Origin: Gammaproteobacteria bacterium
GTDB lineage: Bacteria > Pseudomonadota > Gammaproteobacteria > JAABTG01
Assembly: GCA_017999615.1 (NCBI GenBank)
Contig: JAGNLM010000007.1
Location: forward strand, 1 to 64,000
Length of the DNA: 64,000 nt
Reading direction: 5' to 3'
How positions within the stretch are numbered: position 1 is the stretch's first letter; each line of letters opens with the position of its first letter. The position numbers and the translations under genes are program-made. Positions 1 to 64,000 of the stretch are shown one piece after another. The notes below the pieces were generated by a model, which was given only the letters and a program-made list of their open reading frames with translations, was not told where the DNA came from and made no database searches.

Positions 1-16
1 CGGTGCCCAGCGCGGA

Positions 17-418
17 TCAGGCGGGCAATGGCACTGTCCCAGCCGAGGTCGTCAGTGAGCGCAGCGTCGGCGCGAGTCGCTGGGCCGCGCCCTGAATCGC
101 CGGGACGACGTGCGCCACGAAAAAATCTGCGTTCACCTCGAACACGGCGGCGGCCAGTTGCACGGCGTCCGCAAGCTGAAGGTCGTTGATCCACGCGCGT
201 TCACGCCGGGTGGTGATCGCCAGCAAATCCAGCACGGCATCGCCGTGCCGTCCCAGCAGCGCCATCCAGTCCGGATCGCTGGTGATTTCCTCGGCCAACG
301 GGCGCACCACGGCCAGCAGCCGTGGCAACTCGCCCAGACGGATCGGCGTCAGTTCCAGCGCGGTGCCGGACAGCGTCACGACCACAGGCTCAGGGGGAAA
401 GGTCTTGAAGCCGTCCAT
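17..418 (-). CDS. Phage tail assembly chaperone-like protein
   Basis: A 133-residue protein directly downstream of the tail tube gene, the slot of lambda gpG-type chaperones that precede the tape measure protein. The ATG at 418 overlaps the stop of the tail tube gene (TGATG), so translation is coupled. I see no enzyme motif; the C-terminal half contains the segment FEVNADFFV, which I associate with DUF6631-type phage proteins. A programmed frameshift into a longer GT-type product would lie to the left and cannot be assessed here. The chaperone role rests mainly on position. Confidence 0.55.
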   Translation of the reverse strand: MDGFKTFPPEPVVVTLSGTALELTPIRLGELPRLLAVVRPLAEEITSDPDWMALLGRHGDAVLDLLAITTRRERAWINDLQLADAVQLAAAVFEVNADFFVAHVVPAIQGAAQRLAPTLRSLTTSAGTVPLPA

Positions 419-1170
419 CACAGCAGCACCAGACGTCCGAACTGACCGAGATCACCGCCGACTGGCTTGGTCAGATCCGCCAGCACTTGGCCCGACAGCT
501 CGAACTTCAGCAGTTCGTCCGTGATGATCGAGAGCTCCTTGGCCGGGTTGATGGCCACGCGGTAGAGGTCGATCACCACCTCGCGGTTGCCGTCGGCGGT
601 GTTGAGTCCCTCGAAGCGAATCCAGCGCTCGGGCAGCGGCTGAGTGAACATCGCCGTGCTCTGCGCTGCGCCATAGGCGTAATCAACGGTGAAGGGCTCG
701 GTGTACGGGCCACCCGACGTGGCATCCAGCACCACGAGCGAGCCGTGCTTGGCGTTGACGCTGTACTGGCTGAGGGGCAACGTCTGGGGCGTGGCGTCGG
801 AGTCCTGCACCTGCACGGCGGACACGTTTTGCATGGCCAGCGGGTACAGACTGCCCGGGGTGACCGGGTTGGGCAGCAGCTCGCCGGTCACAGTGCCGGG
901 GGTGATCGTGGTCGTGGTGCCATAGAGCGCGAGCGCCAGGTTGGTTGCGATCAGTTCTTCCAGCGTGCAGGCGAATTCGCCTTTCTTGGTCTTGATGAGT
1001 TGCAGGTCGGTCAGGCGCTGGCCCGACTGCGCTTCCTGGTGCTCGATGGTGTCCACCGACAGCGACACCTTCAGCTCGGGCACGTTGCCGACGAAGGTCA
1101 TTCCGGCCGGGTTGCCATTGTCATCACGCGCGCCGATGTAGACGCGACCTTGTCCGGAAAAGTAAGCCAT
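418..1170 (-). CDS. Phage major tail tube protein
   Basis: This 250-residue protein begins MAYFSGQGRVYIGARD and is rich in beta-type segments, as expected of a gpV-like tube protein that polymerises into the siphophage tail tube. It lies after the tail terminator-like genes and before the tail chaperone, the usual tail-module order. The start ATG at 1168-1170 is the only good one before the upstream gene ends. No signal peptide or membrane segment is visible. Assignment combines fold-like composition and synteny. Confidence 0.7.
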   Translation of the reverse strand: MAYFSGQGRVYIGARDDNGNPAGMTFVGNVPELKVSLSVDTIEHQEAQSGQRLTDLQLIKTKKGEFACTLEELIATNLALALYGTTTTITPGTVTGELLPNPVTPGSLYPLAMQNVSAVQVQDSDATPQTLPLSQYSVNAKHGSLVVLDATSGGPYTEPFTVDYAYGAAQSTAMFTQPLPERWIRFEGLNTADGNREVVIDLYRVAINPAKELSIITDELLKFELSGQVLADLTKPVGGDLGQFGRLVLL

Positions 1171-1172
1171 GT

Positions 1173-1376
1173 TCAGTCTCCTTGGGTGGCTGCAGTTGTG
1201 GAAACACCGGACGTGGCATCACGGCGGGTGGGTTTGGAATCAGTGGCTGGGGTGGCCGCTTTGGCCGAGCCTTGTGTGATCAGCCAACGGGCGCTGGCGT
1301 CATTCAGATCAAGGCGATCACCCACGGCGAGGCGCTTGCCTGCGTGGGTATGGGGTTTCAGTAGTTCGATGTGCAT
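1173..1376 (-). CDS. Small phage protein between tail terminator and tail tube
   Basis: A 67-residue protein starting MHIELLKPHTHAGKRLAVGD. The N-terminal half reads like a small beta-barrel, and the C-terminal third is a Thr/Ala/Ser-rich, probably disordered tail. Small proteins of this kind are common between tail terminator and tail tube genes in proteobacterial siphophages (DUF7210-like). It ends two bases before the tail tube ATG, so it belongs to the same transcript. Function unknown. Confidence 0.6.
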   Translation of the reverse strand: MHIELLKPHTHAGKRLAVGDRLDLNDASARWLITQGSAKAATPATDSKPTRRDATSGVSTTAATQGD

Positions 1377-1380
1377 GGGT

Positions 1381-1806
1381 TCATCCTGTTTGGGTGAGGT
1401 CGATGGCGTGGGTGCGGTAGCGGATCTCGTAGCGGGCGGGGAGCGCGACGGCCCCGGCGTCGGCGTCGTCGAACTCCCATTCGCAGTCGATCTCGCGCAC
1501 GGCGATGGCCAGACCGCCCAGATTCGGGTCGGCGAGCATTGCCGCGTGGGCCGCGACCAGCGCCTGGTCGGCGACGTCGAAGGCATCCGCACCGCGTGCC
1601 ACCACGGCAAGCCGGACGATCAGCAATCGGTCGACCAGGTGGTTGGCGTGGGCGGTGATGCTGTCGCCATCGACGAACAGCAGCAGCGCTGGACTGGCCT
1701 CGCGGGTGACCGGCACGGCAGGCATGCGCAGCACCGGTATCGGGGCAATCGCAGATGCCAGGCGCGTGACGATCTCCCGCAAGACGCGCTCGCGGACGGA
1801 GTTCAT
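1381..1806 (-). CDS. Phage tail terminator-like protein (gpU/gpZ class)
   Basis: A 141-residue protein (MNSVRERVLREIVTRL) with an amphipathic first helix followed by alternating beta segments, like proteins that cap the tail tube or join it to the neck. It lies between the head-tail joining gene and the tail tube gene, the place of lambda Z/U. No catalytic motif is visible. The assignment is by size and gene order, so the exact role (tail terminator or tail completion) is unresolved. Confidence 0.5.
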   Translation of the reverse strand: MNSVRERVLREIVTRLASAIAPIPVLRMPAVPVTREASPALLLFVDGDSITAHANHLVDRLLIVRLAVVARGADAFDVADQALVAAHAAMLADPNLGGLAIAVREIDCEWEFDDADAGAVALPARYEIRYRTHAIDLTQTG

Positions 1807-1816
1807 GGGGCGTTCC

Positions 1817-2095
1817 TCAGAGTTGGGAGAGCGAGGCGCGACGCTCGGTGCCGTCGCCGATGGCGCGCACGTCGCGCACCTGATAGGTGTTGCCTGCCAC
1901 CTCGACCGCGTCCCCGGCAGCCAGCGTCAGCCAGGACGCCGGGTAGTCGATCTGGTAGTCCCGCGATAGCGCAAAACCATCCAGCACGGTTTCGTCCGGG
2001 GCACGGAAGGCGCAGTGCACGGTGCTGCCTGCCACCGTGACGGCGGTCAGCAGTCCTGCGCTGCGGGCCGCCTCATACAACGTCGCGACATCCAT
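1817..2095 (-). CDS. Head-tail joining protein (gpFII-like)
   Basis: A 92-residue protein starting MDVATLYEAARSAG, translationally coupled to the major capsid gene: its ATG at 2095 shares the A of the capsid TGA (TGATG). A longer reading to 2137 exists but would run into the capsid gene, so the coupled start is preferred. A short helix followed by a beta-rich body with a YQIDYPASWL stretch fits the small attachment proteins that follow the capsid gene in lambda-like head operons. Assigned by position and size. Confidence 0.55.
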   Translation of the reverse strand: MDVATLYEAARSAGLLTAVTVAGSTVHCAFRAPDETVLDGFALSRDYQIDYPASWLTLAAGDAVEVAGNTYQVRDVRAIGDGTERRASLSQL

Positions 2096-3117
2096 CAGGC
2101 TGCAACGAGCTTGATCAGCACGCCCGGGCGGTGGCACATCGGCAGCGGGTTCGACTGCGTGTGCAGATCGGTGCCCCGATCAAACTTGCGTGGCTCCTGC
2201 TTGGCATACAGCGGCTGGCCGATGGTGTTCACGGTCTCGTTGAAGTCCGCTGGCGCGAAGTAGGTCGCGAAGGTATCCACCGTGCCGACCGGGAAGGCAT
2301 GGGCTTCCCCTGCGGCGATGAAGCGGCGCGATCCCAGCGTACCGTCGGCGTGCACAAACGAAGCCTGGCCCCGGTATTCCTCGAAGGTGATGCCGCTGTA
2401 GCTGAAACCCGAGCGCATGTCGTTAATCAGCACTGCGCCCTGCTGCCAGTTCTGGTAGGCGGTCTTGACCTCCTTGTGGGTCGTCAGCGCCCGGAAGAAC
2501 TCGGTCGAGCACAGCACATGCACGCCGGTCGAGAACTCGCCGGTGAGCCCATCTTCCATGAGGCCCAGCAACTCGAGGCAGGCAGTCTTGATTTGCCCGT
2601 TGTCGGCCGCCGTCGAAAACTCGAAGGACACCGATTGCGCGGTGATGTCGAACTCGTCGAACAGATCGACGAGCTCACTGCCATCAGCGTCGAGGATCTT
2701 GCCCTTGAGCGCACCCATGCGCAGATGCTCCAGGGTGATCGCGTGCTTGTTGCGCATGGTCTCCAGATGGCGGGCCATGACACCGCCGATGGCTTCCATT
2801 TCGGTTTCGGAACCGAAGGCGCGCAGTCCTTGCACTTCCTCGGGCAGCACCACGTCGTCGTGGGGGATGTGCGGGATCACGAAGGAGCGCAGGTTGCGCT
2901 TGCCACGTTCACCCACCGTGCCGGGCGAACCGGGCGCCCGGGTGGGCAGCAGGTTCAGACGACCGGCGTACTCCTCGACGATGATCTGCCGGGTGCGCAC
3001 CGGCTTGGCCGGGAACAGGTTGAGTTGCTCCAGCCGCCCATAGCGGTTGGGCAGGAGGTTGATGGCGGCCGTCAGGCTGGCCATCGAGAAGCCGGGGTTT
3101 TCAAAAGGGTTCTGCAT
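2095..3117 (-). CDS. Phage major capsid protein (lambda gpE family)
   Basis: This 340-residue protein belongs to the lambda gpE-type major capsid family, an HK97-fold shell protein. Seen directly: the N-terminal arm NPFENPGFSMASLTAAIN, a central helical spine (LETMRNKHAITLEHLRMGAL), and the C-terminal ETVNTIGQPLYAKQEPRKF segment typical of the family. The length matches lambda gpE (341). It follows the decoration protein and precedes head-tail joining genes, exactly lambda order. A terminator-like hairpin lies in the 74 bp between it and the decoration gene. Confidence 0.9.
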   Translation of the reverse strand: MQNPFENPGFSMASLTAAINLLPNRYGRLEQLNLFPAKPVRTRQIIVEEYAGRLNLLPTRAPGSPGTVGERGKRNLRSFVIPHIPHDDVVLPEEVQGLRAFGSETEMEAIGGVMARHLETMRNKHAITLEHLRMGALKGKILDADGSELVDLFDEFDITAQSVSFEFSTAADNGQIKTACLELLGLMEDGLTGEFSTGVHVLCSTEFFRALTTHKEVKTAYQNWQQGAVLINDMRSGFSYSGITFEEYRGQASFVHADGTLGSRRFIAAGEAHAFPVGTVDTFATYFAPADFNETVNTIGQPLYAKQEPRKFDRGTDLHTQSNPLPMCHRPGVLIKLVAA

Positions 3118-3138
3118 TTGGGATCTCCAGAAATGACG

Positions 3139-3159
3139 AAACCCGCCAGCGGCGGGTTT
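3139..3159 (-). terminator. Hairpin between decoration and capsid genes
   Basis: AAACCCGCC-AGC-GGCGGGTTT is a perfect 9-bp stem. It lies after the decoration gene and before the capsid gene on the leftward transcript, and the downstream minus strand is T-rich. An almost identical stem occurs at 14819-14851. It could partly terminate transcription or stabilise the transcript 5' of the capsid message. Confidence 0.5.
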
Positions 3160-3191
3160 TGGGGGGAGTGAAACGGAGCGTTGGAAGTGGG

Positions 3192-3569
3192 TCAGGCGCT
3201 ATCGCGGGCCAGGACTCCACGTTCTGCGAGTTGCTTGATGGCAGCCACTTTGTGCGCAGTGCTGATGCCGGTCGGCCAGATCAATGCGCCGCGCGCGACG
3301 ATGGCGTGGCGGGCGATCAGGATCGCGTCCTCACGGTCAATCAGCGTCGCATCGACGTCATTGCCGAGCACGCCGACGGCGGTTTCCGTGCCGTCCGAAG
3401 CGCTCGGGTCGATGGCCTTGAGCTTGGCGGTAGCCGTTTCGCGGCCCACCACGGTACCCAGCGACAGGTTCTGCGCGGCCGCGACGGTGTCCTGGTCACG
3501 CGAGTAGAGATTCGGCGCTTCGTACTTCAACAGGTCGCCGAGATTCTTGGGTTGAGAGACAGTGGGCAT
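3192..3569 (-). CDS. Head decoration protein (lambda gpD family)
   Basis: A 125-residue protein of the lambda gpD class, which trimerises on the expanded capsid and stabilises it after DNA packaging. Lambda gpD is 110 residues. The middle of the protein (GTVVGRETATAKLKAIDPSA) is the beta-strand region usually recognised in this family, and IWPTGIS follows. It lies between the S49 protease/scaffold gene and the major capsid gene, as D lies between C/Nu3 and E in lambda. Confidence 0.8.
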   Translation of the reverse strand: MPTVSQPKNLGDLLKYEAPNLYSRDQDTVAAAQNLSLGTVVGRETATAKLKAIDPSASDGTETAVGVLGNDVDATLIDREDAILIARHAIVARGALIWPTGISTAHKVAAIKQLAERGVLARDSA

Positions 3570-3572
3570 GGC

Positions 3573-3947
3573 TTACTCCTTGGCGGTGAGTTTCTTGACG
3601 GCAGCGACCACCGGACTGTTTTCCGGGTGCTGGCTGGTTCCTGCCTCGGCGGTGATACGCGAGGCAATTTCGGGTTGGTCGGCACGGGCGTCGAGCAAGG
3701 CGCGGCGCACCTGCGCTTCCGAGAAGCCTGCTGCGAGGAATTCCGCCGTGCGTTGGGACTGGCCCGCGATCAGGCACATCTCTGCAATGGCCTGAGCTTG
3801 GCCGCGCCCGCTGGCGAAGGACTGCGACAGTGCGGCTTGGGCGGCAGGCGTCGGTTGCGGATCGCTGTCGGTTTGCGGCTGGTCGCCCTGTGGGTCGGTG
3901 TCGGCCGGATGCTTAAGGTTTTCGTGGTCGTCTTTGGGGTCGGTCAT
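3573..3947 (-). CDS. Nested in-frame scaffold protein start (Nu3-like)
   Basis: Inside the protease gene an in-frame ATG at 3947 is preceded by CTGGAGAACACC, giving a Shine-Dalgarno-like GGAGA at good spacing. The predicted 124-residue product (MTDPKDDHENLKHPADTD) is acidic and helical, equivalent to lambda Nu3, the scaffold made from an internal start of gene C. The arrangement is seen directly; expression of a separate product is inferred from the lambda paradigm. Confidence 0.6.
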   Translation of the reverse strand: MTDPKDDHENLKHPADTDPQGDQPQTDSDPQPTPAAQAALSQSFASGRGQAQAIAEMCLIAGQSQRTAEFLAAGFSEAQVRRALLDARADQPEIASRITAEAGTSQHPENSPVVAAVKKLTAKE

Positions 3948-4880
3948 GGTGTTCTCCAGGGTGAGAGGTTTGCTTCGGGGCGGGTTTGAAATGGCTTGCG
4001 CGGACAGGCTTCGCGGCGAGGCGCGGGCCACGCCGGGCTGCGCCAGCCGCTGCTTGGCCGCCAGCGCGTCGGTGAACTCGGTCATCACCGCATCAAACGG
4101 CATCACTGCGTCGGCGAGGCCTGCTGCCACCGCCTGCTCGCCGTAGAACAGCCCCGCCTCGGTGGCGCGCACGGCATCCGGATCGAGGCCGCGCATCTGT
4201 CCGACCTGATTCACGAAGATGTCGTAGAGACGATCCACCTCGGTCTGCAACGCGGTAGTGGCCTGGGGAGTGAGTGGCTCGTGCGGGGAGAAATCGTTCT
4301 TGTGGCTGCCCGCGAAGACAGCGGTGTAGTTCAGGCCGTCTTTGGCGTCCTTCACCGACTGGTCGACGTGCAGCGCGATCACGCCAATCGAGCCGACGCC
4401 AGCGGTCTGCGACAGCGTCAGGCGCTGGCAGGCAGCCGCGATGGCAAAAGCTGCCGAGTACGCGGCATCGTTGGCGTGCGCCCAGATCGGCTTGATGGCG
4501 CTGGCTGCGCGGATGCGCTCGGCCAACTCGAACACACCCGATGCCTCGCCGCCGGGCGAATCCAGATCGAGCAGGATGCCCGCCACCTGTGGGTCGGCCA
4601 GCGCGGCGTCCAGTCGGGCTTCGATCTCGCCGTAGGACATCAGGCCAGAGGCGGCTTCGATACCCATCGAACGTCTGACCAGCGTGCCGACCACCGGGAT
4701 GACGGCAATGCCCGCCTGCCCCGATGTGGTGCTCTGGCGCGGCATGGGCAGCGGCATCGCCATGTCCAGATCGGGCAAGCCGATGCGGGAACCCAGCACG
4801 GAGAGGATCACGTCGAGTTTGGGACGCGCAATGAGGAGCGGCGTCCCGTAGAGGCGGGACGCCAGATGAACGAGTTGCAT
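3573..4880 (-). CDS. Phage head maturation protease, S49 family (gpC-like)
   Basis: A 435-residue SppA/ClpP-type serine peptidase that processes the prohead. The S49 domain covers residues about 55-290: ILLDLDSPGGEASGVFELA carries the SPGG loop, ANDAAYSAAFAIAAAC carries the nucleophile Ser region, and GVGSIGVIALHVDQS follows. The C-terminal about 125 residues are acidic, Gln/Pro-rich and helical, like a scaffold domain, and have their own in-frame start at 3947. The ATG at 4880 is chosen because the portal stop lies at 4882; the longer reading overlaps the portal gene. Confidence 0.9.
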   Translation of the reverse strand: MQLVHLASRLYGTPLLIARPKLDVILSVLGSRIGLPDLDMAMPLPMPRQSTTSGQAGIAVIPVVGTLVRRSMGIEAASGLMSYGEIEARLDAALADPQVAGILLDLDSPGGEASGVFELAERIRAASAIKPIWAHANDAAYSAAFAIAAACQRLTLSQTAGVGSIGVIALHVDQSVKDAKDGLNYTAVFAGSHKNDFSPHEPLTPQATTALQTEVDRLYDIFVNQVGQMRGLDPDAVRATEAGLFYGEQAVAAGLADAVMPFDAVMTEFTDALAAKQRLAQPGVARASPRSLSAQAISNPPRSKPLTLENTMTDPKDDHENLKHPADTDPQGDQPQTDSDPQPTPAAQAALSQSFASGRGQAQAIAEMCLIAGQSQRTAEFLAAGFSEAQVRRALLDARADQPEIASRITAEAGTSQHPENSPVVAAVKKLTAKE

Positions 4881-4881
4881 G

Positions 4882-6414
4882 TCAGTTGTCCTGTTGGTCT
4901 TGCGGCACGGCCACCGTGGCGGCCGCATTTATGGGAGCGCCCGATGTCGATGGTTGGGGCGCTTTGTCGTGACGCGGGTCAGAGTCGAAGACCAGTCCGA
5001 GCGCATCGGCACGCTGGTTGTCGGCGGCGATCTCGCGGTCGATGTCCTCGGCGTCGTAGCCGAAGGCCGAGATGGCTTCCGATCGAGACAGCAGCCCGGC
5101 GCGAATAGCAGTCAGCATCGCGTCGAATTCCTTCTTGGGATCGACCCACTGCCAACCCTGTGGAATCCATTTGGCCGCGAAATAGTCGCGCTTCTTCTCG
5201 GTGAACTGCGGCAACGCCAGCGCGCCTTCAAGTAGCGCCTGCTCCATCCAGGCACGCCAGATCGGGCGGCACAGCTGGTGGACGATCACGCCGTGCTGGA
5301 TGGCCTCACAGCGGCGGCGAAACTCCAGCAGCCCAGCCCGGATCGACGAGTAGTTCACTTGCGTCAGGTCGCCGGTCAGCATCTCGTAGGTGATGCCCAT
5401 CGCCGCTGCCACCGCCCGGAACTGCATGCGCAGGAATTCGGCGTAGCTCGCGCCAACGTCGGCGGGCTGACTGAACTTCACGTCCTCGCCGGGCTCCAGG
5501 ATCTGCATCGTGCCCGGCTCCAGCCCGGCCAACGCTGCACCACTGGCATCCGGCAGTCCTTCACCCATCAGGTTGTCCTCGGGTGACAGGCGCGTGATGA
5601 AGCCCGCGAACATCGCGGCGGTTTTCTTGCGCACGAGCTCGGCGTCGTCGTACTGGTCGAGTTCGTTAAGCTTGACCAGTGCGCGCGCCAGCCATGGTTC
5701 GCCCCGGATCTGTCCAGGCCGCAAGGGACGAAACAGGTGGATAATTTCGCTGGCCGGCACACGCACTGTGTCGAGACCGCCCACCACGCCACCGGTGCTT
5801 GACATCGGGGCCAGTGAGCCATCACCCGGATGCGAGCGATACAGGTGGTAAGCCACCCGCCGTCCGAGCTTGTCGAACTCGATACCCGCACGGATGACGT
5901 TTCCGGAAGCCAACTCCTGATTCAGAGTGGCTGGCAGGTGTTCGGGTTCGAGCAACTGCAATTGCAGGCCCACCGGCAGGCCATCCTCCGGGCGGCGATA
6001 GCGCAGCCGCACCAGACATTCCCCGCCTTCGAGCATGGCGCGACAGGCCAAGGCCTGCAGTCCGTAGAAATCAGTCAGTCCGGCGGCATCGGCTTCCTCG
6101 CACCAGTCCCACCACAGGCTGTGGATCGCTTCGCGCAGGGGCTGATCGGCCAGCATGCTCTGCGGCTTGATGCCGGTGCCGATGGCGTTCGAGACAAAGG
6201 CTTCAACGCCTGCCGCTGCCCAGGCATTGCGGCGCACCAGATCGCGGCTCTTGGCGCGCAATTCGTTCTGGGTGAACGCCAGTGCTGCGACTGCGCCTGG
6301 ATTGCCGACCTGCCACGCCAAGGCGCGACGGCCGCCACCGATACCGTCATAGAACGGGGCTCCGCCAAGCAGACTCATGCCGACGCGTCTACGCATTCGG
6401 TCAAACCATTGCAT
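4882..6414 (-). CDS. Phage portal protein, lambda family
   Basis: A 510-residue lambda gpB-type portal, the dodecameric ring through which DNA is packaged and to which the tail attaches. Seen: RDLVRRNAWAAAGVEAFVSN near the N-terminus, the conserved VRVPASEIIHLFRPLRPGQ block, FGITYEMLTGD-like MGITYEMLTGDLTQVNYSS, and a C-terminal WVDPKKEFDAMLTAIRAG region. Length is near lambda gpB (533). The ATG at 6414 lies two bases after the stop of the W-like gene; a longer reading would overlap that gene. Confidence 0.93.
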   Translation of the reverse strand: MQWFDRMRRRVGMSLLGGAPFYDGIGGGRRALAWQVGNPGAVAALAFTQNELRAKSRDLVRRNAWAAAGVEAFVSNAIGTGIKPQSMLADQPLREAIHSLWWDWCEEADAAGLTDFYGLQALACRAMLEGGECLVRLRYRRPEDGLPVGLQLQLLEPEHLPATLNQELASGNVIRAGIEFDKLGRRVAYHLYRSHPGDGSLAPMSSTGGVVGGLDTVRVPASEIIHLFRPLRPGQIRGEPWLARALVKLNELDQYDDAELVRKKTAAMFAGFITRLSPEDNLMGEGLPDASGAALAGLEPGTMQILEPGEDVKFSQPADVGASYAEFLRMQFRAVAAAMGITYEMLTGDLTQVNYSSIRAGLLEFRRRCEAIQHGVIVHQLCRPIWRAWMEQALLEGALALPQFTEKKRDYFAAKWIPQGWQWVDPKKEFDAMLTAIRAGLLSRSEAISAFGYDAEDIDREIAADNQRADALGLVFDSDPRHDKAPQPSTSGAPINAAATVAVPQDQQDN

Positions 6415-6416
6415 GT

Positions 6417-6638
6417 TCAGAACCCTTTGCCGGTGGTGACCCGGATCTGGCGTGGCGCGCCAGGCCACAGTCCGGTGTCTACGGCCTGCTCGAAGAGGTC
6501 GCGCTTGACCGCCGCAATGGCGGCCTGGAGTTCATCGACGCTGCGATACTCGACGGTCTTGTCGCCAAAGGTCACGCGCTTTTCGCCCTTGACCAGCGCC
6601 GCTTCCAGTGCGTCGAGGTGTGCTTGTGTGTAGGCCAT
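6417..6638 (-). CDS. Head-tail joining protein (gpW-like)
   Basis: A 73-residue protein (MAYTQAHLDALEAALVKGEK) with a helix, a beta hairpin (KRVTFGDKTVEYRSVDEL) and a second helix. This is the fold order of lambda gpW (68 residues), which plugs the portal before FII binds. It lies immediately upstream of the portal gene as in lambda. The start at 6638 overlaps the preceding gene by one base. Confidence 0.82.
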   Translation of the reverse strand: MAYTQAHLDALEAALVKGEKRVTFGDKTVEYRSVDELQAAIAAVKRDLFEQAVDTGLWPGAPRQIRVTTGKGF

Positions 6639-7030
6639 CAGCGGTACACCGTGAGGTTGATTTCGGAGGAGTCGTCGAAGGATGCGGACGTGGTGGCGCA
6701 ACTGATGTCGACGTACTGAGCGGTCTTCTGGTCGGTGCTGGATCGCACGATGGCAATGCGCTGCGTGCCACTGTTGGTGCTGCTGCGGGCAAGCGCGGTC
6801 CAGCAATAGTTGGCGTCGGGCATGGCAACGGCGAAGGTCACGCGGTAGCGACCCGCCGCCGTCCGGGTCACGCTGGCCACGTTGTGCGATGCACGCACGA
6901 CGACCTGCGTGCCGACATAGCCGAAACACACCCATGCCCGGGCCACGCCGGGGTGGGTGGCGTCGATCTTTGTCCTGACCTCGAGTCCGACACGACTGGC
7001 CAGCGCACTGATGCGCGATGCGAGGCTCAT
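6638..7030 (-). CDS. Small fibre-like phage protein between terminase and gpW
   Basis: A 130-residue protein beginning MSLASRISALASRVG. The rest resembles the beta-sandwich tip found at the C-terminus of many tail fibres (VTRTAAGRYRVTFAVAMPDA, then NYCWTALA). The N-terminal motif is shared with the upstream neighbour (MSLATRIESLVIRV). Its ATG overlaps the neighbour's stop (ATGA). A fibre-like protein between the large terminase and gpW is not part of the lambda plan. Function unknown; possibly a capsid-attached adhesin or head fibre. Confidence 0.55.
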   Translation of the reverse strand: MSLASRISALASRVGLEVRTKIDATHPGVARAWVCFGYVGTQVVVRASHNVASVTRTAAGRYRVTFAVAMPDANYCWTALARSSTNSGTQRIAIVRSSTDQKTAQYVDISCATTSASFDDSSEINLTVYR

Positions 7031-7521
7031 CAGACCAGCGCACCCACAAAGACCGCGACGAAGTCTGTGTCGGTATTGCCGACATCGGTGGCTGCGACGG
7101 CACCGATGTTGCTGCGCGCCTGAAGTTGCTCGGCCACGGTCAGCGACTGCGCCGCATCGAAGCGCACGCGGTTGTTCACGGCGGCGAGCAGCGCATCCAG
7201 ACCGCTGGTGCCGTTCTGCAGCAGTTGCTGGATTTCCACCAGCGTGTCGTACGCGGCATCGGCACCGCCCAAGATCTCGGTCTTGAGCGCATCGAGCAGT
7301 GAGACGATCTTGTTGGACGAGTACGTGGTCGTGGCCGCGACGTGCGCATCGTCGATCACCGCCGACGACACCACGGCGGCTTTCAGTTCGTTGATGGCCG
7401 CGACCAGATTCGACTTGTCGGTGGTGGTGAGGTTGGCCAGGTTGCCTGCCTTGGCGCGGACGTCGTTGAACTCCTGCGCGACGCGGATGACCAGGCTTTC
7501 GATACGGGTAGCAAGACTCAT
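7030..7521 (-). CDS. Small coiled phage protein paired with fibre-like protein
   Basis: A 163-residue protein starting MSLATRIESLVIRVAQEFND. Alpha-helical heptad-like stretches (LVAAINELKAAVVSS, IVSLLDALKTEIL) are followed by a segment (FDAAQSLTVAEQLQARSNIG) often seen just before the tip domain in tail fibres. Together with the next gene it looks like a fibre split in two: shaft here, tip there, both with the same N-terminal anchor motif. Function unknown. Confidence 0.55.
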   Translation of the reverse strand: MSLATRIESLVIRVAQEFNDVRAKAGNLANLTTTDKSNLVAAINELKAAVVSSAVIDDAHVAATTTYSSNKIVSLLDALKTEILGGADAAYDTLVEIQQLLQNGTSGLDALLAAVNNRVRFDAAQSLTVAEQLQARSNIGAVAATDVGNTDTDFVAVFVGALV

Positions 7522-7538
7522 GTTTTCTCCTTGGGGTG

Positions 7539-9500
7539 TCAGGACAGCCAGCGGCTTTTGATCACGCGCCGACCGGTGTTACGGTTGCCAGAAACAGCGA
7601 GGCCACCGCGTTGGGTGGCCTCGTTGATCGATTCAGTAGGTGTTTCAAGGGCTGGCGGACTGGCCAGCCCCAGTTGTCGCTCCAGTTCCCGCCAGTGACG
7701 TTCCTCGAAGCGATCCAGACCCGCCGCCGATGCAGCCGCGCGGGCGTAGACGTAGCAGTCGAGCGCCTCATTGCGCTCACGCATCTTTTGCCACTCACGC
7801 ACCGGGAAGCCGTTGCGGTCGCGGCGGGTGATCAGTTGTTCCGCGCAGAGTTGCTGGATGAACTCAGCGTCGATCTTGGGCAGATGGACGAACCCGGCCG
7901 GGAACACCGTGGTCAATCCGTCCTCGCCAACATCTGCGCTCTTGCGCAGGTTGTTGTAGAACTCGAGCTTGGCGATGCTGACCGCCACCGTGTACACCTT
8001 GATGCCCCGGCGCAGCTTCTTGCCACCCTGCGAGACATCGATGGCGGTCGGCGTGCCGATCAAGGCTGCACCGCGAGGCACCCCCTTGACCGCCATCACA
8101 CGCGAATCGCGGCAAGCCCGCACAAAGGCGTAGGCCTCCTGCGTCGCAAAGCCGGTATCCAAGGCAAAACGCACCAGCGGCATCGCCGCGCCGGAGGCGT
8201 GTGTCCAGGTTTCGGCCAGCATTTCAGCAAGGCGCTTCCATACCGCATCGCGGGCGGTGTCACCCATCAGCACGCGGTGCTCAACCAGCCAGGACTCCTT
8301 GCCGCGCCCAAAGGCCCAGACCGACGCCTCGATGCGATCTTTCTGCACGTCGGCCGCGCCGACCAAGAGCAGACCGCCTTGTGGCACGCTGCCGACGCGG
8401 TAGTCCTCGCGGCGTTCGACCAGTCGTTGCCAGTCTGGCGCTTCGCCTTCCTCGACCCAGGTTTCGCCTAGCTCGGTGTTCTTGAAAGTTTTGATGGCAG
8501 CCGCCGAGCCGGATTCTTTGCTCACTGCGCTCTCCCACGCAGCGGCAATCTCGCGCCAAGCACGCCAGCCCACCGGGCTGTACAGTGACGACAGGTGGAA
8601 TCCCGCAGACTTGCCCGGGCCATCGGTGAACATCGCGCGCCACTCGCCGTGCTCCAGCATCCACGTCTTGTGATGCTCGGCAATCGCGGTATCACATGAC
8701 TCACAGATGTAGGCAGCGGTTTCCGGTTGCCCTTTATCCCAACGCAGCTGCTCGAAACGCAGCCACTGACGGTGGGAGCAATGCGGACACGGCACAAAGT
8801 AGCGACGTTGGTCACTGGCCTCGTACTCGCGCTCGATAGCCGACGCCCCTGAGATCGTTGGGGTCGAGACGATGAAGATCTTGCGCCGCGCGAAGGTGCG
8901 TGTACGCGCCTCGGCTAGCGAGATTGCGTCCCCTTCACCCTCGACGTCCAACGGATAGCCGTCGACCTCGTCGAGGAACAGATACCGCACAGGCATCGAG
9001 CGCAGCCCGACCGCGCTGTTGGCCCCGGTCATCACCAGCACGCCACCCCGGAACTCCTTGGCCAGGATGGTGTTGCCGGAATCCCGGCTGCGCGCCGGTG
9101 CAATCAGTTCAGCCAGTGCGGACGACTCCTCGATCAGCGGATCGATCCGCTGCTTGGAGTTGCGCTTGGCCATCTCCACTGTTGGCCACACCGCCATCAT
9201 TGGCCCGGGTGCGTGATGGATCACATAGCCGATCCAGTTCGATCCCATCTCCGTCGCGCCAAGCTGCGCCGCTTTCATGAACACCACACGCTCGACCGAC
9301 GAGGTCGGCGACAGGCAATCCATGATTGCTTTCAGGTACGGCGTGCGGCTGGTGCGCCAGCGACCCGGTTCGGCAGAGGCTTTGCTGGAGAGCATCCGGT
9401 GGCGATCTGACCATTCGGACACGGTGAGCAGCGGGTCGGGAGTCAGTCCTTCGCGCCACGCGCGTTCAATCTCGGCAGCGCCTTCGTAGTCCATGTTCAT
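7539..9500 (-). CDS. Phage terminase large subunit, GpA family
   Basis: A 653-residue GpA-type terminase that packages DNA into the prohead. Seen: the adenine/ATPase region with MKAAQLGATEMGSNWIGY (Walker A-like), YLFLDEVDGYP (Walker B with Asp-Glu), VSTPTISGASAIEREYEAS, a zinc-binding CPHCSHRQW...CESC pair, and the C-terminal nuclease with an ALDTGFATQEAYAFVRAC block. The ATG at 9500 shares its A with the small subunit TGA (TGATG). Length is close to lambda gpA (641). Confidence 0.93.
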   Translation of the reverse strand: MNMDYEGAAEIERAWREGLTPDPLLTVSEWSDRHRMLSSKASAEPGRWRTSRTPYLKAIMDCLSPTSSVERVVFMKAAQLGATEMGSNWIGYVIHHAPGPMMAVWPTVEMAKRNSKQRIDPLIEESSALAELIAPARSRDSGNTILAKEFRGGVLVMTGANSAVGLRSMPVRYLFLDEVDGYPLDVEGEGDAISLAEARTRTFARRKIFIVSTPTISGASAIEREYEASDQRRYFVPCPHCSHRQWLRFEQLRWDKGQPETAAYICESCDTAIAEHHKTWMLEHGEWRAMFTDGPGKSAGFHLSSLYSPVGWRAWREIAAAWESAVSKESGSAAAIKTFKNTELGETWVEEGEAPDWQRLVERREDYRVGSVPQGGLLLVGAADVQKDRIEASVWAFGRGKESWLVEHRVLMGDTARDAVWKRLAEMLAETWTHASGAAMPLVRFALDTGFATQEAYAFVRACRDSRVMAVKGVPRGAALIGTPTAIDVSQGGKKLRRGIKVYTVAVSIAKLEFYNNLRKSADVGEDGLTTVFPAGFVHLPKIDAEFIQQLCAEQLITRRDRNGFPVREWQKMRERNEALDCYVYARAAASAAGLDRFEERHWRELERQLGLASPPALETPTESINEATQRGGLAVSGNRNTGRRVIKSRWLS

Positions 9501-10048
9501 CAATCCACCCTCGGGCGCATCTCGCCCAGTTCCTGCAGGTGCTCACGCACCGCCGCCTCCAAGGCGATGTGCATCGTGTGGGGATCGACGCCGAGCTTCG
9601 CTGCCATTTGTGCCGAGATGCGTGCGGGCCAGTTGAGCCAGGCATCGCGTTCGGAGCGCGCCAGCTTGAAAACATGGGCGATGGCCTGCGGCCGATCTAC
9701 CAGCTCGCCCTTGAGGCGGGCCAGGCGCACCTTGTTGGTTTGCGCCTTGACCACTTCGTTGACCGTCCGCGCTTGCAACAAGGACGTGCCACCTGCTGCG
9801 GATGTTGCCAATGAGGCTGCTTGTCCATCTGCTGTAGGTCCGCTGGACTCCGGGACGGCGACCTTGACCGCGCGGGTGGCCGTGCCACTGCGCGGTGCAT
9901 CGGAATTGCGCGCCCACTCGCGGTCGACGCGCTCGGCATCAATCGTTCCGTCTGCCTCCGGCGTGATCCGCCCAGCAGCGATGGCCTTGCGCACCGCTGC
10001 ATCGGACACCCCTCGGTGGCGTGCGTAGGCACGAATCGAAATACCCAT
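9500..10048 (-). CDS. Phage terminase small subunit (Nu1-like)
   Basis: A 182-residue protein whose N-terminus (MGISIRAYARHRGVSDAAVR) is a winged-helix DNA-binding domain of the Nu1 type that recognises the packaging site, followed by a linker and a helical C-terminal part (LARSERDAWLNWPARISAQM) that binds the large subunit. The ATG at 10048 has AGGGGA just upstream. It heads the late leftward operon and diverges from the small-gene cassette at 10166. Confidence 0.8.
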   Translation of the reverse strand: MGISIRAYARHRGVSDAAVRKAIAAGRITPEADGTIDAERVDREWARNSDAPRSGTATRAVKVAVPESSGPTADGQAASLATSAAGGTSLLQARTVNEVVKAQTNKVRLARLKGELVDRPQAIAHVFKLARSERDAWLNWPARISAQMAAKLGVDPHTMHIALEAAVREHLQELGEMRPRVD

Positions 10049-10165
10049 ATTTCCCCTTCGGGGCACCTTCAATCATTTGTTCGTCATTCATGCGGATTGA
10101 GCTTGGCTTCCATCTGGAACAGCGCGTTCATACGTTCGTCATCAACACCATGAAAGGACACGGAC
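10049..10165. promoter_or_regulatory. Divergent control region, late operon / small-gene cassette
   Basis: This 117-bp region separates the leftward late operon (start 10048) from the rightward cassette (start 10166). It carries copy 1 of the cassette leader repeat (10101-10131). I did not find a convincing sigma70 hexamer pair on either strand; late expression may need a phage activator. Confidence 0.45.
10101..10131 (+). repeat. Cassette leader repeat, copy 1
   Basis: GCTTGGCTTC, nine variable bases, then CAGCGCGTTCAT. It begins 65 bases before the ATG at 10166. This copy has no upstream complementary arm and no preceding gene, which shows the element is conserved for more than terminating an upstream transcript. 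Confidence 0.85.
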
Positions 10166-10363
10166 ATGAGCAAGCTCGAACAACTCCTGACCCAGATCGC
10201 GCAAAACAAGCTGGGCATCGAAACCCTGGAAACCCGCCGCTCGGACAGCCTCGATTTCCACGATGTGGCGGTCTGGTGCCTACGCGATGCGCTTGAAGCC
10301 GCCTTCAACGCGGGTCTCGAGCAGGGGCGCAATGCCAACCCGTCAGACAAGGCCAACACCTGA
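10166..10363 (+). CDS. DUF6900-type small protein
   Basis: A 65-residue protein (MSKLEQLLTQIAQNKLGIET) ending in a helix DVAVWCLRDALEAAFNAGLE. I recognise it as resembling the DUF6900 family, small proteins of proteobacterial mobile elements with no known function. GAAAGGACACGGAC precedes the ATG and supplies a ribosome site. It is the first gene of a rightward cassette, each unit of which has the same leader repeat. Confidence 0.75.
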   Translation: MSKLEQLLTQIAQNKLGIETLETRRSDSLDFHDVAVWCLRDALEAAFNAGLEQGRNANPSDKANT

Positions 10364-10392
10364 TTGCGAAGCGAAGACGCCAAGCAAAAAGC

Positions 10393-10423
10393 GCTTGGCT
10401 TCACTTGAGAACAGCGCGTTCAT
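10393..10423 (+). repeat. Cassette leader repeat, copy 2
   Basis: Same sequence and spacing as copy 1, beginning 65 bases before the ATG at 10458. Here GCTTGGC pairs with GCCAAGC at 10379-10385 (loop AAAAAGC), making a perfect 7-bp hairpin 15 bp after the previous stop. Confidence 0.88.
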
Positions 10424-10457
10424 CACATCACCGTCCACCACATCGAAGGAGCAAAAC

Positions 10458-11021
10458 ATGACCACCACTCAACTGACCCCTGCCCAGCACGCGATCCTGG
10501 CCCACGCGGTTGAACACACCAGCGGCAAGATCGACTGGTTCCCCGACAACATCAAAGGCGGCGCACGCAAGAAGGTGCTCGACGGACTTTTCAACCGCGC
10601 ACTAATCACAACCGACGGCACCGGCTGGTTTGTCGCTGCGGAGGGCTACGACGCCCTGGGCATTCCGCGTCCCGACGTGAACAGGAAGGGCGTCGGTCAG
10701 TTCGAAGCCAATCTCGACCGGATCATCGCCAACGCTGAAGGCGCGCCTGCGGCCGCGAGCGATCCCGAACTGGAAGCCGCCGTAACCGCCGCCGAAGCAA
10801 CGTGGGTCAAGCCGCGCACCCGCGAGAACAGCAAGCAGGCCGAAGTGATCCGGATGCTGCAACGCCCCGAGGGCGCAACCATCGGCCAGATCTGCACCGC
10901 CACCGGTTGGCAGGCGCACACGGTGCGCGGCACCTTCGCCGGAGCCTTCAAGAAAAAGCTCGGCCTGAACATCGTCTCGGACAAGCCGCAGGGTGGCGAG
11001 CGGATCTACCGCATCGCCTGA
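10458..11021 (+). CDS. DUF3489 domain protein
   Basis: A 187-residue protein. The N-terminal half (LTPAQHAILAHAVEHTSGKI) resembles a winged-helix module with a KKVLDGLFNRALI helix. The C-terminal half (MLQRPEGATIGQICTATGWQ) is the DUF3489 region, with the look of a helix-turn-helix that often accompanies mobile-element cargo. DNA binding is inferred. GAAGGAGC supplies a ribosome site before the ATG at 10458. It could regulate the cassette through the repeated leaders, but nothing here proves it. Confidence 0.82.
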   Translation: MTTTQLTPAQHAILAHAVEHTSGKIDWFPDNIKGGARKKVLDGLFNRALITTDGTGWFVAAEGYDALGIPRPDVNRKGVGQFEANLDRIIANAEGAPAAASDPELEAAVTAAEATWVKPRTRENSKQAEVIRMLQRPEGATIGQICTATGWQAHTVRGTFAGAFKKKLGLNIVSDKPQGGERIYRIA

Positions 11022-11078
11022 AAACGAGCACAGCGAGTTTCGGCGAAGCCAAAAAGATGGCGAGAGGAGCCATGAATA

Positions 11079-11109
11079 GCTTGGCTTCTCTCCCCACCAG
11101 CGCGTTCAT
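11079..11109 (+). repeat. Cassette leader repeat, copy 3
   Basis: GCTTGGCTTC-N9-CAGCGCGTTCAT again, 72 bases before the ATG at 11151. TTGGCTTC pairs with GAAGCCAA at 11045-11052, and a second hairpin (ATGGC/GCCAT, 11057-11073) is nested inside. Confidence 0.88.
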
Positions 11110-11150
11110 ACAGATGTCGTGATTGACGACGCCAAACCAGGAAAACCGCC

Positions 11151-11510
11151 ATGAGCACCATGACCATCACCATCGAACGCACCCCACGCACTCTGCAGTT
11201 CGCAGGCCAAAGCCTCCAGGTCGAAGAGTTGAGTGTCCGCCTGCCGTTTGCACGCAAACCTGCCAACCTCGGCGAACTGGGCGGGAGCGACCAGCACAAG
11301 GTCTACGTCACCGAGACCAAGGAGCTCACCCCTGCCGAATTCGACGCCTTTGGGCGCAGCCTGCTGGTGTCACGCGACTGGCTGCGTGGCAAGGGTGGCG
11401 GCACTGGCGACGGCTACCTCTGCGTCGAGGTCACTGCTCCCGGACGCCCTTACCTCTACGTCAATCCCGAGGGCGGTGATTACGCCCGCTACGTAGCCCG
11501 TCTCGGGTAA
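11151..11510 (+). CDS. Hypothetical cassette protein, 119 aa
   Basis: The protein begins MSTMTITIERTPRTLQFAG and appears mostly beta-rich, with a central helix TPAEFDAFGRSLLVSRDWLR and a Gly-rich turn before a YLCVEV strand. I do not recognise a family. No membrane segment, signal or catalytic motif is visible. The fixed leader repeat upstream and the shared orientation place it in the same regulon as its neighbours. Confidence 0.72.
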   Translation: MSTMTITIERTPRTLQFAGQSLQVEELSVRLPFARKPANLGELGGSDQHKVYVTETKELTPAEFDAFGRSLLVSRDWLRGKGGGTGDGYLCVEVTAPGRPYLYVNPEGGDYARYVARLG

Positions 11511-11541
11511 GCGAAATTGATCGAGGAAGAGGCCAGGAACA

Positions 11542-11570
11542 GCTTGGCTTCTCAATCGAACAGCGCGTTA
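11542..11570 (+). repeat. Cassette leader repeat, copy 4
   Basis: GCTTGGCTTC-N9-CAGCGCGTTA, 66 bases before the ATG at 11608. The final CAT is replaced by AC. TGGCTTC pairs with GAGGCCA at 11529-11535 with one G-U pair in RNA. Confidence 0.85.
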
Positions 11571-11607
11571 CTACAGGTGTCGCAACGATCAACCCGGAGA
11601 AGACACC

Positions 11608-11970
11608 ATGACCACCAACCAGATACCCGCCACCCAAAACGAAGCCTGGGGTTTTTGGGGCACGATGAACGAACACGCCAGCGCCGCATGGCCCCTGGCC
11701 ATGAACGCCATTTCGGACGCCACCCACCAGCCCCTCGAATCGGTGCGGACCTTCCTCGACAGTCGCCACGGACGCCACTTTGCCGACGACGTCCAGAACG
11801 GCTTGTACCAAGGCCAAGCCTTGCAGGATGCGATCAAGGCCGCCACCCAACGTTGGATGGGCTGGACGATTGGCCGCCAGACCAGCAAGCAGTACGGCAT
11901 CCCGCGCGGCCTGCCTTACCTGACAGGCTTTGTGATCCACTGCGAAATCTGCGAAGAGATGGCTGCCTGA
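11608..11970 (+). CDS. Hypothetical cassette protein, 120 aa
   Basis: The protein begins MTTNQIPATQNEAWGFWGTM. It is helical, with aromatic-rich N-terminus, a central basic/acid stretch (FLDSRHGRHFADDVQNGLYQ) and a C-terminal part with two Cys close together (HCEICEEMAA). The CGGAGAAG before the ATG is a good ribosome site. Its stop overlaps the next start (TGATG), so the two are coupled. No family recognised. Confidence 0.72.
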   Translation: MTTNQIPATQNEAWGFWGTMNEHASAAWPLAMNAISDATHQPLESVRTFLDSRHGRHFADDVQNGLYQGQALQDAIKAATQRWMGWTIGRQTSKQYGIPRGLPYLTGFVIHCEICEEMAA

Positions 11971-12194
11971 TGAAAACGCCCGCCACCGAACGGGAGCAGG
12001 CGCTGCGTTGGCTGATTGCCAACCGGCGTCCAGACGTCTCCATCGAGCAGGCTGTGCGCGTCATGTGCATGGCACTGCCGCGCGATCTCACCACCCTGCA
12101 AATCCTGCGGCGCGTCGCTGAGGAAGAAGAGGCCAAGCAGCCTGGCCAGCCATTCAACTGGCGCACAATTCCTGGTCTGCTGCCTCGCGGATAG
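11970..12194 (+). CDS. Hypothetical cassette protein, 74 aa
   Basis: A small, helical, highly charged protein (MKTPATEREQALRWLIANRR; later ILRRVAEEEEAKQ). It starts inside the stop codon of the 120-residue protein gene and has no leader repeat of its own, so it is a second cistron. Its 3' end overlaps the convergent methyltransferase gene by 41 bp. Family unknown. Confidence 0.68.
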   Translation: MKTPATEREQALRWLIANRRPDVSIEQAVRVMCMALPRDLTTLQILRRVAEEEEAKQPGQPFNWRTIPGLLPRG

Positions 12195-13389
12195 CCGTCT
12201 GGCCGGTGAAGTCCTCCCACCGGCGCACGATCACATCCACGTACTTCGGATCGAGTTCGATCAGCCGCGCGACGCGACCTGACTTTTCGGCCGCAATCAA
12301 CGTTGTGCCAGATCCACCGAACGGATCAAGCACCACGTTACCCGGGCGGCTCGAATTGCGGATCGCCCGCTCGACCAGCTCCACCGGCTTCATTGTCGGA
12401 TGCAGATCGTTCTTCTGCGGCTTCTTGATCGCCCACACATCGCCCTGATCGCGGTCACCACACCAGTGGCGTTGCGCACCCTCGGGCCATCCGTACAAGA
12501 TCGGCTCGTACTGGCGCTGGTAGTCGGCACGGCCCAGCGTGAAGGTGTTCTTGGCCCAGATGATGAACGTCGACCACTTGCCACCGGCGGCGCGAAAGGC
12601 GGCCTGCAGCACATCCAGCTCGCTGGATGACATCGCCACATAGATGCCGCCCCGGCAGTTCGCCACGGTGGGCGTCAATGCTGCCAACAGGAAGTCGTAG
12701 AAGCCATCGCCCAGGTTGTCGTTGAGGATCGCGCGGTCCTTGCCGCGCATCTTGTCCTTGGCGCTGTTGGCATAGTTCACGTTGTACGGCGGGTCGGTGA
12801 AGACCATGTCTGCCATGTCGCCTTGCATCAGCCGGGCATAGCTCTCTGCCACGGTCGAGTCACCGCACAGCAGTCGGTGCTGGCCCATGATCCAGACATC
12901 GCCCGGGCGCGATATTGGAATTTCGCCAACCTCCGGTACCGCGTCCTCATCGGTCTGACCCTCGTTGTCCGGCTCTTCGCCCGCGATAAGTTCGGCCAGC
13001 GCGTCGGTGTCGAAGCCGGTGATGTCCAGATCGAAACCTTCCAGCTGCAAAGCCTCAAGTTCGATCCGCAACATCGCGTCATCCCAGCCAGCGTTCTCCG
13101 CGATGCGGTTGTCTGCGATGACCAAGGCGCGGCGCTGGGTCGGGCTCAGGTGATCCAGTACGACCACGGGCACGATTTCCAGCCCGAGTTTCTGCGCAGC
13201 GGCCAAGCGGCCATGCCCAGCGACGATGATGCCGTCACTGCCTGCAAGGATCGGATTGGTGAAGCCAAACTCGGCAATCGATGCGGCGATCTGCGCCACC
13301 TGATCATCCGAGTGCGTCCGCGCATTGCGGGCATAGGGCAGCAGTTTGGCTGTCGGCCACTGCTCGATCTTGTCGGCCAGCCAGTTCAT
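12154..13389 (-). CDS. ParB-domain DNA methyltransferase (DPPY type)
   Basis: A 411-residue fusion. Residues about 1-110 are a ParB/Srx-like nuclease domain (LPYARNARTHSDDQVAQIA, then GHGRLAAAQKLG). The rest is an amino-methyltransferase with motif IV FTDPPYNVNY before motif I LDPFGGSGTTLIAA, the beta-class order, acting on adenine N6 or cytosine N4. No restriction enzyme is adjacent, so it probably modifies phage DNA for protection or control. Its 5' end overlaps the stop of the second methylase (13386-13389). Confidence 0.9.
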   Translation of the reverse strand: MNWLADKIEQWPTAKLLPYARNARTHSDDQVAQIAASIAEFGFTNPILAGSDGIIVAGHGRLAAAQKLGLEIVPVVVLDHLSPTQRRALVIADNRIAENAGWDDAMLRIELEALQLEGFDLDITGFDTDALAELIAGEEPDNEGQTDEDAVPEVGEIPISRPGDVWIMGQHRLLCGDSTVAESYARLMQGDMADMVFTDPPYNVNYANSAKDKMRGKDRAILNDNLGDGFYDFLLAALTPTVANCRGGIYVAMSSSELDVLQAAFRAAGGKWSTFIIWAKNTFTLGRADYQRQYEPILYGWPEGAQRHWCGDRDQGDVWAIKKPQKNDLHPTMKPVELVERAIRNSSRPGNVVLDPFGGSGTTLIAAEKSGRVARLIELDPKYVDVIVRRWEDFTGQTAIREAADQELCAS

Positions 13390-14798
13390 GCCGCCACCTC
13401 CATTTCGCGTTCAGTGGCGATCTCGTCGAAAGATTGGCCGGTGGCGATCAGCGTGACCGGCACGCCGGGGTGGTTTTGCTGAAAGCGCTTGATGGCCACG
13501 TCCACGTACTCCGGCGCAATCTCGACGCTGCGACAAATGCGGCCAGTGCGCTGCGCGGCCAGCATCGTCGTGCCACTGCCGCCGAACGGCTCGAACACGA
13601 TGTCTCCGGCGTCTGTGTAGGACTCGATGGCGAACTCCGGCAACGCCACCGGGAAGACGGCGGGGTGATCAATGTCCTGACCGATCTTGCCCTTGTGGCG
13701 CATCACGCGAATCACTGAGTCGGGGATTCGGGTGTCCTGCGTCGGTTGACCCTTGTGCGTCCAGCCGCCGACCTCGCCATCCTTACCGCGCATCGCCGTG
13801 GACGACCCGTCAGCGCGCAGGTGCGATTCCTGGCCTGCGTGCTTGCAAGGCACGATCTTGTTGGGTTTGCGGGTGCTGCGATTGAAGTGGAAAACAAACT
13901 CGAAGCTGGGAGCCAATCGGCCCTGCCAGTCGCCGGGCATGCCTGGCCCCTGATCCCAGACGTACCACGCGAAGCGCCGCCACCCTTGCTGACGCATCCA
14001 GGACAGCCAGCCGTCCCAATAGGGGATAACTTCGTTGTCGCGGTGGATCAGCCCAAGATTGACCAGCACCTGTCCGTCGCCCGCCATCGGCAGATGTGCG
14101 AACACACCGCGCATCAGGACATCCCAATCGGCAATGCCGCCGGAGGTGTAGTCGCGCTGGTTGCCATACGGCGGCGAGGTGAAGCAAAGCTGCGCGGTGT
14201 CACCCTGCATCAGCGTGGCGACCACGGCTGGGTCGGTGGCGTCGCCACAGATCAACCGGTGCGAGCCGATGGCCCAGACATCGCCCTCGCGCGACACCGC
14301 CACCACTGGTTTGTCAGGTACGTCATCAGTCGTATCGGGTTCGTCGGCATCTGCATCATCTTGCGCCGCAGGTTTTGCTTCGGTGGGCGTGGCATCTGCC
14401 AGCAGCGCATCGATCTCGATGTTCTCGAAGCCGGTCAGCGCCAGTTCGAAACCCGCTTCGGAAAGCTCCGCCAGTTCGAGCGCCAACATCTCCTCATCCC
14501 AGCCAGCGTCAAGCGCCAGCCGGTTGTCGGCGATGACCAAGGCGCGCTTTTGCGCGGTGGTGAGATGGGCCAGTTCGATCACCGGCACCTGATCCAGCCC
14601 CAGCTTGCGTGCAGCAGCCAAACGACCATGGCCCGCGATGATGCCGTTGTCGCCATCAACCAGGACCGGGTTCGTCCAGCCATATTCGACGATGCTGGCG
14701 GCGATCTTGGTGACTTGCGCCTCGGAATGTGTGCGCGGGTTGCGGGCGTAGGGAATCAGCGCCTCGACCTTGCGGTACTCGACGTTGAGCGTATTCAA
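13386..14798 (-). CDS. ParB-domain DNA methyltransferase (SPPY type)
   Basis: A 470-residue paralogue in architecture of the neighbour: ParB-like N-terminus (LIPYARNPRTHSEAQVTKIA; GHGRLAAARKLG), then a methyltransferase with FTSPPYGNQ as motif IV and FEPFGGSGTTMLAA as motif I. SPPY usually goes with N4-cytosine methylation, so the two enzymes may modify different bases. There is no ATG at the 5' end: I chose TTG at 14798 because it is preceded by AGGACACC and gives the N-terminus (M)NTLNVEYRKVEALIPY typical of the family. Confidence 0.88.
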   Translation of the reverse strand: MNTLNVEYRKVEALIPYARNPRTHSEAQVTKIAASIVEYGWTNPVLVDGDNGIIAGHGRLAAARKLGLDQVPVIELAHLTTAQKRALVIADNRLALDAGWDEEMLALELAELSEAGFELALTGFENIEIDALLADATPTEAKPAAQDDADADEPDTTDDVPDKPVVAVSREGDVWAIGSHRLICGDATDPAVVATLMQGDTAQLCFTSPPYGNQRDYTSGGIADWDVLMRGVFAHLPMAGDGQVLVNLGLIHRDNEVIPYWDGWLSWMRQQGWRRFAWYVWDQGPGMPGDWQGRLAPSFEFVFHFNRSTRKPNKIVPCKHAGQESHLRADGSSTAMRGKDGEVGGWTHKGQPTQDTRIPDSVIRVMRHKGKIGQDIDHPAVFPVALPEFAIESYTDAGDIVFEPFGGSGTTMLAAQRTGRICRSVEIAPEYVDVAIKRFQQNHPGVPVTLIATGQSFDEIATEREMEVAA

Positions 14799-14818
14799 AG
14801 ATGGTGTCCTGAAAATAG

Positions 14819-14851
14819 AAAACCCGCCGACGACAACCGTGGGCGGGTTTT
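14819..14851 (-). terminator. Attenuator-like terminator in methyltransferase leader
   Basis: AAAACCCGCC and GGCGGGTTTT form a perfect 10-bp stem. On the minus strand it is followed by TTTTCTATTTTC and then the ribosome site of the methyltransferase gene. A full intrinsic terminator inside a leader, between the operator array and the start codon, suggests attenuation. It would also act on rightward transcription. Confidence 0.6.
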
Positions 14852-14859
14852 GGGGTTGG

Positions 14860-14909
14860 TGCGAACTGACGGGGTGCGAACTGCGAACCGTGCGAACCTT
14901 GGTTCGCAC
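14860..14909. promoter_or_regulatory. Operator array (TGCGAAC repeats)
   Basis: TGCGAAC occurs at 14860, 14875, 14882 and 14891 in one direction and as GTTCGCA at 14902. The last two form an inverted repeat GTGCGAACC-TT-GGTTCGCAC (14890-14909). It lies upstream of the leftward methyltransferase pair and resembles the sites at 23388-23442. The remaining gene-free sequence from about 14910 to 15126 has a short CGCT-A5-AGCG hairpin and otherwise nothing I can assign. Confidence 0.65.
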
Positions 14910-15126
14910 CCTGACGCTAAAAAAGCGCCGCGCTCGCGCCCCCCGCATTGGTTTTTGGCCAGGAAGGACCCGTTGATTTCTGGGCTGCTTCCTCTGCCGT
15001 CACCTCTGTCCAGACGATAGATGAATACTACGCAAGATCAGGTCGTTTTGTTGCAGGGGCAAAAACCGCTGATTGCCGCGTGATGGAGCACATCTCCGAC
15101 CATACGCGCCAAATCACGCCAAAACC

Positions 15127-15513
15127 CTACGCGATCACCACACCATTGAGTTGATCTGCGACCGTCTGCAATGCCCGCTGCCAATGCCGCCATGCCGTCG
15201 TGCGGTCGCAGGCAAAGCGGATCGTGATGTCCCGCCAGCCATAGCGCTTCGCGCGCATCCATACGAGATGACGTTGCTCAACTGTGAGCCACTGCACCCA
15301 GCGCATGACCTCCAGCATTCGCTCAATCGCGTCTGGACTCGGCGGAAAGGATCGGTACACCCTCTCGTCCGCTGCAAAGGTCTCCCATTCGCTCCGGACA
15401 ATGGCGGGCCAGCAGTTGAAGTATCCCTGTACTCGAACAGGAGGCAACCGTCGACTGGTGCTTGCGGCCTCTTCAAACCGAGCAGCAACGTCATCGATAG
15501 TCCACTTAGTCAT
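15127..15513 (-). CDS. DUF6362-type phage protein
   Basis: A 128-residue protein (MTKWTIDDVAARFEEAASTS) with a conserved-looking middle (LPPVRVQGYFNCWPAIVRSE) and a C-terminal helix-turn-helix-like region (VWMRAKRYGWRDITIRFACD, then RTTAWRHWQRAL). It matches what I know of DUF6362, found in proteobacterial phages. The C-terminus suggests DNA binding, perhaps a regulator at the end of the early operon. The ATG at 15513 overlaps the upstream gene by 8 bp. Confidence 0.75.
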   Translation of the reverse strand: MTKWTIDDVAARFEEAASTSRRLPPVRVQGYFNCWPAIVRSEWETFAADERVYRSFPPSPDAIERMLEVMRWVQWLTVEQRHLVWMRAKRYGWRDITIRFACDRTTAWRHWQRALQTVADQLNGVVIA

Positions 15514-15709
15514 TGCGTCGCCCTCCGTAGAGTCGGTCACCGATGCGTCGCACGATCTCGCGCTCGATGAAGTCCAGACGTTCGTCGGACGCGTTGACCA
15601 CCAGGATGTGTTGGTCACGCCAGCCACGTTCCTTGATCGCATCCAGATCCGTGGCCTGAGGTTGCAGACGACCGAGGGGGCAGCGGTATTGGGGTGTCGG
15701 CACCTTCAT
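15506..15709 (-). CDS. Small hypothetical phage protein, 67 aa
   Basis: It begins MKVPTPQYRCPLGRLQPQAT and ends with a charged helix (RLDFIEREIVRRIGDRL). It lies one base after the RuvC-like gene and overlaps the DUF6362 start, consistent with co-translation. No family recognised; too small for further inference. Confidence 0.65.
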   Translation of the reverse strand: MKVPTPQYRCPLGRLQPQATDLDAIKERGWRDQHILVVNASDERLDFIEREIVRRIGDRLYGGRRND

Positions 15710-15710
15710 G

Positions 15711-16175
15711 TCACACCTCCTGCGTCTCGACAGCCCAGTGCAGCAAGGCCAGGGCGTCGGCTTCGTTGTCGTCGACTGGGGTGTGACCACGCAGGCGGAC
15801 GGACGCGATCATGTCGTCCTTGCCCGCATTGCCCTTGCCGGTCGCGTGCTTCTTGATCGTGCCGACTGGAACACCCTGGTAAGGGATGTTGTGATGCTCA
15901 CACCACGCGGTCAGGTGTCCCATGAAGCCACCGTAGGCGTGCGCCGCATCAACGCCAGCGTGCCGTCGAACCTCCTCGAAGAACACCGCGTTGATGTGGT
16001 TGCTGGCCGAGAGCAATTCGTTGAGCCAGCGCTTGAAACGGAGGAAACGCATGCCGCCTCCTTCAAATCGCTGCGGCTTGAAGTGCTCCGTGCCGCTGGT
16101 GATAGTGCCGTCCAGGTGCTGCAAAGCCCACCCGGTGTGTGTGCCCAGATCAAGGGCCAAGATTGTCGTGTTCAT
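15711..16175 (-). CDS. RuvC-like Holliday junction resolvase
   Basis: A 154-residue RNase H-fold protein of RuvC type, which cuts four-way DNA junctions. Seen: first catalytic Asp in ILALDLGTHTGWAL, Glu in AVFFEEVRRHAG, and the C-terminal acidic pair in PVDDNEADALALL. The Lys-rich TIKKHATGKGNAGKDD loop is as in RuvC. Size is near bacterial RuvC (173). It is encoded just after a large inverted repeat and the primase-helicase, which suits a role in resolving replication or recombination intermediates before packaging. Confidence 0.85.
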   Translation of the reverse strand: MNTTILALDLGTHTGWALQHLDGTITSGTEHFKPQRFEGGGMRFLRFKRWLNELLSASNHINAVFFEEVRRHAGVDAAHAYGGFMGHLTAWCEHHNIPYQGVPVGTIKKHATGKGNAGKDDMIASVRLRGHTPVDDNEADALALLHWAVETQEV

Positions 16176-16194
16176 CGTCGTACTCCAGTTCGGG

Positions 16195-16294
16195 GGGCGA
16201 GTGACGGATGCGACGGGTTCTTTGGAAAACAGCCTTTACGTGCGCGCACGCGTAGCGCGTCAATCAGGAAACCCGTCAAATCCGTCACTCGCCC
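16195..16294. repeat. Large nested inverted repeat, candidate replication origin
   Basis: The 126-bp gap between primase and RuvC-like genes holds 26-nt arms at 16195-16220 and 16269-16294. They match over GGGCGAGTGACGGAT, then two mismatches, then GACGGGTT. Between them lies the palindrome GTGCGCGCAC. Such a structure next to a P4-type primase-helicase could be the element's origin, or a cruciform. As RNA it could be a long hairpin in the operon. Confidence 0.6.
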
Positions 16295-16301
16295 GGATTG
16301 C

Positions 16302-18593
16302 TCAGTCATCTCGGTAGGGGTAGCCGTGGCTGTACGGCTTGGGCCTGAGGGCTATGCCCGTGATCCCACGTGCGCCCCCGGTCAGCCGACACTTCTCGAA
16401 CTTGCGGGCCGCCATCAGTTCGGAAAAGCGCTTGACCGAGCCCACGTACTCACCCGCGCGCTCAGCCCATTCACGCCAGTCGGCGAACAATTCGGAAACG
16501 CCTTCGCGGTGGGTCTTGGCCAGTAAGCAACGCTCTTCGATCCACTGCCCGAGCGCGTCCTCGGCCTCGAAATACTCCTCGGTCGCCGACACCACACTGG
16601 CGGGCGGCTTCAGTCCTTGGCGTTGCCAGAGGCTGCAACCCTCGACCGCCCACGCCAGAATGCCGTCCCGCTCCTTGAGCAGTTTTTCGGTCAGCCTGCC
16701 GTCACGTCGTTCGGGCGGGATCGTCACCGTGAACGGGATCAGGTGCAGTCGCCGCTTCATCGCCTCATCCACGTTGCGGATCGATGGCTTGTGGTTGCCT
16801 GCGATCACCAACTTGAACTGCGGCACGTACTCGAAGAAGTCCTGGCGCATGAAACGCGCAGACACCTTGTCGCCACCGGTGATGGCCTTGACCTTGGATT
16901 CGTTCCAGCGCCGACCCTGTTCGGTTTCGATGGAGGACACAAAGCGGGCACCGCGCAGGCCCGCCAAATCGGTCGGATGCCTGTCGGTGCGCGCCTCCAT
17001 GAACGTGTCCATCGGCGCGTTGGCCGCGTAGTCGCCCAAGATGGTGGTCAAGACGTTGACGAACACCGACTTGCCGTTCGCGCCGGTCCCGTACAGGAAG
17101 AACAGCGCGTGCTCGCTGGTCACGCCCGTCAGGCAGTAGCCAACCATCAGTTGCAGGTAGGCAATCAGTTCAGCGTCACCGCCTGTGACGTCGGCCAGGA
17201 ATGCGCGCCACGTCGGACTGTCGCCCTGCGGTGTGGCCGTGGTCACCTTGGTCATCCGGTCATCGCGCCGGTGCGGTCGCATGCGGCCCGTGCGCAGATC
17301 AACCACACCGCCTGGTGTGTTGAGCGCCCAGACGTCGGCATCCCACTCCTCGGCGGTGGACGCGTGCTTGGGATCGGAGCGTGCGATTTTCTCGACGGAC
17401 GAGATCGTGGCGGAGCTGGCCAGCTTGCCTGTGAGCCGAGGGCTGTCCGCCTTGAGTGACGCCATCCGGCAGATACCGCGCGCCAGATGAGACACATAGA
17501 GCACCTGATCCGGATTCCAGCGCACGCCGGTCCAGACCAGCCATTTGCCCCAAAGCGCGCAGTAGCGCCAGTCCTCGCCATAGCGGCGTGTGAAGGCCGA
17601 GGACAAGCCGTCCTCCGTAGTCCAGTCGACACCGGTCAGCAGATCCGGTGGTGGCGTCTCCTCGACCGACCGCATCACCGGCATCCGCTCGCCGACGGCG
17701 AGGAAGCCCCTCACATCGAAGCCGTCCGGAATGGCTTCAGCCGCATCCCATCCTTCCGGCTTGTCATCGGGTGGCACCAGGATGGCGACCGTGGTCGCAC
17801 CCGCGTTCAGGATTGCTTGCGATGCACGGTCAGCGTAATCCCAGCCTGGCGCGTCCCGGTCAGGCCAGATCAGCACGGATTTGCCCGCCAGCGGCGACCA
17901 GTCGGTCTTATCGACGGGAGCGTTTGCGCCATGCATGGCCGTGGTTGCCACCACGCCGATGGCGATCAGGGCCTGCGCACACTTCTCGCCCTCGACCAGC
18001 ACAACGTGACCAGCGGCAGCCAGCCCCGGCTGGTTGTACAGCGGGCGCGGATCGGGCGGAGTCATCTTGCGCCGCTTGGCATCCCACGGACGGAACTCCT
18101 TCTTGCGCCCGGGTGGGTCGTAGCGGTACACGACCGCAATCAGTTTGCCGGTGGCATCGAAGTAGTCCCACTTGGCCGTGGCCGGGCCGAGATCATCAAC
18201 CGGAGCTTCCTTCTTGGCGCGGCGTACCGGCACTGATCGCGAACGACCGAGCAGATCAGCTGCCTCGTCGAGCACCCGGGGAAAGTCGGTGTGGACGTTG
18301 GCCCCGAGGTAGGCGGCGATCAAGGCAAAGATGTCACCGCCATCGCCCGTGGCACGATCCGTCCAGAGACCAGCCTTGTCGCCTTCGAGTACCACCTCAA
18401 GGCTGTCGCCCGGGCTGCCCAGGATGTCCCCGATCAGAAACTTGCCACGACGCTTCTTTCCTGCCGGAAACATCGTGGTCAGGACTGATTCCATCCGTGC
18501 GATCAGTTCAGTGCGAATCTCGTCCCGCTCGCTGTCATTGACGTTGCGCCGGCCCGTTTCTCCCGGTGGTGATGTGTCATTGAAATCAAGCAT
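16302..18593 (-). CDS. P4-type primase-helicase (Toprim / D5 / SF3)
   Basis: A 763-residue replication protein. Order: N-terminal primase part with a Toprim-like core (VVLVEGEKCAQAL and IWPDRDAPGWDYA, residues about 195-265), the D5 N-terminal region, an SF3 helicase with Walker A GTGANGKSVFVN and a FVSSIETEQGRRW segment, and a C-terminal winged-helix part. Such enzymes unwind and prime at the element's own origin, as P4 alpha does. The ATG at 18593 overlaps the AlpA-like gene by 8 bp. Confidence 0.9.
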   Translation of the reverse strand: MLDFNDTSPPGETGRRNVNDSERDEIRTELIARMESVLTTMFPAGKKRRGKFLIGDILGSPGDSLEVVLEGDKAGLWTDRATGDGGDIFALIAAYLGANVHTDFPRVLDEAADLLGRSRSVPVRRAKKEAPVDDLGPATAKWDYFDATGKLIAVVYRYDPPGRKKEFRPWDAKRRKMTPPDPRPLYNQPGLAAAGHVVLVEGEKCAQALIAIGVVATTAMHGANAPVDKTDWSPLAGKSVLIWPDRDAPGWDYADRASQAILNAGATTVAILVPPDDKPEGWDAAEAIPDGFDVRGFLAVGERMPVMRSVEETPPPDLLTGVDWTTEDGLSSAFTRRYGEDWRYCALWGKWLVWTGVRWNPDQVLYVSHLARGICRMASLKADSPRLTGKLASSATISSVEKIARSDPKHASTAEEWDADVWALNTPGGVVDLRTGRMRPHRRDDRMTKVTTATPQGDSPTWRAFLADVTGGDAELIAYLQLMVGYCLTGVTSEHALFFLYGTGANGKSVFVNVLTTILGDYAANAPMDTFMEARTDRHPTDLAGLRGARFVSSIETEQGRRWNESKVKAITGGDKVSARFMRQDFFEYVPQFKLVIAGNHKPSIRNVDEAMKRRLHLIPFTVTIPPERRDGRLTEKLLKERDGILAWAVEGCSLWQRQGLKPPASVVSATEEYFEAEDALGQWIEERCLLAKTHREGVSELFADWREWAERAGEYVGSVKRFSELMAARKFEKCRLTGGARGITGIALRPKPYSHGYPYRDD

Positions 18594-18813
18594 CGGCACC
18601 ACCCTCGTGTGACGTCTGCTGCGCAGCGATCCAGGCTTCCAGCTCGTTGGGTTTGAAGCGAACCAGTTTGCCGACGCGGTAATGCGGAATGCGACGCTCC
18701 TGTCGCTCCTTGGCTTGAGAGAGCCAATACGACGGCAGATTGAACATCAGTGCAGCCTGGCGCACGTCGATCAGCTGCTCGCCCAGTACGTGATTCAAAT
18801 TCGAGGTATTCAT
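18586..18813 (-). CDS. AlpA-like helix-turn-helix protein
   Basis: A 75-residue protein starting MNTSNLNHVLGEQLIDVRQA. The pattern LIDVRQAALMFNLPSYWLSQ followed by IPHYRVGKLVRFKPNELEAW is the winged-helix arrangement of AlpA/excisionase-type proteins. It sits between the nuclease and the primase genes with overlaps on both sides. It may regulate replication or act as a recombination directionality factor; position argues for the former. Confidence 0.78.
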   Translation of the reverse strand: MNTSNLNHVLGEQLIDVRQAALMFNLPSYWLSQAKERQERRIPHYRVGKLVRFKPNELEAWIAAQQTSHEGGADA

Positions 18814-19547
18814 GCTTGTGTCCTCCAGCAGCGGTCTTGCCACGCGCACATCCGGCATTCAAAGTGGGTCGAGTCATGGAAGGCGCGCGGCAGGAGCTCT
18901 CCCGCCTCGGTCGCCGTGATGACCTTGACCGCCCGATCCGACATGCGTTGGGCCAGTGCTGCGTCAAAGGGCACGAGCTCGGTGTAGATCTCCATCGTGT
19001 CGGCGTTGAGTGCCGTGAAGATCGCCGGGTGCTCGTGCAGTTCGAGATAGGCTTGGTAGATCGCCACTTGCGCGGCGTAGACGGGCTTGGAGAGAGTCAG
19101 GCCCTTCTTGTCCAGATCGCTCCAGGACTTGTTGCCGAGACACTTACATTCCCAGAGCGCGGGATAGGCGAAGCCCTCGGGGCCGCCGACGATGACGCCG
19201 TCGATGTGGCCCTGCAGGCGGCCATCGGCCACCGAGAAACCGAACTGCTCGCCGTCGGCCTTGCGGGTGCGCAGGTCAAAGCCCGCGTCCCGGAGCCACG
19301 CAACCATGCAGTCCTCCATGACGTGACCGCGTTCGAAGATCCGCAGCATTCGGCCCGGGGTGTCACGCCCGTGGTCGATGGGTGCCTTGGCGTACTCGAA
19401 CTGCAGCGCTCGCTCGCAGGCCACGCCGAGACGTGAGGCCCCGAGGTACTGGCGCTCGGACTGGCGGGCGCGAGCCTGTTGCAGGCCCGTGTCCACCAGG
19501 GTGGTGACCTGACCCGAGATGCTCGATGAGGAGTTGAAGTCGATCAT
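18810..19547 (-). CDS. PD-(D/E)XK nuclease, Cas4/RecB-like with Cys cluster
   Basis: A 245-residue nuclease. The core is visible as GHIDGVIVG (catalytic Asp) and LWECKCLGNKSW (ExK). An N-terminal Cys (VACERALQFEYA) and the C-terminal CRMCAWQDRC supply four Cys, typical of the 4Fe-4S cluster in Cas4/AddB-like nucleases. It neighbours SSB-like and RecA-like genes, forming a recombination set that would resect ends. No cas genes or CRISPR array are present, so it is a phage exonuclease. Confidence 0.85.
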   Translation of the reverse strand: MIDFNSSSSISGQVTTLVDTGLQQARARQSERQYLGASRLGVACERALQFEYAKAPIDHGRDTPGRMLRIFERGHVMEDCMVAWLRDAGFDLRTRKADGEQFGFSVADGRLQGHIDGVIVGGPEGFAYPALWECKCLGNKSWSDLDKKGLTLSKPVYAAQVAIYQAYLELHEHPAIFTALNADTMEIYTELVPFDAALAQRMSDRAVKVITATEAGELLPRAFHDSTHFECRMCAWQDRCWRTQA

Positions 19548-20032
19548 GGCTTCTTCCCCTTCGGCTCTTCCCAGGGCAGGTCGTCCTCCAGATCCGCGAA
19601 CGGGTTGGCCAGAGGGTCGGGCGCAGGCGTCATGCCGCGTACCGGTGGGTACTTGCTCGCCTCGTGGTGCGCGACCATTGCCTCGGTGTAGCAAGTGACG
19701 ATGGCGTCGATCACTTGCAGCGCCTCGGCTTCGGAGTAGTCGCCCAGCGGCTTGGTGAATCCAATCTCGCCCGCAGCCTCGCCGAAGGCCTTGAGGCACT
19801 TCTTCATCGCGGCCAGTTCGACATCAGATGGATCGATCATGGCGACCCCCGTACTGTCGACGCGACCTTCCTTGACCCGCAGCCAGTTGCCGTACAGCGC
19901 ATGAAACGCGTTTTGGCAGCGTTGTGAGCAGAACACCCAGTCGATGGGATAGCGCCGGGGATGGCCGACACCGTGACGGTTGTCGGTGTGGCCGAATCCC
20001 CGGGCCTGTCGTTTGCAGACCCAGCATTTCAT
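19544..20032 (-). CDS. DUF6511-type zinc-finger phage protein
   Basis: A 162-residue protein starting MKCWVCKRQARGFGHTDNRH. CxxC at residues 3-6 and WVFCSQRCQNAFH supply a four-Cys treble-clef-like zinc site, followed by a helical region and an acidic Pro-rich tail (DLEDDLPWEEPKGKKP). I associate it with DUF6511, found in phage replication modules. Role unknown, probably nucleic-acid binding. The gene overlaps the nuclease start by 4 bp. Confidence 0.75.
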   Translation of the reverse strand: MKCWVCKRQARGFGHTDNRHGVGHPRRYPIDWVFCSQRCQNAFHALYGNWLRVKEGRVDSTGVAMIDPSDVELAAMKKCLKAFGEAAGEIGFTKPLGDYSEAEALQVIDAIVTCYTEAMVAHHEASKYPPVRGMTPAPDPLANPFADLEDDLPWEEPKGKKP

Positions 20033-20041
20033 CGGCCTCCC

Positions 20042-20671
20042 TCACTGTGCCCACGACGGCTTGCCGGTCACCGGTGCGCGTTGTGGAGCCGGTGCCTGAT
20101 ACGCAGGCGCAGCCGCCTGCGCCGGAGCGCCGGAATGTCCACTGCCCGGAGCCTTGGGCGGCACGCCCATCAGTTTTGCGTAGTCGGGGTGATCAGGCTC
20201 GACCGCGATCTTGACCACGTTCCGGTCTTGGCCCTTGCCATCCTTCTCAATGTCCACGCGCGCCAGAAACTCCAGGCCATCCAGTTCATGAAAACCCTGG
20301 ATGCGGCGCGCGGCGGCGGCCTGCGGGCTGTTGTCCTGAGGATGGACGTTGCGGGCGCTGTTGAGCGCGGCGCGGATAAAGCTGCGCCCCATCTGACCCC
20401 AGGTCGGCCCCTTCTTGGAGTGCAGGCCGATGTTGCTCCACATCTTGCGCTTGGCATGGTCGCCCGCCGTGACGACAAACTCGGCGGCGAGGTAGACAGA
20501 GCCGGTTTCGAAGGACTCGGTGGCGTAGCCGCCGCCCCAGCCTTGTCCCGGATCGTCATAGCCACCGGGCTTGATGGTCATGCGCACTGGCACGACAGCG
20601 CCCTTGGGGATCAGGTCAAAGCCCGACTGTTGGGGATCGGCATCTTGGAAATCAAAATAGTTGGACGACAT
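20042..20671 (-). CDS. SSB-like (DUF669-type) phage protein
   Basis: A 209-residue protein (MSSNYFDFQDADPQQSGFDL). The segment LIPKGAVVPVRMTIKPGGYD and the beta-rich middle resemble DUF669-type phage proteins, which travel with RecA-like recombinases and are thought to bind single-stranded DNA. The C-terminus is a disordered Ala/Pro/Gln tail ending SWAQ, a typical SSB-like layout, though not the canonical acidic tip. It lies 5 bp after the ATPase gene. Confidence 0.62.
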   Translation of the reverse strand: MSSNYFDFQDADPQQSGFDLIPKGAVVPVRMTIKPGGYDDPGQGWGGGYATESFETGSVYLAAEFVVTAGDHAKRKMWSNIGLHSKKGPTWGQMGRSFIRAALNSARNVHPQDNSPQAAAARRIQGFHELDGLEFLARVDIEKDGKGQDRNVVKIAVEPDHPDYAKLMGVPPKAPGSGHSGAPAQAAAPAYQAPAPQRAPVTGKPSWAQ

Positions 20672-20676
20672 GGCGA

Positions 20677-21537
20677 TTACTCCTTGGATTCGGTGGTGTT
20701 TTCTGCGGTGGGGGTGCCGGTGCTGCCGGGCATGGGCAATGGCGACTGGCCTGCGCACTTGGCGATCAGTGCGCCGAGATGCGGCGGCTCCAGCAGGTCG
20801 AGACGACCGCTGCGGTCTTTGGCCGGGAAGCCGTAGGGATTGACGGTGTGGGTGACGAAGGCGCGGTAAGCACTGCCGTCGTCGGCCTTGATCTCGGCCA
20901 GTGTCACGACCTCATCGACAATGCCGGGCAGCTCCAGACTGGTCTTGCTGCCTTCGATCTGTGGCACGAACACCTTGCGGTTGTAGTCATCGAGGCGCTC
21001 GTCGAGGATGGCGACGAACACCACGTTCTTGCCCCGTGCGTGCTGCAAGTGGGTCAGTGCGCCGATCATTTCCTGGCCGAGCAGGCCATAGGCCGCGCGC
21101 AGATCCGGTTTGCCGGAGCGGTCACTGGTGGCACCGGGTTGCGTCTTGCACCATGCGAAGCACTGCCGGGACAACTGCGTGATCGAGTCGAGAAAGAAGG
21201 TCTGGTAGCGGTCGAGCTGCGTCGGGCTGCCAAATTTCTCGATGACGTGGTCGTAATGCGCCTGCGAGAACGCGCTCTCCGGCGGCAGTGACTTGTCCGG
21301 GCCTGCGAGGAACACGAAAAAGTCGCGGCTTTCCGGCCACGATGCCGGGCGGATGGTGTCGCCCGGCCAATCGGCCACGGCGAGATCGCCCGCCTCAATA
21401 TCGAGGAACAAGGTGGTGGCAGGGTCGAGGTCTTTGAGCCGGGTGGTCTTGCCGATGCCGGACTTGCCCAGCATCAGCAACTTCACACCCTTGCGTTCGG
21501 CCAAGCGCTGCTGCGCGGAAATGATCGGGAGGAACAT
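20677..21537 (-). CDS. RecA-like phage ATPase (Sak4/AAA_24-like)
   Basis: A 286-residue P-loop protein. Walker A is LLMLGKSGIGKTTRL (residues about 20-34), a FLDIEAGD acidic pair follows, and YQTFFLDSITQLSRQ is the probable Walker B. A KNVVFVAILDERLDD strand follows. These features and the neighbouring SSB-like and exonuclease genes fit Sak4-type single-strand annealing recombinases. The ATG at 21537 shares its A with the Bro-N gene stop. Confidence 0.75.
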   Translation of the reverse strand: MFLPIISAQQRLAERKGVKLLMLGKSGIGKTTRLKDLDPATTLFLDIEAGDLAVADWPGDTIRPASWPESRDFFVFLAGPDKSLPPESAFSQAHYDHVIEKFGSPTQLDRYQTFFLDSITQLSRQCFAWCKTQPGATSDRSGKPDLRAAYGLLGQEMIGALTHLQHARGKNVVFVAILDERLDDYNRKVFVPQIEGSKTSLELPGIVDEVVTLAEIKADDGSAYRAFVTHTVNPYGFPAKDRSGRLDLLEPPHLGALIAKCAGQSPLPMPGSTGTPTAENTTESKE

Positions 21538-22295
21538 CACGCCACCTCCTTCAGTTGTTCCGCGACCGCCGGATTCCAGAGGATTTGGTAGCCGCTGTGA
21601 CCGTTGCGGGAGTACGGCATGGCTTCGGCCCATGCTTCACCGGCCTCGGTCAGTTCCCACTCGTCCCGGTCGTTGCGGAACTGAAGGCCGCCGGATGCCA
21701 GCAACTGGTTCGTGGCTTTGGCTGAGCGACTCAGCAATTTGCCGAGCTGTGTGGCGTTGAGCGAGCAGATCGGCTCGTTGGCGGCAGGCAAAGCGCGGCG
21801 CAGCACTTCCGTGGTCAGGCCGGTGTTTTCCTGAATGCAGGTCAACGTGGCAGCCATTGCAATGCCGGTCTTGACGCCCGGTACCTTGGCGACCGCTTCG
21901 CCGATCAGCAGGATGGCGGTGACGCGATCTTGGGTCGGCGCGGGCAAGGCAGCCATCGTGGTGGCGGCGGAATACGCGCCTGTCTTGCGGATTGCAGGCA
22001 GCACTTCACCGGTGATCCAGCGCTTGAAGCGCTTGGCGGCATCCTTGGTGCTACCGAGGATCAGGGCGTAAAGCCCCGACTCGTTGACGTGGTTTTGGCG
22101 TTGACGGCCACCTGCCGTAAGGGTCTCCAATTTCTGGAGATCCTCGGCATCGACGTGGGACTTGATCGCCTGAGACGGATTGCCCATCTCCAGGGCGTCG
22201 CAGACATCGGTGGCGTTGAACCACGGCTGCCCGAGTTCATCGACCTGGACGCGCACGGCGTGCGCTTCGAACTGGAAGGGAATGATCGCGCTCAT
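21537..22295 (-). CDS. Bro-N family antirepressor-like protein
   Basis: A 252-residue protein. Residues about 8-110 form a Bro-N domain (WFNATDVCDALEMGNPSQAI; NESGLYALILGSTKDAAKRF; then KRWITGEVLPAIRKTG). The C-terminal part (SLNATQLGKLLSRSAKATNQ) looks like a KilA-C/ANT-type DNA-binding domain. Such proteins act as antirepressors or early regulators. It lies early in the leftward early operon. Start at 22295 chosen as a family-typical N-terminus, overlapping the upstream gene by two codons at most. Confidence 0.85.
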   Translation of the reverse strand: MSAIIPFQFEAHAVRVQVDELGQPWFNATDVCDALEMGNPSQAIKSHVDAEDLQKLETLTAGGRQRQNHVNESGLYALILGSTKDAAKRFKRWITGEVLPAIRKTGAYSAATTMAALPAPTQDRVTAILLIGEAVAKVPGVKTGIAMAATLTCIQENTGLTTEVLRRALPAANEPICSLNATQLGKLLSRSAKATNQLLASGGLQFRNDRDEWELTEAGEAWAEAMPYSRNGHSGYQILWNPAVAEQLKEVA

Positions 22296-22297
22296 GA

Positions 22298-22585
22298 TCA
22301 GTCCTCCCAAGACACATCGGCGATGCGGTCGGCTCCACGCGCGGCACGTTTGCGCACCTCGGTGTGGAGTTCTTCCAGCGCGGTGCGGCGGCGGCCGAGC
22401 GCCAGCGATTCCGCGTTGGCTGTCTGGATGGCAAAAGCCAGCTCGTCCACAGTGGCGGCATTGAGCGGGACAACGACGTCCTGACCGTCCGCGCGGCGAT
22501 ATCGGATTTCGTCAGGGAGGTGTTCGCCGTAGATGGACGGCAGCTGTTGACGCAGCGAGGCGATGAGATTGGTGCTCATGGTCAT
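22298..22585 (-). CDS. Hypothetical early phage protein, 95 aa
   Basis: A short protein (MTMSTNLIASLRQQLPSIYG) with an N-terminal helix, a small beta segment (EIRYRRADGQDVVVPLN) and a long C-terminal helix rich in Arg and Glu. The ATG at 22585 overlaps the upstream TAA (TAATG), which argues for this start over the one two codons later. No family recognised. Confidence 0.65.
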   Translation of the reverse strand: MTMSTNLIASLRQQLPSIYGEHLPDEIRYRRADGQDVVVPLNAATVDELAFAIQTANAESLALGRRRTALEELHTEVRKRAARGADRIADVSWED

Positions 22586-23061
22586 TACTCCGAATCGATG
22601 GAAAGGGTGAAAGACGGCTTGCCGGAATCCACGGTGCGAGCGGCGGCGAACTGCTGTTGCAAAGCAGGCGGCCAGTTCGTGAAGCGGGATTCGGAGACGG
22701 ACAACTTGATGTCGAGGTAACCCTCGACCTTCTCGCCTGAGGCGACGATGCGTTCAGCGATCTCAGCCAGCTGCTTCTGATCCCAGCTGACCTTCTTGGG
22801 TAGCTCGAACTTCAGGTGCAGCGGGCCATCGCTGATGTGTGCGGTGCCGAAGTCACGGCCGGACTCGCGCAGCGCGGTGCGTGCCTGCTCGCCGTAGCAC
22901 TGATCCAGTGCCGCATCGAACTTGGTGCGCGCCTTCTTCAGCCAGTCGATGGCTGCATCGAGGTTCTTGTCGATCTCGTGTTTCTGCGCGGGCGGCAATG
23001 CGGCCAGTTGGCTGACCGACATCTCGGCGATGTCGGCAGGGAAGATGGTGATGTCATTCAT
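22585..23061 (-). CDS. Hypothetical early phage protein, 158 aa
   Basis: A mainly helical protein (MNDITIFPADIAEMSVSQLA). The region IDKNLDAAIDWLKKARTKFD looks like a coiled segment, and the C-terminal half (ISDGPLHLKFELPKKVSWDQ) is beta-containing. Position in the early operon between HTH protein and Bro-N protein suggests a replication or takeover accessory protein. I do not recognise the family. Confidence 0.65.
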   Translation of the reverse strand: MNDITIFPADIAEMSVSQLAALPPAQKHEIDKNLDAAIDWLKKARTKFDAALDQCYGEQARTALRESGRDFGTAHISDGPLHLKFELPKKVSWDQKQLAEIAERIVASGEKVEGYLDIKLSVSESRFTNWPPALQQQFAAARTVDSGKPSFTLSIDSE

Positions 23062-23072
23062 CGCATCTCTCC

Positions 23073-23336
23073 TCAAACCGCCGCGCGTTCGGATGTCGAG
23101 TCGTGCAGCGCTTCGCGCTCAAACTCGAGGATCGCGTCGACCGGGTAGCCGACACGCTTGGACAGCTTCAGGTAGCGTGGACCGCGACCCTCACTGCGCC
23201 AGCGCTGCAAAGTCTTGGGGCTCACGCCCCAGCGTTGCGCGAGCTCGTTTTCGTTGAGCACGCGGCGATCACCGGGTGACATGGTGTTGATCGCCTGCTG
23301 TGGCGACCGGGGGATACCGCTGGTTGGTGTCTGCAT
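23073..23336 (-). CDS. Helix-turn-helix (AlpA/MerR-like) early regulator
   Basis: An 87-residue protein with a clear winged-helix motif: LNENELAQRWGVSPKTLQRW followed by GRGPRYLKLSKRVGYPVDAI. This is the AlpA/excisionase-like pattern. It is the first gene of the leftward early operon, and three TGGCGAACC sites lie just upstream of it (23388-23442). It could be an excisionase for the serine recombinase or an activator. The C-terminal tail is a charged helix. Confidence 0.78.
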   Translation of the reverse strand: MQTPTSGIPRSPQQAINTMSPGDRRVLNENELAQRWGVSPKTLQRWRSEGRGPRYLKLSKRVGYPVDAILEFEREALHDSTSERAAV

Positions 23337-23387
23337 GGAATGCTCCTGTGACGTTGTTGAGTAACAGGTGTCATTCCAAACTTCGGG

Positions 23388-23442
23388 TGGCGAACCTTTA
23401 AGGGACGCAATGGCGAACCACGACGGAACTCCAGGTTCGCCA
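23388..23442. promoter_or_regulatory. Operator sites upstream of early operon
   Basis: TGGCGAACC at 23388 and 23411 and its complement GGTTCGCCA at 23434 start exactly 23 bp apart, about two helical turns. They precede the first early gene (start 23336) and share the GCGAAC core with the array at 14860-14909. Probably repressor sites for the phage's master regulator. Confidence 0.65.
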
Positions 23443-23464
23443 ATGGCCCAGTGCAGAAAAGCAA

Positions 23465-23487
23465 ACGGCGAGCACATGGCTCGCCGT
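23465..23487 (-). terminator. Terminator of recombinase operon
   Basis: ACGGCGAGC-ACATG-GCTCGCCGT forms a 9-bp stem. On the minus strand it is followed by TTGCTTTT. It lies 24 bp past the stop of the last recombinase-cassette gene. Confidence 0.65.
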
Positions 23488-23510
23488 CATCGGGTGTGTC
23501 TGGAAGCAGA

Positions 23511-23975
23511 TCAGGCGTCGGAGAAACCGAGCAATCGACGCTGCGCAGCCCAATCGCGCGGTAGTTGCTCTTGGCGGCCACGCAAGGTGTGCAGATTCAG
23601 GTGGCGTGGCTGACGTCCTTCGAATATCGCCTCCACGATATCGGGGGCCAACATGGTCATGCGCAAGACCTCGGCAGCCCAGCCCGGTTCCACTTTGAAG
23701 GCATGCGCCAAGTCCGTTGTCGTGGAGTAGGTGCCATCGTCGATCAAGCGCTTCCAGTAGAAGGCCTTGCCCAGCGTTTTGATCATCGGCACATCGAAGC
23801 CACCGATTCGGTCCGCGATCTCGGGGGCTGGCGGTATCAGCAGCTTCCGGTTCTGGCGGCGCTTGATCGTCAGGGGCACCAAGGTGACCCGCTGCCCCTC
23901 GCTGACATAACTGCGCGCCTCGGCTCCAATCTCGATGCGGACGGCGCGCTGGCGCTGGTGGGTCGTGGCATTCAT
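23511..23975 (-). CDS. Unknown protein of serine-recombinase cassette, 154 aa
   Basis: A basic protein (MNATTHQRQRAVRIEIGAEA). The middle contains a helix-turn-helix-like segment (ALAHAFKVEPGWAAEVLRM region) and the C-terminus PRDWAAQRRLLGF. It starts inside the 3' end of the serine recombinase gene (4-bp overlap), so the two are expressed together. I have seen genes of this type adjoining DUF2924/recombinase pairs, with no assigned function. A recombination accessory or DNA-binding factor is the simplest guess. Confidence 0.68.
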   Translation of the reverse strand: MNATTHQRQRAVRIEIGAEARSYVSEGQRVTLVPLTIKRRQNRKLLIPPAPEIADRIGGFDVPMIKTLGKAFYWKRLIDDGTYSTTTDLAHAFKVEPGWAAEVLRMTMLAPDIVEAIFEGRQPRHLNLHTLRGRQEQLPRDWAAQRRLLGFSDA

Positions 23976-25384
23976 GCCAAAGCCTCCTCGACACGCTCTT
24001 GGGACTCTTCGATCAAGGGATGCGTGCTGATGTCCGCACCGAATCCGATCCAACCGTCCTCCCGCCAAACGATATCCAGGCCGTGCCCGTGTAGTTGCAC
24101 GCGTTCGATCAACAGCCGTGTGATCCGTTGCTGCTCGGCAGGGAACAGTTGCGACCACACGTCACCGATGCGCTGCATGGCGACCACCACCTGTGCCTCG
24201 TCCAGCGTCGACCCCGCCGGATGCTGCTGGCAGGATCTCCACACTGCGATCAGCATTTGCGGCGATGAGAGCGCAGCATGGATTTGCGCCAACACGGCAT
24301 CTTCGATCTCGGCGGCAGGCAGGTGGCCCACGTCCGGCGTATGCGGAGCCAGGCTGGCACCTGCGTTGCGCCGCTTGTGCAGGTAAGGCACGTAGTAGCG
24401 GTACTGCCGACCATTTTTCTTCTTGACGAAGGAGTGCAACATGCGTTGGCCATCCGGTGCGAACAGAAGTCCCGCCAGCAGTGCCGGATGCTTGGCTCGG
24501 TGTTCGCGCGGTGCCTGCTTTCGCCTCTCAATGAAGGCGTGTGCCGCGTCCCACAATTCTTGAGAAATGATGGGGTCGTGCTGGGCCGAGTACCACGTCT
24601 CGTGATTGCAGATTTCACCGAGGTAAATGCGGTTACGCAGCAAGGTAAAGAGGTACTGCTGATCGATGCTGCGCCCCAATCGCTCCCGGCCGGACTGGGT
24701 GACCCATGCCTTAGTGGTATACCCTTCCATATCCAGTTCGCGGACGAGTCGCGCAGCCGAGCCGTGCTCGGCATAGCGGCGGAAGATGTCACGCACCAGC
24801 GCGGCTTCACGTTCATTGATGACGAGCTTGCGTTCGACCACGTCGTATCCAAGAGGCGGGACTCCGCCCATCCACATGCCCTTGGCCTTGCTGGCGGCGA
24901 TCTTGTCGCGGATGCGTTCGCCGGTGACCTCGCGTTCGAACTGCGCGAATGACAAAAGGATGTTGAGCGTCAATCGCCCCATCGATGTGGTGGTGTTGAA
25001 CTGCTGCGTGACCGCGACAAAGGAGACGCCGTTGCGGTCGAAAACCTCGACCAGCTTTGCGAAGTCCGGCAGGCTGCGCGTGAGGCGGTCGATTTTGTAG
25101 ACGACCACGGTATCGATCTTCCCCGCCTCGATGTCGATCATCAGGCGGCGCAACCCGGGCCGTTCCATGTTGCCGCCCGAGTAGCCGCCGTCGTCGTATC
25201 CGTCGTCGACGGCAATCCAGCCTTCATGTCGTTGGCTTGCAATGAAGGCCAAGCCCGCATCACGCTGTGCCTCGAGGCTGTTGTATTCCTGGTCGAGGCC
25301 TTCGTCAGTGGACTTGCGTGTGTAGACGGCGCATCGCTTCTTTGGCGTGACTGCGGGAATCTGGTTTCGACGCACTGAGCTCAT
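23972..25384 (-). CDS. Large serine recombinase (integrase)
   Basis: A 470-residue recombinase. N-terminal resolvase domain: AVYTRKSTDEGLDQEYNSLE contains the catalytic Ser (in RKS), with VVVYKIDRLTRS (Arg residues) and a FAQFEREVTGERIRDKIAAS helix. The recombinase domain follows (PLGYDVVERKLVINEREAAL; LRNRIYLGEI), then a C-terminal helical part. This is the likely integration/excision enzyme. The ATG at 25384 overlaps the DUF2924 stop by 4 bp; upstream residues in frame belong to the other gene. Confidence 0.9.
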   Translation of the reverse strand: MSSVRRNQIPAVTPKKRCAVYTRKSTDEGLDQEYNSLEAQRDAGLAFIASQRHEGWIAVDDGYDDGGYSGGNMERPGLRRLMIDIEAGKIDTVVVYKIDRLTRSLPDFAKLVEVFDRNGVSFVAVTQQFNTTTSMGRLTLNILLSFAQFEREVTGERIRDKIAASKAKGMWMGGVPPLGYDVVERKLVINEREAALVRDIFRRYAEHGSAARLVRELDMEGYTTKAWVTQSGRERLGRSIDQQYLFTLLRNRIYLGEICNHETWYSAQHDPIISQELWDAAHAFIERRKQAPREHRAKHPALLAGLLFAPDGQRMLHSFVKKKNGRQYRYYVPYLHKRRNAGASLAPHTPDVGHLPAAEIEDAVLAQIHAALSSPQMLIAVWRSCQQHPAGSTLDEAQVVVAMQRIGDVWSQLFPAEQQRITRLLIERVQLHGHGLDIVWREDGWIGFGADISTHPLIEESQERVEEALA

Positions 25385-25854
25385 GCTGCCCCCTTCTTCG
25401 AAGCAAGTGCCTTCAAACCAAAGAACACCGGGCCTGACCAATGGCTGCCTGTGATGCGTTTGGCTACAGCGGACAGGCTCTTGAAGCGTTGCCCCTGGTA
25501 CTCGAAATCATTCGATCCGCGCACCAGCACACGATGTTCAATGTCGTCGTAGATGCGTGTCAGGACGGTACCGGGCAGTAGGCGTTGGCTATCGCCGCGC
25601 AGTTGCTTGGGCAAGATGCCGGTTTCGCCAACCTCCTCAAGCTTCTTGCGCAGTGACGGTTTCAAACCGCCAAACGCGCGCTCTTGCATCCGGTAGGCCA
25701 GGCGACTTTCCAACCAGACCCGATGGTGGTGATTCGGCCGTTCATCGAAATGGTCGTCCCAGAGAGCCCAAAGATCATCCATCGAAAGATGGGGAATAGC
25801 CGCGACGCGGGCGGCGACTGAGGCGGGCGTTGGTGAGGTTGCGTGTGCTGTCAT
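25381..25854 (-). CDS. DUF2924 protein of recombinase cassette
   Basis: A 157-residue basic protein. LWALWDDHFDERPNHHHRVW and the C-terminal YQGQRFKSLSAVAKRITGSH are hallmarks of DUF2924, which typically precedes large serine recombinases in proteobacterial elements. Role unproven, probably helping the recombinase. The ATG at 25854 overlaps the preceding gene by 4 bp; the stop overlaps the recombinase start. Confidence 0.85.
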   Translation of the reverse strand: MTAHATSPTPASVAARVAAIPHLSMDDLWALWDDHFDERPNHHHRVWLESRLAYRMQERAFGGLKPSLRKKLEEVGETGILPKQLRGDSQRLLPGTVLTRIYDDIEHRVLVRGSNDFEYQGQRFKSLSAVAKRITGSHWSGPVFFGLKALASKKGAA

Positions 25855-26078
25855 GGGCGAACTCCGTTGTTGTGATCGGGGTTCGCATTCACGCGCTGTT
25901 GGCCGGGGAAGCCAAGGCAAACCGGCTCTCTATGGCCAGATTTATTTGAATCGTCCGACGCTGAATTTCTGGTGCGCAGTCGCAACAATGCTGCAGAGAG
26001 CAAGTCAGCGATTTCTTCGTGCGCGTGTCGGGGGCTTGGGGTGCCCCGGTCGATGGAGATGAGTTCGATGTCGTGCAT
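25851..26078 (-). CDS. Small protein heading recombinase cassette, 75 aa
   Basis: A 75-residue protein (MHDIELISIDRGTPSPRHAH) with a short helix (EEIADLLSAALLRLRTR) and a polar tail. It is coupled to DUF2924 by a 4-bp overlap, and AAGGAA lies upstream of its ATG. GCGAAC/GTTCGC half-sites at 25857 and 25881 lie inside its 3' end. No family function known. The 161-bp gap between it and the beta-lactamase gene holds nothing I can assign. Confidence 0.62.
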   Translation of the reverse strand: MHDIELISIDRGTPSPRHAHEEIADLLSAALLRLRTRNSASDDSNKSGHREPVCLGFPGQQRVNANPDHNNGVRP

Positions 26079-26239
26079 GATGGCAAGCGTTCCTTGAGGT
26101 AACGCTGCTCATGCTAGAAACCAAGAGCACTTCGCGTAACGTGATTTAGCGGGAGTGCGCGGTTTTGGCGATCATCGTCACTAGCCAATGCGAGCTCCAA
26201 TACCTCTCGTTTCCTCGTGCTGTCAGGACGTTTGATGCC

Positions 26240-27175
26240 TCAACGGAGAATCGCATCTTTGAACACTGCTCCTATTCTTGCAATTGCCTGATTGCTGGCC
26301 TGCAAGGATGCTTGGGTTTGCGTGATATAAATTCCAACCACCACCGGCTTCTTCGATGGCGGCCAGATTACCGCGACGATCGAGCGCGAGCCGTAGCCAC
26401 CCGCACCGGTCTTGTCGGCGATCTTCCAGTCGGATGGAAGAGAGGAGCGCAGGAGCGCTCCGGCGACCTGATCGTCCAGCATCCATTGTGTAAGCTCGGA
26501 TCGGGATGAGGCTGACAATACGTCGCCAAGAAGTATCTTTCTCAGACTACTGACTATGGCATTGGGAGTGGTGGTGTCACGCAGATCGCCTGGTGAACCT
26601 TCGTTTAACTCGGGTTCTTTGCGATCAAGCCGGGTTTCTTCATCGCCGATAGACCGCATGTACGCGTTGAATCCAGTTGATCCTCCAATGGCATCAAAGA
26701 CAACATTAGCCGCCGTGTTATCGCTATAACTCACCGCCGCCTGACAAACTTTGCCTAATTTGATGGTTTCAGGTGCCAGCGACTTTTCCGTTATCGGCGA
26801 ATATGTGACCAGCATTTCCCTGTTGATCGATACCGACTGATTCAGCGAGAGCGATTTCCCATCGACTTTAGCGAGCAATGCTGCGCAGGAAAATGTCTTG
26901 TGCGTACTATTCAGAGGGAAGCGCTCGTCGCCCCGATAGTTCCAAGTCGTGCTGGTGTTTGCGTCAAACACAGTCATGCCTACCCTGGCTTGCAGAGTAT
27001 TCTCTTCAGCCCGTACAACATCAATCAGCCTCCCGGTCTCCAGAGCGCAAACTGGGGTAGAGAAAAACGATACAACGACGCATGTAAGCGCGATTTTTGT
27101 ACCCACGATAGCTTTGATTCTCAATTTAGCTTTCTCCTCATTACATTTTAAGGGCTCGCTGATGCCGCTACTCAA
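26240..27175 (-). CDS. Class A beta-lactamase, carbenicillinase-like
   Basis: A 311-residue serine beta-lactamase. All class A elements are present: STHK with the nucleophile Ser (SxxK), SDN in AVSYSDNTAANVVF, the omega-loop Glu in RKEPELNEG (ExxLN), and KTG in IADKTGAGGYGSRS. LRDTTTPNAIVSSL and the omega loop strongly resemble CARB/PSE enzymes, but those carry RSG or RTG where this has KTG. A signal-like segment (IALTCVVVSFFSTPVCA) directs export. The gene looks AT-richer than its neighbours, suggesting separate acquisition. Confidence 0.92.
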   Translation of the reverse strand: MSSGISEPLKCNEEKAKLRIKAIVGTKIALTCVVVSFFSTPVCALETGRLIDVVRAEENTLQARVGMTVFDANTSTTWNYRGDERFPLNSTHKTFSCAALLAKVDGKSLSLNQSVSINREMLVTYSPITEKSLAPETIKLGKVCQAAVSYSDNTAANVVFDAIGGSTGFNAYMRSIGDEETRLDRKEPELNEGSPGDLRDTTTPNAIVSSLRKILLGDVLSASSRSELTQWMLDDQVAGALLRSSLPSDWKIADKTGAGGYGSRSIVAVIWPPSKKPVVVGIYITQTQASLQASNQAIARIGAVFKDAILR

Positions 27176-27184
27176 GCGTTCGGT

Positions 27185-28114
27185 TTAGCGTACCGGCAAT
27201 TGCCCATTTGAGACGAACTGATCAAAGCTGTCAAAGCTCTCGCCGTCTTGCCAAGACCGATCCCATGACCGTGGTTCAGCGCTTTCCAGTAGGAGCAGCG
27301 TGAGGATTCGATCACGTGCGCCGTAACTGTGCTTGAACTCCCACAGTTTCATGTGTGCTGCCTCTTCCGGGCACCAGATCGCGGCTGACATTTCCGTGCC
27401 ATCCCATTCTTGCTCGACACTGGTATCAGCTGCCAGCGTGCCCGGCAATGGCTCCTGTGGATCACCATTGCGCCGGATGCGCGCCCGCGTCCTGACGGCA
27501 CTGCTGCTGCGCCATTCGTACTTCACGAAGCCATTGTCCCAATAGACGAGGATCGCACGCTGCTTGGTGAACTTGATAAAGCGGATACACAACGCCTCGA
27601 ACGAGACCTGGAAACGCTTGGCGATCGCACTGAGGACATGTAGATCAATACGCTGATTCGATATCCACTCGCGCAGCAGATCGCCAGGCATCAGCAGGTT
27701 GCTGGCGAACTCGTCCGCTTCACGCTCAATTTGGCGAAGGCCATCGATACCGGTGTGAACGCTCTGGCTGTCGCAGTTGAAACTCTGCTTCTGACTGCGA
27801 TGCAAGATAAAGTGGCCCAGCTCATGGGCAATAGTGAAGCGTTGACGCTCACCTCGAGCCTTGCCGTTGTAGGCAATACCCCAAACTGCGTGGTCATCAG
27901 GATCGCGGGCCAGCATTCCTTCGAACGCGTCGCCAATGATTTCGACCGGCGGCTTGATCTCCCGAACACCCGCCCCATAAGGTGTGGACGGCAACATCTG
28001 GCGGACAATTTCCAAATCGATGGCGTCGGGCATGCCCTCGCTGTACCACGCCCGCAACCACTTGATGACGTGGCTGGAGGCAATGGAACCCGTCAGTGCC
28101 TGCGCGTCGCTCAA
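27185..28114 (-). CDS. ImmA/IrrE-family metallopeptidase
   Basis: A 309-residue protein with the zinc protease motif FTIAHELGHFILH and, downstream, a conserved EREADEFASNLLMP block carrying the third ligand. These are diagnostic of ImmA/IrrE/COG2856 proteases, which cleave partner XRE repressors after stress. The C-terminal half (RAILVYWDNGFVKYEWRSSS) may be a sensor. It lies 3 bp after the XRE gene, the usual pair arrangement. Its end adjoins the beta-lactamase start by 9 bp, so the lactamase may be read from the same promoter. Confidence 0.92.
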   Translation of the reverse strand: MSDAQALTGSIASSHVIKWLRAWYSEGMPDAIDLEIVRQMLPSTPYGAGVREIKPPVEIIGDAFEGMLARDPDDHAVWGIAYNGKARGERQRFTIAHELGHFILHRSQKQSFNCDSQSVHTGIDGLRQIEREADEFASNLLMPGDLLREWISNQRIDLHVLSAIAKRFQVSFEALCIRFIKFTKQRAILVYWDNGFVKYEWRSSSAVRTRARIRRNGDPQEPLPGTLAADTSVEQEWDGTEMSAAIWCPEEAAHMKLWEFKHSYGARDRILTLLLLESAEPRSWDRSWQDGESFDSFDQFVSNGQLPVR

Positions 28115-28117
28115 TCC

Positions 28118-28453
28118 TCAGTCTCCGCTCTTGCGCGAAAACATCATCTTGAGAACGTCTTGGTAGTTCTTCTTCTCTTCTTCTGTCATCCCAGCGTACT
28201 CGCGGAAGAAGGCCACATCTTCTGGACTGGCCTGAGGAACCTGTTCAATGGGCTCGCCCATGATGTCCTCCATCGTCACGCCCAGTACCCTGGCCAAGGC
28301 CTGGACCCGTTCAGCGGAGGGACGCTGGCCGTCCTTCATCTCCAGTTCCCATATATACGCCTTGGTACAGCCGACTTCGTCGGCGACCTGTTGCAAGGTC
28401 AATTTCTTCGCCTCGCGTAAGCGTCGCAGGCGTGCTCCGAACGCTGAAGCCAT
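28118..28453 (-). CDS. XRE-family repressor
   Basis: A 111-residue regulator. The N-terminal helix-turn-helix reads LRRLREAKKLTLQQVADEVG and CTKAYIWELEMKDGQRPS; the C-terminal part (YAGMTEEEKKNYQDVLKMMF) is a helical tail suited to dimerisation or to cleavage by the downstream ImmA-like protease. It is transcribed divergently from the 28698 gene across an operator-bearing region and probably represses both directions. Confidence 0.9.
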   Translation of the reverse strand: MASAFGARLRRLREAKKLTLQQVADEVGCTKAYIWELEMKDGQRPSAERVQALARVLGVTMEDIMGEPIEQVPQASPEDVAFFREYAGMTEEEKKNYQDVLKMMFSRKSGD

Positions 28454-28503
28454 AGCGATGCTCCTGTAGGGGAAAACAGTCAGTTAACAAAAACAAGACC
28501 GCC

Positions 28504-28533
28504 AGTATAGCCGCGAGATACAAATGAGGTCTA
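28504..28533 (-). promoter_or_regulatory. Leftward promoter of XRE/ImmA operon with operator
   Basis: On the minus strand TAGACC (28528-28533), an 18-bp spacer and TATACT (28504-28509) form a plausible sigma70 promoter. The operator half GCGAGATACAA (28513-28523) occupies the spacer, so bound repressor would block it: autoregulation. Confidence 0.6.
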
Positions 28534-28548
28534 GATGTGCCGATTTGA

Positions 28549-28593
28549 TTGACAAGCGGAAATCTGAGGTTCAGAATCGCGCTTGTATCTCGC
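28549..28593 (+). promoter_or_regulatory. Rightward promoter of unknown gene pair with operator
   Basis: TTGACA (28549-28554), 17 bp, CAGAAT (28572-28577) is a good sigma70 promoter. TTGTATCTCGC (28583-28593), the exact inverted copy of the other operator half, lies at the expected start point. A degenerate copy, CTTGTGCGAGG, follows at about 28601. Confidence 0.68.
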
Positions 28594-28697
28594 TACTTTA
28601 CTTGTGCGAGGTGCGTGTTCAGTAACCCAGTCGCTGGCCAGTGCAGTCCGTACATCGGTCGCAGACCTTCGACGCCGATCCAGAAAGGACGATCAAG

Positions 28698-29933
28698 ATG
28701 AAGAAGACCTTTGTCGACGTGATGCTCGAGCTGCCGGTGGATGCCACGCTGCGCGACTTCCTGACCACCCACAGCCTGCCGGTGCCCCATGGCTTTGCCT
28801 GGGATGACACACCTGAGACCAGCCAGTTTCTGGTCGAAGCGGTTAAGGTCTGGCCCGACATTGCTGCCCGCGACCGGATGACAGCCAACCTCATGGCCAG
28901 CGTTCAGTTGGGCGATGCGGCAGGCAAGCAGGCGATGTTTGAGGCGGCCGTGGCCGATGGTGCTGCGCTGGCGGGCTTGGCGCTGTGTGCAAGTGACGTC
29001 CACCGTTCCTTCTGGCTATACGTCCACCACCCGGCGCTGTTCGAGCGCGCCTATGACTTCAGCTTTTGGGAACAGCATGGGCAGCAGACGCAGCAATACG
29101 ACCTTGGCTTGAAACGCCAACCGAACGGTTCGGATGCCAATCTGACAGCGTTGCGTCATGCCATCTCGGCTTTCTACAAGCGCGAACTGCAATGCGGAGA
29201 CGGCAGCGTGGCGCACTTGGTCGAGCGCAGTCCGGGGGTGTTCCTGTTGTCGGTCCATGTCAAGGACATGGCGATGCTGCGCCTGGAGTTCGAGGGAGCG
29301 AGCCTGAAGCGCCGGGTCGGCAACCCCAACATTCACATGGTGCTGGAGTACGCCAAGTCCACCGGTGTCGTGCGCACGCTGGTGCGCGGCGGGGCAAAGT
29401 ATCAGCAAATGCTGGTCGAGGCCTTCGCGGAGCATGTGCTGGGCGTGAAAGCAAGCGCTCACAAGATCAAGTCGCCGACTCTGGATCTGTCGATGCTGCG
29501 CACCGGGTTCGATGTGCCGGAGGTCTTTGAGGACGGTTTTTCGATGGTGCAGCTCAAGGCACTCACCCTGCTCAGCCCCGACACAGCGCTGAAGATCGAA
29601 TGCACGGCGATGCAGTCCAGCCAGCAACGCTCGGTGCACGATTTGCTGAAGGAGAAACTCCCAGGCCCGCTGGAGGGTCAGTGGGCGGTGACAGCGGCAC
29701 AGGTCAATCTCTATTACCCGCCCGAGCCGGGCAGGACTCGCCCCAAGGTGGTCACCATCGAAGTGACCAGCAAAGGGCGGCTGAACCTGCACAAGTTCGA
29801 CGCCAACATGCAGGCGCAACTGGAGGGTTACCTTGTCGCGGTGGGCATCTTGCAGAAGGGCCAGACCCTCAGTGCCCAGGAATTGCCGCCAGAGACCGAC
29901 GCAGTCAGTTCATCATCGGCCTACGAGGACTGA
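28698..29933 (+). CDS. Unknown protein of XRE/ImmA-controlled module, 411 aa
   Basis: A 411-residue soluble protein starting MKKTFVDVMLELPVDATLRD, with AAAGGA upstream. It is helical in the first half (WPDIAARDRMTANLMASVQL) and mixed alpha/beta in the second (GVFLLSVHVKDMAMLRLEFE; VVTIEVTSKGRLNLHKFDAN). No transmembrane segment, P-loop, nuclease or protease motif is visible, and I do not recognise the family. It has its own repressed promoter and ends 3 bp before the second gene. Defence, immunity or moron functions fit the context, but the sequence does not say which. Confidence 0.78.
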   Translation: MKKTFVDVMLELPVDATLRDFLTTHSLPVPHGFAWDDTPETSQFLVEAVKVWPDIAARDRMTANLMASVQLGDAAGKQAMFEAAVADGAALAGLALCASDVHRSFWLYVHHPALFERAYDFSFWEQHGQQTQQYDLGLKRQPNGSDANLTALRHAISAFYKRELQCGDGSVAHLVERSPGVFLLSVHVKDMAMLRLEFEGASLKRRVGNPNIHMVLEYAKSTGVVRTLVRGGAKYQQMLVEAFAEHVLGVKASAHKIKSPTLDLSMLRTGFDVPEVFEDGFSMVQLKALTLLSPDTALKIECTAMQSSQQRSVHDLLKEKLPGPLEGQWAVTAAQVNLYYPPEPGRTRPKVVTIEVTSKGRLNLHKFDANMQAQLEGYLVAVGILQKGQTLSAQELPPETDAVSSSSAYED

Positions 29934-29936
29934 TCA

Positions 29937-30887
29937 ATGGCGACGCACGATGCCTGGGCCTTGGTTTGCCGTCTGTTCGCGGGTGGCACGCCGGTACTGC
30001 GTGCCACGCTGTCGCCACGCGAGGTATCTGCTTTGTCTGTGCTCGGCAAAACGGTCAGGCCAGCAGTGCTGGATCAGTCTTTTGTGCTCTGCCCCCACTG
30101 CCAGCAGCATCGGGCGCAGGTCTGGAGTGACGGCCGGGGCGGTCGGATCTGCCGTTGCCCGGAGTGTGGCCAGGTGCCGGTCGAGGCAATCGATGGTGCG
30201 GCATTGGCCCTGGATGAAGACTGGCTGCGGCAGAAAATGCGCCTCGCGCTCGACATCGAGAGTCGCGACGACGTAGATGATTTGGGCGACGGTGCTTGGC
30301 GGCTCGGTAACGCCCGCCGATCTCCGGTCGTGCTGGCCCGAGATCTGACGAGAGTGCTGCATGAGCCGACCTTGCTGGATCGTGTCCGAGTTGCGGGTAG
30401 CAACATCCGAGTCATCACTCCCAGGCCGCGCACGACTCGTGGATCGCCATTCGGCTCAGGAGTGGAATGGCTGGCGCTGGAAGAACGATTCACGTTCTAT
30501 GGCGGCGGGATCTCGTTCATCCCTTCGGCACCGTCTGCAGCGCCAGCAGTGGCCGATCCGGCCGCACCTGTGAACGGGCCATTCTCAGCGGACTTCAAGT
30601 GGGCGACGCTGCCGGACGTGCAGGCCACGCCGATCCGGTTCACCGATGGTCAGGCTAAGGTCTTCGAGTCGCTGTGGTCGTTCAAGGGAGTCGAGGTGGA
30701 CGGAGAAAGGATCATGCAGCGCGCTGGCCAGAAGAGCGACAAGCCGATTGACCTGTTCAAGATCAAGTCGAAGGACAAGGGCAAGCCGGAGCACGAGGCT
30801 CGACTGGCGGCCTACGGAGCACTCGTCGTCACGCAGCAACGCGCAGGCTTGTATTCCATGCCTTGCGCGGCGGCAGTGTTGGCGTGA
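29937..30887 (+). CDS. Unknown zinc-ribbon protein of XRE/ImmA-controlled module, 316 aa
   Basis: A 316-residue protein with an N-terminal four-Cys zinc ribbon (LCPHCQQHRAQ and ICRCPECGQ, residues about 50-80), a Pro/Ala-rich linker near the middle, and a C-terminal part (FTDGQAKVFESLWSFKGVEV) with a charged KIKSKDKGKPEHEARLAAYG stretch that suggests nucleic-acid contact. It follows the 411-residue gene by 3 bp, so they are one operon. Family not recognised. It is the last gene before the tRNA border. Confidence 0.78.
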   Translation: MATHDAWALVCRLFAGGTPVLRATLSPREVSALSVLGKTVRPAVLDQSFVLCPHCQQHRAQVWSDGRGGRICRCPECGQVPVEAIDGAALALDEDWLRQKMRLALDIESRDDVDDLGDGAWRLGNARRSPVVLARDLTRVLHEPTLLDRVRVAGSNIRVITPRPRTTRGSPFGSGVEWLALEERFTFYGGGISFIPSAPSAAPAVADPAAPVNGPFSADFKWATLPDVQATPIRFTDGQAKVFESLWSFKGVEVDGERIMQRAGQKSDKPIDLFKIKSKDKGKPEHEARLAAYGALVVTQQRAGLYSMPCAAAVLA

Positions 30888-30927
30888 CGGACTGCTGCTC
30901 CAAGCAAGCCCGACAACGAATGGCAAT

Positions 30928-30972
30928 GGCACGCGCACAAATCATGGTCGCAAAAGGCCATGTGCGTGTGCC
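30928..30972 (+). other. Stem-loop after unknown gene pair
   Basis: GGCACGCGCACA and TGTGCGTGTGCC pair with one G-T mismatch around a 21-nt loop that itself contains CATGG/CCATG. There is no T-run, so it is not a standard terminator. It could be a 3' end structure or lie near the element's attachment site. The rest of 30888-31116 shows nothing I can assign. Confidence 0.5.
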
Positions 30973-31116
30973 ACGGCGAAGAAGTTAGCGCCGATTTCGA
31001 GAGAAGAGAGGGCGGAACGGAGCGCAACTGGGGATGTTCCTGCCAGACCACAGGACCCCGGTCGCACACGCAGAATGTGCGGGAACCCCGCGTGGCATGC
31101 GGGAAGCACAAATGAA

Positions 31117-31144
31117 AACGCCCAACTGAGAACAGTTGGGCGTT
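31117..31144 (-). terminator. Intrinsic terminator of tRNA-Phe
   Basis: AACGCCCAACTG-AGAA-CAGTTGGGCGTT is a perfect 12-bp stem followed on the minus strand by TTCATTT (the stem itself ends in TT). It starts 6 bp past the tRNA 3' end, so it ends tRNA-Phe transcription. Confidence 0.85.
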
Positions 31145-31150
31145 GAATTT

Positions 31151-31226
31151 TGGTGGCCAGGGACGGAGTCGAACCGCCGACACGGGGATTTTCAGTCCCC
31201 TGCTCTACCAACTGAGCTACCTGGCC
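31151..31226 (-). tRNA. tRNA-Phe (GAA)
   Basis: The 76-nt minus-strand sequence folds as a standard cloverleaf: acceptor stem GGCCAGG/CCTGGCC, D arm GCTC...GAGC, anticodon stem GGGGA/TCCCC with loop CTGAAAA giving anticodon GAA, T arm with GTTCGAC, and an encoded CCA end. The 3' end faces the mobile element, the orientation typical of tRNA-associated integration borders. Short open frames across it are artefacts. Confidence 0.97.
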
Positions 31227-31330
31227 AAGGGCAGGACAGGCATATTAGTCGGCCCCCGGTGGAGAGTGCAACCTGTAACCCGGGTTCCGGGTTTCCGGCC
31301 CCGGGTGCAGAAGGCGCGTGAGGAGCTCGC

Positions 31331-31753
31331 ATGATTGTCGTGACCCCTGCCATGGTCCTTGCGGACGAGGAGCTGGAGCTCAGGTTCGTCCGTGCCCCCG
31401 GACCGGGGGGGCAGAACGTGAACAAGGTGGCCACGGCCGTGGAGCTGCGTTTCGACGCGGCGCGGTCGCCGGGCCTGTCCGAGGCGGTCCGCACGCGGCT
31501 GCGCACGCTGGCGGGCCGGCGCCTGACGGCGGACGGGGTGCTGGTCATCCAGGCCCACCGCTTCCGGACCCAGGAGCGCAACCGTGAGGACGCCGTCGAT
31601 CGGCTGGTGGCGCTCCTGCGGGCCGCGGCCGAGGCGCCGAAACCAAGGCGCGCAACGCGCCCGACCCGCGCTTCCCAGGAGCGCCGGATCTCGTCCAAGA
31701 AGCAGCGGGCCGTGACCAAGCGCGGGCGTCAGCGGCCCGAGGACGGCGGCTGA
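31331..31753 (+). CDS. arfB: Alternative ribosome-rescue factor / peptidyl-tRNA hydrolase
   Basis: A 140-residue class I release-factor-like protein that frees ribosomes stalled on broken mRNAs. The catalytic loop RAPGPGGQNVNKVATAVELR carries the GGQ motif, and the basic C-terminal tail (RRISSKKQRAVTKRGRQRP) is the part that enters the mRNA channel in ArfB/YaeJ (140 residues in E. coli). It is the first chromosomal gene to the right of the tRNA, and its 3' end overlaps convergent mutY by 25 bp. Confidence 0.93.
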   Translation: MIVVTPAMVLADEELELRFVRAPGPGGQNVNKVATAVELRFDAARSPGLSEAVRTRLRTLAGRRLTADGVLVIQAHRFRTQERNREDAVDRLVALLRAAAEAPKPRRATRPTRASQERRISSKKQRAVTKRGRQRPEDGG

Positions 31754-32859
31754 GAGGGGCTCCGGCGTAGCGTCCGGGCGAGGAGTCGCCCGCACCCCCC
31801 GGGCAGTTCCGCGAGCCGCGCAAGGAGGGCCGCCACGGGTGCGGCAAGGCCTCCGGGGGCCGGGCTGCCGGGCATGTGCCAGAGGGTCGCGCCGCTCTCC
31901 GAGAGGGCGCTCTCGGGGCCCGAGACCTCGACCACCACCGGTGTCACGTCGAGGTGGAAGTGGCTGAAGGTGTGCCGGAAGGTGGGCCACGCCGTGACGC
32001 TTTGGGGCCGGGCGCCGAACCGGAGCAGGCACCAGTGCTCCACCGGCTCGTCGACGCCCGCCTCGGGGAAGGCCCAGAGGCTCGCCCAGACGCCGGTCGG
32101 CGGCCGGCGCTCGAGGAGCACCGCGCCCCCGGTGTCCCGGACGATGAGAAAGCGGGTCGCGCGCGCGGGCAGTGGCCGTGCAGCCCGGGGCCGGGGGTAG
32201 CGGTCGACCTCCCCGGAGGACCTCGCCCCGCAGTCCTCCGCCACCGGGCAGCGCTCGCAGGCGGGTCGCCGGGGCAGGCAGAGGGTGGCGCCCAGGTCCA
32301 TGATCGCCTGGGTGTAGTCGGAGACCCGGTCGGCCGGGGTGTGGGCCTCGGCGAGGGCCCAGAGGCGCCGCTGCGTGGGGCCGGCGCCCGGCCATCCGTC
32401 CACGCGGTGGTAGCGGGCGAGCACGCGCTTGACGTTGCCGTCCAGGATCGCGTGGCGCTGGCCGAGGGCCAGGGCGAGGATGGCGGCCGCCGTGGACCGC
32501 CCCACGCCGGGCAGGGTGGCCAGCGCGGCCGCATCCCGGGGCAGCTCGCCCCCGTGGAGGTCGCGGATGCGGGCGGCGGCCCGGTGCAGGTTTCTCGCCC
32601 TCGCGTAGTAGCCGAGCCCGCTCCAGAGGGAGAGGACTTCGTCGAGGGAAGCGGCCGCGAGGGCTGCGGCGTCGGGAAACCGGGCGACGAACCGCTCGAA
32701 GTAGGGCGCGGCGGTCGCGACCCGCGTCTGTTGCAGCATCACCTCCGAGATCCAGACACGGTAGGGCGTGCGCTCCTGCTGCCACGGCAGGTCCTTGCGC
32801 CCCTCCCGGTCGTGCCAGGCGAGCAGGCGGGGTGGGAAGGTGTCGAGTCCGTCTCTCAG
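31729..32859 (-). CDS. mutY: Adenine DNA glycosylase MutY
   Basis: A 376-residue base-excision enzyme that removes A opposite 8-oxoguanine. Seen: catalytic Glu in SEVMLQQTRVATA, helix-hairpin-helix GVGRSTAAAILALALG, catalytic Asp in YTQAIMDLGATLC, the 4Fe-4S pattern C-x6-C-x2-C-x5-C, and a C-terminal NUDIX-like domain with FRHTFSHFHL. The family N-terminus (LLAWHDREGRKDLPWQ) lies upstream of the first ATG, and the only fitting initiator is CTG at 32859, overlapping the asmA-like stop (CTGA). Confidence 0.88.
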   Translation of the reverse strand: MRDGLDTFPPRLLAWHDREGRKDLPWQQERTPYRVWISEVMLQQTRVATAAPYFERFVARFPDAAALAAASLDEVLSLWSGLGYYARARNLHRAAARIRDLHGGELPRDAAALATLPGVGRSTAAAILALALGQRHAILDGNVKRVLARYHRVDGWPGAGPTQRRLWALAEAHTPADRVSDYTQAIMDLGATLCLPRRPACERCPVAEDCGARSSGEVDRYPRPRAARPLPARATRFLIVRDTGGAVLLERRPPTGVWASLWAFPEAGVDEPVEHWCLLRFGARPQSVTAWPTFRHTFSHFHLDVTPVVVEVSGPESALSESGATLWHMPGSPAPGGLAAPVAALLARLAELPGGCGRLLARTLRRSPSQPPSSGR

Positions 32860-35171
32860 TTGAAGAATCCGCGGAGCAGGTTCTTCGCCTTCTCTCCCTT
32901 TTCGCCGCCGAGCTTGCGGTCGATGGCGTCCTCGACCTTCCGGCGCAGTTGCTCCCGAGCGCCGGCCTTGACGGCATCGTCGAGCTCGAGCCGGTAGGTG
33001 AGATTCTGCAGCGGCCCGGAGACGTGCAGGGGGATGGGGACCCCGCGCAGGTCCTCAAGGTCCCGTCCGCCCTGTCCCTTGCCGGTTCCGACGATATTCG
33101 CCGTCAGGAAATAGTCGATCGCCTGGCGGCGCAGATCGGCGGTGCCGCGGCCCTCCAGGCGGAGCAGGGGGGACTTGGCCTGGAGGTCGTCGTTGCGGGC
33201 GACCCCGGCGGAGATGCGGAACGTCCCGTGGAGCTCCGAGAAGTCGGTCTCCGCGGGGCCCTCGCTCTCGCTGAGCGGTTGGCCCTCGAGTCTGGCGCGG
33301 GCCTGACGGATGGCGCGACCGATGTCGAAGCCTTGGATCGCGCCGTCCCGCAGGCCGAATCGCCCGTCTCCGTTGAGCGAGCCCAGCGCGGTGTCGGCGT
33401 CGGCCGCGTCGAACTGCACGCGCAGGGTTAGGTCTCCGCGCCCGGACACCGTGGCCTTGCCGGCCATGGCCTCCAGGAGCGAGGTCATCTGCACGCCGCT
33501 CAGGCGGTGGTCCAGGTGGACGCGGGGCGGGCCCCGCCGCAGGTCGATCTCCGCACGTCCGCTGTGGGTGCCCTGGAACAGGTGCGCCTCGATCGGGTCC
33601 AGACGCAGGACGCCCCCCTGGGTGGCGACCTTCACCGAGAGGTCGGTCACCCGGGCCCCGGCCGCCCGGACCTCGTCCGCGCGCAGCCGCCCCTGCAAGT
33701 CGGCTCCGAGAATCCATGCGGGCACGGCCACGGGCACGGGTACGGGCGTGGGCGTGGGCGTGGGCGTGGGCGCGGCACCGGCCGGCTCCTCGCCCGCCGC
33801 GGGGCCCCGGCCCTTCGGGCCCGTCTCCGGCCCGGGCGCGGCGGCGACCTCCGCACCGGCTGGCGGGGTGGTCTCGCCGGGTGCGTCTCCCGCGGCTGCG
33901 GGCGTTCCGGCCTGGGATGCGGCACCGTCCGGTGCCCCGCTCCCGGGTGCCGGAGCGCCTTCGCCCGCCCCACCCTTGCCCGGGGGCAGGTAGCGGTTGA
34001 GGTCCAGCCGGTCCAGCAGCAGGTCGAAGCGCGCGGCGGGCCCTGCGAAGGAGGTGACCTCGACCTGGCCCTCCAGCGTCGAGTCGTCGACCCGCAGGCT
34101 CACCGGGCTCACGGTGGCCGACCCGGCGTTCCCGGCGACGCGGGCCCCGAAGGCCACGCGGCTGAGCGCCTTGGGGTCGGCCGTGCGCGGCGGCTGGCCG
34201 GTGAGGGCCTCCAGGAGGGGCCGGAGGTTGGTCTCGCGGGTGTCGATCGAGGCGCTGTAACGAAGCGCCCCCTCAGGCCATTCCACCACGGCCGAGGACT
34301 CGGCCCCGACCCCCGCCAGGACCAGTTGCAGCGGCCCCGTCCGGACGGTCTGGCCGGAGAAGTCGGCGTCCAGCTGGCCCGTGGCCGTGAAGTCGATCCC
34401 CTCGCGGGGAAGCCCGGGTCCCGCCGCGTGCACCGCGACCTGCAGGTCGCGCACCCGGTACTGGCCGCGGTCGGGGTCGGTGTCCACCCGGGCCTTCACC
34501 TCGAGCTGGCCCCGCAGCCCGGAGGCGGTGTCGCTTCCCTTCAGGGTCAGGGTGAGCGGGACAGGGGTGCCCGGTGCGATCGTGCCCGTCCGAAGGTCCA
34601 CACCCTCCACCAGCACGCGGCGGCCCGTCGCCTCGTCGGTCCAGGAAACGCGGCCTTCCCGCAGGCTCACTCCGCCGACCGCCAGGGTGAGGGGCAGGAC
34701 TGCCGGGGTCGCCGCGGGTGCGCCCCCGGGGCCTGCGGGTGACGTCTCAGCAGGGGCGGCAGCGCCAGCCACCGGAAGGTCCTGCCAGTTGGTGCGGCCG
34801 TCGCGGCTGCGCACGAGGCGCACGTCGAGCCCGTGCACAAGGACGGTGTCCGTCTCCACCTGCCGGTGCAGCAGCGGCAGCAGTTTGACCCGCAGGTCCG
34901 CGCGCTCGATGGTGGCGAACGTCGGTTCCTTGAAGCCGGCCGGGTTGCCCATCGTGACCCGCCCCACCTCCAGCCCGAGCCAGGGGAACAGGGAGAGGCG
35001 GACCCGCCCCGGCACCTCGACCGGCCGGCCGAGGCGCTCGCCGAGCTCCCGGGCGACCATGCCCTTGAAGTCGTTCGGGTCCACGACGAAGAGGACGAGC
35101 ACGACGGCGAGCAGCACGGCGACGAGGAGCAGGCCGGCGGTCCAGCCGAGCAGATGCAGCAGGATCTTCAT
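32856..35171 (-). CDS. AsmA-family outer-membrane biogenesis protein
   Basis: A 771-residue protein with one N-terminal membrane helix (GWTAGLLLVAVLLAVVLVLF) and the AsmA N-terminal motif NDFKGMVARELGERLGRPVE. The large remainder is repetitive beta structure expected in the periplasm, as in bridge-like lipid-transport proteins. The C-terminal AsmA_2-type region includes HLDHRLSGVQMTSLLEAMAG and GDLTLRVQFDAADADTALGS. A Pro/Thr/Ala-rich insert near residues 400-480, encoded partly by GGGCGT repeats, is a probable linker. Confidence 0.88.
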   Translation of the reverse strand: MKILLHLLGWTAGLLLVAVLLAVVLVLFVVDPNDFKGMVARELGERLGRPVEVPGRVRLSLFPWLGLEVGRVTMGNPAGFKEPTFATIERADLRVKLLPLLHRQVETDTVLVHGLDVRLVRSRDGRTNWQDLPVAGAAAPAETSPAGPGGAPAATPAVLPLTLAVGGVSLREGRVSWTDEATGRRVLVEGVDLRTGTIAPGTPVPLTLTLKGSDTASGLRGQLEVKARVDTDPDRGQYRVRDLQVAVHAAGPGLPREGIDFTATGQLDADFSGQTVRTGPLQLVLAGVGAESSAVVEWPEGALRYSASIDTRETNLRPLLEALTGQPPRTADPKALSRVAFGARVAGNAGSATVSPVSLRVDDSTLEGQVEVTSFAGPAARFDLLLDRLDLNRYLPPGKGGAGEGAPAPGSGAPDGAASQAGTPAAAGDAPGETTPPAGAEVAAAPGPETGPKGRGPAAGEEPAGAAPTPTPTPTPVPVPVAVPAWILGADLQGRLRADEVRAAGARVTDLSVKVATQGGVLRLDPIEAHLFQGTHSGRAEIDLRRGPPRVHLDHRLSGVQMTSLLEAMAGKATVSGRGDLTLRVQFDAADADTALGSLNGDGRFGLRDGAIQGFDIGRAIRQARARLEGQPLSESEGPAETDFSELHGTFRISAGVARNDDLQAKSPLLRLEGRGTADLRRQAIDYFLTANIVGTGKGQGGRDLEDLRGVPIPLHVSGPLQNLTYRLELDDAVKAGAREQLRRKVEDAIDRKLGGEKGEKAKNLLRGFFN
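33740..33773. repeat. GGGCGT hexanucleotide tract in asmA-like gene
   Basis: Tandem GGGCGT/GGGTAC-like hexamers encode a Thr-Pro/Val-Pro linker. Copy-number change would stay in frame, altering linker length only. Confidence 0.7.
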
Positions 35172-35374
35172 GGGGGCGAGGTGCGGGCTTGCGGCTCTGC
35201 CCGAACCTTACGATAGGGGAGGGTGGTTGGCAAACGCGGCCGGGCGCGGGCGTCAGACGCCGCGCAGGAAGGTCGCTGCGGGGCGCGGGGTCTCCGCCAG
35301 GGGAAGGTTTCCGGGGTGCGGGCGGGTGGGGCGGTACGGGCGGTACGGGGGCCGTACGCGGGGTGGGGCAGGAA

Positions 35375-35402
35375 GCCCGGCGGACCCGGAGGCCCGCCGG
35401 GC
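35375..35402 (-). terminator. Hairpin downstream of hoxH
   Basis: GCCCGGCGG and CCGCCGGGC form a 9-bp stem 11 bp past the hoxH stop on the minus strand. There is no good T-run, so termination would be weak. The rest of the 241-bp gap (35172-35412) holds CGGTACGGG repeats and no gene; hoxW, the usual maturation protease gene, is not here. Confidence 0.4.
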
Positions 35403-35412
35403 GAGGCTGGGG

Positions 35413-36909
35413 TTACTCGAGGGGCACGCCGCAGGTGGAGAGCCCGCCGGCCCCGCGGCTGACCTTGTCCACCGTCTCCCCACGGGAGTTCAGAAGCTCC
35501 ACCTCCAGGGGCATCTTGCCGAGGGCGTGGGTCGCGCAGGACAGGCAGGGGTCGTAGGCGCGGATCGCCACCTCGATCTGGTTCAGCAGCGGCTCGGTGA
35601 GCTCGTGGCCGTCCAGGTTCTTCACGGCGACGTCGCGGATCGCCTCGTTCATCGCCTGGTTGTTGTTGGTGGTGGACACGATCAGGTTGGCCTTGGTGAC
35701 CAGGCCCTCCTCGTTGATGCGGTAGTGGTGGAAAAGGCTCCCGCGCGGGGCCTCGACCAGGCCGATGCCTTCCTCGCGCATCTCGCCGCGCCGCACCAGC
35801 TCGCTGCCGCCGATGTCGTCGTCGAGGAGCAGTTCCTTGATCATCTCAGCGGAGTACAGCAGCTCGATCATCCGGGCCCAGTGGTAGGGCAGGGTGGCGT
35901 GCACGGGGCGCCCGCCGCTGATCTTCATGAAGTCCTTGCGCTCGGCCTCGGCCAGAGGGGTCGAGATGAAGTCGCAGTTGTTCACGCGCGCGAGCGGCCC
36001 GACCCGATACCAGCCGCGGTCCGGCCCGAGCGAGCGGATGAACGGGAACTTCATGTAGCTCCAGGGCTTGATCGCCTCGTGGATGTAGTCGTCGTAGTGC
36101 CGGTAGTCCACGTGGTCGAAGATCGTCTTGCCCTCGGGGTCCCTCGCCCGCAGCCCTCCGTGGTAGAGCTCGAGGGCCCCGTCGTCGCGGATCATCCCGA
36201 GCATGTTGCTCGGGAAGTTGGCGAACTCCATGTGGTACGCGGGGCTCTTCTCGTAGAGTCCCTTGCAGAGGTGAACCGCGTCGCGGCCCCAGGCGATCAT
36301 CTGGTCGATGTCGGCCAGCAGGTAGTCGCGCTCCTCGTGCGAAAGGCTCTTGTTGACGCCGCCGGGGATCGCACCCGTGCCGTGCACGCGCTTGCCGGAG
36401 GTCACGCGGATGACCTCCTGCCCGTACTTGCGCAGCTTCACCCCCTGGACCGCGATGGCGGGGTGATCCTGGATGACGCCCACGATGTTGCGGTGCGGGA
36501 CGGGGTCATCGTAGCCGAACAGGAGGTCCGGCGAGGCCAGGTGGAAGAAGTGCACCGCATGCGACTGCACGGTCTGACCGAAGTGCATCAGCTGGCGGAC
36601 CTTGAGGGCGGTCGGCGAGATCTCGTCCACCCCGATCAGCATGTCGGTCGCCTTGGCGGCGGCGAGGTGGTGGCTCACCGGGCAGATGCCGCACAGCCGC
36701 TGCACGACGACCGGCAGCTCCCAGTAGGGACGGCCCTGGATGAACTTCTCGAAGCCCCGGAACTCCACGATGTGCAGGCGTGCCTGGTGGATGTGGTTGT
36801 CGTCGTCCAGCAGCAGCGTCACCTTGCCGTGCCCCTCCACGCGGGTCACCGGCTCGATCACGACGCGCTTCAGGCCCTGGGGATTGGCGGCGGTTTCTAG
36901 ACTTGTCAT
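35413..36909 (-). CDS. hoxH: NAD-reducing [NiFe] hydrogenase large subunit HoxH
   Basis: A 498-residue catalytic subunit of the cytoplasmic bidirectional hydrogenase (group 3d). The two Ni-Fe ligand motifs are complete: RLCGICPVSHH near residue 70 and DPCLSCATH near the C-terminus. The sequence continues past the conserved His (ALGKMPLEVELLNSRG), so this is the precursor that a HoxW-type protease trims. The ATG at 36909 lies 59 bp after hoxY. Last gene of the hoxFUYH operon. Length is close to the Ralstonia protein (488). Confidence 0.96.
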   Translation of the reverse strand: MTSLETAANPQGLKRVVIEPVTRVEGHGKVTLLLDDDNHIHQARLHIVEFRGFEKFIQGRPYWELPVVVQRLCGICPVSHHLAAAKATDMLIGVDEISPTALKVRQLMHFGQTVQSHAVHFFHLASPDLLFGYDDPVPHRNIVGVIQDHPAIAVQGVKLRKYGQEVIRVTSGKRVHGTGAIPGGVNKSLSHEERDYLLADIDQMIAWGRDAVHLCKGLYEKSPAYHMEFANFPSNMLGMIRDDGALELYHGGLRARDPEGKTIFDHVDYRHYDDYIHEAIKPWSYMKFPFIRSLGPDRGWYRVGPLARVNNCDFISTPLAEAERKDFMKISGGRPVHATLPYHWARMIELLYSAEMIKELLLDDDIGGSELVRRGEMREEGIGLVEAPRGSLFHHYRINEEGLVTKANLIVSTTNNNQAMNEAIRDVAVKNLDGHELTEPLLNQIEVAIRAYDPCLSCATHALGKMPLEVELLNSRGETVDKVSRGAGGLSTCGVPLE

Positions 36910-36968
36910 GGTGTTGCTCCGTTGCAGGCGGGCGACTCCGCGGCGGTGATCAACGTGACCGGCGTCAC

Positions 36969-37508
36969 CTAGTCGTAGTGGATCTGGGTGTACGGGAACG
37001 CGATCGGCTTGCCCTGGATGAGCTCCGTGAGAAAGGTCCAGATGGCGTCGGCCGACGGCGGGCAACCGGGCAGGAAGTAGTCGACCTTGACGACCTCGTG
37101 TAGCGGCCGGACCTTGTTCAGGAGCAGCGGGATCTCGGCGTCGTTGGGGACCATGGGGTTCTCGATCCCCATCCCCTCCACGTAGGACTCCCGCAGGCAC
37201 TCCTCGAGCGTGAACTGGTTGCGCATCGCGGGGATGCCGCCGTTGGTGGCGCAGGCCCCCATGGCGACCAGGATCTTGCAGTGGTGCCGGAACTCCCGCA
37301 GCACTTCGACGTTCTCGGCGTTCGCGACGCCGCCCTCGATGATCCCCACGTCGCAGGGGCCGATCTCCTTGATGTCGGTGATCGGCGTGCGGTCGAAGTC
37401 CACCACCTGCACGAGATCGAGGATCCGCTCGTCGATGTCGAGCAGCGACATGTGGCAGCCGAAGCAGCCGGCCAGTGAGGCGGTCGCGACCTTGATCTTC
37501 TCAGGCAT
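36969..37508 (-). CDS. hoxY: NAD-reducing hydrogenase small subunit HoxY
   Basis: A 179-residue electron-transfer subunit carrying one 4Fe-4S cluster next to the Ni-Fe site. Cluster Cys are visible in LAGCFGCHMSLLDID, MGACATNGGIP and FLPGCPPSADAIW. It lacks a twin-arginine signal, as expected of a cytoplasmic enzyme. The ATG at 37508 overlaps hoxU by 8 bp. Confidence 0.95.
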   Translation of the reverse strand: MPEKIKVATASLAGCFGCHMSLLDIDERILDLVQVVDFDRTPITDIKEIGPCDVGIIEGGVANAENVEVLREFRHHCKILVAMGACATNGGIPAMRNQFTLEECLRESYVEGMGIENPMVPNDAEIPLLLNKVRPLHEVVKVDYFLPGCPPSADAIWTFLTELIQGKPIAFPYTQIHYD

Positions 37509-38232
37509 GGGCGTTCTCCTCGTCGTGAGCGGCGACGTCACCCACGACGCTGATGTCCTGCTGGTCGTAGAGGCGCTCACCGATGGGCACTTCGAAGCCC
37601 TTGTGCTTGGGCAGGATGGCACCGACCGGGCAGACGTGGAACGCCTTGTCGTCGACGGAGAAGTCGGTGTCCCCGAGCTTGCCGCTCGCGGCGTTCACGA
37701 TGAGCTTCGCGTTGATCCCACGGCCCGTGACCCCGAACACGTTCTTCTTGTCCACGTCGCGGCTCGCCCGCACGCAGAGCTCGCACAGGATGCAGCGGTT
37801 GAAGTCGAGCACCACCTCCGGGTGGGAGGCGTCGATGCGGCGCAGCGGGAAGAAGTGGGTGAAGTGCGGGCTCAGCATGCCGGTATAGTAGGCGAGCGCC
37901 TGCAGCTGGCAGCGCCCGCTCTTCTCGCAGGCCGGGCAGACGTGATTGCCCTCGACGAAGAGCATCTGCAGCAGCGTGCGGCGCATGTCCATGATCTCGT
38001 CGCTGCTGTTGTCGATGACCTGGCCGGCGGCTGCGGGCGCCGTGCACGCGGACTGGAACCGCCCGTTGACCTTGACCACGCACAGCCGGCAGCTGCCGTG
38101 GGGAACGAACTCTGGATTGTGGCAGAGGTGCGGGACGTAGACTTCGGCGGCGAGCGCCGCGTCCATGATCGTCTGGCCCTCGGTGAACGGGACCTCGCGG
38201 CCGTCGATGGTGATGGTCTGCTGATCGCTCAT
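37501..38232 (-). CDS. hoxU: NAD-reducing hydrogenase diaphorase subunit HoxU
   Basis: A 243-residue iron-sulfur protein like the N-terminus of NuoG. Visible clusters: 2Fe-2S Cys in HLCHNPEFVPHGSCRLC, then HVCPACEKSGRCQLQALAYY, and the 4Fe-4S set NRCILCELCVRAS. It links HoxF to HoxYH for electron flow. It starts 10 bp after hoxF and overlaps hoxY. Confidence 0.95.
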   Translation of the reverse strand: MSDQQTITIDGREVPFTEGQTIMDAALAAEVYVPHLCHNPEFVPHGSCRLCVVKVNGRFQSACTAPAAAGQVIDNSSDEIMDMRRTLLQMLFVEGNHVCPACEKSGRCQLQALAYYTGMLSPHFTHFFPLRRIDASHPEVVLDFNRCILCELCVRASRDVDKKNVFGVTGRGINAKLIVNAASGKLGDTDFSVDDKAFHVCPVGAILPKHKGFEVPIGERLYDQQDISVVGDVAAHDEENAHA

Positions 38233-38242
38233 GATCGATCCC

Positions 38243-40033
38243 CTACGCGATGTGAGCGCGAACGTCGTCGCGACCGGTGAGGGCCCGCGCCTCGGAGAGC
38301 GCCCCGTCCAGATCGAACGCGGGCTCGAAGTCCTTGGACTTGAGCTTCTGGTTCCAGATCTCGGGGAATTTGTCGAGGCTGCCGAGCACCGGGTTGGGCG
38401 CGGTCAGCCCGAGGCCGCAGTGGCTGGCCTGCTTCATGACCTTCCCGAGGTGCTTCATCTCCTCCAGGTCGTACTGCGTCCCGTTGCCGGTGGCGACCTT
38501 CTCCACGAGATCGCGCATCAGCGAGGTGCCGACGCGGCAGGGAGTGCAGAACCCGCAGCTCTCGTGGGCGAAGAAGGCCGCGAAGTTGCGGACGACCGCG
38601 AGGAGATCGCGGCTGTGGTTGAAGATCATGAAGGAGCCGCCGGTCGCGACGTCCTCGTAGGCAATCTTGCGGCCGAAGTCCCGCTCCGGGACGAGCTGCC
38701 CGGCGGGGCCCGCGACCTGCACGGCGGCGGTGTCGCTCGCGCCGCAGTCATCCAGGATCTCCTGGATGGTGATGCCGAAGGGGTATTCGTACACCCCCGG
38801 GCGCGCGCAGTCGCCCGAGACCGAGAGGAGCTTCGTGCCCGGAGAGGTCGCGGTCCCCTTGGCGGACCACCACGCGCCGCCGTTGGCGGCGATCTTCGCG
38901 GCGGCGGAGAAGGTCTCCACGTTGTTGACCACCGTGGGCTCGTTGTCGTGGCCGTGGGTCACGGGGAACGGGGGACGTTTGCGTGGGACTCCGCGCTTGC
39001 CCGCGAGCGATTCCAGCAGCGCCGACTCCTCGCCGCAGATGTAGGCGCCCGCACCGAGGTGGATCTCGATGTCGAAGTCGAAGCCCTCGACGCCGAGGAT
39101 GCTCTTGCCGAGGAGGCCGGCGCGCCGGCGCTGCGCGAGCGTGTACTCGAGCAGCTCGAGCATGTAGCGGTACTCGCCCCGCAGGTAGAGGAAGCCCCGT
39201 CGGGCGCCGATGACCCGGGCGCAGACGGTCATGCCCTCGAACAGCAGGTTGGCGTGGCCCTGGAGGAGCACGCGGTCCTTGAAGGTCCCCGGCTCGCCCT
39301 CGTCGGCGTTGCAGACCACGAAGTGTTCGTGGCCGGCTGCGGCGCGGGAGAGCGCCCACTTCTGCGCGGTCTTGAAGCCCGCGCCGCCGAGGCCGCGCAG
39401 GCCCGAGGTCATCATTTCGTCCAGGATGGCGTCCGGCCCCTGGGCGAGGACCGCCCGGATGCCCGAGCCGTCGATGAACGGTGCGCCGAGGAGCAGGTCG
39501 CGGCGGCGGACGTTGTCCTCGACCTCGCAGTAGATGCCCGGCCACTTCTGCAGTGGCACCCCGCGCTCGATCAGGTCAGCGATGGTGTCGACGCGCGCGG
39601 GCGTCAGGTGGGTCAGCGCGAGCCCGTTGACGAGGATCGCCGGGCCCTGGTCCGGCATGCCGGTGCAGGAGGTGTTGTCCACCGTCACGCGCCCGTCGGC
39701 GCGCGGCACGCCGGGCTCCACGCCGAGCCGCTCGCACAGGCGGGCCATCAGGTCCTCCTTGCCGAGCATGCGGTCGACGATGTTGTCGCTGAACAGTACG
39801 TCGTATTGGCCGCGCGGGGTCCCGTGCAGGAACGAGTAGAACTCGACGACGCTCCGCACGTTCATGGCTGGCACGCCGATGGCCTGCCCGACCGTTTGCA
39901 CGGCGTCGTCGCAGACGCAGCCTTGTTGGTCCTGTACCGTCCGTAAGACCTGCAGGAGGTTCCTGCGGTCCCGTCCGTACCGGTCCACCACCTCGGCGAC
40001 GAAGCGCTCGAGCCCTGTCTGTGCGCTGGTCAT
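38243..40033 (-). CDS. hoxF: NAD-reducing hydrogenase diaphorase subunit HoxF
   Basis: A 596-residue NADH-oxidoreductase subunit. Residues about 1-150 are a NuoE-like domain that keeps only one obvious cluster Cys (NTSCTGMPDQGPA). The NuoF-like part has the Gly-rich loop GLRGLGGAGFKTAQKW, the FMN/NAD segment CNADEGEPGTFKDR, GAGAYICGEESALLES and the 4Fe-4S motif SCGFCTPCRVGT. The ATG at 40033 has GAGGAGGGG upstream. It is first in the operon and divergent from the ATPase genes, with an FNR-type box about 120 bp upstream. Confidence 0.95.
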   Translation of the reverse strand: MTSAQTGLERFVAEVVDRYGRDRRNLLQVLRTVQDQQGCVCDDAVQTVGQAIGVPAMNVRSVVEFYSFLHGTPRGQYDVLFSDNIVDRMLGKEDLMARLCERLGVEPGVPRADGRVTVDNTSCTGMPDQGPAILVNGLALTHLTPARVDTIADLIERGVPLQKWPGIYCEVEDNVRRRDLLLGAPFIDGSGIRAVLAQGPDAILDEMMTSGLRGLGGAGFKTAQKWALSRAAAGHEHFVVCNADEGEPGTFKDRVLLQGHANLLFEGMTVCARVIGARRGFLYLRGEYRYMLELLEYTLAQRRRAGLLGKSILGVEGFDFDIEIHLGAGAYICGEESALLESLAGKRGVPRKRPPFPVTHGHDNEPTVVNNVETFSAAAKIAANGGAWWSAKGTATSPGTKLLSVSGDCARPGVYEYPFGITIQEILDDCGASDTAAVQVAGPAGQLVPERDFGRKIAYEDVATGGSFMIFNHSRDLLAVVRNFAAFFAHESCGFCTPCRVGTSLMRDLVEKVATGNGTQYDLEEMKHLGKVMKQASHCGLGLTAPNPVLGSLDKFPEIWNQKLKSKDFEPAFDLDGALSEARALTGRDDVRAHIA

Positions 40034-40468
40034 CCTCGAGACCCCTCCTGTCAGGCCGCGCCCGTGGGCGCCCACAGCACCCCTCCCGGCAGGGACGGGC
40101 ACGGAAAGAATATGAGCAAGTAATGATGTTCCATCGGCCCCTCTGATACATGATGCAGATCAAGACGGGCGGGGCGGCACGGGTGTCTTCGTCTAACCCA
40201 TCCGGGATATCTCCACTGGCCGTGCAAGGTTCGCTCGCGCAGCGAGAAAGGTAATTGTTGTTAAGTTTGTTTTCGCGTGACCGTGCGCGGAAGACCGTGG
40301 AAGACAAACCGAAGCGCGCGCGCTCGTGCGACGCCCTTCATACTTGCCCCAGATCACGAAATGCGTTCAATGCTCACCGGACGCGTGCGCTGCGCCTTGC
40401 AGAGTGCATAAGAAAAGAGTTAAATTCTCAACTACTAATTTACCTCCCATACCGCGAAGGTCCCCCCC
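40034..40468. promoter_or_regulatory. Divergent hox / V-ATPase control region
   Basis: A 435-bp gene-free stretch between hoxF (left) and the V-ATPase operon (right). It contains the FNR-type box at 40150-40163 and a locally AT-rich patch near 40411-40445 (AAGAGTTAAATTCTCAAC), probably part of the ATPase promoter. No other features are seen. Confidence 0.6.
40123..40163 (-). promoter_or_regulatory. FNR-type box and -10 for hoxF
   Basis: ATGAT-GCAG-ATCAA (40150-40163) matches the FNR/ANR consensus TTGAT-N4-ATCAA at nine of ten fixed bases. On the minus strand CATCAT (40123-40128) is a 4/6 match to a -10 at the spacing of a class II site. The core is identical to that upstream of the sulfur-globule-like gene. 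Confidence 0.6.
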
Positions 40469-40789
40469 ATGGACGACACCCTCAAGCGTCTGCTGGACAC
40501 CGAGCTCCGTGCAGGAGAAGCCGTGCAGGAGGCGAAGGGCAAGCGTGAGGAGATCACTCACCAGTCCCTCGAAGAAGCGCGGCGGGCTGAGCAGCGCTTC
40601 CACGCCCGGGTCGGTGAGCTCCACGCGACGAGCCTCGAGAAGGCAAAGGTGAGGGCCGACCAGTCCATCGCCGAGTTGCGGCGGCGCTACGATGAGCGGG
40701 GGAAAGAGCTGCGCCAGGGCGCGGAGGCTCGGGAGAACGATGCCATCGAAGCGGCGCTCTCGGTCCTGTTGAAGGGAATCCGGAGCTGA
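40469..40789 (+). CDS. V/A-type ATPase subunit G/H (peripheral stalk)
   Basis: A 106-residue, almost wholly helical coiled-coil protein (LEEARRAEQRFHARVGELHA; EKAKVRADQSIAELRRRYDE) of the size of A-ATPase subunit H/G. It pairs with subunit E in the peripheral stalk. First gene of the nine-gene V/A-ATPase operon; the ribosome site before the ATG is weak. Identity is inferred from helical composition and position. Confidence 0.75.
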   Translation: MDDTLKRLLDTELRAGEAVQEAKGKREEITHQSLEEARRAEQRFHARVGELHATSLEKAKVRADQSIAELRRRYDERGKELRQGAEARENDAIEAALSVLLKGIRS

Positions 40790-40793
40790 CGCC

Positions 40794-41813
40794 GTGGGTG
40801 GCGCCCGCTATGCGTACCTGAACACCCGAGTGTCGCTCTTCGCGGCGCGTCTGCTGTCCCGGGAGCGTCTCGAGGCACTGGTGGACCAGCCAGGCGCCGA
40901 GCTCCCTGAAGCCGGCGACGTCAGCGCTTTCCTCTCTCCGGGCGGGCCGGACCCCGTGCGTCTCGAGCAGACGCTCCTCAGCCGGACCCGCCACGACTTC
41001 CAGGTTCTCGCCCGGCCGGTGCGGCCCAAGGAGCGCGCGCTCCTCACCTACGGGTTCCTGTGGTTCGAGCTGATGAACCTGAAGGCGATCATCCGGGGCA
41101 AACTGAGCGGATTGCCGGAGAAGGCCATTCGCGTGCAGATCCTCGACTTGGGCGCATACGCCACACTGCCGGTCGACGAACTGTTGCGCGCGGAGGACGC
41201 GGCGGAGATGCTGCGCCGCCTCGAGGCCACCGTTTACAGCGACATCGCGCGGCACGCGCGGCGGGTCTATGAAGAGCACAAGGACCTGTTTGCGGTCGAC
41301 GCAGCCATCGACCGGCGGTACTTCGCCCAGCTGCTCTCCCGGGTGCGCAATCTCGGCGGGGCGGAGCAGGCCGCCGCGGAGGACCTGGTCGGGCGGGTGC
41401 TCGACCGGTTCAATCTCGCCTGGCTGCTGCGGTATCGCTTCTCCTACAACCTCCCGCCGCCCGAGGCGTACTACCTGTTGGCCCCGGCTGGCCGAGTGCT
41501 GAAGGCCCAGCGCCTGCAGGCGCTCGCTCAGCTCGGTTCGCTGGAGGAGGTCGTGGAGGCCCTGCCGACGGAGATAAAAGAGCGTCTGGCGGGCGTCACC
41601 TCGGTCAGCGAAGCGGACAACCGGCTCGATGAGATGATGCTGGACGCCGCCGCCGAGGCACTGCAGAACCCCGCGCGCCCCATCGCGCGGGCCTTTGCCT
41701 ACCTGGTCGTGCGCGACGGCGAGATGCGCCGCTTGATTGCGATCGTGAAGGGCCGGCGCATGGGGATGCCCACCGACCTCGTCCGCTTTGCCGCGAACCT
41801 GGAGTCCGCCTGA
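40794..41813 (+). CDS. V/A-type ATPase subunit C (rotor-stalk socket)
   Basis: A 339-residue helical protein with YAYLNTRVSLFAARLLS at the start and an ELMNLKAIIRGKLSGLPE helix, both typical of V-ATPase subunit C/AC39 (repeated NxKxxxR-type helices). It forms the funnel between the c-ring and central stalk D/F. It starts with GTG, 4 bp after subunit G/H, and abuts subunit I with no gap. Confidence 0.9.
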   Translation: MGGARYAYLNTRVSLFAARLLSRERLEALVDQPGAELPEAGDVSAFLSPGGPDPVRLEQTLLSRTRHDFQVLARPVRPKERALLTYGFLWFELMNLKAIIRGKLSGLPEKAIRVQILDLGAYATLPVDELLRAEDAAEMLRRLEATVYSDIARHARRVYEEHKDLFAVDAAIDRRYFAQLLSRVRNLGGAEQAAAEDLVGRVLDRFNLAWLLRYRFSYNLPPPEAYYLLAPAGRVLKAQRLQALAQLGSLEEVVEALPTEIKERLAGVTSVSEADNRLDEMMLDAAAEALQNPARPIARAFAYLVVRDGEMRRLIAIVKGRRMGMPTDLVRFAANLESA

Positions 41814-43706
41814 ATGTTCAGCCCGTTGCCGATGCAGCGCGTCAGCCTGCAGACTCTGCGCGAGGCCGCGCCCCAGGCGGCGGTCATTCTGGCCCGCATC
41901 GGGGTCTTTAACCCGGAGACCATCGACGTCCCCGAGGGGGCGCTGCCGGATTCCCCGGGCGAGCGCTTCCGCGAGGTCTTCCTGAGCGGGAAGGCCCGTC
42001 TCCTGAAGATTCAGACCGGGGGCTACTGTCCGCTCGACATCGCGACCGACCTCACGCGCGTCGTGGACCTGGACGAGCTGGAGCGCACCAACATCTACCT
42101 CGGGGACCTCTGGCACGAGCTCTCCGAGCTCGAGGAGGAGGAGCGTACCCTCGAGGAGCGCGGAACCTCTCTCAAGCAGCTCGGCGAGAGCCTGGAGCGC
42201 TTCGCGGCCCTCGACGTGGACCTCGGCGTGCTGCAGCGGCCGAAGGAGTTCCTGTCGGTTCAGGTGGGCACGGTGAACCGCGCGAATCTGCGGCGCCTGG
42301 AAGAGGCGGCCTCCCTTGCGGGGCACTTCGTTCGCCCCTTCTATGAGACCAAGGGCGTCGTCTATCTGGTGGTCGCCGGTCCCTCCGAGTCCGCCCACGA
42401 CATCGAGGCGCTGTTGCGGACCGCGGAGTTTCGCGCCCTTTCGATCCCGGAGGAGTTCCGGGACCACCCCGAGCAGATCCGCACTGAGCTTGCGGCCAAG
42501 GCCGAGGAGCTGAAGCGGGAGAATCGTGAGAAGGCGAAGCAGATCGATATCGTGGTGGCGAAGCACCAGGACCGCCTCGCGACGGCCTGCCGGACCCTCG
42601 CGGTCGCGGAGCCGTACGCCGAGCTCGCGACCCGGATGAAGGCCATGGGCGGTCTCGCGGTGGTGGAGGGCTGGATCCCCAGGGACGACGTCGAGGCGCT
42701 GGGTGACGCGCTGCGGGGCGGATTGTCCGTGCCCTACGTGCTCACGGCACGCGACCCGCTCCCGAGCGAGCGGCCTCAGGTTCCCTCGGTCATGCGCCAT
42801 CCCCGCTGGATGCAGCCGTTCGTCGCGCTGGTCTCCAACTACGGCATTCCGCGCTACGGCGAGATCGACCCCACTGTGCTCTTCACGGTGAGCTTCATCG
42901 TGATGTTCGGCATGATGTTCGGTGACGTGGGCCACGGTGCGGTCATCGCGATTGCCGGTCTGCTGTTCCGCAAGCGGCTCCCCGAGGTTGTTCCGGTCAT
43001 GATCTCCGCCGGCATCTCCTCGGTCGTTTTCGGCTTCATCTACGGCAGCGTCTTCGGCAACGAGCACGTTCTGCACCCGCTCTGGATATCTCCGATGTCC
43101 GATCCGCTGCGGATGCTCAAGGTGGCCCTCTACTGGGGCATCGGGTTCATACTTTTCGCAAATGCGCTCACGTTCTACAACCTGATCCGGGAGGGCCGGT
43201 TCGCGGCCGCGCTGTTCGACGCCCGCGGTGTCGCCGGCTCCCTGCTCTACATCGGAGGCGTCTACGCGGGCCACCGCTGGATGGGCTCCGGTGTCCTGGG
43301 GCTGCCCGAGGCGCTCGCTGTCCTGGTTCCGCTGGCGATGGTCATGGCCTTCCATTGGTTCCATTTCCACGGCCCGATCGGTGAGCGCCTCCTGGTCACC
43401 ATCGTCGAGGGCTTCGAGTCGCTGATGGGATACCTGGCGAACACCCTCTCGTTCCTTCGCGTCGCCGCCTTCGCACTCAACCACGTGGCACTCTCCCTGG
43501 CGGTGTTCACGCTGGCTGGCATGCTCGATACCGCAGGCCACTGGATCATGATCCTGATTGGCAACCTCTTCATCATTGTCGTCGAGGGCGCCATCGTGAT
43601 GATCCAGACCCTGCGTCTCGAATACTACGAGGGCTTCTCGCGCTTCTTCCGCGGCGACGGCCGGGCGTTCCAGCCGCTGCGCCTGCAGGGGCTGGTTCGC
43701 TGGTAA
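41814..43706 (+). CDS. V/A-type ATPase subunit I (membrane a-subunit)
   Basis: A 630-residue protein. The N-terminal half is soluble and coiled (LSELEEEERTLEERGTSLKQ); the C-terminal half has about eight membrane helices starting near residue 355 (LFTVSFIVMFGMMFGDVGHG). The essential translocation Arg is in the conserved block SFLRVAAFALNH. It forms the ion half-channels against the c-ring. Highly typical of the family in length and order. Confidence 0.95.
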   Translation: MFSPLPMQRVSLQTLREAAPQAAVILARIGVFNPETIDVPEGALPDSPGERFREVFLSGKARLLKIQTGGYCPLDIATDLTRVVDLDELERTNIYLGDLWHELSELEEEERTLEERGTSLKQLGESLERFAALDVDLGVLQRPKEFLSVQVGTVNRANLRRLEEAASLAGHFVRPFYETKGVVYLVVAGPSESAHDIEALLRTAEFRALSIPEEFRDHPEQIRTELAAKAEELKRENREKAKQIDIVVAKHQDRLATACRTLAVAEPYAELATRMKAMGGLAVVEGWIPRDDVEALGDALRGGLSVPYVLTARDPLPSERPQVPSVMRHPRWMQPFVALVSNYGIPRYGEIDPTVLFTVSFIVMFGMMFGDVGHGAVIAIAGLLFRKRLPEVVPVMISAGISSVVFGFIYGSVFGNEHVLHPLWISPMSDPLRMLKVALYWGIGFILFANALTFYNLIREGRFAAALFDARGVAGSLLYIGGVYAGHRWMGSGVLGLPEALAVLVPLAMVMAFHWFHFHGPIGERLLVTIVEGFESLMGYLANTLSFLRVAAFALNHVALSLAVFTLAGMLDTAGHWIMILIGNLFIIVVEGAIVMIQTLRLEYYEGFSRFFRGDGRAFQPLRLQGLVRW

Positions 43707-43786
43707 GCGATACCGGAAATCGGCACTGTCCGAGACATAACCACACGTCGCATCCATTCACTCAACCTAGAAAAGGAGCACATGTC

Positions 43787-44239
43787 ATGTACTGGCTGCT
43801 TGCCTTGATGTCCATCAGCCTCCTCGGCGTCGTTGCACTCGGCTTCTTCTTCGAGGTCCGTCCTGCCCCCCGCAACCCAGCCGTCTTCGGTTGGCTGAGG
43901 GGCGCCGTGGGCCTGAACCTTCTCACCTACTTCGGCGCGCTGGTCGGTGTGCTCTTCCTGGGCGTGAACGACGTGATGGCCGCCGAGCCGGCGGTGGCAG
44001 CGGAGGCGGCGAAAGAGGTCTCGCTCGGCCTTGGCCTCGCCCTGATTGGCATCGGCCTGCCGACTGCCGTGGCCACCGTCGCCGCGGCCATTGCCGTGGG
44101 CCCGGTGGGTACCGCCTCGCTCGCCGTGATCGCGGAGAAGCCCGAGGTCTTCGGCCGTACGCTCGTGTACCTCGGCCTGGCGGAAGGTATCGCGATTTAC
44201 GGTCTGGTGGTCACGATCCTGCTGCTGGGAAAGATCTGA
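43787..44239 (+). CDS. V/A-type ATPase proteolipid subunit K
   Basis: A 150-residue, four-helix membrane protein. The last two helices form the c-hairpin: GIGLPTAVATVAAAIAVGPV then LGLAEGIAIYGLVV, which carries the ion-binding Glu. The first two helices (LLALMSISLLGVVALGFFF and a second) are an extra hairpin without an acidic residue. The Gln and Ser/Thr of sodium-type binding sites are not seen, which favours protons. A strong AGGAG-type site precedes the ATG; a 80-bp gap follows subunit I. Confidence 0.9.
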   Translation: MYWLLALMSISLLGVVALGFFFEVRPAPRNPAVFGWLRGAVGLNLLTYFGALVGVLFLGVNDVMAAEPAVAAEAAKEVSLGLGLALIGIGLPTAVATVAAAIAVGPVGTASLAVIAEKPEVFGRTLVYLGLAEGIAIYGLVVTILLLGKI

Positions 44240-44559
44240 TGCGGATCATCGCCATGGGCGGCGCCGCGCTCGTGCAGGGGTTCGCCCTGCTCGGCGCCGA
44301 GGCCTTCGAGGACGCAACCAGAGAGGACCTGGATCGGGTGCTGGGCGACCTCCTGCGCAGTCATGACCAAGCGCTGGTGTTCGTGGAAAGCGCATTGGTG
44401 GCGCGCGGGGGCCGGAACCTCGACCGGGTCCGAAGGGAGGGGGGGCGCATCATCGTGAGCGAGATCCCCGCCCTGGACGCGCCCGAAAGCTACCGGCCGC
44501 CCGTCGAGGCACTGGTGACCCGGGTGCTGGGGCCCTCGGCCCTTGAGGAGAGGACATGA
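44239..44559 (+). CDS. V/A-type ATPase subunit F
   Basis: A 106-residue protein of the V-ATPase F family (central stalk, regulates rotation with D). An N-terminal beta-alpha unit (GFALLGAEAFEDATREDL) and a beta strand (GRIIVSEIPAL) match the family layout. The start at 44239 shares its A with the subunit K stop (TGATG). Confidence 0.85.
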   Translation: MRIIAMGGAALVQGFALLGAEAFEDATREDLDRVLGDLLRSHDQALVFVESALVARGGRNLDRVRREGGRIIVSEIPALDAPESYRPPVEALVTRVLGPSALEERT

Positions 44560-45206
44560 ATCCGAACGATCAGGTCGCGTCGCTCGAGCAGGCCATATTC
44601 GAGCGCGCGAAGAACCTCGCCGACGAGCACCTGCGGCAGGCGCAGCGGGCGCGGGAGCGAATTCTCGCTGACTCCGCGGAGCGGCTGCGTCTGCTCGAGG
44701 AGAAGGAGATGTCGCTCGCCAAGAGCCGAGCGGAGCGCGAGTTCCGTCGGCTCGTCCAGTCGGCCGAGATCCACATGCAGGCCGACATGGACCGGATGCG
44801 CTGGGGGCTGGTGCAGTCGGTCATGCAGGGGGTGAACGGCCGGCTCAAGACGCTGCAGGCGAACGACGAGTCTGGGCTCGCCCTGTTGCGTGCCCTGCTC
44901 GTGGAGGCCGCCTCGGCCATCGAGCGCGACGAGCTGGTGGCTCGGGTGAGCGTCTTCGATCACGGTCGGGTTCAGGGGCGGTGGGACCTGGAGTTCCGTA
45001 ACGCGGTGCCAGGCAAGACGATCGGTCTCTCCCCGGACGCCTGCCCCTGCTCGGGCGGAGTGCTGGTGGAGAGCGTGGACGGGCGCATCAGCGTGGATAA
45101 CACCTTCGAGGGCCGCATGTCGCGGCAGAAATCCGACCTCGAGCGGGTGATCCTGGAGCGTCTGTTTGCCTCGGCGGGTCAGATGGGGATGCTCTTCCAT
45201 GGGTAG
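44556..45206 (+). CDS. V/A-type ATPase subunit E (peripheral stalk)
   Basis: A 216-residue protein: long N-terminal helix (RAKNLADEHLRQAQRARERI) for coiling with G/H, and a C-terminal globular domain with SGGVLVESVDGRISVDNTF, the signature of V/A-ATPase E. It overlaps both neighbours (4 bp with F, 8 bp with A). Confidence 0.9.
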   Translation: MNPNDQVASLEQAIFERAKNLADEHLRQAQRARERILADSAERLRLLEEKEMSLAKSRAEREFRRLVQSAEIHMQADMDRMRWGLVQSVMQGVNGRLKTLQANDESGLALLRALLVEAASAIERDELVARVSVFDHGRVQGRWDLEFRNAVPGKTIGLSPDACPCSGGVLVESVDGRISVDNTFEGRMSRQKSDLERVILERLFASAGQMGMLFHG

Positions 45207-46980
45207 GATCATCGAAATCAACGGGCCGATCGTGACGGTGGAGCTGCCCGGGGTGCGCAACGCCGAGCAGGTGAAGGTCGGCGACTTGGGGCTGGTGGGC
45301 GAGGTGATCAGCCTCGACGGCACGACTGCGGTCGTGCAGGTCTACGAGTCCACCGAGTCGCTCAAGCCCGGCCAGTTGGCAGAGGCCCTGAACCGACCGC
45401 TGTCGGTGGAGCTCGGGCCGGGTCTCCTCGGCCAGATCTTCGACGGCGTGCAGCGCCCCCTGCCCGCGATCGCGAAGCTTTCGGGCGACTACGTGGCGCG
45501 CGGTCTCGCCGTGCCTGCGCTCGACCGGGAGCGACGCTGGGAGTTTCGCCCGAACGCGAGCCTCCAGGCGGGCAAGCCGATCGACGCAGGGGTCATCCTG
45601 GGCACGGTCCAGGAAACGGACACCATCGAGCACCGGATCCTGGTGCCACCCGACGTGAGCGGTGAGCTCCTCGAGCTCGCGCCGCCGGGTGAGTACACGG
45701 TCGAGGAGGCGGTGGCGCACGTTCGGGATCACCGGGGCGAGGTGCACAAGCTGCGCATGTACCACACGTGGCCCGTGCGCCGGCCGAGGCCCTATGTCAT
45801 ACGCGACCACGCGGCGGCGCCGCTCATCACCGGCCAGCGTGTGCTCGACACCTTCTTCCCGCTGCTGAAGGGCGGAAAGGCCGCCGTGCCCGGGCCGTTC
45901 GGTGCCGGCAAGACGGTTGTGCAGCAGCAGGTCGCCCGCTGGTCCAACGCGGACATCGTGCTCTACGTGGGCTGCGGGGAGCGGGGCAACGAGCTCGTGG
46001 ACGTGCTCGAGACCTTCCCCGAGCTGAAGGACCCGCGCACCGGGCGCTCGCTGATGGAGCGGACCTTCCTGGTGGCGAACACCTCGAACATGCCGGTGGT
46101 GGCCCGCGAGGCCAGCATCTATGTCGGCGTGACCATGGCCGAGTACTACCGCGACCAGGGCTACGACGTGGTGATGGTGGCGGATTCCACCAGCCGCTGG
46201 GCCGAGGCGCTTCGCGAGGTCGGCGGGCGCCTGGGGCAGATGCCCGTCGAGGAAGGTTACCCGGCCTACCTCGCGTCGCGTCTTGCCGCCTTCTACGAAC
46301 GTGCGGGCCGCGTGAAGACGCTGGCCGGTTCCGGAGGGTCGGTGACGCTGATCGGCGCGGTGTCGCCGCCGGGCGGTGACTTCTCCGAACCGGTGACCAG
46401 CCACACCAAGGAACTGGTGCGCACCTTCTGGGCGCTGTCCAAGGAGCTCGCGGACTCCCGGCACTACCCGTCGGTGAGCTGGAACGACAGCTTCTCGGAC
46501 TACGTCTCCACCGCCGCCGGGTGGTGGGCTGAGCACGTAGACAAGACCTGGGCCGAAAAGCGCGCCGAGTGTCTTGCCATCCTCGCCCAGGCGGACGAGC
46601 TCGCGCGCATCGTGAACCTGGTCGGCCCCGAGGCGCTCTCGCCGGAGCAGCGCTGGGTGCTCGAGGGCGCGGGACTGGTGAAGGAGGGTGTGCTGCAGCA
46701 GAGCGCACTCGATCCTGTCGACAGCTACTCCTCGCCCGAGAAGCAGTACGAGTTGATGGCGCTGATGCTCGAGATCTACCACCAGGGCCGGGACCTGCTG
46801 AAGCTTGGAACGCCGGTGGAGCAGCTCTCCGGCCTGCCCATCATGGGCAAGGCGCGGCGATTGAAGTCGGCGCACCGCAGCGAGGCGATCGACCAGATCA
46901 GGGCCTTCGGCGACGAGATCCGTGCGACGTTCGACCCGATCCGCTCGGAATACAGCGCGGCCAAGGGGAAGCAGGCATGA
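45199..46980 (+). CDS. V/A-type ATPase catalytic subunit A
   Basis: A 593-residue catalytic subunit. P-loop [13 protein letters not shown] near residue 230, the non-homologous insert in the N-terminal third, [20 protein letters not shown] with the catalytic region, and [35 protein letters not shown] is the family N-terminus, so the ATG at 45199 is right. Subunit B starts inside its stop codon. Confidence 0.97.
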
Positions 46981-48371
46981 AAGAGAAAGAATACCGCATG
47001 GCTACCGCCGCCCGGGGCGCCCTCCTGTTCATGAAGGGCGTGCCCGACGTGGCCCTCGGCGACCGCGTGCAGGTCCGTGACCACAAGGGCAACCTGCGCA
47101 ACGGTCAGGTCATCAAGACCTCGACCGAAATGGCGCTCGTGCAGGTGTTCGAGGGCACCGAGGATCTCGACCTCGACCGGACGTGGGTCCGGTTCCTGGA
47201 AGAGCCCTTCGAGGTCCCGCTGTCGCCGGCGATCCTGGGCCGCATCTTCAACGGCGTCGGCGAGCCCCGCGACGGGCGCCCCCCCATCGTCTCTTCCCTC
47301 AAGCGGAACGTGAACGGCTCTTCGGTGAATCCCGCCTCGCGGGCCTACCCGAAGGAGTTCATCCAGACCGGGGTGTCCACGATCGACGGCCTGAACTCCC
47401 TCGTGCGGGGCCAGAAGCTGCCGATCTTTTCGGGCTCCGGTCTGCCGCACAACCGGCTCGCCGCGCAGATCGTGCGCCAGGCCAAGCTGCCGGGCGAGGA
47501 GTCGAACTTCGCCATCGTGTTCGCGGCGATGGGCGTGTCCTACACGGACGCGCGCTTCTTCGAGGAGGAGTTCGAGTCGAGCGGCGTGCTCTCGAACGTG
47601 TCCATGTACATCAACCTGGCCGACGACCCACCGATGGAGCGGCTCATCCTGCCGCGCACGGCGTTGACGGCCGCCGAGTACCTGGCCTTCGAGCAGGACC
47701 GGCACGTGCTCGTGGTCATCACCGACATGACCCACTACGCCGAGGCCCTGCGCGAGGTGGCGACCGCGAAGGGCGACGTTCCGGCGCGCAAGGGCTATCC
47801 GGGCTACCTCTATTCGGACCTTGCGGAGATCTACGAGCGCGCGGGACGCATCCGCAACCGCCACGGCTCGATCACGATGGTTCCCGTGCTGTCGATGCCG
47901 TCCGACGACATCACGCACCCGATTCCCGACCTGACCGGTTACATCACGGAAGGTCAGATCGTGATGTCTCGCGAGCTCCACAACCAGGGCGTGTACCCGC
48001 CGGTGAACGTCCCCCCGTCGCTCTCCCGGCTGATGAAGGACGGTATCGGCAAGGACTTCACGCGCGAGGACCATCCTCGCGTGGCGAGCCAGCTCTACGC
48101 CTCCTACGCCCGGGCGCTCGAGGCCCGCAACCTGGCCTCGATCATCGGTGCGGAGGAGCTCTCCGAGCGCGACCGGCGTTATCTCGCCTTCGCGGACGCC
48201 TTCGAGAAGCGCTTCGTGGGCCAGGGGGAGGACGACGACCGTAGCATCGACGGGACGCTGACCCTGGCCTGGGAGCTGCTGTCCCTGCTGCCGTCCGACG
48301 CGCTGGCACGCGTGACCGAGGCGGACATCAAGAAGTACTACAACGCGGAAGCCAACGCGGCCGAAAGCTGA
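46977..48371 (+). CDS. V/A-type ATPase regulatory subunit B
   Basis: A 464-residue non-catalytic nucleotide-binding subunit. The P-loop is degenerate (FSGSGLPHNRLAAQIVRQA), as always in V-type B. DDITHPIPDLTGYITEGQI is the conserved C-terminal region. The ATG at 46977 overlaps the TGA of subunit A (ATGA). Confidence 0.97.
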   Translation: MKEKEYRMATAARGALLFMKGVPDVALGDRVQVRDHKGNLRNGQVIKTSTEMALVQVFEGTEDLDLDRTWVRFLEEPFEVPLSPAILGRIFNGVGEPRDGRPPIVSSLKRNVNGSSVNPASRAYPKEFIQTGVSTIDGLNSLVRGQKLPIFSGSGLPHNRLAAQIVRQAKLPGEESNFAIVFAAMGVSYTDARFFEEEFESSGVLSNVSMYINLADDPPMERLILPRTALTAAEYLAFEQDRHVLVVITDMTHYAEALREVATAKGDVPARKGYPGYLYSDLAEIYERAGRIRNRHGSITMVPVLSMPSDDITHPIPDLTGYITEGQIVMSRELHNQGVYPPVNVPPSLSRLMKDGIGKDFTREDHPRVASQLYASYARALEARNLASIIGAEELSERDRRYLAFADAFEKRFVGQGEDDDRSIDGTLTLAWELLSLLPSDALARVTEADIKKYYNAEANAAES

Positions 48372-48378
48372 GGGCGCC

Positions 48379-49005
48379 GTGGAACAGCGACTGAAAGTAC
48401 CGCCGACCAAGAGCAACCTGCTGCGCCTGAAGCGGCAGGTTGCCTTCCTGGTGCAGGGCCACACGCTGCTCGAGCGCAAGAAGGATCTGCTGACGCGCCT
48501 GGTGTACGAGCGGCTCGGCCACTACCGCAAGCTTCGTAAGCAGACCCGCCAGTCGGTGCAGGACGCCTACCGCTGGCTCGGGATCACCCACATGCGCATG
48601 GGCAAGCAGAAGCTGGGTCAGGTCGCCATGGGGCTGCCGCTCAGCATCGACGTGCACATCCTGCCGCGCAGCAGCCTGGGGGTGCAGTACCCTGCGGTGA
48701 CCGCGGAGCGCCTGCCGCTGCAGCCGGTGGCGGCGCTCGGCACCGACGCCACCCTGGACGAGACCCGCGCGCGGTTCGCCGAGATGGCGGTGATGCTCGC
48801 CCGGCTCGGCGAGGCGGAGACCGCGCTCTGGCGCCTGCTCGAGGAGCAGCGCAAGACCCAGAAGCGGGTGAACGCGCTCAAGTACAACGTGATCCCGCGC
48901 TACCGCAACACCATTGCGTTCATCGTCTCGACCCTGGAGGAGGAGGAGCGCAACACCCTCTTCCAGATCAAGGTGCTGCGGGAGCGGGAGGCCCGCCGCG
49001 CTTGA
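48379..49005 (+). CDS. V/A-type ATPase subunit D (central rotor)
   Basis: A 208-residue coiled-coil rotor shaft. The N-terminal PPTKSNLLRLKRQVAFLVQG and the C-terminal QKRVNALKYNVIPRYRNTIA blocks are diagnostic of subunit D. It starts with GTG, 7 bp after subunit B, and ends the operon. Confidence 0.95.
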   Translation: MEQRLKVPPTKSNLLRLKRQVAFLVQGHTLLERKKDLLTRLVYERLGHYRKLRKQTRQSVQDAYRWLGITHMRMGKQKLGQVAMGLPLSIDVHILPRSSLGVQYPAVTAERLPLQPVAALGTDATLDETRARFAEMAVMLARLGEAETALWRLLEEQRKTQKRVNALKYNVIPRYRNTIAFIVSTLEEEERNTLFQIKVLREREARRA

Positions 49006-49006
49006 G

Positions 49007-49025
49007 GAGGGCGCCCGTCGCCCTC
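49007..49025 (+). terminator. Hairpin after V-ATPase operon
   Basis: GAGGGCG-CCCGT-CGCCCTC is a perfect 7-bp stem 2 bp past the subunit D stop. No T-run follows, so termination may be partial or factor-dependent. Confidence 0.45.
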
Positions 49026-49063
49026 GCGGGTGAACTTGACGTGTGTTAGGTCCTGGTGCACCA

Positions 49064-49104
49064 TTGATGCAGATCATTTCTGTCCGTGGCGCTCGGAATA
49101 GAAT
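49064..49104 (+). promoter_or_regulatory. FNR-type class II promoter of sulfur-globule-like gene
   Basis: TTGAT-GCAG-ATCAT (49064-49077) matches the FNR/ANR consensus at nine of ten bases. TAGAAT (49099-49104) is a good -10. A start near 49111-49112 puts the box centre at about -41, the class II position. The 5' leader to the ATG at 49187 is about 75 nt. Confidence 0.68.
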
Positions 49105-49186
49105 TTTGGATCGTAGCGTAGCGGCACCAGAAGACTGACGCGGTTTCAGGAGTCTTGTTCATCACTCGCGTGAGGAGGCAGCAGTC

Positions 49187-49504
49187 ATGACCAAGATGTC
49201 TCGTGTGCTGGCAGCGGCGGTGTTGGTGGGGGCGACCGGGATTGCGGCGGCGCCCGCCCATGCGTTCTTCGGCTGGTTCAACCCCTGGAACTGGACGGGC
49301 GGCGGTTACCCCTATGGCTGGGGCGGCTACCCGCACGGTTGGGGCGGTGGTCCGTATGGCTGGGGTGGCTATCCCGGCTACGGTTGGGGTGGTTTCCCGT
49401 ACAGTTGGGGCGGCTATCCCTATGCCTGGGGCGGCTACCCGTACTACACCGCTCCGGTGGTCGTAGCGCCGGCGGCTTCGTCGACTTCCTCCGACAAGAA
49501 GTAG
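49187..49504 (+). CDS. Sulfur globule-like Gly/Trp/Tyr/Pro-rich exported protein
   Basis: A 105-residue protein with a signal peptide (VLAAAVLVGATGIAAAPAHA) and then FFGWFNPWNW and about seven units of the type GWGGYPY. It ends in a polar Ser/Lys tail after VVVAPAASS. The composition and FWNPW-like start resemble SgpA/B/C, which coat periplasmic sulfur globules in Chromatiaceae. It could instead be another aromatic Gly-rich envelope protein. The strong context is hydrogen/sulfur chemolithotrophy and an FNR-type promoter. Confidence 0.7.
   Translation: MTKMSRVLAAAVLVGATGIAAAPAHAFFGWFNPWNWTGGGYPYGWGGYPHGWGGGPYGWGGYPGYGWGGFPYSWGGYPYAWGGYPYYTAPVVVAPAASSTSSDKK
49302..49444 (+). repeat. Tandem repeat encoding Gly-Trp-Gly-Gly-Tyr-Pro units
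   Basis: Imperfect repeats of about 15-27 bp built on TGGGGCGGCTAYCC encode the repeated protein units. Third positions vary, so the units are old rather than freshly duplicated. Slippage would mostly keep the frame. Confidence 0.8.
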
Positions 49505-49542
49505 GCAACGCACGCCACCCCCCGCGCGGGGGGGTAAGCCAT

Positions 49543-49573
49543 AAAAGGGGTGAGGCTACTCACCCCTTTTTTT
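49543..49573. terminator. Bidirectional intrinsic terminator
   Basis: AAAAGGGGTGAG-GCTA-CTCACCCCTTTTTTT: an 8-bp GC-rich core with A and T runs on both sides. It serves the sulfur-globule-like gene and the convergent FG-GAP gene, whose stop (49556-49558) lies in the loop. Confidence 0.9.
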
Positions 49574-51220
49574 CGGCCCGCTCTCTCCCTGCTGGACCAG
49601 TGGCTTCCGGCGGGTCTCCACGACCCGGTGCACGGTGCCGGGCCCGAGATCGGTCTCGTGCTGGGAGACGCCGTCGGGCCACTCGATGGCCACGAACGCG
49701 GCGCGCCCCGCTTCCCCGAGTCCGACGACCCGGGGGGTCAGCCCCTGGCCTGGGCCCGAGTGGGACCGATGGGCCTCGAGGGACGCCCGCCGGCCGTCGA
49801 CCTCGACGCTGACGCGGGCCCCGATTCCCGAGGGGTCGGAGCGCAGCGCCTGGCTGGGGTCGGTCACGCCCGAGAGCTCGAGGGCGAGGAAGGGGTACCT
49901 GCCCGGTCCGGGGGCGGCGACGGCGAGCGGAATCGGTCCACCGAGCGACAGGACGGAGGGGCCGCGCGCGGGGTCGGCGGGCCAGGCGAGCGCGCCCGCG
50001 AGGGGATCCTCTTCCGGCGCCTGCGTTTCCGTGAGGGTCTTCCCGCTCGCGCCGAGGATCTGCCAGCCTCCGGGCCGCGCCAGGAGCAGCTCGAGGGCGC
50101 CGTTGCCGTCCGTGTCGACCACGGCGAGCTGGGCCCACGGGCCCTCATCCTCGAGGCGCGCAAGAACCTCCGCCCGGAAGCCCCCGTCCAGGGGGAGCCA
50201 GCGGTACACGCTGCCCTGGGGGTGGACCGTGTAGACCTCCGGCGAGCCGTCCCCGTTCAGGTCGGCGGCCAGCGCCGTGAGCGCCGGCGCGGCGGCGAGG
50301 GTCTCGTAGCCCTGGGCCGGCTGGTAGTCGCCGGCACCGCCGTTGAGGTACACCCCGTGGGGAGGCTCCTCGTTCAGCACCAGGAGGTCCACGTCGTGGT
50401 CCCGGTCCAGGTCGAGGGCGACGGCGGTGCGCGAGCCCCGCCCCGTCCCGGCGACCTCCATGCCGGCGGGGAGGGGCAGGAACGTGCCGTCCCCCTGGTT
50501 GGCCAGCAGCTCGTTCGGGCCGTCCCCGTTGACCACGAAGACGTCCAGGTCACCGTCCTGATCGGCATCGAGAAGGGCGGCGTCCACGCTGCGGTAGGTC
50601 CCCGCCGCCGTCCCGCCGCGCTCGCCGGTCGCCGCCCACTCTCCGGCGGCGGTCTGGAGCCACACTTGATTCGGTCCCCGGCGGGCGAGGAACACGTCCG
50701 TGCGCCCGTCCCGGTTCAGGTCACCCCAGGCGGCGGCCATCACGCCCGTGACCGCTGCGAGCGGGTGGGCGGTGTCTGCCGCGAACGTGCCGTCGGCTGT
50801 CGCCATCAGGACGAGATTGCGCGGCGGCGAGCCCGCAACGACCCTGGGCACGAACAGGTCGAGCCGGCCGTCGCCGTTCAGGTCGACCGCGGTGGCGGCC
50901 GCGGGCCGGTCCACCGCGAAGGCGAGGCGGGGCAGGCCCGAGACCGCCAGGGGCCGGGTCGGCTCGAACACCGGCCCTGGCGGGACGCGAAGCTTCTGCA
51001 GAGCCTCGGCGGTCCTCGGCAGGGCGCGCATGACGGGGACGGGGGCAGGGGTCTGCTGAACGGCCGCTGGCGGGGTGGGGACCGGCGGCGCGGTCTCCTG
51101 CGCGGCGGGCGGCGGCGAGGGAACCGGCGGGGCGACCGCCGGGGGGGGCTCTGCGTGCCCTGCGAGGGCCGATGTGAGAAGGGTTGCGGTGCCGAGGAGG
51201 CGAAGGGAGAGGGGTGCCAT
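49556..51220 (-). CDS. Secreted FG-GAP/VCBS-repeat protein (ASPIC/UnbV type)
   Basis: A 554-residue exported protein: signal peptide (LLGTATLLTSALAGHA), a Pro/Ala-rich linker, then several calcium-type repeats, for example ATAVDLNGDGRLDLFVPR, GDLNRDGRTDVFLAR and DADQDGDLDVFVVNGD. The C-terminal region (RVSVEVDGRRASLEAHRSHS; then FVAIEWPDGVSQ) is the ASPIC/UnbV domain. These form a beta-propeller that binds ligands or partners outside the cytoplasm. Substrate unknown. The ATG at 51220 directly precedes the signal peptide. Confidence 0.88.
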   Translation of the reverse strand: MAPLSLRLLGTATLLTSALAGHAEPPPAVAPPVPSPPPAAQETAPPVPTPPAAVQQTPAPVPVMRALPRTAEALQKLRVPPGPVFEPTRPLAVSGLPRLAFAVDRPAAATAVDLNGDGRLDLFVPRVVAGSPPRNLVLMATADGTFAADTAHPLAAVTGVMAAAWGDLNRDGRTDVFLARRGPNQVWLQTAAGEWAATGERGGTAAGTYRSVDAALLDADQDGDLDVFVVNGDGPNELLANQGDGTFLPLPAGMEVAGTGRGSRTAVALDLDRDHDVDLLVLNEEPPHGVYLNGGAGDYQPAQGYETLAAAPALTALAADLNGDGSPEVYTVHPQGSVYRWLPLDGGFRAEVLARLEDEGPWAQLAVVDTDGNGALELLLARPGGWQILGASGKTLTETQAPEEDPLAGALAWPADPARGPSVLSLGGPIPLAVAAPGPGRYPFLALELSGVTDPSQALRSDPSGIGARVSVEVDGRRASLEAHRSHSGPGQGLTPRVVGLGEAGRAAFVAIEWPDGVSQHETDLGPGTVHRVVETRRKPLVQQGESGPKKRGE

Positions 51221-51343
51221 GAGACTCCGTTCGTGCAAAGGGCAGGGTCTGGCCAATATCCATGGACTTCCGGCCGCGGCAGATGATGCGGGTCAAGTGG
51301 GGAGCTGCGGGACGGCAGGGCGCGGCTGTGCCAGAATTCCGCG

Positions 51344-52183
51344 ATGCCCCCCCGTCCCCGACGCCCAGCGGCCGCCGATGCCGTCCTCCGGGATCGGCAG
51401 GGGCACGTCCAGCCGCCGCTGAAGTGGGCGGGCGGGAAGCGCTGGCTTCTGCCGCACCTCGAGCCACTCTGGGCCCCGAACCGGGAGCGCCGGCTGGCCG
51501 AGCCCTTCTGTGGCGGGCTCGGGGTCGCCCTTGGCCTTCGCCCGGAGAGGGCGCTGCTGAGCGACGTCAACCCCCACGCCGTGAACTTCTACCTCTGGCT
51601 CCAGCGCGGCCTTGCGCTGGACGTGCGCGCGGAGAACGACGAGACGCTCTACTACGCCCACCGCGAGCGCTTCAACGCGCTCATCCTCGGCGGGCAGGCC
51701 GAGAGCCGGGAGGCGGCGGAGCTCTTCTATTACCTGAACCGCAGCGGATACAACGGGCTCTGCCGCTTCAACCGCAAGGGGGCGTTCAACGTGCCCTTCG
51801 GGCGCCACGCCCGCATCCACTACGTACGCGACTTCGCTCCCTTCCGGGAGGCGCTGGCGGGGTGGACCTTCCGCTGCGGCGACTTCGAGACGCTGGCACT
51901 CGAGCCCGAGGACTTCGCGTACGCGGACCCGCCCTACGACGTGCAGTTCGTGGACTACTCCAAGGACGGGTTCTCGTGGGACGACCAGGTGCGGCTGGCG
52001 CACTGGCTTGCCCGGCACCCGGGCCCCGTGGTCGCCTCCAACCAGGCAACCGCGCGGGTCCTGGAGCTCTACCGTGACCTGGGGTTCGCCATCCGCCTGC
52101 TGGACGCGCCCCGCTACATCAGCTGCACGGGGGACCGGTCCCCCGTGAAGGAGATGCTGGCGACCCGGGGGGTGGGGCGCTAG
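51344..52183 (+). CDS. dam: DNA adenine methylase, Dam/D12 class
   Basis: A 279-residue alpha-class N6-adenine methyltransferase. Motifs: PPLKWAGGKRWLLPHL with FCGGLG (AdoMet binding), the LNRSGYNGLCRFNRKG block typical of Dam, and YADPPYD (catalytic). Length equals E. coli Dam (278), and GATC methylation is likely. The N-terminal about 20 residues (Arg/Pro/Ala-rich) may not be translated; no clear alternative ATG is seen. No endonuclease gene is adjacent. Confidence 0.9.
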   Translation: MPPRPRRPAAADAVLRDRQGHVQPPLKWAGGKRWLLPHLEPLWAPNRERRLAEPFCGGLGVALGLRPERALLSDVNPHAVNFYLWLQRGLALDVRAENDETLYYAHRERFNALILGGQAESREAAELFYYLNRSGYNGLCRFNRKGAFNVPFGRHARIHYVRDFAPFREALAGWTFRCGDFETLALEPEDFAYADPPYDVQFVDYSKDGFSWDDQVRLAHWLARHPGPVVASNQATARVLELYRDLGFAIRLLDAPRYISCTGDRSPVKEMLATRGVGR

Positions 52184-52239
52184 GCGCCCCCCAGAATTCG
52201 CGCCCGTGCTTCCGTGCTTCCGCCCGTGCTCCCGCGCCG

Positions 52240-52584
52240 TCAGCCCGGAGGCCAGCCCATGAGCCGGCCGGCCAGCACGTGCAGATGGACGTGGAAGACG
52301 GTCTGGCCCGCCTGGGCGTTGCAGTTGAGCACTGTGCGGTAACCGGGACCGGCGAAGCCCCTGTCGGCAGCGATGCGCTTCGCCGTGAGGAACAGCTTGC
52401 CCACGAGCGGGGCGTGGGCCTCGTCGAGGTCGTTCAGGGTGGCAATGTGCGTCTTCGGGATGACGAGGAAGTGCGTCGGGGCCTGGGGGTGGATGTCGTT
52501 GAAGGCGAGGACGTCGTCATCCTCGTAGATCACGTCGGGCCGGATCTCGCCGGCCACCATCTTGCAGAAGATACACTCGCTCAT
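52240..52584 (-). CDS. HIT-family (HinT-like) nucleotide hydrolase
   Basis: A 114-residue protein with CIFCKMVAGEI at the N-terminus and the histidine triad VFHVHLHVLAG near the C-terminus. HinT-type proteins hydrolyse adenosine phosphoramidates. The stop of the upstream PP2C-FGE gene overlaps its ATG by 4 bp. The sequence ends soon after the triad, the usual length. Confidence 0.95.
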   Translation of the reverse strand: MSECIFCKMVAGEIRPDVIYEDDDVLAFNDIHPQAPTHFLVIPKTHIATLNDLDEAHAPLVGKLFLTAKRIAADRGFAGPGYRTVLNCNAQAGQTVFHVHLHVLAGRLMGWPPG

Positions 52585-54560
52585 CGTTCCTCTCCGCCTC
52601 GAGATTCCCGCACCAGGCGTATGCCCACGTTGTCATAGCCCTGGGTGGGCGTGAGCCGGTCCCGCTTCGAGCTACGCAGGGCCGAGGAGGCGCTGCTGAA
52701 GGATCCGCCCCGCACCACGCGCCGGGTGCAGTCGCCGCCCTCCCAGACCGAGCCGTCCGTTGGGGCCCCTTCGTAGCTCGGGTGATAGCAGTCGTGGACC
52801 CACTCCGCGGCGTTCCCCGCGGTGTCGTGCAGCCCGAAGGGATTGGGTGCGAAGTAGCCCACGCGGGCGGTCTGCCGGGGATGCAGGCCGCTCTTGCAGT
52901 CGAAGCAGTGGGCGTTGCCGCGGCCCACATCGTTGCCCCACCAGAAGAGGGTGACGGTGCCGGCGCGGGCGGCGTACTCCCACTCGGCCTCGGTGGGCAG
53001 GCGATAGCGTTTGCCGGTCTCGCGGGAGAGCCACTGCGCGTAGGCGAGGGCGTCGTCCCAGGCCACGTGGACCACCGGGTGATGGGCGCGCTCCACCTCA
53101 CCGCTGCTGGGCAGCCGGCGCTGGGTGGCCCGGGCGAAGCGGTCGTACTCCGCGAAGGTCACCTCGAACCGGCTCATCGCGAACGGGGGTACGGTCACGA
53201 GGTGGCGGGGGCGCTCGTCCAGGTTGAGCGGGGTGGGTACTCCGCCCATCTCGAACCGCCCACCCGGGAGCGACACCATCTCGGGGCCCTCGCCGCCCGT
53301 GCGGAGCCCGTCGCGGAACGTCCCGGCGGGTGCCGCCTGGGTCCGGTGGGGAGTCACCGGCTGTGCGGGCTCGGGGACCGCCGCGGTCTCGGGCGCAGGC
53401 TGAGGCTGCGGACCGGCTTCGCCCTCCGTCCCCTCCGGAATCGCGGTCTGGGCCACGGGAGCGGGGGCCGACACCCCGGGCGCCCCGGAGGAGGGGGGTG
53501 TGGGCCGCGTGTGCCAGAGGTAGGCGAGTGCCCCTGCCCCCAGGACCACCAGGGCGACTCCCACCCAGGGCAGGACCCGGCGCCGGCGCCGGGTCGCCGG
53601 GGGCTCCGGGGTCCAGGGCCGCTTCGGGAAGGGCGCCGGTGTCCACTCCGTCTCCCCTTCCGCCTCCGCGTCCTCGACCGGCTCGAGCTCCGGGATGTCC
53701 GCCTCGTCCACCGGCGCGTGGGCGCCCGCGGGAGCGGGGGCCGCCGGCTCCGTCCTCGCCGCGGGGGCCGCCGGCTCGTGTTTCTCGCTGCGCACCTCGC
53801 GGGTTCTGGCGTCCACGCAGACCACGGAGGTGTTGTCCTGGCGCGGTTGGGCGGCGTCCTCGACCGCCTTCAGCAGGGTGCCCACGCAATCCCTGGCGGT
53901 GGACGACCAGGCCGAGTGCTGGATGATGGAGCCCTGGCCAAGGGTGTCGAGCCCGTCGGTCGCGAGCAGCACCCGGTCGCCGGGCAGCAGCGTGAGCGGC
54001 CTCTCGGACAGGTCGATGTCGGCGATTTCCTCACCGATCATCGCGCTCATGAGCATGTTGGGTGAAAGATTGGGGTCGGGCTCCACGTCCGCCCCCATCT
54101 CCTTCATCCGCTTGATGTAGCCGCCGTAGCTGTGGTCGGCGTTCTTCTTCAGCAGCTGGCGGTCGCGCAGCAGGTAGAGGTGGCTGTCGCCCACGCTCAC
54201 CCACCAGAGCCGGCCGCGGGCGAGAAGGGCGGCGACCAGGGTACAGCCCATGCCCTGGAGCGCGGGCGTCTCCTTCACGGCGGCGCGGATGGCGTCGTTC
54301 GCGGCGAGCAGGGACTGCTTGAGGGCGCTGGGGATGTCCTCCGTGGGGTAGAGCCCGGAGAAGGCCTTCTGGAAGGTCGAGGTGGCAATGTTGCTCGCGA
54401 CGTTCCCTGCGGCGTGCCCGCCCATGCCGTCGGCGACGATCACGAGGGAGGCGGCGTTCGCGTCCTCCCCCTGGCCCAGGTGGGTGATGAGGAACGTGTC
54501 TTCCTGATAGTCGCGCGCCCCGTCGATCTGATTGCCCGCGATCTCGAACTGGAGTTCCAC
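52581..54560 (-). CDS. PP2C phosphatase - transmembrane - FGE/SUMF1 fusion
   Basis: A 659-residue two-domain protein. Residues about 1-250 are a PP2C-type Ser/Thr phosphatase: GARDYQEDTF, VIVADGMGGHAAG, VSVGDSHLYLL, LLATDGLDTL and RQDNTSVV hold the metal-binding Asps. An acidic linker and one membrane helix (VLPWVGVALVVLGAGALAYL) follow. The C-terminal part is a formylglycine-generating-enzyme domain (GGRFEMGGVPTPLN; YRLPTEAEWEYAARAGT; NPFGLHDTAGNAAEWVHDCY; RRVVRGGSFSS), which would lie outside the cytoplasm. GTG at 54560 gives the N-terminus typical of PP2Cs; upstream GTG codons are possible. Confidence 0.85.
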   Translation of the reverse strand: MELQFEIAGNQIDGARDYQEDTFLITHLGQGEDANAASLVIVADGMGGHAAGNVASNIATSTFQKAFSGLYPTEDIPSALKQSLLAANDAIRAAVKETPALQGMGCTLVAALLARGRLWWVSVGDSHLYLLRDRQLLKKNADHSYGGYIKRMKEMGADVEPDPNLSPNMLMSAMIGEEIADIDLSERPLTLLPGDRVLLATDGLDTLGQGSIIQHSAWSSTARDCVGTLLKAVEDAAQPRQDNTSVVCVDARTREVRSEKHEPAAPAARTEPAAPAPAGAHAPVDEADIPELEPVEDAEAEGETEWTPAPFPKRPWTPEPPATRRRRRVLPWVGVALVVLGAGALAYLWHTRPTPPSSGAPGVSAPAPVAQTAIPEGTEGEAGPQPQPAPETAAVPEPAQPVTPHRTQAAPAGTFRDGLRTGGEGPEMVSLPGGRFEMGGVPTPLNLDERPRHLVTVPPFAMSRFEVTFAEYDRFARATQRRLPSSGEVERAHHPVVHVAWDDALAYAQWLSRETGKRYRLPTEAEWEYAARAGTVTLFWWGNDVGRGNAHCFDCKSGLHPRQTARVGYFAPNPFGLHDTAGNAAEWVHDCYHPSYEGAPTDGSVWEGGDCTRRVVRGGSFSSASSALRSSKRDRLTPTQGYDNVGIRLVRESRGGEER

Positions 54561-54717
54561 TTGGCGCCTCACCTGCAGCCTGAGTTGGCCGGTCTTCCCC
54601 GCGAGGCAGGGGGCCGGCAACGGTTAGGATAGCGACCTTCTGCCCTGCCGCATTAGACGCGGGGCGGTCCCTGCGCCCCGGTCGAGCCCCGCGCCCGCCG
54701 CGACTGCGACGCGGTCC

Positions 54718-55470
54718 TCACGTCCTGCCTGTCTGTCCGGTCAGGGAGTCGGCCAGCGCCTGTCCCTCGGCGAAGTCGAGTGTCCCCTCGTAGATGGCCC
54801 GGCCGGTGATCGCGCCGGCGATGCCCTCGTCGGCGACGGCGCAGAGCGCCCGCACGTCCTCGAGGGTGCGGATCCCGCCCGAGGCGATGACGGGGACGTG
54901 GATGGCGCGCGCGAGCCTCACGGTGGCCTCCACGTTGACGCCGGAGAGCATGCCGTCCCGGTTGATGTCCGTGTAGACGATGGCCTCCACGCCGTCCTGC
55001 TCGAAATGGCGGGCGAGGTCCACCACGTCGTGGCTCGAGACCTTCGACCAGCCGTCGACCGCCACGCGCCCCTCCCGGGCGTCCAGCCCCACGATGACGT
55101 GCCCGGGAAACTGCGTGCACACGTCGGACACGAAGTGTGGTGTCGTCACCGCCCGGGTCCCGATGATGACGTAGCGCACCCCCGCGGCGAGGTAGGCCTC
55201 GATGGTCTCCGCGTCGCGGATGCCGCCGCCCACCTGGATGGGCAGATCGGGGAAGGCCTGGGCGATGGAGTGGACGACCGCGGCGTTCCGGGGCTGGCCG
55301 GCGAAGGCCCCGTTCAGGTCGACGATGTGCAGCCGGCGCGCCCCCGCGCTCACCCAGCGGCCCGCAACTGCCACGGGGTCGTCGGAGAACACCGTCTCGT
55401 CTTCCATGCGGCCCTGGCGCAGCCGTACGCACTTGCCGTCCTTCAGGTCGATGGCGGGTATCAGCAGCAT
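54718..55470 (-). CDS. hisA: ProFAR isomerase HisA
   Basis: A 250-residue TIM-barrel enzyme of histidine biosynthesis. [20 protein letters not shown] opens with the first catalytic Asp, [17 protein letters not shown] and [14 protein letters not shown] give the phosphate sites, and [11 protein letters not shown] the second Asp. It closes with [14 protein letters not shown]. No other his gene is adjacent. Upstream in-frame residues are not family-like, so 55470 is the start. A 85-bp gap separates it from polA. Confidence 0.94.
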
Positions 55471-55555
55471 GGGACAACCCTGGGTCTGGGGGGCTCTGGC
55501 CCCGGGGAGATCGGGCGACTCTTCCGGCAAACAGTAGCCAGACGGCCGCGTTCGT

Positions 55556-58261
55556 TCAATGCGCCTCGTCCCAGTTGGCGCCGGCGCCCACGTCCACCAC
55601 CAGGGGCACGCGCAGCTCCGCGGCCCCGGCCATGTGGTCGCGCAGCGCGTCCACGGACTCGGCCACCGATCCCTCGGCGACCTCCAGCACCAATTCGTCG
55701 TGCACCTGCATGATCATGCGCGCCGGGAACCGGCTCTCCTCGAGCCACTGATCGACGGCCACCATCGCCCGCTTGATGATGTCGGCGGCGGTGCCCTGCA
55801 TCGGGGCGTTGATCGCCGTGCGCTCCGCGTACTGGCGCCGCTGGCGGTTGCGCGAGCGGATCTCGGGCAGGTACAGCCGCCGCCCGAACACGGTCTCCAC
55901 GTATCCCTGCTCGCGCGCCTGCTCGCGGATGGCGTCCATGAACCGGCGCACCCCGGGGTAGCGGGCGAAGTAGCGGTCCACGTAGTCCTGGGCGGCAGCG
56001 CGGTCGACGCCGATCTGGCGCGCGAGCCCGAAGGAGGACATGCCGTACATCAGCCCGAAATTGATGGCCTTGGCGGCGCGGCGCTGGTCCTGGGAGACCG
56101 CCTCGAGCGGGACCCCGAAGACCTCGGCGGCGGTCGCCCGGTGCACGTCCTCCCCGGCCTCGAAGGCCGCGAGCAGGCGGGCGTCGCCCGAGAGGTGGGC
56201 CATGATCCGCAGCTCGATCTGCGTGTAGTCGGCCGAGACCAGCCGATGGCCCGGGGGCGCCACGAAGGCCTGGCGGATGCGGCGCCCCTCGGGGGTGCGC
56301 ACGGGGATGTTCTGGAGGTTCGGGTCGGAGGAGGAGAGCCGGCCGGTGACCGCGACCGCCTGGTGGTAGCTCGTGTGCACCCGCCCCGTCACCGGGCTCA
56401 CCCGCTGGGGCAGGGCGTCCGTGTAGGTGGACTTCAGCTTGGTGAGCCCCCGGTGCTCCAGGATCACCTCCGGCAGGCGGTCGAGCGCCGCCAGCTCCTG
56501 GAGCACGGACTCCGCGGTGGAGGGTTGGCCGGTGGGGGTGCGCTCGCGCACCGGCAGCTGCAGCTTCTCGAAGAGCACGACCTGGAGCTGGCTCGGCGAG
56601 GCCAGATTGAACGACTGTCCGGCGAGCCGCCACGCCTCCTGCTCGAGCTCTGCGATCCGGGCCGCCAGCTCGCCGCTCTGGCGGGCGAGAGCCTCGAGGT
56701 CCACGCGCACGCCGTTGCGCTCCATGCGCGAGAGCACCGGCACGAGGGGCATCTCGACCTCGGCGAACAGGCGGGCGAGGGCCGGCTCGGCCTCGAGGCG
56801 CGGCCACAGCGTCCGGTGCAGGCGCAGCGTCACCTCGGCGTCCTCCGCCGCGTAGGGGGCGGCCTGGTCCAGGGGGACCCGGTCGAAGCTCAGCTGCGTG
56901 CTGCCCTTGCCGGCGACGTCCTCGTAGCGGATGGTGCGGTGCCCGAGGAACTTGAGTGCCATGGAGTCCATGTCGGGGCGGCTCGCGGTGCTGTCGAGCA
57001 CGTAGGCCTCGAGCATGGTGTCGTAGCGGATGCCGCGCAGCGCCACGCCGTGGCGCGCCAGCACGCTCATGTCGTACTTCAGGTTGTGGCCGACCTTGGC
57101 CCGCTCCGCGTCCTCGAGCAGGGGACGGAGTTGCCCGAGGGCCCAGTCCCGCTCGAGCTGGGCGGGGGCACCGGGGTAGTCGTGGGCGAGGGGCACGTAG
57201 GCGGCCCGGCCCGGCTCGACCGCGAAGGACACGCCCACCACCTCCGCCTGGACGTAGTCGAGGCTCGTGGTCTCGGTGTCGAAGGCGAAGAGGTCGGCGG
57301 CGCGCAGGCGGGCGAGCCAGTTCTGGAAGTCCTCCCGGGTCAGCACGGTGTCGTATTCGGCGGGCGACCTCGGCGGGTCCCCGGCGGTCGCGGGGGCGTC
57401 CTTGCCCGGGGGGAGCAGCTCGGCGAGCCAGCCCTTGAACTCCATCCCCGAGAAGAGCTCGCGCAGCCGCCCGGTGTCCGGTGGCCCCATGTGCAGGTCC
57501 TCGGGGCCGACGGGGAGCTCCAGGTCGCAGCGCACCGTGACCAGGTCCCGGGACAGGGGCAGGAGGCCGAGGCTCGCCCGCAGGTTCTCGCCCACCTTGC
57601 CGGAGATCTCCCCGGCGTGGGCGACGACGCCGTCGAGCGAGCCGTGCTCCCCCAGCCACTTCGCGGCGGTCTTCGGCCCGACCTTGGGCACGCCGGGGAC
57701 GTTGTCCACGGGGTCCCCCACGAGGGCCAGGAAGTCCACCATCCGCTCCGGCGGTACCCCGAACTTCGTCGCCACCCCGGCCGGGTCGAGCCGGGTGTTG
57801 TCCATCGTGTTGACGAGGGAGACCCGGTCGCTCACCAGCTGGGCCAGGTCCTTGTCGCCCGTCGAGATCACCACCCGGTAGCCGGCGGCCTCGGCGCGCC
57901 GGGCGAGGGTCCCGATGACGTCGTCGGCCTCCACGCCCGGCTCGCTGACGAGCGGGAATCCGAGCGCCCGCACCACGTCCTGGAGCGGTCCGACCTGGGC
58001 GACGAGCTCCTGCGGCATCGGCTCCCGGTGGGCCTTGTAGTCGGGGAACAGGTCCTCGCGAAAGGTGCGCCCCGGGGCGTCGAAGACCACCGCCGCGTGG
58101 GTCGGGTGGTACTCGCTCAGCAGGCGGCGCAGCATGCCGGTCATGCCGTAGACGGCCCCCGTGGGCTGCCCGCCGGAGGTCGTCAAAGAGGGCAGCGCGT
58201 GGAACGCCCGGTAGAGGTACGAGGAGCCGTCCACCAGGACCAGGAGGGGATTGTGGGTCAT
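55556..58261 (-). CDS. polA: DNA polymerase I
   Basis: A 901-residue three-domain repair and primer-removal polymerase. The 5'-3' exonuclease is residues about 1-300 ([35 protein letters not shown]). The 3'-5' exonuclease follows with [14 protein letters not shown]. The polymerase has motif [16 protein letters not shown], motif [17 protein letters not shown] and motif [12 protein letters not shown]. The proofreading Asp/Glu pair appears intact. Length is near E. coli Pol I (928). Confidence 0.97.
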
Positions 58262-58327
58262 GGCCAGTGCGGGGGGCGGGGGCAGTGTGAGAACATACCA
58301 TCACCCAGCCCCGAACGGTCATCTCCC

Positions 58328-58678
58328 ATGCGCTCGCTCGCCCGGATCCTGCCCCTCGCCACCGCCGCCCTGCTGGTGTCCAGCCTCGCCGGTGCCCAGG
58401 ACCCCGCGGCGCCGCCGGTCAGCGTCGAGGGGCCGCCCCTGCCGGAGCGGGTCGAGAGCGGGGAGCCCCTCGAGCCCGAGGTCCGCATCATCCGCCGGGA
58501 ATACGACATCATCGAGGAATACCGCCAGGGGGGCCGGCTCTACATGGTCCGTGTGGTCCCCCGGGGGGCGCCGCCGTACTACCTCGTGGACTCCGACGGC
58601 GACGGCCGGCTCGACACCCACCTGCACGAGGCCGCGCCGGGGGTCCTGATCCCTGCCTGGGTGCTGTTCAGCTGGTGA
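58328..58678 (+). CDS. DUF2782 exported protein
   Basis: A 116-residue protein with a signal peptide (ILPLATAALLVSSLAGAQ) and a conserved-looking core (VRIIRREYDIIEEYRQGGRL; then YYLVDSDGDGRLD), typical of DUF2782, which in many Gammaproteobacteria lies next to polA. It is divergent from polA by 66 bp. Role unknown, periplasmic. Confidence 0.85.
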   Translation: MRSLARILPLATAALLVSSLAGAQDPAAPPVSVEGPPLPERVESGEPLEPEVRIIRREYDIIEEYRQGGRLYMVRVVPRGAPPYYLVDSDGDGRLDTHLHEAAPGVLIPAWVLFSW

Positions 58679-58759
58679 CGGGCGAGTCACCCGCCCTCAG
58701 GGTCCGCACGCCCGCCTGAGCCTGAAGTGCAGGGCGCGGGGAGTCAGGGGGGTGGCGAG

Positions 58760-60526
58760 TCAGGGCGCGGGGGCGGACGACTGGGGGACGCTCGCGTTGT
58801 TGATGGCCTCGGCGAGCTCCGCGCGGGCCTCGAGGGCCGAGGTGCGCATCAGGCGCCGCACCATGGCGGCGAGGCTCTGAGCGTCACTGGTCGCGATGAC
58901 CTGCTTGACCTCCAGCAGGGCGTTCGGGGGGACGCTGAACTCCCTCAGCCCGAGCCCGAGCAGGAGCCGGGTGTAGCGGGGGTTGCCCGCCATCTCTCCG
59001 CACATCGCCACCGGAACGCCCGCGCGCCGGCCCGCCCGCAGGGTCTGCTGAACGAGGCGCAGGACCGCCGGGCTCAGCGGGTCGTACAGGTAGTTCACCT
59101 CGTCGTCCACGCGGTCGATCGCGAGCGTGTACTGGATCAGGTCGTTGGTGCCGATGGACAGGAAGTCCATGCGGCGCGCGAAGAGGTCTGCGCAGACGGC
59201 CGAGGCCGGGACCTCGATCATCGCGCCGATGGGCATGGCCGGGTCGAACGGTACCGACTCGCGCTGGAGCGAGCGCCGGACCTCGGCCAGCAGGGCCAGC
59301 ACCTGCTGCAGTTCCTGCAGGCCGGAGATCATGGGCACCAGCAGCCGGACGGTGCCGTGGGCCGAGGCCCGCAGGATCGCGCGCAGCTGGTCCCGGAACA
59401 TCGCCGGCTCCCGCAGGCAGAGGCGGATCGCCCGCAGGCCGAGGGCCGGGTTGGGCGACGGCCGGCCCTCCCGGGGCGAGAGGAAGCCCTTGTCCGCGCC
59501 CATGTCGAGGGTGCGGATGGTCACCGCGTCCCCGCGCATCGCCCGGGCCACCGAGGCGTAGGCCTCGTACTGCTCCTCCTCTCCGGGTGGCGTCTCCCGG
59601 TTCATGAAGAGGTACTCGGTGCGGTACAGGCCCACGCCCGCCGCGCCCGCGCGGCGCGCACTCTGCACGTCTTCCGGGAGCTCGATGTTGGCCTGCAGCG
59701 AGATGTCCTGCCCGTCGACGGTACGCGTCGGCGCCCCGGCGATTTTCTGGCGCGCGGCACGGTGGCGCTGGATGTCGCGCTGACGGCCCTGGTAGAAGCG
59801 AATCAGCCGGGGGTCCGGGTCTACCAACAGGACGCCCGCCCGGCCGTCGATGACGACGAGATCGTTCTCCCGCAGGTAGGACCGGGCCTGGTGGAGGCCG
59901 ACCAGCGCGGGAAGGCGCAGGCTGCGGGCCAGGATCGCCGTATGGGAGGTGGGGCCGCCCAACTCGGTGACGAAGCCCAGGATCCCCTGCTGCTGCAGCA
60001 GCACGGCGTCCGCCGGCGTGAGGTCGCGGGCGAAGACGATGGTGCCCGCGAGCCCGCTGTCCCCCGCGTCTGGCCGGGGGCGGTCGTGGCGCAGCAGGAT
60101 GCGCTGGATGCGCCCCACCACGTGGTCCACATCGTCCCTGCGCGTGCGCAGGTACGGGTCGTCCATCTCCTCGAAGACCGCGACCAGGCTGTCGCGCTGG
60201 ACCTTCAGGGCCCACTCCGCGTTCCAGCGCCGCTCCCGGATCAGCTCCACCGGGGCCCGGGTCAGCGCGCTGTCCTCGAGCATCAGGAGGTGCGCCTCGA
60301 GAAAGGCGGCGATCTCGGCGGGGGTCCCCGGGGGAATGTGCTGACGGACCGACGAGAGCTCGGAACGCGCGGTATCCAGCGCCTGCCGGAAGCGCTCCAC
60401 CTCGCCCTCGACCTCGAGGGCGTCCAGGGTGTACTCGCTCACCTCCACCTGGCCTTTGTCCGCCAGGTAGAGCCGGCCGATGGCGATCCCCTTGCCAGCG
60501 CAGAGACCTTGCAGGGCGAAGGTCAC
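58760..60526 (-). CDS. ptsI: PTS enzyme I
   Basis: A 588-residue phosphoenolpyruvate-protein phosphotransferase. The active His is in GGPTSHTAILARS; the PEP-binding domain has GAAGVGLYRTEYLFMNRET, MISGLQELQQVL and the catalytic Cys in AMCGEMAGNP. Length is close to E. coli EI (575). It lacks a GAF domain, so it is ptsI-like rather than ptsP. No sugar permease is adjacent, so it likely serves a regulatory branch. Its start overlaps the HPr gene by 4 bp. Confidence 0.92.
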   Translation of the reverse strand: MTFALQGLCAGKGIAIGRLYLADKGQVEVSEYTLDALEVEGEVERFRQALDTARSELSSVRQHIPPGTPAEIAAFLEAHLLMLEDSALTRAPVELIRERRWNAEWALKVQRDSLVAVFEEMDDPYLRTRRDDVDHVVGRIQRILLRHDRPRPDAGDSGLAGTIVFARDLTPADAVLLQQQGILGFVTELGGPTSHTAILARSLRLPALVGLHQARSYLRENDLVVIDGRAGVLLVDPDPRLIRFYQGRQRDIQRHRAARQKIAGAPTRTVDGQDISLQANIELPEDVQSARRAGAAGVGLYRTEYLFMNRETPPGEEEQYEAYASVARAMRGDAVTIRTLDMGADKGFLSPREGRPSPNPALGLRAIRLCLREPAMFRDQLRAILRASAHGTVRLLVPMISGLQELQQVLALLAEVRRSLQRESVPFDPAMPIGAMIEVPASAVCADLFARRMDFLSIGTNDLIQYTLAIDRVDDEVNYLYDPLSPAVLRLVQQTLRAGRRAGVPVAMCGEMAGNPRYTRLLLGLGLREFSVPPNALLEVKQVIATSDAQSLAAMVRRLMRTSALEARAELAEAINNASVPQSSAPAP

Positions 60527-60801
60527 TCCTCCTCCCCGAAGCGGTCGTTGACGAGCCGGACCAGCTCCTCCACGGCGCTGGCGGCATCGGGGCCCCGGGC
60601 GAGGAGCTCGATCCGGGTACCCCTGGCCGCGGCCAGCATCATCACGCCCATGATGCTCTTGCCGTTCACGGCCCGCCGGCTGTTGCGCACCTGGATCTCG
60701 GCGTCGAAGCGCGAGGCGAGGGTGACGAACTTCGCGGCCGCCCGGGCGTGGATGCCGAGCCGGTTGACCACCGTCACCGTGCGCGTGACCTCCTCAGACA
60801 T
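60523..60801 (-). CDS. ptsH: PTS phosphocarrier HPr
   Basis: A 92-residue phosphocarrier. The active-site His is in NRLGIHARAAAKFV, and NGKSIMGVMML has the Ser that HPr kinases phosphorylate. It overlaps enzyme I by 4 bp and the EIIA gene by 8 bp, so the three PTS genes are translated together. Confidence 0.94.
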   Translation of the reverse strand: MSEEVTRTVTVVNRLGIHARAAAKFVTLASRFDAEIQVRNSRRAVNGKSIMGVMMLAAARGTRIELLARGPDAASAVEELVRLVNDRFGEEE

Positions 60802-61234
60802 GCTCTTCCGCCTTGGTCTCGAGGATGCCCTTGCGCCCCCCGCTGATGGCCTTGGCCGCGAGCGCGGTGGCGTCGAGGTGGGGGTAGTTCAGCACACGGA
60901 TGAGCATCGGCAGGTTGAGGCCCGCGATCACGTGCACCCGCCGGCCGTCGCAGAGGCTGCGCGCGATGTTGCTCGGGGTCCCGCCGTACATGTCCGTCAG
61001 CACCAGCACCCCCCGGCCCTGGTCGACGGCGTCGACGCGCTGGCGCGCCTGTTCCCGGAGCTCGTCCGGGTCCGCATCGGTGCCCACCCGGATGACCTCG
61101 ACCGGCAGGGGGCACTTCCCGAGCATGCGCACCGCCACCTCGAGCAGCGACTCCCCGACCTGGCCGTGCGTCACCATGACCAGCCCCACGCTCAACCGGC
61201 CCGTATCTCCCGCCTTCGGTGCCTGTGCCGTCAT
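60794..61234 (-). CDS. PTS EIIA component, mannose family
   Basis: A 146-residue protein like the EIIA(Man) domain: the phosphorylated His is in LVMVTHGQVGESLLEV, and LVLTDMYGGTPSNIARSL is the conserved loop. EIIB, C and D parts are absent, as in many Proteobacteria, so regulation rather than transport is likely. The ATG overlaps the hemD stop by 4 bp. Confidence 0.9.
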   Translation of the reverse strand: MTAQAPKAGDTGRLSVGLVMVTHGQVGESLLEVAVRMLGKCPLPVEVIRVGTDADPDELREQARQRVDAVDQGRGVLVLTDMYGGTPSNIARSLCDGRRVHVIAGLNLPMLIRVLNYPHLDATALAAKAISGGRKGILETKAEEHV

Positions 61235-62058
61235 GCCTGGCTCCTGGTCTGCTGCCAGCGGACGAGGGCCTGGACGAGCGCCTCGTCGCCGGCCTCGCTC
61301 GCGACCACGGGTTCCAAGGGGTGTCCGTGCCGCTGGGCCGCCTCCCCGATCCGGGCGCTCGGGACGACGAGTGCGACCCGGTCGCGCCAGTGGTGCGGCG
61401 GGCGGGGAAAGGCCTCGAAGAGGTGCTCCAGGGACTCGCCGCTGGTGAGGACGACGGCGTCGATCCGGCCGGCCTCGCCGAGCGTCCGCAGCGCCTCGAC
61501 GTCCACCGGCGGGCGTACCCGGCGGTAAACCTCCGCGTACAGGACCTCCGCCCCCCGGGAGCGCAGGGTGCCGGAGAGCTTCTCCCGGCCCCCGTTGCCG
61601 CGGAAGATCACCACGCGCCGCCCCTGGACCCGCTCCGCATGGAGCTCCTCGAGCGCCAGCAGGGACTCGCTGTCGAAGCCGCCGGCCGGGACGAGGTCGG
61701 GGGCCCGTGCCTGGGCCTCGAGGGCCTGCGCCGTGGCCTGGCCGATGGCCGCGAGGCGCACGCCGGCGGGTACGCCGCCGCAGGTCTCGCGCAGGAGCGC
61801 GAGCCCGTGGTCGACGGCATTCGTGCTCACGAAGACCGCGAGGTCGCAGGTGGCGGCCGCGCGCACCCCGGCGCGGGCGGCGTCGAGGTCGAGGGGCGGC
61901 TCGATGGCGAGCAGCGGGAGCCGGACGACCCGGGCGCCGAGGGCTTCGAGCCGCTCGACCATCGGTTCGGCCTGGGCCGCGGGGCGGGTCACCACCACGC
62001 CGAGCCCCGCGAGCGGCAAAGGCTCCCGGGCGGCGCCCGCGGCGTTGGTCTCAGTCAT
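61231..62058 (-). CDS. hemD: Uroporphyrinogen-III synthase
   Basis: A 275-residue HemD, which closes hydroxymethylbilane to uroporphyrinogen III. HemD is poorly conserved; the recognisable parts are [46 protein letters not shown] and [13 protein letters not shown]. The ATG at 62058 overlaps the hemC stop by 8 bp, the common hemCD arrangement. A longer reading into hemC is rejected. Confidence 0.88.
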
Positions 62059-62977
62059 CCCCTGCCAGTTCGTGCAGGACCTCCGCCGCACCCCGGGCGA
62101 GCAGGTCCTCGGCCAGCGTCTCGCCGAGGGCCCGGGCGGACGCCCAGGGTCCGTCGACGCTCCCACGCACCACGAAGGAGCCATCGGGCCGGCCCACCAG
62201 CCCGCGCAGGCGCACGCGCTCCCCGTCGAGCTCCGCGTGGCCGGCGATCGGCACCTGACAGCCACCGGCCAGGCGCGCGTTGAGGGCGCGCTCGGCCTGT
62301 ACCCGCACCGCGGTCTGCGGGTCGTGCAGCACCGCGATCAGCGCCTCGACCCGGGCGTCGCCGCGCCGGCACTCCACCCCGATGGCGCCCTGGCCGATGG
62401 CCGGCAGCAGGACGTCGGGGGAGATGGCCTCGCGGATCCGCTCCGCCGCACCGAGGCGCTTCAGGCCCGCGCTCGCCAGCACGATGGCGTCGTAGACTCC
62501 CCGGTCCACCTTCTCCAGCCGGGTGCCCACGTTGCCCCGCAGCGACTCGATGCGCAGGTCCGGGCGCCGCTCCAGGAGCTGGACCTGGCGGCGCAGGCTG
62601 GAGGTGCCCACCACCGCCCCCTGGGGCAGGTCGTCCAGGCGCTGGTAGCGCACCGAGACGAAGGCATCGCGCGGGTCCTCGCGCGTCAGCACCACGGGCA
62701 GGTGCAGTCCCTCGGGCAGGTCCACCGGCACGTCCTTCATGGAGTGCACGGCGATGTCGACCGAGCCGTCCAGCAGGCCCTGCTCGAGCTCCTTGACAAA
62801 GAGCCCCTTGCCTCCCACTTTGGCGAGGGGAACGTCGAGGATTCGGTCGCCCCGGGTGGTCATGGGGACGACTTCTACGGTGAGGCCCGGGTGGGCCTGA
62901 CGCAGCCGCTCGGCGGCGTGCTCGGCTTGCCAGAGCGCGAGCGGGCTCTTGCGGGTGGCGATGCGCAGGATGTCCAT
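62051..62977 (-). CDS. hemC: Porphobilinogen deaminase
   Basis: A 308-residue Hem[21 protein letters not shown] is the family N-terminus, [15 protein letters not shown] carries the conserved Asp region, [20 protein letters not shown] follows, and the cofactor Cys is in [19 protein letters not shown]. It heads a leftward operon hemC-hemD-EIIA-HPr-EI, divergent from the TonB-like gene by 65 bp. Confidence 0.96.
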
Positions 62978-63042
62978 GGGCTGGTGGGCAATGGGGTGTC
63001 GAACCCCTCGAAGTGTATGCGCAAGCGTCGACGGAGCAAAGA

Positions 63043-64000
63043 ATGGCCACGGCACCAGCCATGAGCAGGATGCTCGCCGCGGGCTCCCGCGCCCCCTTCG
63101 ACACCGACCCCTCGCTCGAGCGCCTGGTGCGGGCGTTGCTCGTGGCCGCAGTGGTTCACGCGGCCGTCGTGTTCGGGGTGAGCTTCTCGCCTCCCCCGCG
63201 CCCCGCGCCCGGCCCCAGCACTCTGGACGTGATCCTGGTGGCGAGCAGGGCCGAGAAGGCCCCAGACAAGGCGGACTTCCTGGCCCAGGCGAATCAAGAG
63301 GGCGGCGGAGAGAGCGAGAAGCCGGAGCGGCCTTCGGTCCCGCTGCCGGCCCCCTTTGTCGGTCCTGAGGCGGTCATTCCGTCTGCCTCGCCACCCCCCC
63401 AGCCCACCCCGCCCGAGCCGGAGCCCACCGCGCCGGACCGTGCCGTCCTCACCCAGGCGGTGTCCGAGCACAAGGCGCCCCCGGAGGTCGCGGAGCGCAA
63501 GGAACCCCGCCCCGTCCCGCGGCCTCGCCCGGACCGCCGCCCCGAGCCGGCCGTGAAGCCGGCGCCCAACCTCTCCGCCGACCTGCTGGTGGCGCGTAGC
63601 CTGGAGATGGCCAGCCTGAACGCGGAGATCGACCGCAAGCTCAAGGCCTACGCCGAGCGCCCGGTGCGCAAGTTCATCAACGCTCGGACCCGGGAATTCA
63701 AGTACGCCGCTTACATGGACGCCTGGCGCGCGAAGGTCGAGCGGGTCGGAAACCTGAATTACCCCGACGAGGCGCGCCGCCAGAAGCTCTCGGGCAACCT
63801 GCTGCTCGACGTGGCGCTCAGCCCGGATGGGTCAGTGAACGACATCCAGCTGCGCCGTTCCTCCGGCCACAAGGTGCTCGACGACGCGGCGATCCGCATC
63901 GTGCGCCTGGCGTCCCCGTTTCCCCCGTTTCCGAAGGACATCGAGCAGGAGGTGGACATCCTGCACATCGAGCGGACCTGGCAGTTCATCGACGGCGGCC
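63043..64000 (+). CDS. TonB-like energy transducer (partial, runs off window)
   Basis: At least 319 residues; the 3' end lies outside. After a short cytoplasmic part comes a membrane helix ([18 protein letters not shown]), then a Pro/Glu/Lys-rich periplasmic spacer, and a TonB-type C-terminal domain ([40 protein letters not shown]). This would transfer proton-motive force to outer-membrane receptors. I chose ATG at 63043 because GGAG lies 6 bp upstream; another ATG at 63061 is possible. The function would be clearer with flanking exbBD, not visible here. Confidence 0.86.

What the first reader, a model, noticed from the sequence alone, without database searches (positions are those of the whole stretch)
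28118..30887. XRE/ImmA-protease-gated module with two unrecognised effector genes
A repressor (28118-28453) and HELGH protease (27185-28114) are divergent from two unknown genes (28698-30887). An exact inverted repeat, GCGAGATACAA at 28513 and TTGTATCTCGC at 28583, lies in the spacer of the leftward promoter and at the start of a TTGACA-17-CAGAAT rightward promoter. This is how ImmR/ImmA-type switches work: stress cleaves the repressor and releases both operons. The outputs, 411 and 316 residues with a zinc ribbon in the second, match no family I know. Their border position fits cargo such as defence, immunity or excision control. The architecture is seen; function is inference.
Basis: partly seen in the sequence, partly recalled or inferred. 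Interest (0 to 1): 0.78.

Follow-up and report, generated by a model that had tools for sequence, protein, structure and literature searches.

The report
CapH–CapP-controlled prophage DNA-binding gene pair
At the end of a prophage, a repressor and the protease expected to destroy it guard a conserved pair of uncharacterised genes whose predicted proteins look like DNA-binding proteins; the same pair recurs in many phages, mobile islands and one plasmid under several different damage-type switches, so it is probably a damage-triggered phage-defence or phage-switch device.

Summary
The XRE gene and HELGH protease gene match CapH (6.5e-26) and CapP (1.7e-54), published DNA-damage-responsive controllers of CBASS, BREX, Pycsar and DISARM operons. 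The inverted repeat is real and longer than reported: two 20-nt arms conserved in 23 relatives, one at each promoter. The divergent genes, A (411 aa) and B (316 aa), match no annotated Pfam, NCBIfam or PADLOC family. They are nevertheless a conserved pair, adjacent in 24/24 phage contigs and in most intact genomic loci, and fused into one ~720-aa ORF in two genomes. CapH–CapP is divergent from A in 23/24 phage contigs and 14/35 genomic loci. Elsewhere the controller is a WYL protein, LexA, a lone ImmA, an XRE–ImmA fusion or none, or a restriction–modification system adjoins. The predicted fold of A matches kinetochore CENP-N/CENP-L and bacterial RdgC. Lambda's phage-exclusion protein RexA is published to share that fold, but A has no sequence similarity to it. 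B has an OmpR-type winged helix and, here, a zinc ribbon. Best reading: a damage-induced DNA-binding effector pair carried by prophages, probably Rex-like exclusion. A phage lysis/lysogeny or early-replication role is a serious rival.

The parts
28698..29933 (+). Gene A (411 aa): putative DNA-binding protein; predicted fold resembles RdgC, CENP-N and CENP-L
   Evidence: phrog_37634, unknown function, 1.4e-31; no Pfam/PADLOC family; AlphaFold mean pLDDT 85; CENP-N Z 10.5, RdgC Z 7.9
29937..30887 (+). Gene B (316 aa): zinc ribbon (C52xxC55 ... C74xxC77) plus C-terminal OmpR/PhoB-type winged helix (about 205-314)
   Evidence: AlphaFold mean pLDDT 88; winged-helix matches Z up to 6.9 over 87 residues; pair conserved
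28118..28453 (-). CapH: XRE-family repressor
   Evidence: PADLOC capH 6.5e-26; HTH_31 9.9e-16
27185..28114 (-). CapP: ImmA/IrrE (M78) metalloprotease with HELGH motif, TTG start as called
   Evidence: PADLOC capP 1.7e-54; Peptidase_M78 8.1e-22
28504..28523 (.). left operator-like arm AGTATAGCCGCGAGATACAA, overlapping the capH promoter (-10 TATACT on the minus strand)
28583..28602 (.). right operator-like arm TTGTATCTCGCTACTTTACT, immediately downstream of the -10 of the A promoter
28549..28577 (+). rightward promoter-like site TTGACA-17-CAGAAT for the A-B operon; TTGACA conserved across relatives
26240..27175 (-). class A (CARB/PSE-like) beta-lactamase, cargo between capP and DUF2924, not found in the related phage contigs
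   Evidence: Beta-lactamase2 2.4e-44; NCBIfam 351 bits, under the family cut-off of 430; only in the window
25381..25857 (-). DUF2924 protein, neighbour of the integrase
   Evidence: PF11149 4.1e-44
23972..25441 (-). large serine recombinase (phage integrase)
   Evidence: Resolvase 4.5e-38, Recombinase 6.3e-13
31151..31226 (-). tRNA-Phe, likely marking the prophage right end; tRNA-Phe or tRNA-Ala lies at a similar place in several relatives

Best explanation
The locus is a damage-gated effector module at the attachment-site end of a serine-recombinase prophage. CapH represses its own promoter and the divergent A-B promoter through two inverted operator arms (sites shown by conservation; binding inferred). 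When single-stranded DNA from damage or infection activates CapP, CapP cleaves CapH (inferred from the characterised CapH-CapP family) and A-B is expressed. A, with a predicted RdgC/CENP-N/CENP-L-like fold, would clamp or coat DNA, and B, with a winged helix and here a zinc ribbon, would help recruit it or add specificity; both steps are inferred from predicted structures. The most likely outcome is Rex-like exclusion or shutdown of a competing phage, which protects the lysogen or the prophage itself. I put about 0.85 on the regulatory part and about 0.5 on the full statement including defence.
For: CapH and CapP profile matches. Published role of CapH-CapP as controllers of CBASS, BREX, Pycsar and DISARM operons, with CapP activated by ssDNA (PMC13373217). 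Conserved paired operator arms. A-B conserved as a pair and fused in L062/L063. In 27 genomes chosen for carrying A, 15 of the 17 strong CapP hits (E<1e-50) lie close to an A gene (positions). On the A tree the controller class needs at least 10-12 changes. Alternatives include a WYL regulator, LexA, XRE-ImmA fusions and a lone ImmA. A-B also sits beside type I, IIG and III restriction-modification genes. It starts an operon with multi-ubiquitin, JAB and ThiF-E1 genes on a mobilizable plasmid. In sister elements the same slot holds a QatC homologue (own genome, L111) or BREX genes beside a truncated CapP (L109). Predicted fold of A: CENP-N Z 10.5, RdgC Z 7.9, Foldseek E 8.7e-05 for CENP-N. RexA, a known phage-exclusion protein, is published to share the RdgC/Iml3/Chl4 fold (PMC11077077).
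Against: No experiment or database annotation ties A or B to defence. Neither matches PADLOC. In other phages A-B is followed on the same strand by an excisionase-like HTH gene, a RecA-like ATPase and an SSB-like gene, and in islands by primase genes, as expected of early phage functions. CapH-CapP may simply be the prophage's own lysogeny switch; no other CI-like repressor turned up among the prophage proteins scanned (not exhaustive). Lambda rex genes are expressed in the lysogen, whereas A-B should be repressed there. Multi-ubiquitin operons as a class do not carry A-B (1 case; none in 12 others). The RdgC-like match is structural only; profile comparison finds nothing. Window A has net charge -7, not obviously DNA-binding.
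Confidence: 0.5

Rival explanations
1. CapH-CapP is the prophage's own lysogeny switch (like ImmR-ImmA or a CI-type repressor) and A-B are its first early genes: DNA-binding proteins that tip the switch to lysis or prepare DNA for replication or recombination.
For: The lysogeny-type layout of integrase, DUF2924, protease and repressor divergent from A-B. In L020, L026, L091, L102 and others A-B is followed by an HTH gene, a RecA-like ATPase and an SSB-like gene on the same strand; in L028, L029, L088, L093 and L095 by primase genes. Distant A'-B' pairs with LexA-type repressors sit at the same position in several alphaproteobacterial elements. RexA, with the related fold, is published to bias lambda towards lysis (PMC11077077).
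Against: In the window and 23-24 related prophages A-B ends at the attachment site and is not followed by lytic genes. A-B occurs on a plasmid in an operon with multi-ubiquitin, JAB and E1 genes. Several DUF2924-serine-recombinase loci show no detectable A-B.
Confidence: 0.33
2. A or B is the directionality factor (excisionase) of the serine recombinase.
For: In ICEBs1-type elements the gene divergent from the repressor is xis (general knowledge), and the pair lies close to the integrase in most loci.
Against: The pair occurs with tyrosine integrases (L024, L088, L095) and on a plasmid, and some serine-recombinase loci show no detectable pair.
Confidence: 0.07
3. A-B modulates restriction or other neighbouring defence systems on mobile elements, for example by protecting the element's own DNA, rather than acting as a defence effector itself.
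For: Repeated neighbourhood with type I, IIG and III restriction-modification genes; predicted DNA-binding fold.
Against: The window and its close relatives show no restriction-modification neighbour next to the pair; RM-linked members form one clade of A.
Confidence: 0.08

Closest known systems
CapH-CapP-controlled immune operons (CBASS, BREX, Pycsar, DISARM)
   Same: CapH and CapP homologues divergent from the operon, with paired operator-like arms between
   Different: The controlled genes are A-B, absent from the defence-system library; no CD-NTase, PglZ or DISARM gene is in this module
Lambda RexAB phage exclusion
   Same: Two-gene cassette in a prophage immunity region; A has an RdgC-like predicted fold, as RexA is published to have
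   Different: No sequence similarity to RexA (hhalign probability 0.2); the partner is a winged-helix protein, not a RexB-type membrane protein; divergent from, not co-transcribed with, the repressor
RdgC
   Same: Structural match over 217 residues (Z 7.9, 15% identity)
   Different: Extra N-terminal helical region; no sequence-profile similarity; prophage-borne, operonic and switch-controlled
CENP-N / CENP-L (Chl4 / Iml3)
   Same: Best structural match, including part of the N-terminal helical domain of CENP-N (model residues 60 onward; Z 10.5)
   Different: Eukaryotic kinetochore proteins; no sequence similarity found
ImmR-ImmA switch of ICEBs1-type elements
   Same: XRE repressor plus ImmA-type protease beside an integrase, divergent from the controlled genes
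   Different: Profiles place these genes with CapH and CapP; the integrase is a serine recombinase; no xis-like gene in the divergent position

Membership tests
CapH-CapP regulator pair | XRE-family CapH and M78 protease CapP as adjacent genes | tested here: met
   capH 6.5e-26, capP 1.7e-54; HELGH motif
CapH-CapP regulator pair | placed beside and divergent from the controlled operon, with operator-like sites in the spacer | tested here: met
CapH-CapP regulator pair | ssDNA-activated cleavage of CapH by CapP | not testable with these tools
   needs biochemistry
CBASS | CD-NTase cyclase and Cap effector in the operon | tested here: not met
   A and B match no PADLOC family
RexAB exclusion system | RexA sequence homology | tested here: not met
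   hhalign probability 0.2
RexAB exclusion system | RexA/RdgC-type fold in the first gene | tested here: inconclusive
   RdgC and CENP-N/L matched; RexA itself is not among the listed chains
RexAB exclusion system | membrane partner RexB | tested here: not met
   The model of B is a soluble fold with a winged helix
RdgC family (PF04381) | match to the Pfam or sequence profile | tested here: not met
   no Pfam hit; hhalign against the genome's own RdgC probability 0.1
RdgC family (PF04381) | RdgC-type fold | tested here: inconclusive
   Z 7.9, rmsd 5.9 over 217 residues; Foldseek E 1.3e-03
Anti-phage defence system | protects against phage when expressed | not testable with these tools
   only genomic context available
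Recombination directionality factor of serine integrases | restricted to serine-integrase elements | tested here: not met
   present with tyrosine integrases and on a plasmid

The most novel reading that the evidence does not exclude
A-B is an undescribed two-gene anti-phage system whose main component is a bacterial relative of the RdgC/RexA/CENP-L/CENP-N fold, carrying an N-terminal helical domain as CENP-N does. It is released by interchangeable damage-type switches (CapH-CapP, WYL, LexA, ImmA) in phages, satellite-like islands and plasmids.
Probability: 0.35. Interest if true: 0.78.

Novelty: new variant of a known kind. Interest (0 to 1): 0.62.

Why it matters
CapH-CapP is an established switch of immune operons, so a widespread gene pair that shares its neighbourhood with CapH-CapP, WYL, LexA and ImmA controllers is a strong, directly testable candidate for an unrecognised defence or phage-conflict system. 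The predicted RdgC/CENP-N-like fold of A would add a prophage-borne member to the fold shared by RdgC, lambda RexA and the kinetochore's CENP-L/CENP-N, which bears on how RexA-like proteins work and where the kinetochore proteins came from.

Tried and rejected
Pfam, NCBIfam and PADLOC scans gave no family for A; PHROGs gives only an unknown-function family. For B there were only weak zinc-ribbon hits. Profile searches of solved structures gave nothing meaningful: the hits of B's profile to designed armadillo proteins cover about 30 columns with no passing stretch and were judged spurious. Public phage and plasmid records held no homologue of the window's A, and only one plasmid record for a relative. 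A as RexA: no sequence relation, and RexA is not in the listed structural matches. A fixed link with multi-ubiquitin operons was rejected (one case; none in 12 others). The integrase-directionality idea was set aside. The first viral scan with the wide alignment failed for lack of conserved stretches. The ORF lists used a mechanical gene caller, so several neighbour assignments were read by eye from sequence.

Full report
What was checked. The repressor matches CapH (6.5e-26) and the protease CapP (1.7e-54) in the PADLOC library. CapP carries the M78 domain and HELGH motif.

Operators. The 11-bp inverted repeat is real and unlikely by chance (an arm that long in 4 of 1000 shuffles). It is part of 20-nt arms, 85% complementary, at 28504-28523 and 28583-28602. 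An alignment of the same spacer from 23 related prophage contigs shows both arms and the TTGACA as the conserved islands in a variable region. One arm overlaps the capH promoter and the other lies just downstream of the -10 of the A promoter. This is what a repressor of both promoters would leave, though binding itself is inferred, and part of the left-arm conservation could be the -10 box.

The outputs. A and B match no named family; A is in an unknown-function phage family (phrog_37634). Homologues of A were found in 15 of 369 genomes of the class and 33 of 398 of the phylum, and in 24 IMG/VR contigs. B directly follows A in all 24 contigs and 25 of 35 genomic loci. The other ten include three with broken A, three contigs that end nearby, two A-B fusions, one with a B found by the iterated profile, and one with a transposase next door. 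The fusions (about 720 aa, L062/L063) are strong evidence that A and B work together.

The switches. CapH-CapP is divergent from A in 23/24 phage contigs and 14/35 genomic loci. In 27 genomes chosen because they carry A, 15 of the 17 strong CapP genes lie close to an A gene (positions compared). The other loci carry a WYL regulator (L091, L103), a LexA-type repressor (L102), a lone ImmA-type protease (L100, L105), an XRE-ImmA fusion (L025, L027), restriction-modification neighbours, or none recognised. On a tree of A the controller class needs at least 10-12 changes (quick tree with some long branches, and classes partly assigned by eye). A-B is therefore the constant part and the controller the exchangeable part.

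Context. The window module is the right end of a tailed-phage prophage: terminase, portal and major head genes, serine recombinase and DUF2924, and tRNA-Phe about 260 bp beyond B. Several relatives have tRNA-Phe or tRNA-Ala at a similar place. A sister prophage element in the same genome (L111) carries a QatC homologue at the corresponding position. In L109 BREX genes (BrxA, PglZ, BrxHI, PglX) occupy the place next to a truncated CapP. So the slot accepts defence genes. A-B also opens an operon with multi-ubiquitin, JAB and ThiF-E1 genes on a mobilizable plasmid of Candidatus Tenderia electrophaga, although 12 other multi-ubiquitin loci lack A-B. Against this, in other phages A-B is followed on the same strand by replication and recombination genes, and in islands by primase genes, which fits an early phage role.

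Structure. The B model (mean pLDDT 88) has a C-terminal OmpR/PhoB-type winged helix (Z up to 6.9, consistent across rows). The A model (mean pLDDT 85) matches CENP-N best (Z 10.5), then RdgC (7.9) and CENP-L (7.1), with Foldseek E 8.7e-05 for CENP-N and 1.3e-03 for RdgC; phage RdgC also appears in the viral library (E 8.6e-03). The rmsd values are large (4-6 angstrom) and most of these Z scores are middling, so this is a fold resemblance, not homology shown by sequence. The RexA paper states that RexA shares this RdgC/IML3/CHL4 fold, binds DNA non-specifically, and acts in phage exclusion and in biasing the lambda switch (PMC11077077). That double role is exactly the ambiguity left here.

Judgement. 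Shown: the genes, the CapH-CapP identity by profile, the conserved operator-like arms, the conserved A-B pair and the exchange of controllers. Inferred: repression and damage release, DNA binding by A and B, and defence. I favour a damage-induced, Rex-like exclusion module (0.5), with a phage lysis/lysogeny or early-replication function as the main rival (0.33).

Noticed in passing
window 26240-27175 (-): A class A beta-lactamase gene (CARB/PSE-like, with the STHK, SDN and KTG motifs) sits as cargo between capP and DUF2924 in the prophage; related phage contigs have other, unexamined sequence there.
   Followed up: partly
L111 (own genome C8:1-14000), 3823-7053: A second serine-recombinase/DUF2924 element in the same genome carries a LexA-like HTH gene, a 262-aa gene and a 712-aa QatC homologue (1.8e-60) in the slot that A-B occupies in the window.
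   Followed up: partly
L109, 10119-18000: BREX genes (BrxA, PglZ, BrxHI, PglX) directly abut a truncated CapP in a DUF2924/serine-recombinase element.
   Followed up: partly
L116, L117, L119, L124, L131, L132: Alphaproteobacterial elements with a LexA-type repressor followed by distant A-like and B-like genes, in L117 and L119 with a DUF3800-like gene between them.
   Followed up: partly
L113 and L125: XRE plus ImmA-type protease followed by two unknown genes of about 390-413 and 369-390 aa (one with a zinc-ribbon-like motif) at the same position; possibly very remote counterparts of A-B.
   Followed up: partly
L023 / CP013100.1: A-B begins a five-gene operon with multi-ubiquitin, JAB and ThiF-E1 genes on a mobilizable plasmid.
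   Followed up: yes
L139, L142, L146: Some multi-ubiquitin operons have CapP-like (and in L139 and L146 also CapH-like) genes beside them.
   Followed up: no
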